Source: Myxococcales bacterium (GTDB taxonomy: Bacteria > Myxococcota_A > Polyangia > Polyangiales > Houyiibacteriaceae). From it: a stretch of 46,384 nt of DNA. Positions 1 to 46,384 of the stretch are shown piece after piece (the stretch's first letter is position 1; each line of letters opens with the position of its first letter). A program made the translations under genes and the position numbers. The stretch is taken from the NCBI GenBank assembly GCA_024640845.1, contig JAHEEE010000027.1, positions 1 through 46,384 on the forward strand. The letters are read 5' to 3'. The notes under the pieces are model-generated. The model had not been told where the DNA came from. It saw only the letters and a program-made list of their open reading frames with translations, and did no database searches.

Positions 1-279
1 GAGGAGCTCTTGGCCCAACATCGTGCGTCCAAGCCGAAGATCGTCGAGCAAGTCCTCGAGGGCATGGGCCACCACCCCAACGTGCTTGTAGCCAAACATC
101 CCCGCGATGCCCTTGAGGGTGTGAACGCTTCGGAAGATCTCGTTGATGAGCGCGGGATCGATTCTCTCGTCACGTTGATGCGCTTCGTCCAGCAGCAACA
201 GATCGCGCGACAAGGCCTCGACGAGCTCCTGGGCTTCTGCCAGGAATTCCTGTTGGACATTATCGCGCGGATCGCTCAC
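1..279 (-). CDS. Hpt-domain histidine kinase (CheA-type), N-terminal part only
   Basis: The gene runs off the left edge, so only the first 93 codons are visible. They encode an Hpt (histidine phosphotransfer) domain: an acidic helical segment rich in FLAEAQELVEAL-type sequence, then SVHTLKG, whose His53 is the expected phosphorylated residue. This is the layout of the P1 domain of CheA kinases. I chose the GTG at 279 because it overlaps the stop of the preceding receiver gene by 4 bases (GTGA at 276-279), implying translational coupling. With the upstream CheY-like protein it probably forms a phosphorelay. Whether the rest carries CheA dimerisation, kinase and CheW-like domains cannot be seen; a stand-alone Hpt protein or another hybrid kinase remains possible. 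Confidence 0.85.
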   Translation of the reverse strand, partial: MSDPRDNVQQEFLAEAQELVEALSRDLLLLDEAHQRDERIDPALINEIFRSVHTLKGIAGMFGYKHVGVVAHALEDLLDDLRLGRTMLGQELL

Positions 280-665
280 AGCAACGCCTCGTCGGCGGCA
301 CCGATCAAGGAACTGATGAGCGTCCTGAGCTCATCTACCTCGAACGGTTTCTGCAAGAACGCGTCGGCCCCGAGCTCGATGCCGCGCTTGGCGTCGGGCC
401 CATCCACCTGCGTGCTGATGAGAATCTTGCGGGCAGCTTGCTGCCGCGGGCTCTTCCGCATGAATGCCAGAAGCTCCAGGCCATTGATGTCTGGCATGTT
501 GACGTCGACGATCACTACGTCGAACGCATTGGCAGCAAGCAGCCGTAGCGCTTCGAAACCAGTCTCGGCCTCTTGCACCTGAGCGAAACCCGCGTCCTCC
601 AAAGAGGCGCGGACGAATGCGCGCACGGCGCTGCTGTCATCGACAATGAGAGCGTGAAATGCCAC
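276..665 (-). CDS. CheY-like single-domain response regulator
   Basis: A 129-residue receiver domain with no output domain. The acidic pair is at D9-D10 (LIVDD), the phospho-acceptor is D54 in VIVDVNMPD, a Ser/Thr switch lies near residues 84-85 (ILIST), and the conserved Lys is K106 in LQKPF, so all catalytic positions are intact. The start is set at the GTG at 665, which has a G-rich Shine-Dalgarno stretch (GGGGGG) 5 bases upstream; a GTG at 680 in the same frame would add five residues. The gene overlaps the following Hpt kinase gene by 4 bases, so the pair is likely a kinase-receiver couple. The product probably acts on a partner protein rather than on DNA. It lies 50 bases after the DUF971 gene. 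Confidence 0.9.
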   Translation of the reverse strand: MAFHALIVDDSSAVRAFVRASLEDAGFAQVQEAETGFEALRLLAANAFDVVIVDVNMPDINGLELLAFMRKSPRQQAARKILISTQVDGPDAKRGIELGADAFLQKPFEVDELRTLISSLIGAADEALL

Positions 666-715
666 TCGATCCCCCCGCACACATGGTAACAGAGCGGAAG
701 CGGGGGGGACTGCTT

Positions 716-1060
716 CTATTCACGCGAAAAGGAGCGTGTTTTGGGGTCCTCGACTGCGCAGGATGAACATGCGCACAGGCTTCGAAGGAAACGATGGCTG
801 TAGATTCCCGTCTGGTGACCGTCATGCCATACGAGTCGGAGCGCGTAGTTCCCCACCGGCTGGATGTCGTCGAGCTCGATGTCGCCTCCTTCGACGAATG
901 CGATGGGGCCCTCATGCCCCTGACAGTGCGCGCAAGGGCAAAAACCTCGAAGGAGCTCGTGCGGGTAGACACTTCGGTGTCCGTCGGCCCAGTCGATTTC
1001 CATGACCCGGGCCCCCCGCGGCGCGCGAAGCTCAACTGGCTCGTGGCGGTCATCGCTCAT
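716..1060 (-). CDS. DUF971 / gamma-butyrobetaine-hydroxylase-like N-terminal domain protein
   Basis: A 114-residue protein made almost wholly of a DUF971 domain: an early segment with MEIDWADGHRSVYPHELLRG, then GFCPCAHCQG and a second Cys-rich stretch SLCACSSCAVED. In eukaryotic gamma-butyrobetaine hydroxylases the related N-terminal domain binds zinc; the paired Cys and His residues here suggest a small metal-binding protein, but the function of bacterial stand-alone members is not established. The ATG at 1060 overlaps the recO stop (ATGA, 1057-1060), so the two are translationally coupled. The C-terminal tail after the last Cys pair is short and charged. Confidence 0.8.
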   Translation of the reverse strand: MSDDRHEPVELRAPRGARVMEIDWADGHRSVYPHELLRGFCPCAHCQGHEGPIAFVEGGDIELDDIQPVGNYALRLVWHDGHQTGIYSHRFLRSLCACSSCAVEDPKTRSFSRE

Positions 1061-1815
1061 GGCGTGCGTCCTTCCCAACGGCCAGAGGCCGCCCCCGTCC
1101 GTTCCCGAACCCCTACGGTCGCGTGTTGGGCGTCGAGTTGGTCGAGAGCATCGTGAAGCTGTCGGCGCTCGAGCTCCGGCCAGGGCGCGCTCGCATATTC
1201 GATCGTCGACTGCACAGTCGCCCAGAGCCGAAGCGCGCCCGCGGACAGAACCAACCGGCCGCCGCCGCACGCCCGGCAGACGATTCCCCCGCGAGGAGCA
1301 TCGAATGACGCCGCGCGTCCCGGTGCAGGCACCTTTCCGCATCCAACACAGCGATCGAGGGTCGGCGAGAAGCCGAGCACGTTCAGCACTCGGATCTGAA
1401 GAGTCAGCAGTGCTTCCTCCGACGGCGCACCCCGGTCGAGAGCATCTAGGAACCGAATCGCTGAATCGAACACGGCAGGCTCTGGCTCATGCTCCGGTAC
1501 ACGCTCGCGAATGAGCGCAAGGGCCGCGCCTGCCGATCCGATCGCTTCGAGGCTTCGCAGGATCGCGTGAAACGATCGATCGACCGACACCCGCTCGAGA
1601 TGAGCGAGCTCGCCACGCCCCGGACGGAAGTGGGCGTTCATGAGTACATAGGGTTGAAGCGCGCCGCCGAACCGGCGTTGACTCCTACGCGCGCCACGCG
1701 CAAGTGCCGACATCTTTCCGTAGTCTTCCGTTAGGAGAGTGACGATTCGGTCGGAGTCGCGATAGTCGACGGAGCGTAGGAGGAGCGCTCGACTTTGGCG
1801 GCTTCGACTTGGCAC
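1057..1815 (-). CDS. recO: DNA repair protein RecO
   Basis: A 252-residue RecO. The N-terminus (SRALLLRSVDYRDSDRIVTL) is the typical start of the RecO OB fold, followed by a helical domain and a zinc site formed by C156, C159, C180 and C183 (CVGC and CRAC). RecO loads RecA onto SSB-coated DNA with RecR in the RecFOR pathway. The only workable start is the GTG at 1815, because the conserved N-terminus begins eight residues later; this makes recO overlap the upstream rodZ-like gene by 85 bases in another frame, unusually long for this tightly packed run. The tail after residue 225 is rich in Arg, Gly and Glu. Downstream it is coupled to the DUF971 gene. Confidence 0.92.
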   Translation of the reverse strand: MPSRSRQSRALLLRSVDYRDSDRIVTLLTEDYGKMSALARGARRSQRRFGGALQPYVLMNAHFRPGRGELAHLERVSVDRSFHAILRSLEAIGSAGAALALIRERVPEHEPEPAVFDSAIRFLDALDRGAPSEEALLTLQIRVLNVLGFSPTLDRCVGCGKVPAPGRAASFDAPRGGIVCRACGGGRLVLSAGALRLWATVQSTIEYASAPWPELERRQLHDALDQLDAQHATVGVRERTGAASGRWEGRTP

Positions 1816-2222
1816 GGCACCGCGGAGGATAGCTCAATAGGATCGTCCTGGGCAGGCGCGCGCCTCTCGAGCACGAACGTCGCGACGATGATCGCGAACA
1901 GCGCCGCTGTCGCGATTGCCAATAGAATTGCGCCGTATCCACGCCGGCTGTGGACTGAAGCCAGTGGGGCCGGCGGGAGCGTCTTGGGGCTCTGTTCATC
2001 GAATCGGGCGAGGACGTCGCCAGCATCGATGTCGACCGCAGACGCATACGCCTTGATGAACCCGCGCACGAACACGCCACTCGGCAAGTCTTCGAAACGA
2101 TCCTCTTCCAGCGACTCGAGGGTCCTGCGAGGAATGCGGGTGGTGCTCGAAACCTCTTCGATCGAAAGCCGCCGTTCTTCACGTTCTTGCTTGAGCAAAT
2201 GACCGATCGATTCGCGGCTCAT
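1731..2222 (-). CDS. RodZ-like helix-turn-helix membrane protein
   Basis: A 163-residue protein with an N-terminal HTH_25 domain (IGHLLKQEREERRLSIEEVS, then RIPRRTLESLEEDRFEDLPSGVF), the hallmark of RodZ, and one predicted membrane span around residues 94-117. RodZ links MreB to the cell envelope and sets rod shape; its HTH binds MreB rather than DNA. The protein is short: the periplasmic beta domain (DUF4115) of classical RodZ is missing and only about 45 residues follow the membrane span. The ATG at 2222 overlaps the pilF stop (ATGA). A pilF-then-rodZ order also occurs in Pseudomonas, which supports the call. Its 3' end overlaps recO by 85 bases. Confidence 0.8.
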   Translation of the reverse strand: MSRESIGHLLKQEREERRLSIEEVSSTTRIPRRTLESLEEDRFEDLPSGVFVRGFIKAYASAVDIDAGDVLARFDEQSPKTLPPAPLASVHSRRGYGAILLAIATAALFAIIVATFVLERRAPAQDDPIELSSAVPCQVEAAKVERSSYAPSTIATPTESSLS

Positions 2223-3001
2223 CGCTTCGCCCCCAACAACGTCTGGCACATTTGGCCCTCGTTCGAATACGGGTCGAGCTCGACGCAGCGCTCGAGGTCC
2301 GCGATGGCATCTCGACCGTGTCCGAGGCGCGCGCGTACCTCGCCGCGGAGGCGCCATGCGCCCTGAAGCGCTCGGCTATCGCTGCAAGAGGGATCTGCTT
2401 CGAGGGCGCTCACCAGCGCACGCTCGGCATCCTCGAGCTGCTGCAAGTGCCAAAGCGCGCGAGCCATCGTGTAGTAGCCGACACAAAAACGCGGTTGAAT
2501 CCGAATCGCCTCCATCGTGGACTTCACCGTCTCCTGGTACTCACCCAAGTGGAATTGTGCCAGCCCGAGGTTGCCCCACGCAAGATGTGGAGCTGTGTTC
2601 AGCTCGTCGGCTGCGGATTGTCGAAGCACCACGATCGCGTCCTCGTAGCGCGCCAGCTCGATCAAACAGAGGCCGTAAATGTTGCGCGCCTCGGCGAGAA
2701 CGGACCCTTGGCTCTTCTGTTTCTCGAGCAGCTTGATCGAGGTGCGCAGATGTTGCTCCGCGTTTTGGTAGTCGCGACGCTCCATCTGGATGAACCCGAG
2801 CAGGAGGTGCGCCTCCGCGTTGGACTCGTCGAGGTCGATCGCCTTTCGCAGGTGCTCGATGGCGCCAGCGGTCTGCCCTTCATCCCGAAGGCTAGCCGCC
2901 AGTTGGAACTCGCGGTAGGAGCGCTCGCCGTCGGGCGTGCTCTGCTGAGACGTCGTTGCGCACCCTATTGCCAGCAACGCCAGCCCAACCCATCCCCACA
3001 T
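2219..3001 (-). CDS. pilF: TPR lipoprotein, PilF/PilW/Tgl-like type IV pilus secretin pilotin
   Basis: A 260-residue lipoprotein: a short signal ends in a lipobox (LLAIGC, lipidated Cys14) and about six TPR units follow (for example AIEHLRKAIDLDESNAEAHL and AIADLERCVELDPYSNEG). This is the build of PilF/PilW and of Myxococcus Tgl, outer-membrane pilotins needed to assemble the PilQ secretin for type IV pili and S-motility. I use the ATG at 3001, with GAGG eight or so bases upstream, over an in-frame GTG at 3010. It is coupled to the rodZ-like gene. No other pilus gene is in the window, so a general TPR lipoprotein cannot be excluded. Confidence 0.75.
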   Translation of the reverse strand: MWGWVGLALLAIGCATTSQQSTPDGERSYREFQLAASLRDEGQTAGAIEHLRKAIDLDESNAEAHLLLGFIQMERRDYQNAEQHLRTSIKLLEKQKSQGSVLAEARNIYGLCLIELARYEDAIVVLRQSAADELNTAPHLAWGNLGLAQFHLGEYQETVKSTMEAIRIQPRFCVGYYTMARALWHLQQLEDAERALVSALEADPSCSDSRALQGAWRLRGEVRARLGHGRDAIADLERCVELDPYSNEGQMCQTLLGAKR

Positions 3002-3041
3002 TTGAAGCACCTCATGGGTCTACTTAGCCGAGGGACCTCGG

Positions 3042-3713
3042 TCAAGAAGGGGTGTCGGTGTACCGACAGCTCAATCCGTGCCGGACCTCGTCTTTGACGA
3101 CCAGTAGTTGCTGAAGGTCGCGAAGCGCCGAGGCGTCGTCGATGGTGATCGTCTGATCACCTACCTGCAGGTAGCCGCGGTCGTGAAGCTGTCCGACCAC
3201 CGCTTTCACCTGATCGAGATCGAGTCCAGTTCGGGTGGATAATTCGAGAGGGGAAAGCGAAAGCAAGCCCCCATCGCTCTCTTCGAGCTTGGTGAGAAGC
3301 GCATTGAGCACCCGAAGGATGGGGTCCGGGAGCAAGAAGCTCTCGATCTGTTCCTCGGCTAGACGAAGGCGCCGAACGAGCTGTTTCATGACAGCCTCTC
3401 CCAGGTCCGGGCGATTCCGCGTCAGGGCCCGAAAGGTGTCGCTGTCGATGACCAAGGCGGTAACCGGCTCGATGGCTTTGGCGGTCGCGGAGCGATACGC
3501 CCCCGCTAGGAGCGCCTCTTCGCCGAACAGCTCCCCCGCGCCGAACAGCCCCGTGGTGCGCTCGATACCCCGCGCCCGCTTCAGCAACTGCACGCGGCCG
3601 TCGCGAATCAAGAAGAGCTCGTGGGCTGGCGAGCCGGCGTAGTAGAGCGTCGTACCGGCGGAGAAACTACGATAATAGCTCTCGATCTTCGGCTCTTCAC
3701 TCGGGTCGACCAT
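3042..3713 (-). CDS. Crp/Fnr-family transcriptional regulator with cyclic-nucleotide-binding domain
   Basis: A 223-residue protein with an N-terminal cyclic-nucleotide-binding beta barrel and a C-terminal helix-turn-helix. The phosphate-binding cassette at about residues 60-80 (GELFGEEALLAGAYRSA) keeps the Gly-Glu and Arg residues that contact cAMP or a related nucleotide, so ligand binding is likely. A long dimerisation helix (LVRRLRLAEEQIESF) joins it to the DNA-binding part (LSTRTGLDLDQVKAVVGQLHDRGYL). It lies 42 bases after oppF and 40 before pilF, in line with both, so it may be co-transcribed with the pilF-rodZ-recO group. Its targets are unknown. Confidence 0.87.
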   Translation of the reverse strand: MVDPSEEPKIESYYRSFSAGTTLYYAGSPAHELFLIRDGRVQLLKRARGIERTTGLFGAGELFGEEALLAGAYRSATAKAIEPVTALVIDSDTFRALTRNRPDLGEAVMKQLVRRLRLAEEQIESFLLPDPILRVLNALLTKLEESDGGLLSLSPLELSTRTGLDLDQVKAVVGQLHDRGYLQVGDQTITIDDASALRDLQQLLVVKDEVRHGLSCRYTDTPS

Positions 3714-3755
3714 CCAGGGTAGTTACCCCACGGGACGGGAGCGCGGCAACCGCTA

Positions 3756-4730
3756 TCAGGCGAGGTGGCAGGCGACCTCGTGCCCCGCCTCGATGACTCG
3801 AAGCGCAGGAACCTCCCGATCGCATAGGCCTTTTTCGGCAATGGGACAGCGCGGATGAAAGGCACAACCGGTCGGCGGGTCGAGGGGGCTCGGAACGTCA
3901 CCTTGGAGGATCAGTCGCTTCCTGTGCGCCTTCGGGTCGGGCTCGGGCGCCGCGCTCAGCAAGGCTTTGGTGTACGGGTGGCGCGGGTTCTCGTAGATCT
4001 GCTCAGAGGAGGCGAGCTCGACGACGCGCCCAAGATACATCACCGCAACACGGCGACTGACGTGCTCGACGACATGCAGGTCGTGCGCGATGAACAAGAA
4101 ACTGAGGCCCAGCTCCGCTTGAAGGTCGCTGAGCAAGTTCACGATCTGCGCTTGAATCGATACGTCGAGCGCGCTCACCGGCTCATCGGCAACGATGAAG
4201 CGCGGCTCGACCGCCAGCGCCCGAGCGATGCCGATGCGCTGACGCTGGCCGCCCGAGAACTCGTGCGGATAGCGTCGCATGTGTTCCGGTCGGAGACCAA
4301 CCCGCTGGAGCAGCGCTGCAACGCGATCTCGTTCTTCGGACGCCGACTCCGCCAATCCGTGGACATGCAACGCCTCGGCCAGCGCGGCCCGCACGGTCAT
4401 TCGCGGGTTCAGAGAGCTGTACGGATCCTGAAAGATGATCTGCATGTTGCTACGCAGGGGGCGGAGCGCTGCCTGCGACAAACCCGTGATGTCCTTTCCC
4501 TCGAAGAAGACCCGGCCACTCGTGGGGTCCTGCAAGCGCAGGAAGAGTCGACCGAGGGTGCTCTTGCCGCACCCGGACTCACCAACCAATCCGAGAGTCT
4601 CTCCAGGCATCACATCGAGCGTGACTCCGTCCACGGCGCGGAGCTCTGCGTACCCGCGCCCGAACCCTTGCGAAGGCCCGCGAAAAGACTTGCGCAACGA
4701 CTCGACGCGAGCGATGGGCTGCTCGCTCAT
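3756..4730 (-). CDS. oppF: Oligopeptide/dipeptide ABC transporter ATPase, OppF/DppF type
   Basis: A 324-residue ABC ATPase. The Walker A motif is at residues 50-57 (GESGCGKS), the Q loop is [12 protein letters not shown], the signature is FSGGQRQR, and Walker B is [12 protein letters not shown] followed by the switch His in IAHDL. The C-terminal oligo_HPY domain ([17 protein letters not shown]) is specific to peptide and nickel importers. OppF pairs with OppD to power uptake of peptides or other solutes through OppBC. The ATG at 4730 overlaps the oppD stop (ATGA). No permease or solute-binding gene lies in the window, so the substrate and membrane partners are unknown. Confidence 0.92.
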
Positions 4731-5701
4731 GACGCCTCCTCGGCGCGGAAGCAGGCAACGTCGGTCTGCTCGATGCGCTGCAACGATGGCTCCTCCACTC
4801 GACATTCGTCGGTCACTAGTCCACAGCGGTCTTGAAAACGACAGCCCGGCGGGAGCACGCTCAGATCCGGGACGATGCCAGGGATCGTCGGGAGCCGCTT
4901 CCCTCGGTTGCGTTGGCTAGGAAGGCTCTGAAGCAAGCCTCGCGTGTACGGGTGCCGGGGCGACGCAAACAGCGTATCGGTCACCGCGTGCTCGACGATC
5001 TTGCCGGCATACATGACCGCAATCTCGTGTGTGAACTCCGCCATGAGGCCGAGGTCGTGACTGATGAAGATGATGCTCATGCCGAGCTCGGCTTGCAGCG
5101 AGCGGAGGAGATCCAGGATCTGGGCCTGAATGGTGACGTCGAGCGCAGTGGTCGGCTCGTCGGCGACCAGCAGTCGCGGCTCGCACGCGAGGGCCATCGC
5201 GATCATGGCGCGCTGACGCATGCCTCCCGAAAGTGTATGCGGGTACGAATCGATCCGTTCGGAGGGCGCGGGAATACCGACGAGCTCAAGCAGCTCGATC
5301 GCGCGAGCCTTGGCGGCGCGGCGACTGAGGGGTCGATGAAGGCGAATCGCTTCGACGATTTGCGAACCCACGGTATAGACCGGATTCAGCGAAGTCATCG
5401 GCTCCTGAAAGATCATCGAGATGTCGTTACCGCGAATCGCGCGCATCTCCTTTTCAGACGCTTGAAACAGGTCCTTGCCCGCGAACAACGCTTCGCCCCG
5501 CTCGATGAGGCCAGGCGGGGAGGGAATCAGCCGCAATATCGATAGCGATGTGACGCTCTTCCCGCACCCGCTCTCACCCACGATGCCGAGCGTCTGTCCA
5601 GGCTGAACGTCGAATGACACATCGTCGACAGCCCTCAGGTAGCCCTCGTCCGTGTCGAAGGCGGTGACCAAGTGGCGCAGGCTCAGCAGCGGTTCGGTCA
5701 T
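4727..5701 (-). CDS. oppD: Oligopeptide/dipeptide ABC transporter ATPase, OppD/DppD type
   Basis: A 324-residue ABC ATPase partner of OppF. It has Walker [10 protein letters not shown] loop [12 protein letters not shown], the OppD-type signature LSGGMRQR, Walker [13 protein letters not shown], switch His in ISHDL, and a C-terminal oligo_HPY region with the Cys residues of [10 protein letters not shown]. The order oppD then oppF with overlapping codons is the usual one. The start ATG at 5701 follows a 41-base gap after the LolB-like gene. OppB, OppC and the binding protein are absent from the window, so these ATPases either serve a transporter encoded elsewhere or are remnants of a split operon. 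Confidence 0.92.
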
Positions 5702-5742
5702 GCGGCGCCTACCTTAGCACCAGTCGCAGAATGCTCGGCTTT

Positions 5743-6555
5743 TCATGAGCAATCGGCGAATTGGATCGACATGCCCGGGCCGGGCGTCTGCTGAAACGCG
5801 CCTGCGGGAACCTGAGGATCCAGCGAAATCGACTTCACGCGAACCGCCGTATCGGCGCCATTGGCCTCGTCGACGAATCGAACGTTCGTCGGGAATGATT
5901 GGCCATCGACGTCCACATAATCATCGTAGGTCGCCTGCCAACGCGTGGTGCCATCCGGACCCCGCTCGGTCGAACGCCGAAGATTCAACCGCTGTTCGCT
6001 CGGCGGCTTCGTCTGATCTCCATCCATGACGGAGAATACGACCTCTTGGGTCGATCCGTCCGCCGCGAGAAGGGTTACGACGTAGAGGCCGTCGCGACAC
6101 TCCATAGACCGTTCGATCGCATCGATCGTCGGAGTGTCGCCCGTCAGCAACCGAAGGACTTGCTCCGCTGGAACCGACACCCCCAACAAGCGGGCGATGT
6201 TCTGTGGACAGGTCGGGCCATGTAGAAACGTTCCCTCGCGAAGATCGCTGAGCTGGAAGCTCTCACCATCACTCGTGAGCACGGCTGCAGGGCCAACTGG
6301 CGTCATGACATCGAAGCGGACTCGGTTCGGCTGTTCCAAGAACAGGAGCACGGTGCCGCGAATGCGCCCGCGGCTGCCCCACTGCGTAACCCGCGCTTCG
6401 GCCTTGAGCGAATGCCATCGAGCCCGGTTAGCCTCGTGGTCCGAGAGCGCGCTTGCCGCATCCGTGCGGAGCTGCACCGGGCAGGCCGGAGCGCTCTTGC
6501 ATGCGGGGAGCGCGGACGCGAATAGCAAGACGGCCATGAGGCAGGCGCGCGTCAC
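5743..6555 (-). CDS. LolB-like / DUF4292-type outer-membrane lipoprotein
   Basis: A 270-residue lipoprotein with a signal ending in LPAC, then a region resembling LolA/LolB-type beta folds (SLKAEARVTQWG, RGTVLLFLEQPNRVRFDVMTPVGPAA, LTSDGESFQLSD), the pattern seen in DUF4292 and outer-membrane lipoprotein-sorting proteins. Such proteins bind lipid acyl chains; a role in lipoprotein handling is inferred only. I place the start at the GTG at 6555, which overlaps the stop of the upstream lipoprotein gene by 4 bases (GTGA); an ATG at 6537 would give a shorter signal peptide. A C-terminal stretch (ATYDDYVDVDGQSFPTNVRF) is also typical of this fold. Confidence 0.72.
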   Translation of the reverse strand: MTRACLMAVLLFASALPACKSAPACPVQLRTDAASALSDHEANRARWHSLKAEARVTQWGSRGRIRGTVLLFLEQPNRVRFDVMTPVGPAAVLTSDGESFQLSDLREGTFLHGPTCPQNIARLLGVSVPAEQVLRLLTGDTPTIDAIERSMECRDGLYVVTLLAADGSTQEVVFSVMDGDQTKPPSEQRLNLRRSTERGPDGTTRWQATYDDYVDVDGQSFPTNVRFVDEANGADTAVRVKSISLDPQVPAGAFQQTPGPGMSIQFADCS

Positions 6556-7646
6556 TGGTCGAGGGGCGCCCCAAGGTCGACCCACTCCGCAACCACATCG
6601 ACCAGTGGCTGTGCCAGGAGGCCCACGGTCGGCATCTGGTCGCCGCAGGTCTGCACGCCGTACATCTTCTGTACCATGATGGAGTCTTCGGAGTTCGAGG
6701 CTTCGACCACCAACCCTTGTCCGGCGCAGGACCCAGCCGTCGAGGCAGAGGCGTTGACCACGGCCGGGTACGAGTCCTCCGGCCAATTGGTGGTGTCGGT
6801 CGGATCGGACCCGGCCAGGTTCAACACGGCAAGCGCTGTTGGGTTGGCGCCGCCTGGGATTTCACCGCCAAGCGGATTATCCGGATTCACGTCGATATTG
6901 TCGTTCGCCGGGCCATGGCAGCGGACGCACTCTGTGAACATGATGGTGAAGTAGATGTCGCTCCAATTGGGGTCGGGCAAGTCTGCGGGTGGGCCGCTGT
7001 ATACGCAGATGACCTCGTCGTCCGACGTGGCGCATGGCTGGAGCTGATCGGCCTCCGTTGGCGGTGTCTCCGAACGCCCGATCGCAGGCGCGTCACACGC
7101 AAGCCAATTGCGCACGATCTCCTGCCCATCACTCGAGTCGATCGAAGGAAGCTTCGAACGGTCGGGGCGAAGCCAAGGTACGTTGCTGCGAACCCGTTGG
7201 CCCGCTTCGCCTGGCGGCATTGCGCCGGCGCGAATCTCCTGGATCATTCCCTCGGCCCAGTCGCGGATGTTGTTTTGATCGCCGTTCAAGCGCTGAACAC
7301 GATCGTCGTACGGCGGGTTGGTCTGGCATCCCGCAACATCGCCAGTGCACACGAGGCTCAGATCGAAGTTCATGCCTGCAGGTGCGCCGAAGCGATTGGA
7401 GCCGGTGGCCAAGGGCGCATGACAAAAGGATCCGTTGCCGCATGTCGACTGCACCAACGCTTGGCCCTCATACATCGGCATGCCGTCGGTGAGGCGGTAG
7501 GCCACGTCGAACGCGGCAGGTCCATCGATCGGAGTGCCGTCGGGCGTGGTCCCGTTGAGGTTGCATTCGCCCAGGTCGCGCCTGCACCCGAAGATCAGGG
7601 TGGCGAAGAGCAGCAAAGAGCAAGCAAGGAGACGGCCGCAGATCAT
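6552..7646 (-). CDS. Lipoprotein with one cytochrome-c-like CXXCH motif
   Basis: A 364-residue secreted protein with a signal peptide and lipobox (LIFGC). It has one standard haem-binding motif (ECVRCHG) and an earlier Cys-rich segment CGNGSFCHA whose Cys spacing is longer than CXXCH, plus other Cys pairs likely to form disulphides (CTGDVAGC). The MPPGEAGQRV and MPTVGLL segments echo the haem-ligand Met regions of class I cytochromes. Large lipoproteins of this kind are common in myxobacteria and of unknown function. The ATG at 7646 starts directly at the signal peptide; an upstream in-frame TTG at 7685 is less likely. It is translationally coupled to the LolB-like lipoprotein. Confidence 0.7.
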   Translation of the reverse strand: MICGRLLACSLLLFATLIFGCRRDLGECNLNGTTPDGTPIDGPAAFDVAYRLTDGMPMYEGQALVQSTCGNGSFCHAPLATGSNRFGAPAGMNFDLSLVCTGDVAGCQTNPPYDDRVQRLNGDQNNIRDWAEGMIQEIRAGAMPPGEAGQRVRSNVPWLRPDRSKLPSIDSSDGQEIVRNWLACDAPAIGRSETPPTEADQLQPCATSDDEVICVYSGPPADLPDPNWSDIYFTIMFTECVRCHGPANDNIDVNPDNPLGGEIPGGANPTALAVLNLAGSDPTDTTNWPEDSYPAVVNASASTAGSCAGQGLVVEASNSEDSIMVQKMYGVQTCGDQMPTVGLLAQPLVDVVAEWVDLGAPLDQ

Positions 7647-7706
7647 CTGAGCCCGCAAATTGCTGCGGTTACCAAGCAGAGTCAAGCAAGGCGCAACGCG
7701 CGATGC

Positions 7707-8516
7707 TCAGGCGGCCGGGCGAAGGTGCTCGAGGCGATCACGCAGCTTCTGGCGGGCCCTGACTTCGAGCTGCCTGACTCGTTCTTTACTGACGCCCATT
7801 TCGCGCCCGAGCGACTCCAAGGTGCGGGGCTCGTCTGATAGGATGCGGGCTTCGACGATGCGCTGCTCGCGATCGGTTAAACTTTCCAACGCAGATTCGA
7901 GCGCCTCTCGGACATGATGAACGGCTTCGGAGCGCGCCACTGACTCTTCGGGAGTCGGTAGCTTCGCGCTCATGCGTTCCACCGCCGCGGGCGAGTCCGA
8001 TACCGTTGCATCGAGCGACAGATCGCCGCGGGTGAGCAACGGCCAAAGCTGTTTGGCGCGCGACAGCGGCATTCCGCTCTCTTCTGCCAGGGCCTCTGGG
8101 GATTCAACCGACTTGCGGCGGTAGGCGCGCATAGCCCTGCGCTCCGTGCGCGTCGTGCCGAGACGCACGATTCGGTATGAACGAACGACGTAGTCGCGAA
8201 TCTCGGCGCGAATCCAATAGGCTGCGTAAGTGATCAGGCGGCAATTCTTTTCCGGGTCGAACTTGGACGCTGCTTTGAGCAAACCGAGGTTCCCCTGCTG
8301 CACCAAGTCCTCCAGCGGAACACCCCAGCGGCGGTACTCGCGTGCGATTGCGATCACGAACGGGAGGCTCGACTCGACGAGATGAGCCCCAGCGCGCTCG
8401 TCACCCTGGACCCAGCGTTGCGCGAGCTCGCGTTCTGCTTCAGCGTCGAGGATCGAAACCCGCCTCAGGGATGCGCGGTATCGGTCGAGAGCCGTCGCGG
8501 AGGTAATCGTCGCCAT
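7707..8516 (-). CDS. RpoH-like (sigma-32 family) RNA polymerase sigma factor
   Basis: A 269-residue group 3 sigma factor. Region 2 is clear (LVESSLPFVIAIAREYRRWGV, DLVQQGNLGLLKAASKFDP, LITYAAYWIRAEIRDYV) and region 4 ends in a helix-turn-helix (TLESLGREMGVSKERVRQLEVRA). RpoH proteins carry the box QRKLFFNLR just after region 2; here the matching place reads ERRAMRAYRR, so this is a diverged RpoH paralogue rather than a standard heat-shock factor. The ATG at 8516 has a G-rich ribosome site (GGGGGGT) just upstream. It heads the long minus-strand gene run, and its 5' side faces the small gene at 8745. Confidence 0.9.
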   Translation of the reverse strand: MATITSATALDRYRASLRRVSILDAEAERELAQRWVQGDERAGAHLVESSLPFVIAIAREYRRWGVPLEDLVQQGNLGLLKAASKFDPEKNCRLITYAAYWIRAEIRDYVVRSYRIVRLGTTRTERRAMRAYRRKSVESPEALAEESGMPLSRAKQLWPLLTRGDLSLDATVSDSPAAVERMSAKLPTPEESVARSEAVHHVREALESALESLTDREQRIVEARILSDEPRTLESLGREMGVSKERVRQLEVRARQKLRDRLEHLRPAA

Positions 8517-8651
8517 ACCCCCCGCGTCATGCACTAAACATGCCGGGAGATGCGCGCCCAAAAACACTCAAGAAAAAGCGCCCCGCTCGACTGATAGCGC
8601 GGCGTTTTGCCACGTAGGGTCGCCTGTTCGCCGCGGCAAGGGCGGCAAAGT

Positions 8652-8678
8652 TTGCGCGTGGGCGCAATATTCGCGAAT
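8652..8678. promoter_or_regulatory. Inverted repeats in the divergent sigma-factor / small-gene intergenic region
   Basis: Within the 228-base region between 8516 and 8745 there is a hairpin-forming repeat TTGCGC-GTGG-GCGCAA (8652-8667) followed at once by a perfect 10-base palindrome ATTCGCGAAT (8669-8678). Their place between two divergent genes suggests operators. No protein is known to bind them. The rest of the intergenic region shows only the promoter at 8711-8738. Confidence 0.3.
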
Positions 8679-8710
8679 GCACACGAACGCTGGATTTTTC
8701 CGTGTGCGCT

Positions 8711-8738
8711 TTGCTGCCACAAAGAGCTGTGCTAGTTT
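8711..8738 (+). promoter_or_regulatory. Sigma-70-type promoter of the small gene at 8745 (predicted leaderless)
   Basis: A -35 element TTGCTG (8711-8716), a 16-base spacer and a -10 element TAGTTT (8733-8738). The expected +1 base is 8745, the first base of the GTG start. There is no Shine-Dalgarno sequence upstream of that GTG. Confidence 0.5.
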
Positions 8739-8744
8739 TGCCTT

Positions 8745-9002
8745 GTGGAAGTCGTTCTGCGCAAAGTTGGCCGGAAACCGGGTCGAGCTGTCGTAGGGCG
8801 TCTCCTGCGCCCGCCGCGAAAAGGCTCGGTTGTAGTCATCGAGTTTGCCGACGGACTGCATGAATATGTGACGACCCCGGTCAAGCGTGTGCTTCAACTC
8901 TGCGGCCAAGACACCTATTACCTACAGACGGCGAACAGCCGCTACCGTCTCGAGATTCGCTCGAACGAGTCCGGCATCATCGATCAGCCGGTCGCGAACT
9001 GA
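8745..9002 (+). CDS. Small conserved-looking protein of unknown function (85 aa)
   Basis: An 85-residue cytoplasmic protein that I do not recognise. It is basic at the N-terminus (VVLRKVGRKPGRAVVGRLLRPPRKG) and then has alternating hydrophobic stretches typical of a small beta barrel (SVVVIEFADGLHEYV, DTYYLQTANSRYRLEI). The start is a GTG placed exactly where the promoter at 8711-8738 would begin transcription, suggesting a leaderless mRNA. It faces and overlaps the end of the amidohydrolase gene by 19 bases. A nucleic-acid-binding role fits the charge and fold but is only a guess. Confidence 0.62.
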   Translation: MEVVLRKVGRKPGRAVVGRLLRPPRKGSVVVIEFADGLHEYVTTPVKRVLQLCGQDTYYLQTANSRYRLEIRSNESGIIDQPVAN

Positions 9003-9829
9003 GCTTCGCTTTTCATCAGCTCGCCGAGCTTGCTCACCAACTGGTCGAGCACTTCTTGTAGCTGAGCGAAGTCGCGCTTTTTAATCTCGCTGGTTTCCTC
9101 GTTGACGTAGAGCGCCCTGTTGAGCTCGATCTGGATCGCATGCTGCCCGCGCTTTGGTGCGCCATAGCTCGACGTCGTCCAACCACCCCGATACGGGTCA
9201 TCGTGCTTCACGCTCAGTCCTGCGCCACGAAAGTGCGCGTCCACCAGATCGATGATTCGACCGTCGGCGGTCGATCGCCCGCGAGTGCCGGGCACGATAT
9301 CCGCGCGCCGCACCTCTCTGCCGCCGAAGACGCGGCGCCCGGTGGAGGGCATCGAATGCGCGGCGAGGATCACGACGTGGCCGTGCTCTTCACGCATTCG
9401 CGCAGCGACCTCACGAAGCTTCTGGTGATATGGCTTGTAGTAAAGCTCGATGCGTTTCGCGAACTGGTCGATCGTCAGTGGTGCACGCAGCAATGGCGTA
9501 CCATCTGTTCGGGCCCGCCAGACGACACCACGTGCGGGGATGTGCCGCGCCTTCGGGTGCCTAGGTACGGCCGCGGAATCCACTTCATCCGGGCCCCGGT
9601 TCAGGTCGACGACGTATCGTGACACCCTGGAGACCAGAAGCGTTGCGCCCTGGCCTGGAGCGCGCTCGTAAAGCTGGTCGACGTAGATGTCCGAATCCCG
9701 AAGAACCGCGAGCGGCGTCGCTTCGATCTCGGCCTCGACGTCCGGGGGAACCTGGAGACCCGAATGAGGGACCTCTACCAGCACGGGGGTCGCGGGGGTC
9801 TTAGGGGCGATTAGCTCGACGAAGGACAC
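8984..9829 (-). CDS. N-formylglutamate amidohydrolase family protein
   Basis: A 281-residue member of the N-formylglutamate amidohydrolase (HutG/DUF1487-like) family. The family marks are VEVPHSGLQVP near the start, DSDIYVDQLYERAP, YVVDLNRGPDE, AAHSMPS in the centre, and a late segment VKHDDPYRGGWTT followed by IQIELNRALYVNEET. In histidine degradation such enzymes hydrolyse N-formylglutamate to formate and glutamate using zinc; no hut genes are nearby, so the true substrate is open. The GTG start at 9829 is nine bases after the stop of the kinase gene upstream, so the two are probably co-transcribed. The 3' end overlaps the small plus-strand gene. Confidence 0.85.
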   Translation of the reverse strand: MSFVELIAPKTPATPVLVEVPHSGLQVPPDVEAEIEATPLAVLRDSDIYVDQLYERAPGQGATLLVSRVSRYVVDLNRGPDEVDSAAVPRHPKARHIPARGVVWRARTDGTPLLRAPLTIDQFAKRIELYYKPYHQKLREVAARMREEHGHVVILAAHSMPSTGRRVFGGREVRRADIVPGTRGRSTADGRIIDLVDAHFRGAGLSVKHDDPYRGGWTTSSYGAPKRGQHAIQIELNRALYVNEETSEIKKRDFAQLQEVLDQLVSKLGELMKSEAQFATG

Positions 9830-9838
9830 GGCGGGGGC

Positions 9839-11845
9839 TCAGGCGCTAAACGATTCTCGGAACGGCATCTCGGAAGGAGTCACCTTGGTCCGAACCAGCC
9901 CACACGCAAGCCCCAGGTACAGCGCCCGGTAGGCGGGTTCGAGATCCGCCCCGGAAGAGCTTGCGCGCGCGAAGAGCCCCCCGAGTGTCGTGTCACCTGA
10001 AACCGCCTCCAAAGTCGCAACCCAGCGGGGATCGAGACGGAACGCGCCTAGAGGGGGTCCATCGTCGCAGCGCTCGACCACACGTTCGCGAAGTGGCTCG
10101 AGAACGGACTCGATTTCCTCGAGGTGCGCCTCGCGGGCCGCGTCGCGTAGCAGCTCATAAGGATCCTGACCCATCGGGAACGTCTCTTCATGGCTGCGCG
10201 CGCCTCTGACGAACGCCCATTCGCCGCGTCGCCACCGAAAAGCCTCCATCAAACGTCCGCGGACTTGGTCACCGATCGCGCGGAACAACTCGACGGGACG
10301 AAGGATACCCAACCCGACGAGCGCGTCACCGAGGCGGCCACCATACTTCGGCAACAGCGCGAGCGCCATTTCGACCTCCATACGAAGACACTGTCCCGTG
10401 GCGACGAGGTGCTCACCCAAGAGCTCCGATTTGTCGGTGGAGGCCACAAACTCGGGCTTTCCGTCGACGAAGTAGATCTTCTTGCGGCGCTTCCGCTGCC
10501 ACAGATGAAGGACACCGGTCTGACGCTTGGAGATGATGTCGTAAAACACAGGCAGGAGCGTGGCTGCGCGAAGCTGACCTTGCTTCTCGGCTTGCGCGAG
10601 CTCCTCCAGCTTCCACTGGAGGCCAGGCGAGGTGACGAAACGTGTGAGCTCAGGGAGTCGCGATGGATCGAGGTAGGTGCCATCAGCTTTGGAGATCTTG
10701 CTGCTTCGGCTGTCGATCACGCCGGTGGTGATTAGCTGGATGAGGCGCGGGTAGCTCATCGGCCCCATCACGCTGCCGTCCGTGAGCTGGACGCGGTATA
10801 TCGTCGGCGAGGTGGTAGCCTGAGGACCGATCAGGTCCTGGCCGGCTGCTGCGTGATGCATCAAGTCGCTATCGACCAGAGAACCGACGTCCGCGTCGGG
10901 GACGTGAGCCTCGGGGGCTTCGCCGTCGACCAAGCTGAGCTGGGCGAGCAAGCGGCTGAGGCGATCGGGCCCGTGACCCATCCCGCGGCGCCGCATGACT
11001 TCGGCGCATGCTTCCGCGAATGCCCCGGCGGTCGGGCGTTCTTCGGGGTCCCGTTGAAGGCCCCGCAGCACGACTGCCCGGATGTCCTGTGGGATCCTTC
11101 GTTCGCAGCGTGCGAGCACGCGGAGATCGGCGTCGCGAATCTGAAGCAATACGTTGAGCTCGCTCTCGCCCTGAAACAGTGGCTCCCCGATGAGCATTTC
11201 GGCAAGCACGGTTGATAAGGTGAACACGTCGCTTTTCCCGCTCAGTTCTTTGCCGAGGACTTGCTCGGGTGACATGTAGCCGAGCTTTCCGCGGACCTGG
11301 CCGTCCTCGGTCGTCGGCGCGCGGCTGCGGACGGTGGCGATGCCGAAGTCGGTGAGCTTCACGTGACCGGTACGAGTGAGCAGGATGTTCGCCGGGCTCA
11401 CGTCGCGATGCACGAACTCGAGCGGTTCGCCCTGGTCGTCGGCTGCATGGTGAGCGTATTCGAGCGCCTGCGCCGTTTGATACGCAATGTGCAGAGCAAC
11501 GTCCCATGGAATAGGCGAGTCGACCGGCGCGGTGCGAAGCAGCTTGCTGACGTTGGAGCCGTCGACCAGCTCCATCACGAGGACGAGGTCCTCGCCCATC
11601 GTGCCGAAGTCGAACACCTGAACAATGTTGGGGTGCTCGAGCATGGCCGCGAGACGAGCCTCGTCGATGAACATCCATACGAAGTCCGGGTCGCTTGCGA
11701 ACTGTGGAAGAATCCGCTTCAAGGCCACGCGCTTCGAAAAACCGTGAAGACCTTCACGGCGAGCAACGAAAACCTCGGCCATCCCCCCAGCCGCCAAGCG
11801 GCGCTCGATGCGGTACGGCCCGAGCAATGGCCGTTCTTCGCTCAC
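9839..11845 (-). CDS. Ser/Thr protein kinase with GYF-2-like and DUF4388 domains
   Basis: A 668-residue kinase. The N-terminal kinase domain (about 10-285) has AAGGMAEVFVAR, the VALKRI lysine, the catalytic loop HRDVSPANIL (Ser replaces the usual Lys, as in many myxobacterial kinases), DFG in LTDFGIA and GYMSPEQ. There is no transmembrane segment. A middle segment (YRVQLTDGSVMGPMSYPRLI) resembles GYF_2-type domains, and the C-terminal part (GVLHLWQRKRRKKIYFVDGKPEF ... GRLGDALVGLGILRP) is a DUF4388-type module. The GTG at 11845 is chosen because AGGGAGG lies five bases upstream; a longer in-frame start at 11881 is less likely. It is divergent from another kinase gene. Confidence 0.88.
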   Translation of the reverse strand: MSEERPLLGPYRIERRLAAGGMAEVFVARREGLHGFSKRVALKRILPQFASDPDFVWMFIDEARLAAMLEHPNIVQVFDFGTMGEDLVLVMELVDGSNVSKLLRTAPVDSPIPWDVALHIAYQTAQALEYAHHAADDQGEPLEFVHRDVSPANILLTRTGHVKLTDFGIATVRSRAPTTEDGQVRGKLGYMSPEQVLGKELSGKSDVFTLSTVLAEMLIGEPLFQGESELNVLLQIRDADLRVLARCERRIPQDIRAVVLRGLQRDPEERPTAGAFAEACAEVMRRRGMGHGPDRLSRLLAQLSLVDGEAPEAHVPDADVGSLVDSDLMHHAAAGQDLIGPQATTSPTIYRVQLTDGSVMGPMSYPRLIQLITTGVIDSRSSKISKADGTYLDPSRLPELTRFVTSPGLQWKLEELAQAEKQGQLRAATLLPVFYDIISKRQTGVLHLWQRKRRKKIYFVDGKPEFVASTDKSELLGEHLVATGQCLRMEVEMALALLPKYGGRLGDALVGLGILRPVELFRAIGDQVRGRLMEAFRWRRGEWAFVRGARSHEETFPMGQDPYELLRDAAREAHLEEIESVLEPLRERVVERCDDGPPLGAFRLDPRWVATLEAVSGDTTLGGLFARASSSGADLEPAYRALYLGLACGLVRTKVTPSEMPFRESFSA

Positions 11846-11876
11846 ACATGCCTCCCTAAACGAGCCCGACCCCTTC

Positions 11877-11906
11877 ATCATACGCGCCTCGGGTGCCCGG
11901 TGTCAG
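11877..11906 (-). promoter_or_regulatory. Promoter of the DUF4388 kinase gene
   Basis: On the minus strand: -35 CTGACA (11901-11906), an 18-base spacer and -10 TATGAT (11877-11882), five of six bases of the consensus. It predicts a 5' leader of about 25 bases that includes the AGGGAGG ribosome site and excludes the longer in-frame start. Confidence 0.55.
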
Positions 11907-11937
11907 CTTAGTCCCCGTTTCAGCGAGAGCGGAACAC

Positions 11938-11967
11938 TTGGGGCTCCGCTTCGTTCCTGTCTATGAT
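11938..11967 (+). promoter_or_regulatory. Promoter of the coiled-coil kinase gene
   Basis: A -35 TTGGGG (11938-11943), an 18-base spacer and -10 TATGAT (11962-11967). The -10 overlaps an in-frame ATG at 11963, which supports the later ATG at 11996 as the real start. The identical -10 hexamer is used by the divergent kinase gene. Confidence 0.5.
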
Positions 11968-11995
11968 GCAGATGTCCTTTAGGTACGGGGGAACC

Positions 11996-13729
11996 ATGGG
12001 GATTGTCCGCAAGGCATCGCGCTCAAAGAAAACCAAAGACCCGCTTCTCGGGAAGGTCATCGCGGGTCGGTATCGACTCGAATCACAACTCGGCGAGGGG
12101 GGCATGGGGGTCGTCTATCGGGCGCGGCACGTGCTCATCGACCGCGTCGTAGCCTTGAAGCTGATTCGACCGGACCTTCGAGGCGAGACACATCTTCGCG
12201 CATGGATGGTTCGCGAGGCGCGCGCTGCCAACCGCGTCGACCACGCACACATCGTCGACATCCACGACGTCGGTGAAACCGAAGAGGGTGAGCTCTATCT
12301 CGTGATGGAGTACCTGATCGGTGATTCGCTCTCTTCGCAGATCGCGAAGGGGCCGATGCCGATCGCGCGCGCGGTCGACATTCTCGAGCAGATGACCGCA
12401 GCACTCGCGCGTGCTCACGACCTCGGCGTCGTTCACCGCGATCTCAAGAGCGACAACATCATGATCACCGGTCGCGGCGGCCGAAAGGATTTCGTGAAGA
12501 TCCTGGACTTCGGTCTGGCCGCACTCACGCGAGACCCGCGGCTCGCACCGAAGGGCGCCGTGTTCGGAACGCCAGAGTACATGTCGCCGGAGCAGGCACG
12601 CGGAGAAGATGCGATCGCGGGTAGCGATCTCTATGCCCTCGGCATCTTGTTCTTCGAAATGCTCACGGGGCGGCTTCCATTTCGATCCGGTGACCGCGAC
12701 GAGCTGCTAGAGATGCAGCGGAAGGCGAAACCGCCGAGTCCTCGAAAGTACCGACCGGACATCCCGGAGTCGGCCGAGCAGATCATCATGAAGCTGCTCG
12801 AAAAGGATCCGGAGAATCGCTTCCGCGACGGCCACCATCTCAAAGAAGAGCTCAAAGAGATGCAGCGCTCCCTGCCCTCTCGCGAATGGGATCAGCCGAC
12901 GGAGACCACGCCGGCTGCGCCGCCACCTCCCCCACCTGCTCAGACGCCAGGTGTCGTCGAGTGGAGCCGAACCGCCGCGAACTTCCTTCGCGCGGTGGCC
13001 CGCGCCTACCCGGACGGCAACGCGCCGACCGAGGTCCAAGGCGCGTCCGATCAGATTTGGGAGCTCGCCTCGCGCGCATCGAGGCTCGAAGGTGAGCTCG
13101 AGAGTCACTCGAAGAAGCTCGAATCCATCGAGAAACGGGGTCGCGCGCTTCGCGCGGAGATCGGTCGTAAGGTCGAAGACCTGGCCGGCGAGGAGTCTCG
13201 AGCCCTGCGCGATGCGTCGGCCGAGCGCGACATGCTCAGTCAGCTCATTCTCAAGCGCAAGCGTGCCCAGCGCGAGTACCTCACGGCGCAAGCCGAGGTA
13301 CAAGCAGCCGGCGACAACGTCGAGCGGATCCGGCGAGGCCACGAAACCCTCGGTGCCGCGCGGGCCCAAGTTGATACGCTCGAGGCTGTCTCGCGCGACT
13401 ACGAACGACGCGCGCGCTCGAAGGAAGACATTGCCGGCGAACGTCGCAAGCAGATCGAAGAGCTCCGCGCGCAGCTCAAGCGCTACAGTGAAGCGCTCGA
13501 AAACGACCTACAGACGGGCCGTGAGCGAATCGCCAACCGCGTGCGCGAAGCGCTGGCCTATGAAAGGGCGTTCGGCGAGGCGTCGAACCTCCTACTCGAT
13601 CATCTTCGGGACAAACCCGAGTGCCGCGAGCTGCTCGAAAACATCGACAAGAGCCGCAACGGCCAAGACCCGGACGAAAAACCATCAGAGCTTCAGGAGC
13701 TTATGGAACGTCACGTTGCGGCCCGGTAG
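11996..13729 (+). CDS. Ser/Thr protein kinase with long C-terminal coiled coil
   Basis: A 577-residue kinase. The catalytic domain (about 24-285) has LGEGGMGVVYRA, the VALKLI lysine, HRDLKSDNIM, LDFGLA and FGTPEYMSPEQARG, all intact. It is followed by a proline-rich linker with six prolines in a row and a highly charged helical region of about 220 residues (SRLEGELESHSKKLESIEKRGRA and similar) that should form a coiled coil. There is no membrane span, so the protein is likely cytosolic and may oligomerise or act as a scaffold. The ATG at 11996 has ACGGGGGA just upstream. It is transcribed away from the DUF4388 kinase. Confidence 0.9.
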   Translation: MGIVRKASRSKKTKDPLLGKVIAGRYRLESQLGEGGMGVVYRARHVLIDRVVALKLIRPDLRGETHLRAWMVREARAANRVDHAHIVDIHDVGETEEGELYLVMEYLIGDSLSSQIAKGPMPIARAVDILEQMTAALARAHDLGVVHRDLKSDNIMITGRGGRKDFVKILDFGLAALTRDPRLAPKGAVFGTPEYMSPEQARGEDAIAGSDLYALGILFFEMLTGRLPFRSGDRDELLEMQRKAKPPSPRKYRPDIPESAEQIIMKLLEKDPENRFRDGHHLKEELKEMQRSLPSREWDQPTETTPAAPPPPPPAQTPGVVEWSRTAANFLRAVARAYPDGNAPTEVQGASDQIWELASRASRLEGELESHSKKLESIEKRGRALRAEIGRKVEDLAGEESRALRDASAERDMLSQLILKRKRAQREYLTAQAEVQAAGDNVERIRRGHETLGAARAQVDTLEAVSRDYERRARSKEDIAGERRKQIEELRAQLKRYSEALENDLQTGRERIANRVREALAYERAFGEASNLLLDHLRDKPECRELLENIDKSRNGQDPDEKPSELQELMERHVAAR

Positions 13730-13807
13730 GCCCACAGACCAAGTCAGCGCCCACTCGTTACTCAGGCCTCGGCCCTCAAGCCACGGTCCTCGATGCACAT
13801 GCCTCTC

Positions 13808-13894
13808 TGGTAGCCGAGGTCGGACTCGAACCGACACATTCTTTCGAATACCGGATTTTGAATCCGGCGCGTCTGCCAATTCCGCCACTCGGCC
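13808..13894 (-). tRNA. tRNA-Leu (anticodon CAA)
   Basis: An 87-base cloverleaf with encoded CCA. The acceptor stem pairs GGCCGAG with CTCGGCT, the D arm has GGCGGAATTGG, the anticodon stem-loop is CCGGA-TTCAAAA-TCCGG with anticodon CAA (reads UUG), the long variable arm is ATTC-GAAA-GAAT as expected for leucine tRNAs, and the T arm is GTCGG-TTCGAGT-CCGAC. The discriminator base is A73. The first acceptor pair is G1-U72, a wobble pair, where G-C is more usual. Confidence 0.95.
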
Positions 13895-13906
13895 GAGGGG
13901 GGCGCT

Positions 13907-13912
13907 CTTATA
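13907..13912 (-). promoter_or_regulatory. -10 element of the tRNA-Leu gene
   Basis: On the minus strand TATAAG sits 12 bases before the first tRNA base, placing the transcription start about six bases upstream of the mature 5' end. No good -35 was seen at the expected distance. Confidence 0.45.
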
Positions 13913-13945
13913 GCAGGCTCGGGCAAGGATGCAGCTACGCCCGGC

Positions 13946-13974
13946 TTGTGATGGATCGCGCCGTTCGCTAGGCT
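13946..13974 (+). promoter_or_regulatory. Promoter of fabH
   Basis: A -35 TTGTGA (13946-13951), a 17-base spacer and -10 TAGGCT (13969-13974). It predicts a leader of about 20 bases containing AAGGGG, a suitable ribosome site, before the ATG at 14001. Confidence 0.5.
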
Positions 13975-14000
13975 CGGCCCCAACCGAAGGGGCTCGATTC

Positions 14001-14999
14001 ATGACTAGGACCGCGTTTTTGGGTATGGGGCACTACGTGCCGCCGAAGGTCGTCACCAACGACGACCTCGCGAAGCTCTTCGATACCAGCGACGAGTGGA
14101 TTCAGCAGCGCACCGGCATCAAGGAGCGGCATTACATCGACCAAGATGGCACCGGTCCGAGTGATCTCGCAGTCCCCGCCGTGCAAATGGCCTGCAAGAA
14201 CGCCGGCATCGAAGTCTCCGAGATCGACGCGATCATCTTCGCGACCCTGTCGCCCGACTACACCTTCCCAGGCAGCGGCGTGCTTCTCGGCGACAAGCTC
14301 GGGCTCCCGGGAGTGCCTGCGCTCGACGTTCGCAACCAGTGCAGCGGCTTCCTCTACGGCCTGCAGGTCGCCGACGCCTGGATTCGCTGCGGCATGTACA
14401 AGTGTGTTTGCTTAGTCGGTGGCGAAGTGCACTCGACGGGCATCGACTTTAGCGATGAGGGCCGCGACGTGACGGTCCTGTTCGGCGACGGAGCCGCTTG
14501 CGCGATCTTGGGACCCACCGAGGACGACCAAGCCGGCGTCCTCGATGTCGAAATCCATGCCGACGGAAGCGGGGCCAAGGAGCTCTGGCTCGAGGCTCCT
14601 GCTAGCGCGCATATCCCCCGCATCACCCACGAGATGATCGACGAGCGCCGAGTGTGGCCGTCGATGAACGGCCGCCAGGTGTTCCGCTGGGCGACGAGCA
14701 AGATGCCCGAGGTCTCCCTGTCGGTGTTGCAGCGGAACGGCGTGACGCCAGCCGACCTCGATCTGGTCGTGCCTCATCAGGCCAACAAGCGCATCAACGA
14801 GCTCGTCGGGCAAAAGCTCGAAATCCCTCCCGAGAAGGTCGTCCACAACATTCAGAAGTACGGAAACACCACGGCAGCTTCGATTCCACTCGCGCTCAGC
14901 GAAGCCATTCAAGAAGGCCGCGCGAAAAAGGGCGACTTAATCCTCATGCCTGCGTTTGGCTCCGGTTTTACCTGGGGAGCGGCGCTGGTTCGGCTCTAA
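14001..14999 (+). CDS. fabH: 3-oxoacyl-[acyl-carrier-protein] synthase III
   Basis: A 332-residue ketoacyl synthase III, the usual length for FabH. The catalytic triad is visible: Cys114 in RNQCSGFLYG, His259 in VPHQANKRI and Asn289 in YGNTTAASIP. FabH starts fatty acid synthesis by condensing acyl-CoA with malonyl-ACP. Other fab genes and acpP are not next to it; its only operon partner is the lipid-kinase-like gene 4 bases downstream. A FabH-like paralogue acting in a secondary pathway cannot be excluded, though the motifs and length fit the housekeeping enzyme. Confidence 0.9.
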   Translation: MTRTAFLGMGHYVPPKVVTNDDLAKLFDTSDEWIQQRTGIKERHYIDQDGTGPSDLAVPAVQMACKNAGIEVSEIDAIIFATLSPDYTFPGSGVLLGDKLGLPGVPALDVRNQCSGFLYGLQVADAWIRCGMYKCVCLVGGEVHSTGIDFSDEGRDVTVLFGDGAACAILGPTEDDQAGVLDVEIHADGSGAKELWLEAPASAHIPRITHEMIDERRVWPSMNGRQVFRWATSKMPEVSLSVLQRNGVTPADLDLVVPHQANKRINELVGQKLEIPPEKVVHNIQKYGNTTAASIPLALSEAIQEGRAKKGDLILMPAFGSGFTWGAALVRL

Positions 15000-15003
15000 G
15001 CCC

Positions 15004-16020
15004 ATGCCTCACAAGAGGGGCCGCGTCGCGGTCGTGCTGAACGGGAACGCCAGGCAAGTAACCGATCAGCTGGTCGAGAGCTTTGACCAGGTCGTCCGCA
15101 GCGGTGACTTGTTTCTATCGAAGAGCTTGGACGAAGCACAAAGCATCGCGCGCGAGATCGTCGATGCCGACTACCCGGTCGTACTGACCGGAGGTGGCGA
15201 CGGGACATTCGTGCAAATGGTCACCTCGATCACGAAGGAGGCCAAAGCGCGTGGTCAGCGTCCGCCGTGTTTCGGTCTCCTGAAGCTCGGCACGGGCAAC
15301 TCGCTCGCCTGGGCGCTCGGCGCAGGGACGAGCGGGGAAGGCGTGATTGCGGACCTTGAGAGACTGAGCCAACAAAGCACGCATCGGGACTTCCGTCTCA
15401 TCGAGGTCCAGGATCTGCTAACACCGTTCGCCGGAGCCGGGTTCGACGCGCTGGGGCTCCAGCACTTTCACGAAGTCCGCGCCCTGGTCCGCCACCTCCC
15501 TTTCATTGGGAAGCGCGCGACGGGCGCCGTGTCGTATGCGATCTCGATTCCGACACGTACTATCCCCGAGCTCGCAGTTCGGCCGCGGATGCGGGTGCGC
15601 ATCGTCAATCGAGGCAGCGACATCACCAAGCTCGACCGGAACGGTCAGCGGACAGGCCATCCCATTCCCAACGGCGAGGTCGTCTTCGAGGGAGCGTGCA
15701 TCGCCGCCCTGGTCTCGACGATCCCCTACTGGGGGTTTGGCGTGAAGGTGTTTCCATTCGCGGAGAATCGACCGGCGGACCGGTTCTGTCTCCGCGTCGT
15801 TGCAACACACCCTCTACACGTGGCTGCACACATGCTCAGCGTGTGGAAGGGCACGTACAGGCACGACGGTCTGCTCGACTTCTACGCAGACGACGTGGAG
15901 TTCGAGTTTGATGAGCGAACCGCGATTGAAATCGGCGGGGATCCCGCCGAGATGACTCGATCGATGCGCGCCCACCTGCATCCCGACCCGATCAAACTGA
16001 TCGACTACACGACCCTCTGA
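15004..16020 (+). CDS. Diacylglycerol-kinase-family lipid kinase
   Basis: A 338-residue protein of the diacylglycerol/sphingosine/YegS lipid kinase family. The nucleotide-binding motif GGGDGT is at residues 63-68 (VVLTGGGDGTFVQM) and is followed by LKLGTGNSLAWALGAG, both family signatures. The C-terminal half is a beta-rich domain with FAGAGFDALGLQHF. These enzymes phosphorylate lipid hydroxyl groups with ATP; the substrate is not known here. The ATG is 4 bases after the fabH stop, so the two are co-transcribed, linking it to phospholipid or fatty acid metabolism. Confidence 0.86.
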   Translation: MPHKRGRVAVVLNGNARQVTDQLVESFDQVVRSGDLFLSKSLDEAQSIAREIVDADYPVVLTGGGDGTFVQMVTSITKEAKARGQRPPCFGLLKLGTGNSLAWALGAGTSGEGVIADLERLSQQSTHRDFRLIEVQDLLTPFAGAGFDALGLQHFHEVRALVRHLPFIGKRATGAVSYAISIPTRTIPELAVRPRMRVRIVNRGSDITKLDRNGQRTGHPIPNGEVVFEGACIAALVSTIPYWGFGVKVFPFAENRPADRFCLRVVATHPLHVAAHMLSVWKGTYRHDGLLDFYADDVEFEFDERTAIEIGGDPAEMTRSMRAHLHPDPIKLIDYTTL

Positions 16021-16082
16021 AGCGCTGAACAGGCGTGAGCCCCAGGGGCGCCCGCGCCTCATTGCGTCAGGAATCAGGAATT

Positions 16083-16112
16083 TTGTTACCTTTCTCTCAG
16101 TGGAGCTGTAAT
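16083..16112 (+). promoter_or_regulatory. Promoter in an AT-rich patch before the cupredoxin-like gene
   Basis: A -35 TTGTTA (16083-16088), an 18-base spacer and -10 TGTAAT (16107-16112). The stretch from about 16080 to 16127 is far richer in A and T than the rest of the window. The predicted leader is about 9 bases and has no Shine-Dalgarno sequence. Confidence 0.45.
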
Positions 16113-16127
16113 AATACATAAATACCA

Positions 16128-16817
16128 ATGGGAACACTGAGGAACTGGATCATGGTAGGAGCTGGATGCGCGGCCGCAGTGCTCGTCGCATTCGGCGGGG
16201 TGTCGGCTGAATCGATCGAGGGATCGATCGAAGCGAGCCCAAGCACAGACGCGCGTTCGGAGCCCGATCAAAAAGACCACTATTGGCGAGTGTGGAACGG
16301 CGCGCTTCCCGAGCAGCGCGACGAAGGCAACCACGACGATGTGCTGGCAGTCTTGACTGGCAAGTTCACCGGACCGCCGATCGGATGCACCTTTCGTTTC
16401 CGTGGCGGGGCGCTCGACCCTTCGACCCTCGCGGCGAGAACCGGAACGCAGGTTCGAGTCGAGAATCGAGACGCATTCACGCACGAGCTGGCTGTGGAGG
16501 GACTTGCCGGCTTCACACCGCTCGAAGCAGGGCCTGGTAAGGCACGCGTGATTGCCGTTCCAGCGGGAGGACCGTGGGAGCTCGGCGACCGAATTTACGG
16601 TCACGTGGATGGCTACCTCCATTCCATACGCGAGCTAGTCGCATGCGCTAGCGTCACACCGAGCGGCAAGTTCCGCTTCGATGATGTTCCACCGGGACCC
16701 TACTCGCTTCGGATTCTTCGCGGCGCAGAGCAGGTTGCCGTACGGCGCGTAATCGTGCCGACAGGCAAGGCGCTGCAAGTCGACGCGATTGCGCTCAGCA
16801 AGAGTGGGAGGAACTGA
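16128..16817 (+). CDS. Secreted cupredoxin-like protein with carboxypeptidase-regulatory-like tail
   Basis: A 229-residue exported protein. An N-terminal signal peptide (hydrophobic core AAAVLVAFGGV) is followed by a domain like plastocyanin-type beta folds (TQVRVENRDAFTHELAV, PGKARVIAVPAGGPWELGD, YGHVDGYLHSIRELVACASV) and a short C-terminal module SGKFRFDDVPPGPYSLRIL typical of prealbumin-like/carboxypeptidase regulatory domains. His residues in the HELAV and YLHSI segments and a late Cys resemble blue-copper ligands, but the order is not standard, so copper binding is unproven. The next gene starts 3 bases after its stop, so the pair is an operon. No established function. Confidence 0.68.
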   Translation: MGTLRNWIMVGAGCAAAVLVAFGGVSAESIEGSIEASPSTDARSEPDQKDHYWRVWNGALPEQRDEGNHDDVLAVLTGKFTGPPIGCTFRFRGGALDPSTLAARTGTQVRVENRDAFTHELAVEGLAGFTPLEAGPGKARVIAVPAGGPWELGDRIYGHVDGYLHSIRELVACASVTPSGKFRFDDVPPGPYSLRILRGAEQVAVRRVIVPTGKALQVDAIALSKSGRN

Positions 16818-16820
16818 CGA

Positions 16821-18602
16821 ATGCTCTCTCGCCTTTGGTACTTGGTTCTCGCTTTGGCCGTTGGCGCTGCCCTCGCCGGCGCGTTTCTCAACAAGTCGGC
16901 CGCTAGCCGAGAAGCGGAATTCCAGCTCGAAGAACAGCTTCGTCGCGATCGGGTCGAAGCGGAGCTTTGGATGCGACTCGATGCCAGGCTACGTCTCGAT
17001 GCATTGGCTTCCATCGCAGTGGAGCCTGAGGTCCGCCAGACGCTGCGAAGCTCGAGCGGACGTGCGGGCGTACCGAATTCGGGCACTCGCCGACGTCTGA
17101 GCATCAAGCTGAACGCGCTCAACGCCGAGCTCGAGGAGGGTCGCGGCGACATGGTCTTCGCGGTAGACGCCGAGGGCGAAGTCGTTGCGACGCTCGAAAA
17201 GAGCTCCTCGGGATCGGAACAACTCGGGAAGATGCCGCTCGTTCGCGATGCGCTTCGGGGCTTCATGCGCGATGACGTTTGGGTCTACAACGGAGAAGTA
17301 TATCGGATGGCCGCGCGCCCCGTCTTCGACGGCGGCCGGTACGTCGGCGCCATCGTCCACGGCATGAAGATCGGTGACGACCTGGCCCGCAGACTCGGCG
17401 CCAAGCTGCCGAACGCCTCCGTGGTGTTCTTCTACCGAGACCAGCTGGTCGCCGCACATTCGGGTGGCGCGACCGCACTAACGAGCACAGAGCTCAAGAG
17501 CGTCCTGCCGGCGGCGATCGAAAACATGGCGACCGCCACCGACTCAATCGAGCTGGGCGAGCGTGCTCGCGCCATCGTCGCCCCAGTACGAGGTGGGGCC
17601 GCCCATGCCGAGGTAGGTTATCTCATCGGCCGCAAAGGAAGCTCCGTCGGCCTCGGCGGCCTGTTTGCGAACACCTTCCAGGAGGACGTCGCTTCATTGC
17701 CTTGGCTGGTGGTGATTGGAATTCCGCTGCTCCTCTTGGTCCTCGGTCTGGGGCTGCTCTACATGGAGCACGACAAGGGCGTAGTCATTCTCAGGAAGAG
17801 CGCCGAAAGCCTGGCCAAAGGCGAGCAGAGCAGTCTGCCTGCGGGACGTCTTCGCCGCCACTACCGAAAGATCGCAGAGCACCTGAACGAGGCGCTGCGC
17901 GCGGGCGTCGGCTTCAAGGAGGATGCAAAGCAACGCGCGTCGGTCGACCTCGACCACATCCTCAACGCGACGCGCGAAAGCGCAGACACGGGCTACTTCG
18001 GCTATCCGTCGGCCGAGGCGCCTACCGCCAAGCAGGTTGCGCTAGACGAGGCTTCGGGAGAGAGTCCAAACTCGCCGCTGGCTCACGTGACGCCGGTCGA
18101 CAAACCCGCAAAGAACGCGGCCGAGACAGCGCGGCCTCAGCGCTCGCCCTCTTCTCGTCCGAAGCGCCCTTCATCGTGGCCAAGCCGTGCACCCTCCACG
18201 CGCCAACCGGTGGCAGCAGCGATTCGGCACACGGACGAAAGTCTCGCCCTAGCGCCGGATGACCCGCCCACACGGCCGAACGCGCTACTCGAGGACTACG
18301 ACGGCTTCGACGAACCAGAAGAGAATACGCAGGTCAAACACGTGCCGCAATCACTCATAGAAGCATCAGCCCCGGCGGTGCAAGGCGAGGAAACGCACTT
18401 CCGTGAGGTATTCGAACAGTTCGTCGCGACGCAGAAGCAATGCGGGGCGCCGGTGAGCGGCCTCACGTTCGACAAGTTCGTACGCAAACTTCATGCCGCC
18501 CGCGACCAAGTGATGGAGCGCCACAACGCATCCGAGGTTCGCTTCACGGTGTATGTCAAAGAAGGCCGCGCCGCGCTCAAAGCCAGCCCGGTCAAGCTCT
18601 GA
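16821..18602 (+). CDS. Two-TM sensor-like membrane protein (dCache-like periplasmic domain)
   Basis: A 593-residue protein with an N-terminal membrane span (about 5-24), a periplasmic region of about 260 residues with PAS/Cache-like sequence (DMVFAVDAEGEVVATLE, VWVYNGEVYRMAARPVFDGGRYVGAIVHGMKIGDDLA), a second span near residue 295-316 and a HAMP-like stretch (GQ-type basic/helical segment after ILRKSAESLAKGEQ). It then has a long Pro/Ser/Arg-rich linker and a conserved-looking C-terminal domain (FEQFVATQKQCGAPVSGLTFDKFV). This resembles the myxobacterial family named after MXAN_5187, from memory only. There is no kinase or methyl-accepting output domain. GGGAGGA lies upstream of the ATG. It is in an operon with the cupredoxin-like gene. 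Confidence 0.75.
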   Translation: MLSRLWYLVLALAVGAALAGAFLNKSAASREAEFQLEEQLRRDRVEAELWMRLDARLRLDALASIAVEPEVRQTLRSSSGRAGVPNSGTRRRLSIKLNALNAELEEGRGDMVFAVDAEGEVVATLEKSSSGSEQLGKMPLVRDALRGFMRDDVWVYNGEVYRMAARPVFDGGRYVGAIVHGMKIGDDLARRLGAKLPNASVVFFYRDQLVAAHSGGATALTSTELKSVLPAAIENMATATDSIELGERARAIVAPVRGGAAHAEVGYLIGRKGSSVGLGGLFANTFQEDVASLPWLVVIGIPLLLLVLGLGLLYMEHDKGVVILRKSAESLAKGEQSSLPAGRLRRHYRKIAEHLNEALRAGVGFKEDAKQRASVDLDHILNATRESADTGYFGYPSAEAPTAKQVALDEASGESPNSPLAHVTPVDKPAKNAAETARPQRSPSSRPKRPSSWPSRAPSTRQPVAAAIRHTDESLALAPDDPPTRPNALLEDYDGFDEPEENTQVKHVPQSLIEASAPAVQGEETHFREVFEQFVATQKQCGAPVSGLTFDKFVRKLHAARDQVMERHNASEVRFTVYVKEGRAALKASPVKL

Positions 18603-18603
18603 G

Positions 18604-18632
18604 TTGACCCCCGGGAAGACGGGCTCTACCTT
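18604..18632 (+). promoter_or_regulatory. Promoter of the 6S RNA gene
   Basis: TTGACC (18604-18609), a 17-base spacer and TACCTT (18627-18632), a good sigma-70 promoter beginning two bases after the stop of the upstream gene. The predicted start is about 18639, at the base of the closing helix of the RNA. Confidence 0.65.
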
Positions 18633-18639
18633 GGACTTT

Positions 18640-18833
18640 GGTCCCTCTGTCATTGCAGGTGAGGAAGGAGTGAGAATCCCTGACTAGGTCGAATAGGGAG
18701 CTAACAACGGACGTGGTGTGCGGACCCGGCTAGCGTCATCGGGGGGCCTAAAGCGTACGATACCGGTTCCCACCTACTAGTAACTGTAGGGGTTCGACTC
18801 AATACATCCCACGGCAATGACGGTCAGGACTGC
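18640..18833 (+). ncRNA. ssrS: 6S RNA (candidate)
   Basis: This coding-free stretch has the layout of 6S RNA, which mimics an open promoter and binds RNA polymerase. The ends pair: GTCATTGC (18649-18656) with GCAATGAC (18814-18821), extended by GTCC (18641-18644) with GGAC (18827-18830), closing about 190 bases. The segment GGTTCCCACCTAC followed by a small hairpin CCTAC-loop-GTAGG (18773-18790) and GGGGTTCGAC matches the 3' central-bubble region of proteobacterial 6S RNAs, and GGCCTAAAGC upstream resembles the E. coli GCCTTAAA segment. It has its own promoter and terminator. Covariance-model support is still needed. Confidence 0.75.
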
Positions 18834-18835
18834 TT

Positions 18836-18864
18836 GAGAGCCGACTCGAAAGAGTCGGCTTCTC
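18836..18864. terminator. Bidirectional terminator between the 6S RNA gene and pgl
   Basis: A perfect 9-base-pair stem with a GAAA tetraloop (AGCCGACTC-GAAA-GAGTCGGCT, 18839-18860), extended by GAG/CTC pairs with a single bulge. It is followed on the plus strand by a T-containing stretch (TCTCGGTTT). It lies between the convergent 6S RNA gene and the pgl end, so it can serve both. Confidence 0.65.
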
Positions 18865-18900
18865 GGTTTAAGGGGGGAGAGGCGCATGGAATCTCCGGCC

Positions 18901-19545
18901 CTAGTGCTTCTCATCGGTGACCAGAATCGCGTTGTCCTGCGGGACGCGGCCGGCAGGGATGCTTGGATCGGCGTCGCGTAGCCTCCGCAGCATCGACGAC
19001 TTGCCGGACTCCGCAACGATCCAAACGACGACCTCGGCCCGCGCAAGCGCAGGAAACGTCAGGGTCATTCTCGGGTGACCGCGATACGGCTGGGTTAACC
19101 CGACGAGACTTTCGGTGACATCGAGGACAGGGTCGCCTGGCACGAGAGAGGCGGTGTGCCCATCATCGCCGAGGCCAAGGTGGACGATGTCGAACCTCGC
19201 CGGGAGCGCGGCGGCATATTCCCGGGCCGCCCGCGCAAGATCGACTGACTCCACGGGCATCGGATGGATTTCAGCGGCGGCCCGGTCGAGCAGCGACTCG
19301 GTGAGCCCGGTGAGGTTGCGCGCTGGATCACCTAGCGGCGCGACTCGCTCGTCGACCTGATAGATGTCGACGCGATGCCAATCGATCGGAGCCGCGGCAA
19401 GGCGCCGAAAGACGGGCCATGGTGTGCTGCCCCCAGAGAGTGCAAGCGACACCCTCGGTCGCTCCACGAGTCGCTCCGAGAGCGTCTGAAACAACAAGTC
19501 AGTAGCCTCTTCGACGAATCGGGGCCCGGCGCGAACCTCGCGCAT
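18901..19545 (-). CDS. pgl: 6-phosphogluconolactonase
   Basis: A 214-residue DevB/Pgl enzyme with the family motifs LALSGGSTPWPVFRRL near residue 35 and the central HLGLGDDGHTASLVPGDP. It hydrolyses 6-phosphogluconolactone to 6-phosphogluconate, the second step of the oxidative pentose phosphate pathway. It is the last gene of a gnd-zwf-pgl operon, 19 bases after zwf. The C-terminus (SSMLRRLRDADPSIPAGRV) also matches the family. A bidirectional hairpin downstream separates it from the 6S RNA gene. Confidence 0.93.
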   Translation of the reverse strand: MREVRAGPRFVEEATDLLFQTLSERLVERPRVSLALSGGSTPWPVFRRLAAAPIDWHRVDIYQVDERVAPLGDPARNLTGLTESLLDRAAAEIHPMPVESVDLARAAREYAAALPARFDIVHLGLGDDGHTASLVPGDPVLDVTESLVGLTQPYRGHPRMTLTFPALARAEVVVWIVAESGKSSMLRRLRDADPSIPAGRVPQDNAILVTDEKH

Positions 19546-19564
19546 CAGAGCTCTGCCACAGTTT

Positions 19565-20941
19565 TCATTTGGTGATCCACGTCCAATCGGAGCCCAGCAA
19601 CGAATCCGCCTGCGCCGGGCCCCATGTACCCCGCTCGTAGGGCACGACCGGACGACAACCCGAAAGCGTCCGGTCGACGATCCGCCAAGCCTCCATCACG
19701 CCGTCCTGACGGGCGAAGAGACTCGGGTCGCCGCGAAGCGCATCGGCGAGCAGTCGATAGTATGCGTCCCGGCCGCGCGGCCGATCACCTTCGAGGTGAA
19801 GCTCGACCGAGTGGCTCACCATGGCCGGCCCCGGCCTCTTCGACTGCATCGAAAGGCTGATCCCATCGTCCGGCTTCGTCCGAAAGGTCATTCGGTTGGC
19901 ACCGGGCCTACAATCTGCATCCGCGAAAAGCGGGCGCGGCGGCCGCGCAAACTCCACCACCGCTTCGGTCACCGTCGAGGCGAGACCCTTGCCCGCGCGA
20001 ATGATCCAAGGAACGCCGGCCCAACGCCATGAATCCAGCTCGAGCCTCATCGCGGCATAGGTTTCGGTGTCTGAATCCGGCGCTACGCCCGTTTCGTCTC
20101 GATACCCGACGTACTGTCCGCGGAGGACGTCGTCTCGACTCGGCGTGACGACCGCTCGCAGCGCCTTCACTCGTTCGTCCCGGAGCGCGTCCGGGCTTTC
20201 GGACACTGGGGGCTCCATCGCAAGCAATGCGAGAACCTGCAGAAGGTGGTTCTGCACGACGTCGCGAACCGTACCGACCTCATCGTAGAACGACCCCCTC
20301 CCCTCCACGCCGAAATCCTCGGCCATGGTGATCTGCACGCCCCGCACGTAGTGGCGGTTCCAAATCGGCTCGAGCACCGTGTTCGAGAAACGAAAGATCA
20401 TGAGGTTCTGGACGGCCTCCTTGCCTAGAAAGTGGTCGATCCGATAGACGCGCTCTTCGGGGAAATGCCGCTCCACGATCTCGTTGAGCTCTGCGGCGGA
20501 GCGCAGATCCCGACCGAACGGCTTCTCGAGGACGAGCCGACCACTCGAATTAATCCCGACCGCAGCCAGCCCTTCCACCACGTCGTCGAACAACCCGGGC
20601 GGGATCGCGAGATAGGAGACCGTACACGCACGGTTCGAGACCCTTTCTGCAATGCGCTTGTACGTGTCCGGGTCCTGGTAGTTGCCCGATACGTACGTGA
20701 GGTTGGACGCGAGGCGAGAGAAGAGCTCGCCATCGATGTCGCGACCGGATTCCTCCAGCGCGGCAAACGCCTGGCTTCGCAGAGTATCGTCATTCCAGGC
20801 ACGCGACGCCACGCCGATGACCGGCATGTCGAGTCGACCTGCCACGGTGAGCTCATAGAGCGCAGAAAAGAGCTTTTTCCGAGCGAGGTCGCCCGTAATT
20901 CCGAACAGGATGAGTGCGTCTGCCTCACAGGGCCCGCTCAT
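19565..20941 (-). CDS. zwf: Glucose-6-phosphate 1-dehydrogenase
   Basis: A 458-residue Zwf with the N-terminal nucleotide-binding segment LILFGITGDLARKKLF, the EKPFGRDL motif and the active-site signature YRIDHFLGKE. It oxidises glucose 6-phosphate to the lactone, usually making NADPH. The length is slightly below the common 480-510 residues. The ATG at 20941 overlaps the gnd stop by 4 bases (ATGA), so gnd, zwf and pgl are made from one mRNA in the order gnd-zwf-pgl. Confidence 0.95.
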   Translation of the reverse strand: MSGPCEADALILFGITGDLARKKLFSALYELTVAGRLDMPVIGVASRAWNDDTLRSQAFAALEESGRDIDGELFSRLASNLTYVSGNYQDPDTYKRIAERVSNRACTVSYLAIPPGLFDDVVEGLAAVGINSSGRLVLEKPFGRDLRSAAELNEIVERHFPEERVYRIDHFLGKEAVQNLMIFRFSNTVLEPIWNRHYVRGVQITMAEDFGVEGRGSFYDEVGTVRDVVQNHLLQVLALLAMEPPVSESPDALRDERVKALRAVVTPSRDDVLRGQYVGYRDETGVAPDSDTETYAAMRLELDSWRWAGVPWIIRAGKGLASTVTEAVVEFARPPRPLFADADCRPGANRMTFRTKPDDGISLSMQSKRPGPAMVSHSVELHLEGDRPRGRDAYYRLLADALRGDPSLFARQDGVMEAWRIVDRTLSGCRPVVPYERGTWGPAQADSLLGSDWTWITK

Positions 20942-21957
20942 GTCGTACCCGGTTTCTCGTCATGTCCGCCGAACTGCTTCCGCATCGCCGAGAGGGCCCG
21001 GTTGGCAAAGTCGTCACGCCCGCGCGACGCGAATCTTCCGTAGAGCGCAGCAGAAAGGACCGGCGCCGGAACGCCTTCCTCGACGGCGGAAAGAACAGTC
21101 CATCGGCCTTCGCCCGAGTCCGAGACCTGACCCGCGAAAGAGCTGAGATCGGGATCGTCGACTAGCGCGGCCGCCGTGAGGTCGAGAAGCCACGAGGCGA
21201 TGACACTCCCTCGGCGCCAGACTTCGCTCACGGCAGGAATGTCGAGCTCGTAGCGGTAGTGTTCAGGGTTGCGAATCGGGGTCGTTTCGGCGTCGAGCTC
21301 GTGATCGTGAAGCCCAATGTCGGCATGCCGAAGGATGTTCAGGCCCTCCGCGTACGCCGCCATGATCCCGTACTCGATGCCGTTGTGAACCATCTTCACG
21401 AAGTGGCCCGCGCCGCTCGGCCCACAATGGAGGTAGCCGTGCTCGGCTGGTAGAGGGTTGCCGTCTCGCCCTGGCGTCCGCCCGGCGGACTCCGCGCCAG
21501 GTGCGAGCGTTCGAAATATGGGATCGAGCAGCTCGACGGCGTCGGAGTCTCCGCCGATCATCAAGCAGAAGCCGCGGTCCAGTCCGAAGACCCCACCGCT
21601 CGTGCCTACATCGAGCAGTCGAATCCCTCGTTTCGAAAGGGCTGCAGACCTCGCGAGGTCGTCTTGGTAGAACGAGTTGCCTCCATCGATGATGATGTCG
21701 TCTTCATCGAGATGGGCGGACAGCTCGTCGATCACCTTTCCCGTGAGCGCTGCGGGCACCATGACCCAAACTGCACGAGTACCGGCCAGCTTGCTCGCCA
21801 ACTCGTTCAGACTCCCGGCACCCTCGGCACCCTCGGCGATCAGCGTCGCAACCGCGGCCGGATCGACGTCGTAGACCACCACCCGATGTCCGTCGCGAAG
21901 CAGCCGCCGCGTGAGGTTCGCTCCCATTCGGCCGAGGCCGACCATTCCCAAGTCCAT
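20938..21957 (-). CDS. gnd: 6-phosphogluconate dehydrogenase, decarboxylating (short, YqeC-type)
   Basis: A 339-residue enzyme of the short 6-phosphogluconate dehydrogenase class, not the 470-residue GndA type. The Rossmann motif is GMVGLGRMGANLTRRL; DVGTSGGVFGLDRGFCLMIGG and the catalytic segment HCGPSGAGHFVKMVHNGIEYG are intact, giving the expected Lys and His. It converts 6-phosphogluconate to ribulose 5-phosphate and CO2. The short class often uses NAD, which the sequence alone cannot settle. The ATG at 21957 has GGGAG upstream. The region up to the glutaredoxin gene at 22079 holds a weak promoter. Confidence 0.92.
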   Translation of the reverse strand: MDLGMVGLGRMGANLTRRLLRDGHRVVVYDVDPAAVATLIAEGAEGAGSLNELASKLAGTRAVWVMVPAALTGKVIDELSAHLDEDDIIIDGGNSFYQDDLARSAALSKRGIRLLDVGTSGGVFGLDRGFCLMIGGDSDAVELLDPIFRTLAPGAESAGRTPGRDGNPLPAEHGYLHCGPSGAGHFVKMVHNGIEYGIMAAYAEGLNILRHADIGLHDHELDAETTPIRNPEHYRYELDIPAVSEVWRRGSVIASWLLDLTAAALVDDPDLSSFAGQVSDSGEGRWTVLSAVEEGVPAPVLSAALYGRFASRGRDDFANRALSAMRKQFGGHDEKPGTT

Positions 21958-22008
21958 GCTGACTGTGCTCCCTTTTGTACGCCGCAGAATAGCGCCGATG
22001 TCTAGTAG

Positions 22009-22036
22009 CAGATAGGCCCGGCACCCGGTCGAACAA
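22009..22036 (-). promoter_or_regulatory. Possible promoter of the gnd-zwf-pgl operon
   Basis: On the minus strand: TTGTTC (22031-22036), a 16-base spacer and TATCTG (22009-22014), a weak match. A run of seven A bases lies further upstream and could act as an UP element. The leader would be about 45 bases. Confidence 0.33.
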
Positions 22037-22078
22037 GACCCTGGCTGCTTTTTTTGCGCTTCGAATTTTCGAGCGATC

Positions 22079-22639
22079 TCAGGCCGCGACTTGGCCGTAC
22101 GTCGCTTGCAAGTAGCGGACGATGTCGGCGGACTCGGGCATCCAGCGGTCTTCTCCGTTCGGGCTGGTAATCCGCAGCACGGGGACCGTCGTCCTGCCAC
22201 GGGCGGCACGAAGCTCGTTCAGGTGGTCGCGGTTCTCGTAGATGTTCCGAAGCTCGACATCGAGCCGCAAGGCATCTACAGCGCGCAGCACCCGAACACA
22301 GAACGGGCAACCATCGAAGTAGTATAGCGCCAAGCGGTCTTCCGCGGGTTCCTCAGCGGGACCGAGGCACTCCACGAAGCGCCGTGCGTAGTATTCCGGC
22401 CAGGGTGTGCTCGATTCCGTCGCTCTGTGCTCCTCGTCGGCGCCAATCAGACAAAAGACCAAGCGGCTTCGGGTGATCGGGGCAGCCAAGAACTGGGCCA
22501 ATCGATCGTGGAGATACTCGGCATACCAAAGTGCCCATTCGGGGTCTACTCCATCGGTCTCGAGAAAAGCTTGGTGGTGGGCTTCGCCGGCTTCACGAAA
22601 AAGCGCGGCGAGTTGCTGGACCTTGGTTTCGTGGGTCAT
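22079..22639 (-). CDS. Glutaredoxin-like protein with an unusual N-terminal domain
   Basis: A 186-residue fusion. The C-terminal 80 or so residues form a glutaredoxin/GST-N-type thioredoxin fold with the redox motif CPFC (YYFDGCPFCVRVLRAVDAL) and the typical cis-Pro segment (GRTTVPVLRI). The N-terminal half is a different, conserved-looking helical domain (LFREAGEAHHQAFLETDGVDPEWALWYAEYLHDRL) that I recognise only as a recurring sequence of unknown function. It may reduce disulphides or handle glutathione conjugates. The ATG at 22639 follows a GAGAG site; a GTG at 22654 is an alternative. It lies 48 bases after the octahaem gene, on the same strand. Confidence 0.75.
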   Translation of the reverse strand: MTHETKVQQLAALFREAGEAHHQAFLETDGVDPEWALWYAEYLHDRLAQFLAAPITRSRLVFCLIGADEEHRATESSTPWPEYYARRFVECLGPAEEPAEDRLALYYFDGCPFCVRVLRAVDALRLDVELRNIYENRDHLNELRAARGRTTVPVLRITSPNGEDRWMPESADIVRYLQATYGQVAA

Positions 22640-22687
22640 GGCCGGATCTCTCACGCTACGACGAAGGACGTCAAGGCGCTGCCACAG

Positions 22688-24946
22688 CTAGTTGGGCACG
22701 CCTAACCGGTCCAGCTCCGCGGTGTACTTCTTCGCCGCCTTGTGGCGCCCCATCTGCTGGTTGTATCCAACCAGCAGCTCCAGCACGTCCCGGTTCGCAG
22801 GATAGCGTTGGTGCAGGTTCTCGAGGGTGCGCAGCGCCCCCTCGCGCTTGCCCCCATCGAATTGGGCGACGGCGTACACGTATCCGAAACGAATGGTCTC
22901 GGGTCGCATCTCGTACGCACGCTTCACATGCGCGATTGCATCGGCGTGGCGCTGGAGGCGAACCAACGTGAGGCCGAGTGCGAACTCGACCGATGCCTGG
23001 TCCGCAGCCGCACGCAGCCCCTCTCGCAGGATCGCCTCTGCATCATCGTCACGGCCTTGGTTCCGGTAGAGATCGGCTAGGTTTACGTACGCTGCGGTGA
23101 ACGTCGGGTCGATCTCGAGCGCCTCGCGGAGATTCCCTTCCGCGTGTTTGAAGTCACCGGATAGCGCGGCGACATACGCAAGGTCCACGAGCCCGTCCCC
23201 CCGATCGGTGTTGAACGAACGCGCTTCGAGGTAGTCGACGGTTGCGTTCTTGAGCGCGTTTTGGTCCGCCTTGCGCCAATTTCGCGCGTCGATGCCTAGA
23301 AGCGTCGCTGCAGCCGCGACACGAACGGTCCGGACGCCATCATGCAACAACGGTCGTACCACCTCCACGCGTTGTTCGGGGGGCAGGTCGCGAGCCGCAA
23401 CTGCCACACTTCGTCGAACGATCGCGTTGTCGTCGTGCGTGGCGCGCATCAGGAGCGCCGGAAGCGCGGGTGAGCCGAGGTTCCGGAGCTCGAGCAGCGC
23501 GGTGGCGCGTACGACTGCGGGGGCCCCGCCGACGGCCAGGAGCTCGACGAGCCCAGGCTCGCCTTCAGGCCGCTGGTTCCTCGCAGCATGGAAGGTCTCG
23601 GCGAAGCCATGCTCGCTCCGCTTATCGAAGTGCTTATCGATATGGCGCTCCGCCCATTGCGCACTTTTGCCTTGGTGGCAGGCGGTGCAGACGTCAGGGG
23701 AGCCGATGGCAGCCGACAGTCCAGGGCGCGGGAGCCCGAAGCGGTGATCGCCTCGGTCGTCGATCACCATATAGGTTCGTTGCGGCATGTGGCAGTCCGT
23801 GCAGAGGCTCCCCTCGGTCGCGGGGTCATGGAAGTGGTGGACCGGTGTGTCGTAGACGTCGGCTTTGTGGCACCGGGTGCAAAGCGCATTTCCCTCTGCA
23901 CGAAGAGCGCCGCTGTGCGAGTCGTGACAGTCGCTGCACACGACGCCGGCAGCGTACATCTTGCTCTGCAAAAAGGATCCGTAGACGTACACCTCGTCTT
24001 GAATCTGGCCGTCGTCGAAGTAGAGAAGCTCGTCGAGCGTGGCGAGTCGATAGCGATCGTGATAGCGCTCGAAATCTCCGCCGAAGTCGGCGCGCCGGGA
24101 ATGACAAGGTGCACAGGCTTCGGGCTCGTTGCTGTCGCCCGAGGAGAGTGAGGCGATACTGCGCCCCTCTTCGAATGTCCAAGCGCGTTCTGCGGGCGTA
24201 GGGAAGCGTTTGGTGAGGCCGCCGCCTGGCGGCAATGGCTCTTCGGCCTGAGCAAGCGCGACATGCCGGGAGCCAGGGCCATGACAGGCCTCGCAGCCCA
24301 CATCGATCTCGAAGTACTCGGTCGAGTACGTCCTCGTTGCGCGGTCGTAGTTCTTCTTCACCACCGTCGAGTGGCAGTCTGCACACGAGTAGTTCCAGTT
24401 GTAGCTCGGCCCCGTCCAGTGAAGTGGGTCTCCGGGCTCGATGTACTCGTCCGGCTGCAGGTGGAACCAACGCTGCCCGCCCTCCTCTTTGGCGCGCGTG
24501 TCCCATGCGAACGGGAAGGACTGCAAGCGGCCCGGTTGGACCTCGACGAGGTACTGCTGAAGCGGCTCCACCCCGAAGGTATAGATGACCGGAAAGCGGG
24601 CCTGTTTCCCGTCCGCGCCCGGGGCTTCGATCGCGAAAGCGTCGCCGTCGCGGACGAAGCGGGCGGTCTCCCGATAATAGCGCGCCTTCGCATCATCGAA
24701 GTCACCGAGAACGGTTTCCTCAGTCGGGCGCTGCATCGCAAGATCGTGGTGGGACCCGAGCCATTTGTCGTGTTGCCTTTCGTGGCACTCGGCACAGGCC
24801 GCGCTCCCGACGTATTCCGGCGGCCTTGCAACGACAGGCGCCGGCTGGTCTTTCGGCCGAAGCACGGCCTCATCGGCCTTCTTGCTGCAACCGAGGGCCA
24901 GCGCGGCGAGCACAGTCCAAGATACTACGACTACCCCGCGCTTCAT
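22688..24946 (-). CDS. Octahaem cytochrome c lipoprotein with HEAT and TPR repeats
   Basis: A 752-residue exported protein with a lipobox (LAALALGC). The first two-thirds carries eight CXXCH haem motifs: CAECH, CADCH, CEACH, CAPCH, CSDCH, CTRCH, CTDCH and CTACH. The middle has HEAT-like repeats (VVRATALLELRNLGSPALPALL), and the last 180 residues are TPRs (AEGNLREALEIDPTFTAAYVNLADLYRNQG). It resembles cytochrome c554/doubled-CXXCH families, whose members carry electrons in the periplasm or at the outer membrane. The combination with HEAT and TPR parts suggests protein-protein docking. The ATG at 24946 precedes the signal peptide; an in-frame ATG at 24973 is also possible. Confidence 0.88.
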   Translation of the reverse strand: MKRGVVVVSWTVLAALALGCSKKADEAVLRPKDQPAPVVARPPEYVGSAACAECHERQHDKWLGSHHDLAMQRPTEETVLGDFDDAKARYYRETARFVRDGDAFAIEAPGADGKQARFPVIYTFGVEPLQQYLVEVQPGRLQSFPFAWDTRAKEEGGQRWFHLQPDEYIEPGDPLHWTGPSYNWNYSCADCHSTVVKKNYDRATRTYSTEYFEIDVGCEACHGPGSRHVALAQAEEPLPPGGGLTKRFPTPAERAWTFEEGRSIASLSSGDSNEPEACAPCHSRRADFGGDFERYHDRYRLATLDELLYFDDGQIQDEVYVYGSFLQSKMYAAGVVCSDCHDSHSGALRAEGNALCTRCHKADVYDTPVHHFHDPATEGSLCTDCHMPQRTYMVIDDRGDHRFGLPRPGLSAAIGSPDVCTACHQGKSAQWAERHIDKHFDKRSEHGFAETFHAARNQRPEGEPGLVELLAVGGAPAVVRATALLELRNLGSPALPALLMRATHDDNAIVRRSVAVAARDLPPEQRVEVVRPLLHDGVRTVRVAAAATLLGIDARNWRKADQNALKNATVDYLEARSFNTDRGDGLVDLAYVAALSGDFKHAEGNLREALEIDPTFTAAYVNLADLYRNQGRDDDAEAILREGLRAAADQASVEFALGLTLVRLQRHADAIAHVKRAYEMRPETIRFGYVYAVAQFDGGKREGALRTLENLHQRYPANRDVLELLVGYNQQMGRHKAAKKYTAELDRLGVPN

Positions 24947-24973
24947 GACCGACCGGGGTGTAGCGCGTATCAT
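24945..24973 (+). promoter_or_regulatory. Promoter of the acyltransferase gene (predicted leaderless)
   Basis: -35 ATGACC (24945-24950), a 17-base spacer and -10 TATCAT (24968-24973). The +1 base falls on 24980, the G of the GTG start. The -35 overlaps the first codon of the octahaem gene on the other strand. Confidence 0.5.
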
Positions 24974-24979
24974 CGGGGC

Positions 24980-26482
24980 GTGCGAGCGACAGCCAACAAT
25001 GCAGTGCGGCTGGTGAGGTTCCTGGTGGGGCTGTTCTTTCGGCGCGTCGAGGTCAGTGGCGTCGAACACGTCCCCCAAACCGGCGGCGGCATCCTGATCG
25101 CGTGGCACCCGAACGGCCTGATCGACCCAGGGCTCATCATCAGCACATTTCCGCGCTCGGTCGTGTTCGGGGCGCGGCACGGCTTATTCAAGTGGCCCGT
25201 CATCGGACGGATCATGAAGGCACTTGGAACCGTGCCCATCTACCGAGCATCCGACCTGAAAGACGCCGATGACGAGGTGCGCCGCTCTGCGAACCGAAAG
25301 AGCCTCGACGCGCTCGCGCATGCGGTCTGCGTCGGTGGCTTCGCCGCCCTCTTCCCCGAGGGCGTCAGTCACGACGACCCGTTCTTGCAAGAGCTCAAGA
25401 CCGGTGCAGCACGCCTTTTCTACCGCGCGCGGCAGCTTTGCTCCGAACATGGGGTTCCCCCGGTGATCATTCCGGTCGGCCTCCACTACGACAACAAGAC
25501 CGCGTTCCGTTCGAATGCGCTGGTCGAATTCCATCCGCCACTACAGATCCCGCCCGAGCTTCTTGCGCCGATTGACGAGAGGGACGATGACACCTTTCGG
25601 GAGCGGAGCACTGAGCTCACCAACATGTTGGAGCCGGTGCTCAGAGAGGTGACGCACGCGACCGAAAGCTGGGAGATCAACCACATGATGAACCGCGTAC
25701 GTTCGCTGATGCGGGCGGAGCGAGCCAAGCGAGCCGGCGTCAGTCTGAGGGCGCCCGACATGGCGGAACGAACGCTGGGCATGACCCGAGTCTGGAAGGC
25801 CTATTTCTCGCTGATGCAAACCGCACCCGCGGAGCTGAGCAGGCTCCTCGAACGCGTCGCCGCGTACGACCGAGCGCTCGAAGAGGTGAAGCTCGACGAC
25901 TACGATCTCGACAAGCCTCCGGCGATCGAATCGAAATGGATCCCCGTACTGCTGGTCCTTCAGGCAGCTGTCGTTTTTCTCGTCTTCCCGCCGGTGCTGC
26001 TTCTAGGAGTTCTGATCAACGCGCCTGCGTACTTTCTGATCCGGCCGATCGCCCAGGCTGCTTCCAAACAATACAAGGACACGGCGACGATTAAGCTTCT
26101 AGCCGGACTCGTCCTTTTTCCTCTCTCTTGGTTGATCGCCGCGCTCCTCGTCGGGCTTGGGCAGATTCAGCTCCACAACACCTTCCGTGGAATCCCGCTC
26201 GCGCCTTGGCCCGCTGGCATCACGACATTCCTCATCGGCGCATTCGGTGGCGCGTTGGCGCTGGTCTACCTCGAGCTGGTGAACCGAACCTGGACGTCGA
26301 TCAAGATCCGCGCGAAACGCAAGTGGGGCTGGACGATTGTGGAGCAGCTCGCAGAGGAACGCGCGGAGCTCTACGAGTCGATCGAAGAGATGCGCGAGGG
26401 GCTGGAGCTGCCTGGCGAAGTTCGCGCCGACGGACGGGTCGGGGAGCGCCGGTTCACACTCGATCCCGAGGACCTGCCCTAG
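24980..26482 (+). CDS. Membrane-bound glycerolipid acyltransferase of the Gpt2/Sct1-like (PlsC) type
   Basis: A 500-residue acyltransferase. The catalytic motif is HPNGLIDP (His43 and Asp49, five residues between, as in HxNxxxDP-type eukaryotic glycerol-3-phosphate acyltransferases rather than the usual HX4D), followed by LFPEGVSHD at residues 124-132. Two or more membrane spans lie near residues 320-430 (WIPVLLVLQAAVVFLVFPPVL, LLAGLVLFPLSWLIAALLVG). It probably transfers acyl groups to glycerol 3-phosphate or lysophosphatidate in membrane lipid synthesis. The GTG at 24980 sits on the predicted transcription start. It is divergent from the octahaem gene and overlaps the cobalamin gene end by 4 bases. 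Confidence 0.85.
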   Translation: MRATANNAVRLVRFLVGLFFRRVEVSGVEHVPQTGGGILIAWHPNGLIDPGLIISTFPRSVVFGARHGLFKWPVIGRIMKALGTVPIYRASDLKDADDEVRRSANRKSLDALAHAVCVGGFAALFPEGVSHDDPFLQELKTGAARLFYRARQLCSEHGVPPVIIPVGLHYDNKTAFRSNALVEFHPPLQIPPELLAPIDERDDDTFRERSTELTNMLEPVLREVTHATESWEINHMMNRVRSLMRAERAKRAGVSLRAPDMAERTLGMTRVWKAYFSLMQTAPAELSRLLERVAAYDRALEEVKLDDYDLDKPPAIESKWIPVLLVLQAAVVFLVFPPVLLLGVLINAPAYFLIRPIAQAASKQYKDTATIKLLAGLVLFPLSWLIAALLVGLGQIQLHNTFRGIPLAPWPAGITTFLIGAFGGALALVYLELVNRTWTSIKIRAKRKWGWTIVEQLAEERAELYESIEEMREGLELPGEVRADGRVGERRFTLDPEDLP

Positions 26483-27033
26483 CCGCCCTGCCCGACCCAC
26501 GGGATGTCTTCGACGCTGGACTCGTAGTTTGCATGCCGTGCCAAGACGAACATCAAGTCGCTCAAGCGATTCAGATAACGAAATAGCTCGCCGCGGATCG
26601 TCTCTTGCCCACTGAGCTCGACGAGCGAACGCTCGGCGCGCCGGCAGACGCATCGCGCCAAGTGGAAACGCGCCGCGCCCTCGCTGCCCCCAGGGAGCAC
26701 GAACGAGGTCAGCGGCGGCGGGCCCTCCTCGTACTTGTCGATCGCGCGTTCGAGGGCCTGAACTTGCGGTTCCTCGATGCGAGGCAGTGACCCCTTCTTC
26801 TTTCGCTCCGCAGTCGAAGCGAGCTCGGCGCCCACTTCGAACAGGTCGTTCTGAATCCGGTTCAGCACCGCATCGAGCTCGGCGTCCGACACGGATACGC
26901 GGGCCCAACCGACAGCGCTATTCAGCTCGTCGACCTCTCCGTATGCCTCCACACGAAGCGAGGCCTTGGACACGCGGGCTCCACCGAAAAGACCGGTTTC
27001 GCCTTCGTCGCCTGTTTTCGTGTAGATCTTCAT
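26479..27033 (-). CDS. Cob(I)yrinic acid a,c-diamide adenosyltransferase, PduO type
   Basis: A 184-residue corrinoid adenosyltransferase of the PduO class. The N-terminus MKIYTKTGDEGETGLFGGARVSK is the family signature and binds ATP; later motifs include YGEVDELNSAVG, FVLPGGSEGAARFHLARCVCRRAER and LNRLSDLMFVLAR. It converts cob(I)alamin to adenosylcobalamin. The start ATG at 27033 overlaps the fmt stop (ATGA), so it is coupled to fmt. Its 3' end overlaps the end of the acyltransferase gene on the other strand. No other cobalamin genes or cobalamin riboswitch were seen here. Confidence 0.93.
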   Translation of the reverse strand: MKIYTKTGDEGETGLFGGARVSKASLRVEAYGEVDELNSAVGWARVSVSDAELDAVLNRIQNDLFEVGAELASTAERKKKGSLPRIEEPQVQALERAIDKYEEGPPPLTSFVLPGGSEGAARFHLARCVCRRAERSLVELSGQETIRGELFRYLNRLSDLMFVLARHANYESSVEDIPWVGQGG

Positions 27034-27977
27034 GATGCGGCCCCTTCATTGGTGAATTGATCGCCGACCGCAACCCCGCGCCCGCTGGTAAATGCGCGCG
27101 CGTGCACTCGCTTGCGCCCGCTCTCCTGGAGCTCTTGGATCTCGAGAGTGCCGTCCGCGCATGCCACGAGAATCCCCTCGTGATCGAGCGCCGTGACCTC
27201 ACCGGGCTGCGCCCCTTCCGGATCGAGGGTCGAGGGAATGGCGCGATGCACCTTGATGCGCCGCCCGCCGAGAATCGTATATGCGCCGGGCCAGGGGTTC
27301 ATGCCTCGGATCTGATTATGCACGGCAGTCGCGGATTGGTCCCAGTTGATGCGCCCGTTCTCCTTTTCGAGCAGAGGGGCGATCGTGGCCTTGGCGTCGT
27401 CCTGGGCTTGGGGCATGAGCTTCCCGGCAACGTAGCGCGGAAGCTCGCGACGCAGGAGCTCGGCGCCCATCGCCGAGAGCCGGGCACTGAGGCTCGCGGC
27501 GTCGTCGTCGCGCTCGATTGGTGTCGACTCCGTGGCGAGGATGGGCCCGGTGTCCATGCCCTCGTCCATCTGCATCAACGTGACGCCGGTCACAGCGTCG
27601 CCATGCACGATGGACCATTGAATCGGCGCTGCTCCGCGCCACCGGGGGAGCAGGGAGGCGTGAACGTTGACGCATCCGAGGCGCGGCGCCTCCAAGACTG
27701 CGCTCGGCAAGATCCGCCCGTACGCAACCACCACCGCCACGTCCGCTTCGAGCGCGCGGAGCCGCGTGGCGAAATCGGCGGTACGAACCTTCGTCGGCTG
27801 CCAAACGTCGAGGCCAAGCGCGAGGGCCCGTGCCTTGACCGCGGGCGGGCGCATCGCCAAGCCACGACCTGCCGGTCTGTCCGGCTGGGAAATGACGGCG
27901 GCTACCTCGCTGATCGCGTGCAGCGCATCGAGGCAGGGCACCGCGAACTCGGGGCTGCCGAAGAAAATTGTGCGCAC
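27030..27977 (-). CDS. fmt: Methionyl-tRNA formyltransferase
   Basis: A 315-residue Fmt: the N-terminus TIFFGSPEFAVPCLDAL, QPDRPAGRG, and the catalytic segment VNVHASLLPRWRGAAPIQWSI are all intact, followed by MDTGPILA and the C-terminal tRNA-binding domain. It formylates initiator Met-tRNA using 10-formyltetrahydrofolate. I start it at the GTG at 27977, just before the conserved N-terminus; a TTG at 27998 would add seven residues and overlap def. The def stop is 4 bases upstream, making the classical def-fmt pair. Confidence 0.94.
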   Translation of the reverse strand: MRTIFFGSPEFAVPCLDALHAISEVAAVISQPDRPAGRGLAMRPPAVKARALALGLDVWQPTKVRTADFATRLRALEADVAVVVAYGRILPSAVLEAPRLGCVNVHASLLPRWRGAAPIQWSIVHGDAVTGVTLMQMDEGMDTGPILATESTPIERDDDAASLSARLSAMGAELLRRELPRYVAGKLMPQAQDDAKATIAPLLEKENGRINWDQSATAVHNQIRGMNPWPGAYTILGGRRIKVHRAIPSTLDPEGAQPGEVTALDHEGILVACADGTLEIQELQESGRKRVHARAFTSGRGVAVGDQFTNEGAAS

Positions 27978-27981
27978 GGGC

Positions 27982-28497
27982 TCACTGCGCAGCGTCAACT
28001 GCGAGGCGCTTGGTCATCGCGCGATGCAACAACCTGCGTCGCAAGACGCTCAAGTGATCGATCATCAGCCTGCCATCGAGGTGATCGTTTTCGTGTTGGA
28101 TGGCGATGGCGAGGAGGCCCTCGGCCTGGAGCTCGAAGGGTTTGCCGTCTTTGTCGACTGCGCGCACCGTCACGCGCTCGGCGCGGTCTACGTCCTCCCT
28201 GGCCCCCGGAAACGAGAGGCAGCCCTCGTTGAACGTCGTCTCGCCCTCGAGCGCGACGATCTCGGGGTTGATGAACACTCGAAGGTCGCTCGGCTCGTCG
28301 TCCTCCGTCGCGACGTCGATGATGAAGAGGCGCTTCGAGACGCCGATCTGGGGCGCGGCGAGCCCAACGCCAGGCGCTGCGTACATCGTTTCGGCCATGT
28401 CATCGATGAGCGCGTGCAATTCCGCGTCGAACTCCTCGACGTCCTTGCCGGGCTCACGAAGGCGTTTGTCTGGGTAACAGAGGATCGGACGAATCAC
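27982..28497 (-). CDS. def: Peptide deformylase
   Basis: A 171-residue peptide deformylase with the three family motifs: GVGLAAPQIG (43-52), EGCLSFPG with metal ligand Cys93, and QHENDHLDG with His135, Glu136 and His139. It removes the formyl group from new proteins with fmt's product as substrate. The start is a GTG at 28497 with no Shine-Dalgarno sequence; a promoter at 28504-28532 would start transcription on that same G, so a leaderless mRNA is likely. Downstream are fmt and the adenosyltransferase gene. Confidence 0.95.
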   Translation of the reverse strand: MIRPILCYPDKRLREPGKDVEEFDAELHALIDDMAETMYAAPGVGLAAPQIGVSKRLFIIDVATEDDEPSDLRVFINPEIVALEGETTFNEGCLSFPGAREDVDRAERVTVRAVDKDGKPFELQAEGLLAIAIQHENDHLDGRLMIDHLSVLRRRLLHRAMTKRLAVDAAQ

Positions 28498-28503
28498 TGT
28501 TTT

Positions 28504-28532
28504 TTTCTAGCGCTTGGCACCCGCTACCGCAA
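28504..28532 (-). promoter_or_regulatory. Promoter of def-fmt (predicted leaderless)
   Basis: On the minus strand: TTGCGG (28527-28532), a 17-base spacer and TAGAAA (28504-28509). The +1 base is 28497, the G of the def GTG start, within a short A-rich run. Confidence 0.5.
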
Positions 28533-28543
28533 GATCCGGGGGT

Positions 28544-28575
28544 TTGACAGCACCGAGACACTAGAACATGTTCTA
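28544..28575 (+). promoter_or_regulatory. -35 element and palindromic operator of the KSTD-like operon
   Basis: A perfect -35 element TTGACA (28544-28549) is followed by a perfect 14-base palindrome TAGAACATGTTCTA (28562-28575), lying where the -10 should be. It fits the pattern T-N2-AAC-N2-GTT-N2-A described for KstR, the TetR-family repressor of cholesterol catabolism genes in actinobacteria. The match is by memory of the motif; a TetR-family regulator of the same class is expected. No regulator gene is nearby. Confidence 0.6.
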
Positions 28576-28614
28576 TTTTCAGAGACCAACCCCATGGACA
28601 AAAGGAGCGCCGCG

Positions 28615-30345
28615 ATGGCGGAGTGGGACCGTACAGTCGATTTACTCGTGATGGGCAGTGGCGCCGCTGGAATGGCTGCAGCGGTCCGCGCGCACGATCT
28701 CGGGCTCGATGTGCTCTTGGTCGAAAAGAGCGAGCTCTACGGGGGGAACTCGGCCATGTCCGGTGGCGTTTGCTGGGTGGCGAACAACCCGGGCATGGCG
28801 AAGGAAGGAATCCCCGACTCCGACGAGGACGGCTTCACCTACCTGAAGCACATCACCAAGGGCGAGGTCCCGGACGAGATGCTCTGGCTTTACATCCACG
28901 AGAGCAAGCGGGTGCTCGCTTATCTCCACGCCAATACGCATGTCAGGTACGTCCCGCTCGCCAAGTACACCGACTACTATCCTGAAGCGCCTGGCGGTCG
29001 TTCGGGTGGGCGATCGATGGACCCGGTGCCCTTCGACGGGGCAGCACTTCGGGAAGATTTGCTTCGGCTTCGCCGCCCTCATCCGCAGTCGCAGATCCTC
29101 GGCAAGTTCGGCATCACGGCGCGCGAAGCACAGGCCGCAATAGGGGTCGGGTTCAAGACCATGGTGTTCATGGCGTGGCAGATGTTTCTGTATATGCTCA
29201 GGCACTTCAAACGAAAGCGCTGGGGGCGCGACACGAAGCTTTGCGCCGGAAATTCTCTGATGGGGCGGCTCTTGTACTCGTTGAGGGAACGAGGCGTGCC
29301 GGCATGGCGAAAGACGAGCGTCACGGAGCTGGTCTTCGAAGGCGACCGCGTCGTCGGCGCGGTGCTCGACAAGGAGGGCGAAAGGCTTCGCGTCAGGGCG
29401 AACCGAGGTGTGGTGTTGGCCGCCGGCGGATTTTCGCGAAATCTCGAGATGCGCCAACAGTATCAGCGTCGCCCGATCACCACCGAGTGGACCGCGGGCA
29501 CACCCTCGAACACCGGCGATGCGATTCGCATGGGTCGCGACGCAGGCGGCGCGCTCGGCTTGATGGACGAAGCTTGGTGGACTCCGGTCTCCCTCGTTCC
29601 GAAGTCACCCTTCTCGTGGGTGTTGGTCGTGGAGAAGAGCCTGCCGCATGGGTTATTCGTCAATCAGGCCGGCAAACGCTTCACGAACGAGGCGGCCCCA
29701 TACATCGACGTCGTGAACGGAATGTATGACGATGTCGCAAAAACAGGCGCTAGCGATCCGCGTTGGTTCCACATCTTCGATGCCAGCTATCGAAAGTCGT
29801 CGGTTGCGGGCCCAGTTGCACCGGGCAAGGTCATGCCGGACAAGCAACTTCCAAGGCGCTACCGCGACGGGAAGTACCTCTACCGCGCCGATACGATCGA
29901 GGAGCTCTGCGAGCAGTTGAAGATTCCCGCGGCAACCGTCAAAGCGACAATCGCGCGTTTCAACGAGTACGCGCGGAAGGGCGAAGACCCCGACTTCAAC
30001 CGCGGGTGGAGCGCACAGGATCGCTACTACGGCGACCCCAATGTGAAACCCAACTGCTCGCTTGGGCCGATCGAGACGGCGCCATTCTATGCGGTGCAGA
30101 TCTACCCCGGCGACCTCGGCACCAAAGGAGGCTTGCTCACCGACGCACACGCTCGCGTGCTCAGGGAAGATGGGCAACCGATCGCCGGGCTCTATGCGGC
30201 GGGCAACACGACCGCTTCGGTGATGGGCCGCACGTACCCAGGCGCAGGGGGAACCATCGGCCCCGCGTTGACGTTCGGCTTCCTCGCAGCAGAAGACGCT
30301 GCCGCACAGCTAGGAGACACCGGCACCCAAGAAGCCGCCCAATGA
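28615..30345 (+). CDS. FAD-dependent 3-ketosteroid-dehydrogenase/fumarate-reductase-like flavoprotein
   Basis: A 576-residue flavoprotein. The FAD-binding motif GSGAAG is at residues 14-19 (DLLVMGSGAAGMAAAVRA), then EKSELYGGNSAMSGGVCWV, a central FAD-domain AAGGFSRNLEMR, and a C-terminal IYPGDLGTKGGLLTDAHARVL with GLYAAGNTTASVMGRTYPGAG. These mark the 3-ketosteroid delta-1-dehydrogenase branch of the succinate dehydrogenase flavoprotein family, which oxidises the A ring of steroids; the exact substrate is inferred. The ATG at 28615 has AGGAG 7 bases upstream and is better than the ATG at 28594. It overlaps the next gene by 4 bases. Confidence 0.85.
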   Translation: MAEWDRTVDLLVMGSGAAGMAAAVRAHDLGLDVLLVEKSELYGGNSAMSGGVCWVANNPGMAKEGIPDSDEDGFTYLKHITKGEVPDEMLWLYIHESKRVLAYLHANTHVRYVPLAKYTDYYPEAPGGRSGGRSMDPVPFDGAALREDLLRLRRPHPQSQILGKFGITAREAQAAIGVGFKTMVFMAWQMFLYMLRHFKRKRWGRDTKLCAGNSLMGRLLYSLRERGVPAWRKTSVTELVFEGDRVVGAVLDKEGERLRVRANRGVVLAAGGFSRNLEMRQQYQRRPITTEWTAGTPSNTGDAIRMGRDAGGALGLMDEAWWTPVSLVPKSPFSWVLVVEKSLPHGLFVNQAGKRFTNEAAPYIDVVNGMYDDVAKTGASDPRWFHIFDASYRKSSVAGPVAPGKVMPDKQLPRRYRDGKYLYRADTIEELCEQLKIPAATVKATIARFNEYARKGEDPDFNRGWSAQDRYYGDPNVKPNCSLGPIETAPFYAVQIYPGDLGTKGGLLTDAHARVLREDGQPIAGLYAAGNTTASVMGRTYPGAGGTIGPALTFGFLAAEDAAAQLGDTGTQEAAQ

Positions 30346-30776
30346 GCGGTCGCGATTGGCGCGTGTTTGGGCGCCTTCACGCGAAGCTATACGAGTTGCT
30401 CGGCGGTCGCTTCGTCGGAAGTGTCGGCCTCGGCCGCAAGGTTCTTCTTCTCACCACCACGGGCCGTAAGTCGGGTCTTCGGCGCACCACTCCGCTCGTG
30501 TACATGCCTCACGGCAACCAGCTGATCGTGTACCCGTCCAACGGCGGCAAGGAAGCTCCACCTGCCTGGTGGCTCAACCTCCAAGCCAACCCGGTGGCGG
30601 CGATTCAAATCGGCAGGCAAGTTCGCCAGGTCGAGGCCCGCAGCGCCACGGACGCGGAATACGCGACAGTCTGGCCCAAAGCCTCCGCCTACAACCCCCA
30701 TTGGCGCCAATACGCCGAATCAGTCGCGCGCAAAATCCCCCTCGTCATCCTAGAGGGACACGCTCCGGGTCGTTAA
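30342..30776 (+). CDS. Deazaflavin (F420)-dependent nitroreductase-family protein
   Basis: A 144-residue small beta-barrel protein of the DDN family, in which TTGRKSGLRRTTPL and the VYPSNGGKEAPPAWWLNLQANP segment are the diagnostic cofactor and core motifs. Members reduce substrates with coenzyme F420; whether this organism makes F420 cannot be told from the window. The ATG overlaps the stop of the flavoprotein gene by 4 bases (ATGA), so the two are one operon under the palindromic operator, which supports a joint role in redox conversion of a lipid or steroid-like compound. Confidence 0.83.
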   Translation: MSGRDWRVFGRLHAKLYELLGGRFVGSVGLGRKVLLLTTTGRKSGLRRTTPLVYMPHGNQLIVYPSNGGKEAPPAWWLNLQANPVAAIQIGRQVRQVEARSATDAEYATVWPKASAYNPHWRQYAESVARKIPLVILEGHAPGR

Positions 30777-30805
30777 CCCCCCGAAACCACTCCCTTTCTC
30801 GCGCA

Positions 30806-30866
30806 AAGATCGCAGGGGCCTGGTGAATCGACGCTGCGATCTTCCGCGGAGATCGCCTGTGATCTT
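30806..30866. terminator. Inverted-repeat element between convergent genes (probable terminator region)
   Basis: A perfect 10-base inverted repeat AAGATCGCAG (30806-30815) and CTGCGATCTT (30834-30843) is followed by AGATC-GCCTGT-GATCT (30850-30865). The last arm CTGTGATCTT (30857-30866) differs from CTGCGATCTT at one base, so the first arm could pair with either. It lies between the convergent end of the deazaflavin gene and priA. There is no long T run, so a transcription barrier is inferred. Confidence 0.42.
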
Positions 30867-30894
30867 GCGGGGTTGGGAGGGGGGAGCGTGTCCC

Positions 30895-33180
30895 TTAGAG
30901 GGGGTCGATGTCTAGGGTGGCGTGGGTCGGGGGGAGGCCCTGGTCGATTCTTGCGGCCAAGAGGGCTGCGACGTTGCGCAACAGCTTCCGGTCGGGGGAC
31001 TTCAGTAGGAGCCTGTAGTGGTAGCGACCTCGTAGTCGGGCCAACGGCGCTGGCGCCGGGCCGAGGATTTGGACGGCGCCGTCGCGAACGGCTTGGTGTT
31101 GGCGAGCCGTGTCGGCGAGATGTTGAGTGGCGTTGCGCGCGTCGGCTTCTGCGCCGGAGTGAACTCGGACGCTGACCAAGCGGGCGAACGGCGGATAGCC
31201 CACCTCTTCACGGCTCATGATCTCCTCTCCGTAGAACTGCTCGTAGTCGTGTTGCGCCGCGAGCCGAACCGCCGGATGCTCAGGTTGGAAGGTCTGCAGG
31301 ATGACTTCCCCTGGCGTCTCGGCTCGGCCAGCGCGACCGGCTACCTGAGCGAGAAGCTGAAAGGTGCGCTCGGACGCCCGGAAATCCGGGAAGGCGAGAC
31401 TCTGATCGGCGAGCACGACACCCACGAGCGTGACGCCAGCGATGTCGTGCCCCTTGGTGACCATCTGCGTACCAACCAGCACGTCGACGGCCCCAGTTCG
31501 CAACCGGTCGAGCACTGCTTCGACGCCCTCGCCAGATGCGGTATCCCTATCGAGGCGCGCGACGCGTGCGTTCGGGAAGCTTTCTTCGACTGCGTGTTGC
31601 ATCTGCTCGGTCCCAACACCCAGGTGGTGGTACTCGTTCGCACCGCACTCGACGCATGGAGCCGCAATCGGACGATGGAAGTCGCAATAGTGGCACCGAA
31701 GGGCGCCCTGCCCGCGATGCTCGGTGAGCGCAACGCTACACGCCGGACATTCTGCTACCGCACCACAGCCTTCACACCGCACGCTCGGCGAGAAGCCTCG
31801 CCGATTGAGGAACAGAATTGCTTGGCGCCCATCGTCGAGGCAGCGACCGAGCGCGGCGTGGAGTGGTCCCGACAGAAGCGGATGACCCGTCGGACCGTGT
31901 CGATGCCGCCGAAGGTCGACGATCTCCACCGTGGGCAGGGTCGCACCGGTCGCCCGAGAGGGCAGCGAGAGCAGATGCATCTTGCCCTCGTTGGCGCGGT
32001 GGTAGGTCTCGATCGAGGGTGTGGCGCTGCCTAACACGCACACCGCGCCTGCGTACTGCGCACGAAGCAAGGCCATGTCGCGCGCATGATAGCGGAAGCC
32101 CTCGTCCTGCTTGAACGACGGATCGTGCTCCTCATCGACGACGACGAGCCGGAGGTCTGCAACCGGAGCAAAAAGAGCCGACCGGGCGCCGATGGCGACT
32201 CGGACGCGGCCACGCCGAAGAGCCTGCCATGCGTCCTCGCGTTGCCGCGCTGTCAAACCACTGTGGAGCACTGCGATGTCATCGCCGAAACGCGCTCGAA
32301 ATCGACCGACGAGCTGGGGTGTCAGAGCGATCTCGGGTACGAGCAGGATCGCGCCCGCACCTGCTTTGCGTACCTCGTCGATAGCCCGGAGGTAAACCTC
32401 GGTCTTTCCGGATCCGGTCACGCCATGCAGCAGGAACGGCTCGGCGCGTTGCTCGAGGATCGCATCGGTGATCGCGTCGATTGCATGCTGCTGTGCAGCC
32501 GTCGGCGGGGGCGGGACGTCGCGTTCGACGGGCGTTCGAAAGAACGGATCCGGGTTCGCCTCGACCTCCTTGAACGTCAGCAGTCCTTTTTCGGCGAGCG
32601 CCCGCACGACGCTGCGTGGGTCGCTGATCTCCGAGCGAAGCTCGTCGAGGAACATCGAGTCACGACCGCGAAGGAGCTCGATCAGTTTTTTCTGGCGCGC
32701 CCCGAGACGGACGCTTCCGACATCATCGTCGGTCGCCCGGATCTCCCAGGTCAGATGGTGAGCCACCCGCTGCCCAGGAAGATTCTCCTCCGCGTCGAGG
32801 AAGCCATCCGCGCGCAGCCGCTTCATGGCGCCGGCTGGCAAAGCCGGAGCGGCGGCGCGCAGCACCTCGCCAATCGGGTGCATGTAGTATTTCGCCGCCT
32901 GCTCGAGAAAGCGAAGGAGCTCAGGCGTGAACACAGGCTCCGACTCGAGGAGCCCCGCAACGTCGACCGCTCGCTTCACGCCCTCGGGGAGATTCTCCCG
33001 CCCCGACACCACGACCCCTACGAGCTTGCGCCGATTGAACGACACCGCGACACGGCTCCCGCGACGAAGAGAGCCTCGGAACGGATCTGAAACACCGTAG
33101 GTGAATACACGACGAAGTGGGACCGGGAGGGCTACCTCGACGTACGGCGACGCAATGGCGTCGGTGCCCTTATTGGACAT
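30895..33180 (-). CDS. priA: Primosomal protein N' (replication restart helicase)
   Basis: A 761-residue PriA: N-terminal 3'-DNA-binding part (VEVALPVPLRRVFTYG), helicase Walker A LLHGVTGSGKTEVYLRAID, the DEEHD motif, a zinc-binding set of Cys residues (CEGCGAV, CPACS, CHYC, CVECG) and the helicase motifs TQMVTKGHD and QVAGRAGR. It loads the replisome at stalled forks. The ATG at 33180 overlaps the tsaD stop region by 11 bases. The gene is the end of a tsaD-priA operon. Confidence 0.95.
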   Translation of the reverse strand: MSNKGTDAIASPYVEVALPVPLRRVFTYGVSDPFRGSLRRGSRVAVSFNRRKLVGVVVSGRENLPEGVKRAVDVAGLLESEPVFTPELLRFLEQAAKYYMHPIGEVLRAAAPALPAGAMKRLRADGFLDAEENLPGQRVAHHLTWEIRATDDDVGSVRLGARQKKLIELLRGRDSMFLDELRSEISDPRSVVRALAEKGLLTFKEVEANPDPFFRTPVERDVPPPPTAAQQHAIDAITDAILEQRAEPFLLHGVTGSGKTEVYLRAIDEVRKAGAGAILLVPEIALTPQLVGRFRARFGDDIAVLHSGLTARQREDAWQALRRGRVRVAIGARSALFAPVADLRLVVVDEEHDPSFKQDEGFRYHARDMALLRAQYAGAVCVLGSATPSIETYHRANEGKMHLLSLPSRATGATLPTVEIVDLRRHRHGPTGHPLLSGPLHAALGRCLDDGRQAILFLNRRGFSPSVRCEGCGAVAECPACSVALTEHRGQGALRCHYCDFHRPIAAPCVECGANEYHHLGVGTEQMQHAVEESFPNARVARLDRDTASGEGVEAVLDRLRTGAVDVLVGTQMVTKGHDIAGVTLVGVVLADQSLAFPDFRASERTFQLLAQVAGRAGRAETPGEVILQTFQPEHPAVRLAAQHDYEQFYGEEIMSREEVGYPPFARLVSVRVHSGAEADARNATQHLADTARQHQAVRDGAVQILGPAPAPLARLRGRYHYRLLLKSPDRKLLRNVAALLAARIDQGLPPTHATLDIDPL

Positions 33181-34249
33181 CGGGCTTGCGCGCGACGAGG
33201 GTCCCGTCTCGCCTGAACTTGCCACGCTTTCTATCAGGGTCACGCGAGTAGACCGCGAACGAAAGCTCGTCGCGCTCTCCGGAGGCCAGGCGACGGGTCG
33301 CTGCCATGGCGATCATCGCCGCATTGTCCGTGCACGAGATCGGTGGCGGCACGAAAAGCCGGAACCCACGCTCCTCACACGCTTCCTTCGCACGCGCCCG
33401 CAGACCGCGGTTCGCCGCAACCCCGCCTGTGATCACCAACTGATCGAGTCCCTCCTGCTCGCACGCGAGAAGGGATTTTCGCACGAGGCTCTCGACAATC
33501 ACAGCTTGGAACGATGCGCAAAGGTCGGCGAGCTCCGTCTCATCGACTGGCGCGCCGCGAGTCTGCACGTGGCGGGCGAGCGCCGTCTTGAGACCGGAGA
33601 AGCTGAATTCGAGGGTCTTGCGCGATGCCATCGGCATCGGGAACGAAATTGCGGCCGCATCGCCTTTCGCGGCAAGCCTGTCGATGAGCGGCCCTCCGGG
33701 ATATCCGAGCCCCAACAGCTTGGCAGCCTTGTCGAACGCCTCGCCGGCCGCGTCGTCGCGTGTCTGCGCGAGCAGCACGATGTCATCGAAGCCTTCCACC
33801 CGATAGAGCGCCGTGTGCCCGCCGCTCACGAGCAGTCCGACGTACGGCATCGATGGCCCTTCCTGTGACACCTGGTCCGGCCGTCGGAGGTAGATTGCAA
33901 ACAGGTGCCCGTCCAAGTGGTTCACTCCCACCAACGGCTTGTCGAGGCTCCACGCCAACGCCTTGGCCACCTGAACGCCAACGAGCAAGGAGCCGACGAG
34001 GCCGGGGCCCTGGGTAACAGCGATCGCGTCGACGCCCGACAGTCCACCGGGAGCCTTCTCGATCGCTTCGCGGATGACCGGGATGACCGCCTGCATGTGG
34101 GCCCGCGAGGCGAGCTCGGGCACGATTCCGCCGTAGGGGCTGTGGGTGGCAATTTGACTGGCGACGACGTCGGCCAAGACCTCGCCGGTGTCGGTAACGA
34201 GCGCCGCGGCGGTCTCGTCGCAGGAGCTCTCGATTCCCAGCACACGCAT
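33170..34249 (-). CDS. tsaD: tRNA N6-adenosine threonylcarbamoyltransferase
   Basis: A 359-residue TsaD (Gcp/YgjD/Kae1 family) with the N-terminal VLGIESSCDETAAA, the SRAHMQAVIP motif, metal ligands His111 and His115 (NHLDGHLFAIY), LLVSGGHTALY and the ITGGVAANRGL segment. It adds threonylcarbamoyl to A37 of ANN-decoding tRNAs with TsaB, TsaE and TsaC. I start it at the ATG at 34249, one base overlapping the previous stop (TGATG). The upstream lipoprotein gene and priA downstream make a mixed operon. Confidence 0.95.
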   Translation of the reverse strand: MRVLGIESSCDETAAALVTDTGEVLADVVASQIATHSPYGGIVPELASRAHMQAVIPVIREAIEKAPGGLSGVDAIAVTQGPGLVGSLLVGVQVAKALAWSLDKPLVGVNHLDGHLFAIYLRRPDQVSQEGPSMPYVGLLVSGGHTALYRVEGFDDIVLLAQTRDDAAGEAFDKAAKLLGLGYPGGPLIDRLAAKGDAAAISFPMPMASRKTLEFSFSGLKTALARHVQTRGAPVDETELADLCASFQAVIVESLVRKSLLACEQEGLDQLVITGGVAANRGLRARAKEACEERGFRLFVPPPISCTDNAAMIAMAATRRLASGERDELSFAVYSRDPDRKRGKFRRDGTLVARKPDVQ

Positions 34250-34821
34250 CACAATGCCTCGCGATTCAACGAGAAGACGCCGAAGTAGTCGCACTGGCCG
34301 GAATCGATCGCGGCGCAGTCAGCAGGATCACAGATGACGAGACCCGGTCCAGCCACGATGCGCACTTCGATGTTGCCTCCACGGATCAAGGAGAGGAACA
34401 CCATCGCGTCTCGGCCTGCGAGCGGTCCGGATTCGGGCCGGGCGACGAACATGTAATTGCGAATCCGCCCTCCGCCTGGGAACTCGTAGAGGCCGAGCTG
34501 ATCATGTGCGAGCGGCGGAATCGGCAGCAGCGGCACATCGGCGAACGTCGGACCGCAGTCCTCGCCACTGGTCGATATCGTACCAGGGTCGTCATACTGC
34601 TCACTGGGATTGAAGCTCAGGTCGAGGGTGACGCCAGACGGAAACCCCCGTCGAATGAAGGAGCAGTCGATGCCCTCGGGGCAGTTGTCCGGATCATCGA
34701 CCCCGGCGATCGTGCCCCGATAGATGTCATCGTCACCCGTGGTGAATTCACCGAGCGTGTCGCATCCGACCGCGGCGGTCAGCGCGAAGATCCACCAGCA
34801 ACGCCACATGCGGCGAAGCAT
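34249..34821 (-). CDS. Predicted lipoprotein of unknown function
   Basis: A 190-residue lipoprotein with signal ending in TAAVGCDTLG. The mature part is acidic and has four scattered Cys pairs (NCPEGIDCSF, VICDPADCAAIDSGQCDYF) suited to disulphides, with short beta-type stretches (GVTLDLSFNPSEQYDD). I do not recognise a family. The residue after the lipidated Cys is Asp, which in E. coli keeps lipoproteins in the inner membrane; that rule may not hold here. It sits between the large kinase and tsaD, nine bases after the kinase stop. Confidence 0.62.
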   Translation of the reverse strand: MLRRMWRCWWIFALTAAVGCDTLGEFTTGDDDIYRGTIAGVDDPDNCPEGIDCSFIRRGFPSGVTLDLSFNPSEQYDDPGTISTSGEDCGPTFADVPLLPIPPLAHDQLGLYEFPGGGRIRNYMFVARPESGPLAGRDAMVFLSLIRGGNIEVRIVAGPGLVICDPADCAAIDSGQCDYFGVFSLNREAL

Positions 34822-34830
34822 AGCAGAGTG

Positions 34831-37800
34831 TCAGAGGCTGGCCCGAAGGGTCTTGCTGGCAGACAACCAACGCCGATAGCCGGGAGCATCACCTGATTCG
34901 GCCGCCAATGAAGCGGCCTCCTCGTAGCGGACTTGGGCGTCGCGCGCCCGACCTGCGAGCTCGTCAATCGAGCCGAGCATGCCGACCGCCCGCGCTACGA
35001 TACCCTTGCGGCCATGTGCTCTGCCCTCCCGCTCGACTGTCCGGAGCTCGCCCGCGGCGCCGTCGTGGTCACCGGCCGCCGTCAAAGCGTCTGCGAGCTC
35101 GAGGCGTGTCCGGGCGATCGTCTCGACAGGGACCTCGATCTCTGCGAACAGCTCGAGCGCGCGGCGATACGCGTTGGCGGCGTGATGCGGATCTCCGTCG
35201 ATTCGGCGAATACGTCCAATCGCGACCTGCAAGTGAGACTCGACTGTCGGCTCGATGCCGGCGACCAGCTCGAGCGCCTGACCGAACTGACGCATGGCGT
35301 CTCGGGGTCGATCCCTACGTGACGCGATGCGGCCGAGAGACAACAGCATCTTCGCTCGCTCGGCACTCTTTGGGGCGGTGAGGTCGAGCGCTTCGCGGAG
35401 AACGCCGTCGGCACCAGAAGGGTCCCCCGCACGCGCGAGCGATTCACCCAGCTTGCGACTGAATGTCGCGATTGCTTTGTCGTAAACCGTGTCTCCGCTC
35501 TCCAATGTTTCGCGACGTGCGAGCTCGAGTGCACGCTGGTATTCGAGCACCGCTCCCCAATGATCACCTCGCGACACCGCCGCGTCACCGGCCTTTTCGA
35601 GCACGACTAAGCTCGTAATAGGCTCTACTCCACGGTATGCGTGCGCCGCGCGAACCTCCTGCGGTGCCCGCATCGTGCTCATCACCTCGAATGCGCGGCG
35701 GTGCAGCGCGCGACGGGCCTCGGCAGGAATCGTCGCGGCTACGAGCTCCGCAATGAACGGGTGGGTGATGCTTATCTTCGAGCCATCGAGCTGCACGAGT
35801 GAATTGCCAGCAAGCTCGTCTAAACCGGCGAGCCCGTCGTTGCCGGACACCGTGCGGAGCGTGTCCAAGTCGCACGTGCGGCCGAGAACGGCGGCCGACT
35901 GCAGTAGCCTCTGCGCATCGACTTCGAGCCGTTCGATCCGCTGTGCAATCGCGTCCGCTAGCCTCGGCGGCGCTCCGTCATCGGGGGCAGTTCCCAGCGC
36001 TTCGAGCTGTTCGAGATGCAGGGGGAGAATATTGCCGCCCATCGACTCGGTGAGCTCATGCAGACGCGAGACGAGTCTCAGATGGTAGGAACCGGCAAGG
36101 AATTGCTCCGCCTGCACCGAGTTGAGCCCCTTCAACTGCAGGATCTCGTTGGCAAGCACGCCACGATCGTGGTCGCCCGCGGTCACCAACAACACGGGCT
36201 CCGAGCCGAGAACGCGAGCGAGCTCGATGATGGCCCGCTGCGTGAGCCCGTCGCAATACGAGAGGTCGTCGACGATGAGCATCACGCGTCCGCTGGATGC
36301 GCGGCCTCTTGCGCGACGCACGGCGCACGCCAGGGCCTCGGCAACCGCCCCCGTGCGAGACCGACCGTCACCTCCAAAGAGCCCGGCGGGGTTCATGACC
36401 TCGTCGATGCCGGCGCCGGCCAACGTGGAGCCCAGCTCGTCGCCGCGATTGGCCATTCGGGCGAGCTCCGAGTCATCGACCTCGAGGAGCTCTGCCAGAA
36501 TCGTTCGGATCGCGGCGTAAGGCACCGGCGCGCCGGTCGAATGTGCCCCTGCACCCACGACGAGGTCCCCTTCAGCCGCGGCGACTTCGGCAATCTCGGT
36601 GAGGAACCGGGTCTTGCCGACACCAGACTCGCCGAAAACGTGAACCCAATGCGCCCCCTGCGCTGCCGTGTGGCGACTCTCTCGAATTTGGCGCAACTCG
36701 TCGTCACGCCCCACAAATTCGCGCTGAGAGCCGAGCGGAGGATAGAACGACGGCCGTAGCGATCGATTGCTGCCGAGAGCTGGCTCGGCTGCGGTGAGTC
36801 GGGCGCCGCACTCGCCGCAGAAGTTCTGGGCGCCGAGTACGGGCGCTCCGCAAGTTGGGCACGGCACCACCGAGGTGCGACGAACCCGTAGGTCCTCCAA
36901 GGCTTCTCGCAGCGCGGCCTGCATTTCTCGCGCGACCTGAAAGCGCTCTCTCACATCCTTCGCAAGCGCCTTCATCGTGACTTCCGCCAAGCGATCGGGG
37001 ATTTGCCGATGTGGGCTCGAGTGTCTGGGGTCGGGAATCGGGTCGTTCAGGTGTCGCAGAACGACGCGGGTCGGCGTGTCATCGATATATGGAAGATGTC
37101 CGACCAGCAGCTCGAACAGCACGACCCCGAGCGCATAGATGTCTCCCCTGCCATCGACTCCGTCGCCTCGCCCTTGTTCCGGTGACATGTAGTCCGGTGT
37201 CCCGCACACCAGCCCAGGCTTTGTGATCGAGCTTTCCTTGCCGACGATGGTCGCGAGCCCGAAATCGACGACTTTGACTAGGTCTTCGCCCGATCGCAGC
37301 GGCCGAAGGATGATGTTCTCCGGTTTGAGGTCTCGGTGCACGATGCCGAGCTCGTGCGCTTCACCCAACGCGTCGAGGGTGTGGATGAGAATGTTGCACA
37401 CACGGTCTACGGCGAGCGGACCCTCTTCATGCATGACCAGCGCCAGGTCCTTGCCGCTCAAGAACTCCATCGCGAGGTAGAGGATCCCGTCGTCTGTACG
37501 ACCGAAATCGATGATGCTGACGCTGTTCGGGTGGTTGAGCCGGCTCGAGGCGCGCGCTTCCTGATAAAAACGAGCCACGGTCTGTTCGTCGCCGAGCAGA
37601 TGTGGGTGAATCACTTTGACCGCAACGGTGCGCCCGAGTGTCGATTGCTCGGCTTTGTAGACGCGGCCCATTCCGCCGACCCCCACGACCTCCTGGAGGA
37701 GGTAGCTTCCACCGACGACGCGCCCTACGAGAGGATCCGAGGACCCGTGGCCCTCCGCCTCGTCGGACGGTGCCCCGCACGCAGAGCAGAAGCGGGCGGC

Positions 37801-37839
37801 GTCCTCGACCGAGGCCCCGCATTGAACGCACAAACGCAC
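34831..37839 (-). CDS. Giant regulator: zinc ribbon, Ser/Thr kinase, zinc ribbon, AAA ATPase, TPRs
   Basis: A 1002-residue protein. An N-terminal zinc ribbon (CVQCG ... CSACG) precedes an intact kinase domain (VGVGGMGRVYKAEQ, VAVKVI, HRDLKPENII, VDFGLA, CGTPDYMSPEQ). A second ribbon follows (CPTCG ... CGECG), then an AAA/STAND-type ATPase (FGESGVGKTRFL, Walker B LIVDDLSYCD) and TPR-like repeats to the end (DAMRQFGQALELVA). No adenylyl cyclase or membrane part is present. I start it at the GTG at 37839, because a promoter places its +1 there and the conserved ribbon begins four residues later; a GTG at 37857 would add six residues. Probably a signal integrator. Confidence 0.88.
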   Translation of the reverse strand: MRLCVQCGASVEDAARFCSACGAPSDEAEGHGSSDPLVGRVVGGSYLLQEVVGVGGMGRVYKAEQSTLGRTVAVKVIHPHLLGDEQTVARFYQEARASSRLNHPNSVSIIDFGRTDDGILYLAMEFLSGKDLALVMHEEGPLAVDRVCNILIHTLDALGEAHELGIVHRDLKPENIILRPLRSGEDLVKVVDFGLATIVGKESSITKPGLVCGTPDYMSPEQGRGDGVDGRGDIYALGVVLFELLVGHLPYIDDTPTRVVLRHLNDPIPDPRHSSPHRQIPDRLAEVTMKALAKDVRERFQVAREMQAALREALEDLRVRRTSVVPCPTCGAPVLGAQNFCGECGARLTAAEPALGSNRSLRPSFYPPLGSQREFVGRDDELRQIRESRHTAAQGAHWVHVFGESGVGKTRFLTEIAEVAAAEGDLVVGAGAHSTGAPVPYAAIRTILAELLEVDDSELARMANRGDELGSTLAGAGIDEVMNPAGLFGGDGRSRTGAVAEALACAVRRARGRASSGRVMLIVDDLSYCDGLTQRAIIELARVLGSEPVLLVTAGDHDRGVLANEILQLKGLNSVQAEQFLAGSYHLRLVSRLHELTESMGGNILPLHLEQLEALGTAPDDGAPPRLADAIAQRIERLEVDAQRLLQSAAVLGRTCDLDTLRTVSGNDGLAGLDELAGNSLVQLDGSKISITHPFIAELVAATIPAEARRALHRRAFEVMSTMRAPQEVRAAHAYRGVEPITSLVVLEKAGDAAVSRGDHWGAVLEYQRALELARRETLESGDTVYDKAIATFSRKLGESLARAGDPSGADGVLREALDLTAPKSAERAKMLLSLGRIASRRDRPRDAMRQFGQALELVAGIEPTVESHLQVAIGRIRRIDGDPHHAANAYRRALELFAEIEVPVETIARTRLELADALTAAGDHDGAAGELRTVEREGRAHGRKGIVARAVGMLGSIDELAGRARDAQVRYEEAASLAAESGDAPGYRRWLSASKTLRASL

Positions 37840-37845
37840 CCCTGC

Positions 37846-37873
37846 AGCATATCCCACGGCGTGCTGGTCTCAA
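37846..37873 (-). promoter_or_regulatory. Promoter of the giant kinase gene (predicted leaderless)
   Basis: On the minus strand: TTGAGA (37868-37873), a 16-base spacer and TATGCT (37846-37851). The expected +1 base is 37839, the G of the chosen GTG start. There is no suitable ribosome site for it. Confidence 0.5.
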
Positions 37874-37907
37874 ACTCGCCAGGGCCGCTGAACACCTGAG
37901 GGGTGCT

Positions 37908-39965
37908 CTATCGCTGCTCTTCGTCGAGCCGGCGCATCGCCTCGAGGAGTAGATGATGGGTCGGTATGCCGATCACGTCTTCCACGGGCCCGCTGTCGGG
38001 CTCGAGAGCAAAGTCGCCCTCGGTCAGGCGCAGGATTCCATACACCGCCTCAGCGCCGATCAGGTCGCCGAACGTCGCGTCGTGAATCGAGCCTTGTTGG
38101 AACATCATCTCGCCCGATAGCGGACCATTGCTCACCTTGAGCCGTCCGCTCTTACGACCATTCGCCAGTATCTGAATCACGTCGGGCAACGACATCTCTT
38201 GCAGCGACCCGGAGACGCCACGCGCGCCTGTCTTCTTCGGCGGCGCCTCGCCAACGATGCGTCCCGCTTTCGCCACGACGACCGCAGCCGACGCGGGCTT
38301 GACGACGTAATCCGATGCGCCGAGCTCTAGGCCGCGATTGACCGAAGCCTGCGCGCGCTCAGCAGTGAGGAACATGAGGGGTACGTTTGCCTGCGCGCTC
38401 TTGCGAAGCTGGCGAAGCAGGTCGAACCCATCGCCATCGGTCAGACGGACCTCACTCACGATGACGTCGTGCTTCTCGTCTTGCACGGCGCGAAGCGCAT
38501 CCGCGATTGAGCGCGCGATGACGACTTCGTACCCCTGTGCCGTGAACTGCACCTCTAGGACCGCGGTTTCTTCCGGATCGGGGTCGACGATGAGGACGCG
38601 ATGACGAGCCGAGTACATCTCGACCCCGTCTCCTAGTACGATGTGGCGAAGCCAATCTACGACAGCCGGATCGAACGCCGTGCCCTTGTGTTGGTCCAGA
38701 GCGTCGCAAGCATCCTCGGGAGCGAGCCGACGGCCGAGGATATTCGTCTTGTTCTGTGTGAGTTCAACGTAACTCTCGGCGACGGAAAGGACGCGGGCCC
38801 CTAGGGGGATCTGCTTGCCGCTCAATCGTTCCGGAAAGCCCTGCCCGTCAAATCGCTCGAAACGATGGCGCAGCGCGTCGACGGCCGTGGCCGGCAGGGC
38901 GACGGACTCGAGCATGCGGCTTGGCGCCGAGTAGACGCGCCGCGCCGGCTCCCGGCTAGATTCGTCATGCGCGACGTCGAACGGCGTTACATGCGAGCTC
39001 GCCGAGATGCCGACGTCGTGCAGATAGGCCGCCACCAAAATCCCCTGCACCTGCGGAAGGGTGAGTCGAATACGCTCGCCGAGTTGTTTGCAGACGTGTG
39101 CGACGCGCATCGAATGCCCACCAGTATTTTGATTGAGCTGCTCGATGAGCGTGACCAACACGCTCAGAGTTTCCAAGTATACGTCGGGGCTCACTGCCAG
39201 ATCGTCACCTTGAGATGGCGCCGTGAGCTGCTCGATCAAAGTCCTACCCGACGTCACGGCAGCCCTGGCGTGGGTCTGGGGAGGCGGCTCTTCTGATTCG
39301 GGGACCTGCTCCTGTTGGTTGGCCGCTTGCTCCATCTCGAGTGAGATGGCCCGACGCCGGCGCACCAATTGGCCATCTTGCTCTTCGAAGACCTGCCCCC
39401 AGCCCGGCACCGGGTCCGACTCCCTCGCGCTGCGCACATCGCGCGAGGACGCGCCGCTGAGCAACATCTCGAACGGCCCACTGTTCTGGTCGTAGTGCTT
39501 CGCAATGGCGGCACGGATGGCGGCCTCCCGCGCGACGTACACCTTCACGTCGCGGGCGCCGGTCGCAAATTGCATCTGCTGGCGCACGTCATCGTCGCTC
39601 ACGTCAGCAGCGACGACTGAGAGGGTCCGAGTGCGTGCGTCGTAGAGAATGGGAAACGCGGTCAGGCGCTTTGCTAACTTCTTCGGGACCTTGCCGAGCA
39701 GCCACGGGTCGACGCCTGCCTTGGCGAGTTTGTCGGAACCGACGAAACGGGTCTTGAACAACCCCGCCGTGTACTTGAGGAGCTCCGCCTCGGTCATCAG
39801 CCCGAGCTGGAGGATCGACTCCTCCGCGGTGGACTCCGTCCGCTGCGCGTGGATCAGCACTTCATCGTAGAGGCTCGGAGACACCCTCCCCTCGACTACG
39901 AGGCGATCCAAGATCGCGACGCCGCGAATTTTCGCGGCCTGTTCTGGTTGAGCCCCCAGACTCAC
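37908..39965 (-). CDS. GspE-N, HD-GYP, receiver and DUF4388 domain protein
   Basis: A 685-residue protein. The N-terminus resembles the T2SSE_N/MshEN domain of secretion ATPases; next is an HD-GYP phosphodiesterase-like domain with HSMRVAHVC, YLHDVGI and HRFERFDGQGFPERL; then a receiver domain (VLIVDPDPEETAVLE); then a DUF4388 module (SLPDVIQILANGRKSGRLKV). Both functional centres are altered: the HD-GYP reads GFP and its later metal segment is AESYVEL rather than ADxYDAL, and the receiver has SEVRL where the phospho-acceptor Asp should be (Glu). It is therefore likely to act as a binding or structural regulator of c-di-GMP-linked processes. GTG start at 39965. Confidence 0.83.
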   Translation of the reverse strand: MSLGAQPEQAAKIRGVAILDRLVVEGRVSPSLYDEVLIHAQRTESTAEESILQLGLMTEAELLKYTAGLFKTRFVGSDKLAKAGVDPWLLGKVPKKLAKRLTAFPILYDARTRTLSVVAADVSDDDVRQQMQFATGARDVKVYVAREAAIRAAIAKHYDQNSGPFEMLLSGASSRDVRSARESDPVPGWGQVFEEQDGQLVRRRRAISLEMEQAANQQEQVPESEEPPPQTHARAAVTSGRTLIEQLTAPSQGDDLAVSPDVYLETLSVLVTLIEQLNQNTGGHSMRVAHVCKQLGERIRLTLPQVQGILVAAYLHDVGISASSHVTPFDVAHDESSREPARRVYSAPSRMLESVALPATAVDALRHRFERFDGQGFPERLSGKQIPLGARVLSVAESYVELTQNKTNILGRRLAPEDACDALDQHKGTAFDPAVVDWLRHIVLGDGVEMYSARHRVLIVDPDPEETAVLEVQFTAQGYEVVIARSIADALRAVQDEKHDVIVSEVRLTDGDGFDLLRQLRKSAQANVPLMFLTAERAQASVNRGLELGASDYVVKPASAAVVVAKAGRIVGEAPPKKTGARGVSGSLQEMSLPDVIQILANGRKSGRLKVSNGPLSGEMMFQQGSIHDATFGDLIGAEAVYGILRLTEGDFALEPDSGPVEDVIGIPTHHLLLEAMRRLDEEQR

Positions 39966-40026
39966 GGTACCTACAGTCTAGCGAACAAGAGCTCGCGCGG
40001 CCCGCTTTGGGACCCAAAAGGGCAAA

Positions 40027-40054
40027 TCGACAAGGAACCCCGGCCTGCTACAGT
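40027..40054 (+). promoter_or_regulatory. Promoter of the lipoprotein-mlaE operon (near-leaderless)
   Basis: TCGACA (40027-40032, one mismatch to TTGACA), a 16-base spacer and TACAGT (40049-40054). The predicted +1 is about 40061, two bases before the GTG at 40063. Confidence 0.45.
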
Positions 40055-40062
40055 CTGCGTCC

Positions 40063-40578
40063 GTGAGACGGCGCCTGGGCATCTGGTTCTTCGTGGGCCT
40101 GACCACGATTGGTTGTGCCACGACCGGGGCGCTTCAAAACGGCGTTTATCGGGGCCCACAGACCTCTTATCGAATCGGGCCCCTCGCCTCGGGCTGGACA
40201 CCCGTGACGGTCAACCATCAGAACGACCTTGCTTGGCACAGCGAGGCCAAGAGTGCCGTCATGCACGTGGACTCCGACTGCGATCCCGGGCTCGACATTC
40301 CGCTCACCGCCCTTCGGAGCCACCTTCTGATTGGTTTCACCGAGCGAGAGATCATCGAAGAGGAAGTCGTGCCGATGGACGACAGGGATGCGCTTCGTAC
40401 GCACCTGACGGCGAAGCTCGATGGCGTCCCGCGTGAAATCCTGTTCCAGATCCTCAAGAAAGACAACTGCGTCTACGACTTCGGCTTGATCACCCCACCG
40501 GGCGCTGCGTTCGACAACGCGATGAGCGACTTCGACGAATTGCTCGCTGGCTTCACGACCGACGTGGGTCAGCCGTGA
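40063..40578 (+). CDS. Lipoprotein of unknown function preceding mlaE
   Basis: A 171-residue lipoprotein with lipobox TTIGCATTG. The mature part is alternately charged and hydrophobic (SYRIGPLASGWTPVTVNHQNDLAWHSEAK, DCDPGLDIPLTALRSHLL). I recognise no domain; the arrangement with mlaE suggests a periplasmic partner in lipid transport. The stop TGA overlaps the GTG of mlaE by 4 bases (GTGA), so they are coupled. GTG start at 40063 with the promoter just upstream. Confidence 0.7.
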   Translation: MRRRLGIWFFVGLTTIGCATTGALQNGVYRGPQTSYRIGPLASGWTPVTVNHQNDLAWHSEAKSAVMHVDSDCDPGLDIPLTALRSHLLIGFTEREIIEEEVVPMDDRDALRTHLTAKLDGVPREILFQILKKDNCVYDFGLITPPGAAFDNAMSDFDELLAGFTTDVGQP

Positions 40579-41396
40579 GCTCGGCTTCACCATCCACCCG
40601 GCCGCACGACTTGACGACCTGGGCGGACTTCCAGATCCGGCGTCTTCGTAAGTTCGTCGAGGAGATCGGCGGCGCGACACTCCTGGCAGGCAGAACGATC
40701 CGCACGCTGTTTACGTCGCGATTCGACATGAACGAGTTCATTTATCAAGTGGAAGCGCTCGGCGTGAAGAGCCTTGCCATTGCTGCGGCCACGGCGATCT
40801 TCGTCGGCATCGTCATGACCATTCAGTTCGCGGTATCGATGGAGGCGTTCGGAGCGAAGGACACCCTGGGTCGAGTGATCGGCGTGTCCGAAGCTCGCGA
40901 GCTCGCGCCCTCGCTCACCGCATTGGTCGTCGGCAGCCGCATCGCGGCCGGTATCGCGGCCGAGCTTGGATCGATGACGGTCACCGAGCAGGTCGACGCC
41001 ATCCGCGCACTCGGGGCTGATCCCATTCGGAGGTTGGTCGTGCCCAGGCTGATCGCGTGCATCATCATCATGCCCCTCATCACCTTCGTGGCATTCATCC
41101 TCGGAATGCTCAGCTCGATGCTCGTCGCGGCGCTCTCCTACGGCATCCCGATGGAGTTCTTCTTCTCGACCGCGCTCGATACGCTCAAGATCAACGACTT
41201 CGCCAGCGGCGTCTTCAAGACGCCGTTCTTCGGCTTCTTGATCGCGATTCTCGGTTGCTACTTCGGCTTACAGACGCGGGGCGGAACCGAAGGCGTGGGC
41301 CGCTCGACCACTCGTGCCGTGGTGGTCGTTTCCATCAGTATCTTGATGGCTGACGCATTGCTTACGCAGATTTTCGTGAGTTTCGGCACGCTCTGA
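40575..41396 (+). CDS. mlaE: MlaE-type lipid ABC transporter permease
   Basis: A 273-residue permease of the Mla/Mce/VacJ transport family. Marks are AIFVGIVMTIQFAVSMEAFGA, ELGSMTVTEQVDAIRALGADPI, VVPRLIACIIIMPL and the GVFKTPFFGFLIAILGCYFGLQTRGGTEGVGRSTTRAVV segment, with five or six membrane spans. Mla systems move phospholipids between the inner and outer membrane and need the ATPase MlaF and the MlaD-type MCE protein. Neither follows here: downstream is a multihaem gene. So it is either an orphan subunit or works with genes elsewhere. Confidence 0.92.
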   Translation: MSSASPSTRPHDLTTWADFQIRRLRKFVEEIGGATLLAGRTIRTLFTSRFDMNEFIYQVEALGVKSLAIAAATAIFVGIVMTIQFAVSMEAFGAKDTLGRVIGVSEARELAPSLTALVVGSRIAAGIAAELGSMTVTEQVDAIRALGADPIRRLVVPRLIACIIIMPLITFVAFILGMLSSMLVAALSYGIPMEFFFSTALDTLKINDFASGVFKTPFFGFLIAILGCYFGLQTRGGTEGVGRSTTRAVVVVSISILMADALLTQIFVSFGTL

Positions 41397-41439
41397 AGAG
41401 AATCAGATCCACTCGGGCGCGTCGAACGTCCTAAGGAAC

Positions 41440-43590
41440 ATGGCTCGCTGGGTTTTTTTATGGTTGGTCTTGGGCGCCGCCGGGTGTTCATTTAGCGGGC
41501 CCGCTCCCGTTCGCTCGAGCGGCGGCGATCTCGGTCCCTCCCTGACGAGCGCGCCCGTCCTCGATGTGTCGAGACTGGCCAAGACCGATGACTGCGCGAA
41601 TTGCCACGCTGACGTCGCGGCACATTGGGTGAATAGCGTTCACGCCTACGCTTCGTTCGACAATCCCTGGTACCGAGCAAGCATCGACCGCTTCCGTCGC
41701 GAGCGCGGCGAAAAAGAGAGTCGGTTTTGCGCCGGGTGCCATGACCCGGTACTGCTCGTCTCGGGAGACATAGACGGCAAGGTTGCGTCGGACAACGAGC
41801 TCGCCTACGCCGGGATTACTTGCCTGGTCTGCCACAGCATCGAGTCGACGCGACCGGACGGCAACGCTAGCTTTACCCTGAGCGACGAACCGGTGTTGAT
41901 CCCGGATCCCGCGAAGCCCGAGGAGATCGAGTTACATCGTGCACGCTTGACGATGCAGCCGCTTCGATCCGCCGCGCTTTGCGGCACTTGCCACCGCTCG
42001 TTTTCCGGACCTGCTCTCGGCAATGCCAACCACCTGCCCGGCATCGATGACTTTGGCGACTGGGCGTCGTCGACCTACGGCGGCGGAACGCAGGACCACC
42101 TCGTCTCTGTCGACGAAGGTACCTGTCAGAGCTGTCACATGAAGGCGGAGGCTGCCTCCGACGCTGAAATGGCCGGCGTGGACGACGGCATGATCCGCGG
42201 CCACCGTTGGGCTGCGTCTCACACGGCTCTGGCCACGCAGATCTCGGACCCGAACAGCCTGTCCCAGGTCCGCGACCAGCTCGAAGGCGCAGTCACGGTG
42301 GATGTCGGTGCCGTGCGCGCGGGCGAGCGGCGCTACGTGCTGCCCGAGGAGGCGCGCGTGCGCGGCGGCGAACGGCTGGTCTTCGACGTGCTCCTCCAGA
42401 ACGAGCGGGTGGGACATCGCTTCCCCGGCGGCGTTCGCGATCTACAAGACACCTGGGTCGAGGTCGAGGTCCGCGACGCCGCTGGTCGCGTGCTAGGCGT
42501 CTCCAAGCCGTCGGCCGATAGTCACGAAGACGTATTCGTCTTACGGGCGACGATGCTCGACCGAGAGGCCGCTCCCGATCTCCTCCATCAGGTGCATCGG
42601 TTCGTGGCGCCCGCCTTCGATCGGACCCTTGCTGCACACGACGCTCGTGCAGTGCGATACTCGCTCACGCTGCCCCCACGCATCGCGCTCCCGCTTCGGA
42701 TCGATGCACGCCTGATGCATAGAAAGCATAGTCCGGAGTTTCAACGCTTCGCCTGCGAGGCAAGCCGATCGGAGCGCGGTCTCGCGTTTGGAGCGGGGGC
42801 CAAAGAGCGTGGCAAGATCGCCCTCGACCCTTGCGCCGCCCAGCCGGTTACGACAGTCGGCGCAGCGACGGTGTGGATGGGGCGTGGCGCGAGCACTCGG
42901 GTCGGCGAGGGGGGCGCTTCACGACCTGCCGTAGAGCGACTTCTCACGCAAGGATTGGCCTTGCTCCACGCGAAGCAGGAGCACGTGCATGTCGCGAAGC
43001 CGAGCATCGAGCGGGCTCAGCAGCTCGCGCGCGACGCGGCCTCGTCGAGTCTGCAGGCGCGCGCGTTCGTGCTTCGAGCGCGGCTCGCCGCCGTGCAGGG
43101 ACGGCCGGAAAGCGCTGTGGCGTTCACAAGGCGGGCCGAAGCTTTGATCGGCCCCTCGCCAGTGCTCGAGCGCGTTCGCGGTGACGCGTATTCCCGGGTC
43201 TGGCGCTGGGGCCCGGCGGCGGAGGCCTATCAGCGGGTCACGGACGCAGCGCCACTCGACTATCGCGCGTGGCGCGACCTGGCCCGCGCTTACGGGAGCA
43301 TGTCAGACGACCAAAATGCGCTGGCCGCAGCGGACGCTGGCCTTCGGCTCGCCCCCCGCGACGAGAGCTTGCTGCGAAGCAGGGCCCTTGCCCTCGAAGC
43401 CTTGGGCGACCCGGAAGCCAAACGTGCCAAGCGCCGTTGGCTCGCGCATCGAAAGCCGGACGACCAGCCGGCGTTGCTGGCGAGTTGTGAGCGAGCACAC
43501 CAGAGGTGCCTGAAAGACCGCCAACCCATACCGCACTACACCCTCACACCTCCAACAAAACCAATTCACGCGCGCGTCAATTCCGGATAG
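41440..43590 (+). CDS. Pentahaem cytochrome c lipoprotein with TPR tail
   Basis: A 716-residue lipoprotein (lipobox LGAAGC) with five CXXCH haem motifs in the first third: CANCH, CAGCH, CLVCH, CGTCH and CQSCH, like cytochrome c554 and related multihaem domains. A beta-rich middle region (VFDVLLQNERVGHRFPGG) precedes TPR-like repeats at the end (AAEAYQRVTDAAPLDYRAWRDLARAYG). With the octahaem gene at 22688 it makes two large TPR cytochromes in the window. A surface or periplasmic electron-transfer role is inferred. AAGGA lies a few bases before the ATG. Confidence 0.86.
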   Translation: MARWVFLWLVLGAAGCSFSGPAPVRSSGGDLGPSLTSAPVLDVSRLAKTDDCANCHADVAAHWVNSVHAYASFDNPWYRASIDRFRRERGEKESRFCAGCHDPVLLVSGDIDGKVASDNELAYAGITCLVCHSIESTRPDGNASFTLSDEPVLIPDPAKPEEIELHRARLTMQPLRSAALCGTCHRSFSGPALGNANHLPGIDDFGDWASSTYGGGTQDHLVSVDEGTCQSCHMKAEAASDAEMAGVDDGMIRGHRWAASHTALATQISDPNSLSQVRDQLEGAVTVDVGAVRAGERRYVLPEEARVRGGERLVFDVLLQNERVGHRFPGGVRDLQDTWVEVEVRDAAGRVLGVSKPSADSHEDVFVLRATMLDREAAPDLLHQVHRFVAPAFDRTLAAHDARAVRYSLTLPPRIALPLRIDARLMHRKHSPEFQRFACEASRSERGLAFGAGAKERGKIALDPCAAQPVTTVGAATVWMGRGASTRVGEGGASRPAVERLLTQGLALLHAKQEHVHVAKPSIERAQQLARDAASSSLQARAFVLRARLAAVQGRPESAVAFTRRAEALIGPSPVLERVRGDAYSRVWRWGPAAEAYQRVTDAAPLDYRAWRDLARAYGSMSDDQNALAAADAGLRLAPRDESLLRSRALALEALGDPEAKRAKRRWLAHRKPDDQPALLASCERAHQRCLKDRQPIPHYTLTPPTKPIHARVNSG

Positions 43591-43600
43591 GATGCGTGCG

Positions 43601-43840
43601 ATGGCGAAACGGCACCAGAAGAAGAGCGCAAGCAAGAAGAAGCGAGAGAAACGGGGCGGCCCTTCCCGCAACACGATCGGCCACACGCAAACGCACGGCG
43701 TGATGGGCAACATGGTCAGCGGCTTCAGACGCGCAGTCGGTTCCGAATCGTCGAACGAGGGCCGGAGCGCGAGTCTCCTGTGGACGGCCGTGCTCGTCAC
43801 CGCCGCCATCGCGATCATCGCGTGGAACTTTGCCCGCTAG
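43601..43840 (+). CDS. Small basic single-span membrane protein
   Basis: A 79-residue protein: a very basic N-terminus (AKRHQKKSASKKKREKRGG), a middle region rich in Gly, Thr and Ser, and one C-terminal membrane span (LLWTAVLVTAAIAIIAW). The positive N-terminus could bind RNA, DNA or acidic lipids. I do not recognise a family. The ATG at 43601 has AGGA 8 bases upstream; an ATG at 43592 is also in frame. It follows the pentahaem gene by 10 bases and overlaps the aroC end by 4 bases on the other strand. Confidence 0.65.
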   Translation: MAKRHQKKSASKKKREKRGGPSRNTIGHTQTHGVMGNMVSGFRRAVGSESSNEGRSASLLWTAVLVTAAIAIIAWNFAR

Positions 43841-44937
43841 TCGCGAACCGCGCGCCAGCGCAACCAGTGATCAGCGAGCACCAAGGCGACCATCGCTTCG
43901 CCCATCGGCACGAAACGCGGAAGCAGGCACGGGTCATGGCGCCCCGTCGTCCGGATCGTCGTAGGATCACCACTCGACGTCACTGTGTCCTGCGCACGCG
44001 GCAAGCTGCTGGTCGGCTTGATCGCCGCACGAAGCAAGATCGGCATCCCGCTCGAGATACCGCCCAGCATGCCGCCGTGACGATTCGAGCGCGTGAGGAT
44101 GTTGCCTTCCGCGTCGGTTTCGAATGGATCGTTGTTCTCGCTGCCACGTGCGGTCGCCACCGAGAACCCCGCGCCGTACTCGACGCCGAGCACCGCAGGC
44201 AGGCTAAATAGCGCCTTGCCAAGATCCGCTTTGAGCTTGTCGAAGACCGGTTCACCAAGGCCGGCCGGAACGTTCCGAGCAACGATCTCCGCAACCCCGC
44301 CGATCGAGTCCTGATCCTTGCGCATCTTTTCGATGAGGGTGACCATCTTCGCGGCTGCCACAGGGTCCGGGCAGCGGACGATGTTGGGAGCACCGTCGGG
44401 CAAGGTCTCCACCTGAGTGAGCGTAACGTTCTCAGGAATGTTGCCCCGGATGTCGCCCACCTGGGTGACATAGCCCAACACCTGGCCACCGAATGCGTGC
44501 GACAGGAGCTTCTTTGCTACGGCTCCAGCGGCGACCCTTGCAACTGTTTCTCGCGCGCTGCTTCTTCCGCCCCCGCGGTAGTCGCGGCGGCCGAACTTCG
44601 CGTCGAACGTGTAGTCCGCGTGGCCCGGACGGTAGACATCTTTGATCTTGGAGTAGTCACGAGAGCGCTGGTCCTGATTCCGAACGATGATCGCAATCGG
44701 AGTGCCGGTGGTCTCTCCTTCGAAGACCCCGGAGAGAATCTCCGGCGCGTCGGGCTCTTTTCGTTGCGTGACGATCTTGCTTTGACCTGGACGCCGGCGC
44801 TCGAGGTCCGGAACGATGTCTTCCTCCGAGAGTGGAAGACCTGCGGGACAACCGTCGATGATCACCACGTTGGCGGGGCCGTGGCTCTCGCCCGCCGTGG
44901 TCACGCGGAAGGCTTGGCCAAAGGTGCTACCAGGCAT
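43837..44937 (-). CDS. aroC: Chorismate synthase
   Basis: A 366-residue AroC with the family signatures GESHGPANVVIIDGCPAGL, RPGHADYTFDAKFGRRDYRGGGRSSARET, and SNRHGGMLGGISSGMPI near the end, with conserved His and Arg residues for FMN binding. It makes chorismate from 5-enolpyruvylshikimate 3-phosphate for aromatic amino acids. The ATG at 44937 is 6 bases after the stop of the chlorite-dismutase-family gene, so they are co-transcribed. Length is normal. Confidence 0.96.
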   Translation of the reverse strand: MPGSTFGQAFRVTTAGESHGPANVVIIDGCPAGLPLSEEDIVPDLERRRPGQSKIVTQRKEPDAPEILSGVFEGETTGTPIAIIVRNQDQRSRDYSKIKDVYRPGHADYTFDAKFGRRDYRGGGRSSARETVARVAAGAVAKKLLSHAFGGQVLGYVTQVGDIRGNIPENVTLTQVETLPDGAPNIVRCPDPVAAAKMVTLIEKMRKDQDSIGGVAEIVARNVPAGLGEPVFDKLKADLGKALFSLPAVLGVEYGAGFSVATARGSENNDPFETDAEGNILTRSNRHGGMLGGISSGMPILLRAAIKPTSSLPRAQDTVTSSGDPTTIRTTGRHDPCLLPRFVPMGEAMVALVLADHWLRWRAVRD

Positions 44938-44943
44938 GGGGGC

Positions 44944-45726
44944 TCACTTCTGAGGGCCTGGGTTTCGGCCGATCGCTCGGCCGACGAAGAACGGCCCCAT
45001 CTGCTGAATGTACTGTGAGGTCTGCACGGTCCCACGCATCGACTGAACGACGTGCGAGAGCGGGTGCAACTCGGCGCCGATCAGCCCGATCAAGAACTCG
45101 TTGTCGTTGGTGTCGAGCCCGTGGCACGCGAGCCGCACGTCGTGCGCGAGGTCTTGATCCCCGTACGCACGGCCGATGGTCGCGTGCTCCCGAAGGATGC
45201 CACCCTTTTCTTTCGGCTCGAGCTGCTCGAACGCACCGGTTCGCCGCAGCGGGTACCACACAGCCCAGTTCCACTTCTCGTTCAGCACCGTCTGCCGCGG
45301 ACGATCGAGAAGCCAAAACGCGAGGTCCCGCTCGTAGCCGCTACTGTAGGTGCGGCCGATCATCGTGAGCTCGGGCCGGAGCGTCCAGTCGCGCATCGGC
45401 TCGGCCTCGAACAACGGTCGCACCGAGTCGACGAAAAGCGCCGGGTCTTCGCTGAAGGTCAGAAGCGCGACGCCCCGGGGATCGTTCGCGTCCGCGTACA
45501 CCACGGCAGGGATGTCCGCCTCTCTCAGGGCAGCAATCAAGGCCTCTTGATTGGCGGCGATCGATGTCCCGGTGGGGACTTGGAAGACGAGCAGCTGCAT
45601 AAAAAGCCGCCGATCCATGAGCTGCGGCTCCCCGTTTTGCGGGGCGCCCCGCTCGCGAGTGTCGATCTGGGGAGCGCCCTCAGCGCCTCCGTGATGTCCA
45701 TGCGAATGGGCCATAGGGGGACTCAT
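44944..45726 (-). CDS. Chlorite-dismutase-family (HemQ-like) haem protein
   Basis: A 260-residue member of the chlorite dismutase fold family. The proximal haem His is expected in the segment REHATIGRAYG, and GLDTNDNEFLIGL with SMRGTVQTSQYIQQMGPFFVGR completes the family pattern. Members are either chlorite dismutases or HemQ coproheme decarboxylases in haem synthesis; the distal residue that would decide this cannot be aligned safely by eye. A His-rich N-terminus (AHSHGHHGG) precedes the domain and may bind metal. ATG at 45726; a GTG at 45750 would add eight residues. It is upstream of aroC in one transcription unit. Confidence 0.82.
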   Translation of the reverse strand: MSPPMAHSHGHHGGAEGAPQIDTRERGAPQNGEPQLMDRRLFMQLLVFQVPTGTSIAANQEALIAALREADIPAVVYADANDPRGVALLTFSEDPALFVDSVRPLFEAEPMRDWTLRPELTMIGRTYSSGYERDLAFWLLDRPRQTVLNEKWNWAVWYPLRRTGAFEQLEPKEKGGILREHATIGRAYGDQDLAHDVRLACHGLDTNDNEFLIGLIGAELHPLSHVVQSMRGTVQTSQYIQQMGPFFVGRAIGRNPGPQK

Positions 45727-45733
45727 AGCGCTT

Positions 45734-45760
45734 TTGTGGCCCTTCTGCACAGTGTAGGCT
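45734..45760 (+). promoter_or_regulatory. Possible promoter of the truncated gene at 45774
   Basis: TTGTGG (45734-45739), a short 15-base spacer and TAGGCT (45755-45760), the same -10 as at fabH. It predicts a leader of about 7 bases. Confidence 0.3.
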
Positions 45761-45773
45761 CTGCGCTCTCGAC

Positions 45774-46384
45774 ATGATGCGCGCCTTTAAGATCCTCGGG
45801 GCCGTCTTGATCGTCGGCATCCTAGCCGTCGTAGTGGCCGTCTACTCGATCAACGAACCTCGGCCGGAGGGCACGCCGGGGCCAGCGGCGGACGCGCTCG
45901 CGCACTCGATGCAAGCCGCGGTCGACAAGGAAGCATGGGATTGCACCGGCGCCGTGCGCTGGTCGTTCTTCGAAAAGCATCGCTACGTGTGGGACCGCCA
46001 GCGCGGTTTGGTGGAGATCGAGTGGGGCGAGTCGCGCGCGCTATTTCGCACCGCCGATCAGACGGGCCGCGTATGGAGTGACGGCAAGGAGCAGAGCCCG
46101 GAGGATGCGAAGAAGGCTCTGAAGACGGCCTATGCTTATTGGATCAACGATTCGTTCTGGCTCAACCCAGTGGTGAAGTTCTTCGACCCCGGCGTGGAGC
46201 GCTCTTCGGTGAAGCTCGACGACGGCCGCGACGCGCTGCTCGTCACTTACACGTCGGGCGGCGTCACCCCAGGCGACGCCTATCTGTGGATTCCAGGAGA
46301 AGACGGCCTGCCCGCCGCATGGCGCATGTGGGTCCAAATCATCCCAATCGGCGGCATCGAGGTCACTTGGGAGGGCTGGAAAAC
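45774..46384 (+). CDS. Membrane-anchored protein of unknown function, 3' end beyond the window
   Basis: The reading frame is open from the ATG at 45774 (or 45777) to the window end, 203 codons without a stop. It encodes an N-terminal hydrophobic anchor or signal (ILGAVLIVGILAVVVAVYSI), then a soluble region rich in Trp and Tyr (VRWSFFEKHRYVWDRQRG, AYWINDSFWLNPVVKFFDPG, DAYLWIPGEDGLPAAWRMW). I recognise no domain; the pattern suits a periplasmic lipid- or ligand-binding beta fold. It starts 47 bases from the divergent haem-protein gene. Confidence 0.7.
   Translation, partial: MMRAFKILGAVLIVGILAVVVAVYSINEPRPEGTPGPAADALAHSMQAAVDKEAWDCTGAVRWSFFEKHRYVWDRQRGLVEIEWGESRALFRTADQTGRVWSDGKEQSPEDAKKALKTAYAYWINDSFWLNPVVKFFDPGVERSSVKLDDGRDALLVTYTSGGVTPGDAYLWIPGEDGLPAAWRMWVQIIPIGGIEVTWEGWK

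Follow-up and report, generated by a model that had tools for sequence, protein, structure and literature searches.

The window analysed here, a stretch of 46,384 nucleotides from a Myxococcota genome, contains a gap between the stop codon of a gene for a 593-amino-acid protein (16821-18602, plus strand) and the convergent 6-phosphogluconolactonase gene pgl (18901-19545, minus strand; PF01182, E 1.5e-48). The upstream gene, a neighbour and not a part of the RNA described below, encodes a dCache-like protein whose match to PF14827 (dCache_3) is weak, with E 1.1e-5 and 25.6 bits, just under the cut-off of 25.7. At 16128-16817 lies the gene for a 229-amino-acid protein with a sub-threshold Pfam match only (carboxypeptidase regulatory-like), which travels with the 593-amino-acid gene and shows identities of 69-83% within the genus and 41-44% in the family's other genera. 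On the minus strand, 13811-13894 is a tRNA whose variable arm is long and whose anticodon, as read by eye, is CAA (leucine). The gap itself holds a promoter, an RNA core of 190 nt at 18641-18830 that forms one long bulged hairpin, and a terminator-like hairpin, all on the plus strand.

6S RNA is a small RNA that restrains the main bacterial RNA polymerase as growth slows. When 18500-18950 was scanned by E-value threshold and not by gathering threshold, the Rfam 6S model RF00013 matched 18641-18830 over its whole length (model positions 1-187 of 187) with a significant score of 38.0 bits and E 2.7e-6. The consensus blocks GGUGUGC, GCCUAAA and CCCACCU were matched directly in this alignment. Across the 4.1-Mb assembly it was the sole match up to E 10 (E 5.9e-6), and a second copy in the genome was found neither by RF00013 nor by R1, a covariance model based on 28 sequences of the genus and family. 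R1 gave 193 bits at 18641-18830, a sequence that is itself among those from which the model was built. The RF00013 score lies under the gathering cut-off of 46.4 bits, which is an annotation threshold and not a biological feature; a gathering-threshold scan of the whole window reported a tRNA alone and not the 6S RNA. The single sequence provided insufficient evidence, because its fold energy was ordinary against shuffles (z -1.63) and a simple scan for promoters and terminators made no call at the locus. The sequence-only reading, which had proposed a 6S RNA gene here, was nevertheless borne out by the RF00013 match, by the central bubble present in the fold and by homology and covariation across the order; every feature that it had named was present in the sequence at its coordinates.

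The structure contains a closing stem, a central bubble, a hairpin opposite the bubble and an apical stem, which are the features described for canonical 6S RNA (PMC8414754). The 5' strand of the closing stem (18641-18664) pairs with 18808-18830 in the consensus structure. The expected closing helix was confirmed as a perfect pairing of 18649-18656 with 18814-18821 (GTCATTGC/GCAATGAC), extended by GTCC (18641-18644) with GGAC (18827-18830), and its helices covary in relatives. A conserved GAAUCCCUGAC block, followed by the unpaired 5' side of the central bubble, occupies 18674-18695; in 28 sequences GAATC is invariant and CCTGAC nearly so, and this segment is the probable template of the short product RNA (pRNA). 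The apical stem and terminal loop with a conserved GCCTAAAGCG block extend over 18696-18771. On the 3' side of the bubble, the predicted small hairpin at 18773-18790 was also found, formed by CCTAC (18773-18777) and GTAGG (18786-18790). Canonical 6S RNA is reported to have a hairpin opposite the central bulge, which was demonstrated in B. subtilis (PMC8414754). In the present RNA, this hairpin and the stem closing the bubble are alternatives, since bases 18786-18790 are common to both.

Covariation was assessed in an alignment of 65 sequences across the order (A2), which was fitted to the R1 structure and favours that structure somewhat. In A2, 91.9% of the cells were paired, two-sided changes occurred at 37 of the 46 base pairs, and the covariation score was 0.442 compared with 0.172 for shuffled alignments. 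When the pairing partners were slid by one base as a control, pairing fell to 45-53% and the score to 0.05-0.094. The two-sided changes thus far exceed both the shuffled and the slid controls, despite the fit to the model. They affected 14 of 16 pairs in helices 1-4 of the closing stem, and were numerous in the apical-stem helices 7-10, which were 94-99% paired. The 3' bubble hairpin offers an independent test because it is absent from the R1 structure. At least five base pairs could be formed at this place by 47 of the 65 sequences (shuffled mean 4.7, maximum 11), with many sequence types, among them CCUAC/GUAGG, CCUAGC/GCUAGG, CCUUGG/CCAAGG and CCUGGC/GCCAGG.

The promoter consists of TTGACC (18604-18609) and TACCTT (18627-18632), separated by a spacer of 17 nt; its -35 element starts two bases past the dCache-like gene's stop codon. 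The simple scan had been empty because of its strict consensus, and conservation in relatives was analysed in its place. A promoter-like pair, defined as at least 8 of 12 matching positions with a spacing of 15-19 nt and located 3-14 nt 5' of the RNA, was present in 45 of 64 homologous loci and in 2.7% of shuffled upstream sequences, so that the promoter named by the sequence-only reading stands at its place and is conserved. Downstream of the RNA core, an intrinsic-terminator-like element covers 18834-18870, with GAAA as its loop and a brief GGTTT tail; the hairpin itself spans about 18836-18864 and is strong, folding at -22.3 kcal/mol (z -3.8 against shuffles). On the 6S strand it is followed by a short T-run (GGTTTAA). 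Most relatives have a hairpin 3' of the 6S RNA, several of them with longer T-runs. A bidirectional terminator shared with pgl had been proposed. The GAAA-loop hairpin after the 6S RNA is present, but on the pgl strand it continues into AAGCAGTCC, which lacks a T-run, and intrinsic termination of pgl at this hairpin is therefore not supported by the sequence. From the conserved promoter and the terminator hairpin, a discrete 6S transcript of about 180-230 nt is predicted.

Among 96 related genomes, 29 gave a match to the element in a DNA search, and in an oriented alignment of 28 loci both ends of the RNA were nearly invariant. With R1, the RNA was found in 85 of the 96, almost always once per genome. 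The carriers are metagenome assemblies assigned to Myxococcota, Myxococcales, Polyangiaceae or Deltaproteobacteria. Wherever both models match within the order, R1 and RF00013 land on the same positions (e.g. G044, contig C19, 50985-51187; G079, contig C3, 2180925-2181117), and they thus agree at places outside the set from which R1 was built. Of 140 genomes in the phylum, 82 gave RF00013 matches, 58 of these above the cut-off. The 6S RNAs of these other Myxococcota are the same RNA as the one described here, with homology along its entire length; they differ from it in their neighbouring genes and by a sequence drift that is strongest in the closing stem. Full-length homologues in the family passed the cut-off with 51.5-69.6 bits, and other genera of the family scored up to 69.6 bits, whereas scores in the genus ranged from 30 to 46.6 bits and two of 19 genomes passed the cut-off with full-length homologues (46.4 and 46.6 bits). 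R1 found the 6S RNA in 15 of these 19 genomes, which marks a practical gap in the annotation of this genus. Two 6S hits in one assembly were seen in G042 and G070. Contig 83 of genome G042 contains L144 (4257-4442, minus) and L145 (6681-6866, plus), both with 94.6 bits and separated by about 2.4 kb; the pair reflects either an inverted duplication of recent date or an artefact of assembly. Genome G070 contains two different 6S RNAs, L146 and L147; the second resembles that of another family of the order and likely results from contamination of the metagenome bin.

The convergent position with the pentose phosphate genes pgl, zwf and gnd had been considered worth noting. In no other locus examined, the genus included, were these genes next to the 6S gene; a meaningful pairing was consequently rejected and the arrangement regarded as incidental, since it is confined to one genome among the loci examined. 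The genomic neighbours also differ from those of ssrS in E. coli. The dCache-like gene, on the other hand, adjoins the 6S gene in every locus of the genus that was fetched, directly before the RNA and codirectional with it. Several other genera of the family (L021, L024, L027, L047) have a dCache-like homologue downstream in convergent orientation, so that across much of the family the gene keeps its place next to the 6S RNA while its side and direction change. It is improbable that the RNA of this genus, with its far drifted closing stem, has somewhat different polymerase contacts or a regulation coupled to the dCache sensor gene; nothing in the data suggests a role other than that of 6S RNA.

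Even less probable is an RNA of the Ms1 type, which is 6S-shaped and binds core RNA polymerase without sigma. A similar overall rod-and-bubble shape is possible, and Ms1 is described as structurally related to 6S RNA yet bound to the core enzyme (PMC9130861). Ms1 has, however, been reported from Actinobacteria, whereas the phylum here is Myxococcota and relatives; 18641-18830 matches RF00013 in sequence and structure over the full length, relatives score above the 6S cut-off, and neither Ms1 nor any other polymerase-binding RNA family was matched at the thresholds used. A decayed copy, or an RNA derived from 6S that no longer acts on the polymerase, would fit the scores of the genus under the Rfam cut-off and is the least credible reading in view of the compensatory changes, the conserved promoter and the presence of just one copy in almost all complete relatives.

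We conclude, with a probability of roughly 0.97, that this Myxococcota genome has one 6S RNA (ssrS) gene, located at 18641-18830, which is preceded by a sigma-70-type promoter of its own and followed by a terminator hairpin, and whose function is assigned by analogy. It shares with the E. coli-type 6S RNA (SsrS) of RF00013 the full-length match, the closing stem, the bubble with its 3' hairpin, the apical stem, the CCCACCU and GCCUNAA blocks and the possession of its own promoter; it differs in that this genome (38.0 against 46.4 bits) and most of the genus remain under the gathering cut-off. The RNA belongs to a widespread, well-known family and is an ordinary representative of it.

The gene would yield an RNA of about 230 nt that includes the 190-nt structured core and folds as an elongated rod with bulges, in which the central bubble mimics promoter DNA in the melted state. 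As known from the 6S RNAs studied so far, it would bind the housekeeping sigma-70 RNA polymerase during slow growth and keep the enzyme off promoters. Once nucleotides return, the polymerase would copy a short pRNA from the bubble, after which the RNA may refold around the 18773-18790 hairpin and release the polymerase. Polymerase binding and pRNA synthesis are expected here from membership in the family. One candidate for the pRNA start, judged by likeness to the E. coli pRNA, lies opposite 18694. Another candidate start lies opposite 18684, where GG would occur at positions 5/6 in agreement with the published start rule (PMC8414754). In other 6S RNAs, binding of the housekeeping polymerase and its release through pRNA synthesis are established (PMC8414754).

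Open-access literature searches for 6S RNA in myxobacteria, Myxococcota and Deltaproteobacteria yielded no dedicated study. Standard cut-offs miss most 6S copies in the genus, so that the gene would usually go unannotated; a 6S seed enlarged by sequences from Myxococcota should recover it. Some myxobacteria have a starvation-driven life cycle, a setting in which a regulator of stationary-phase transcription can be tested.
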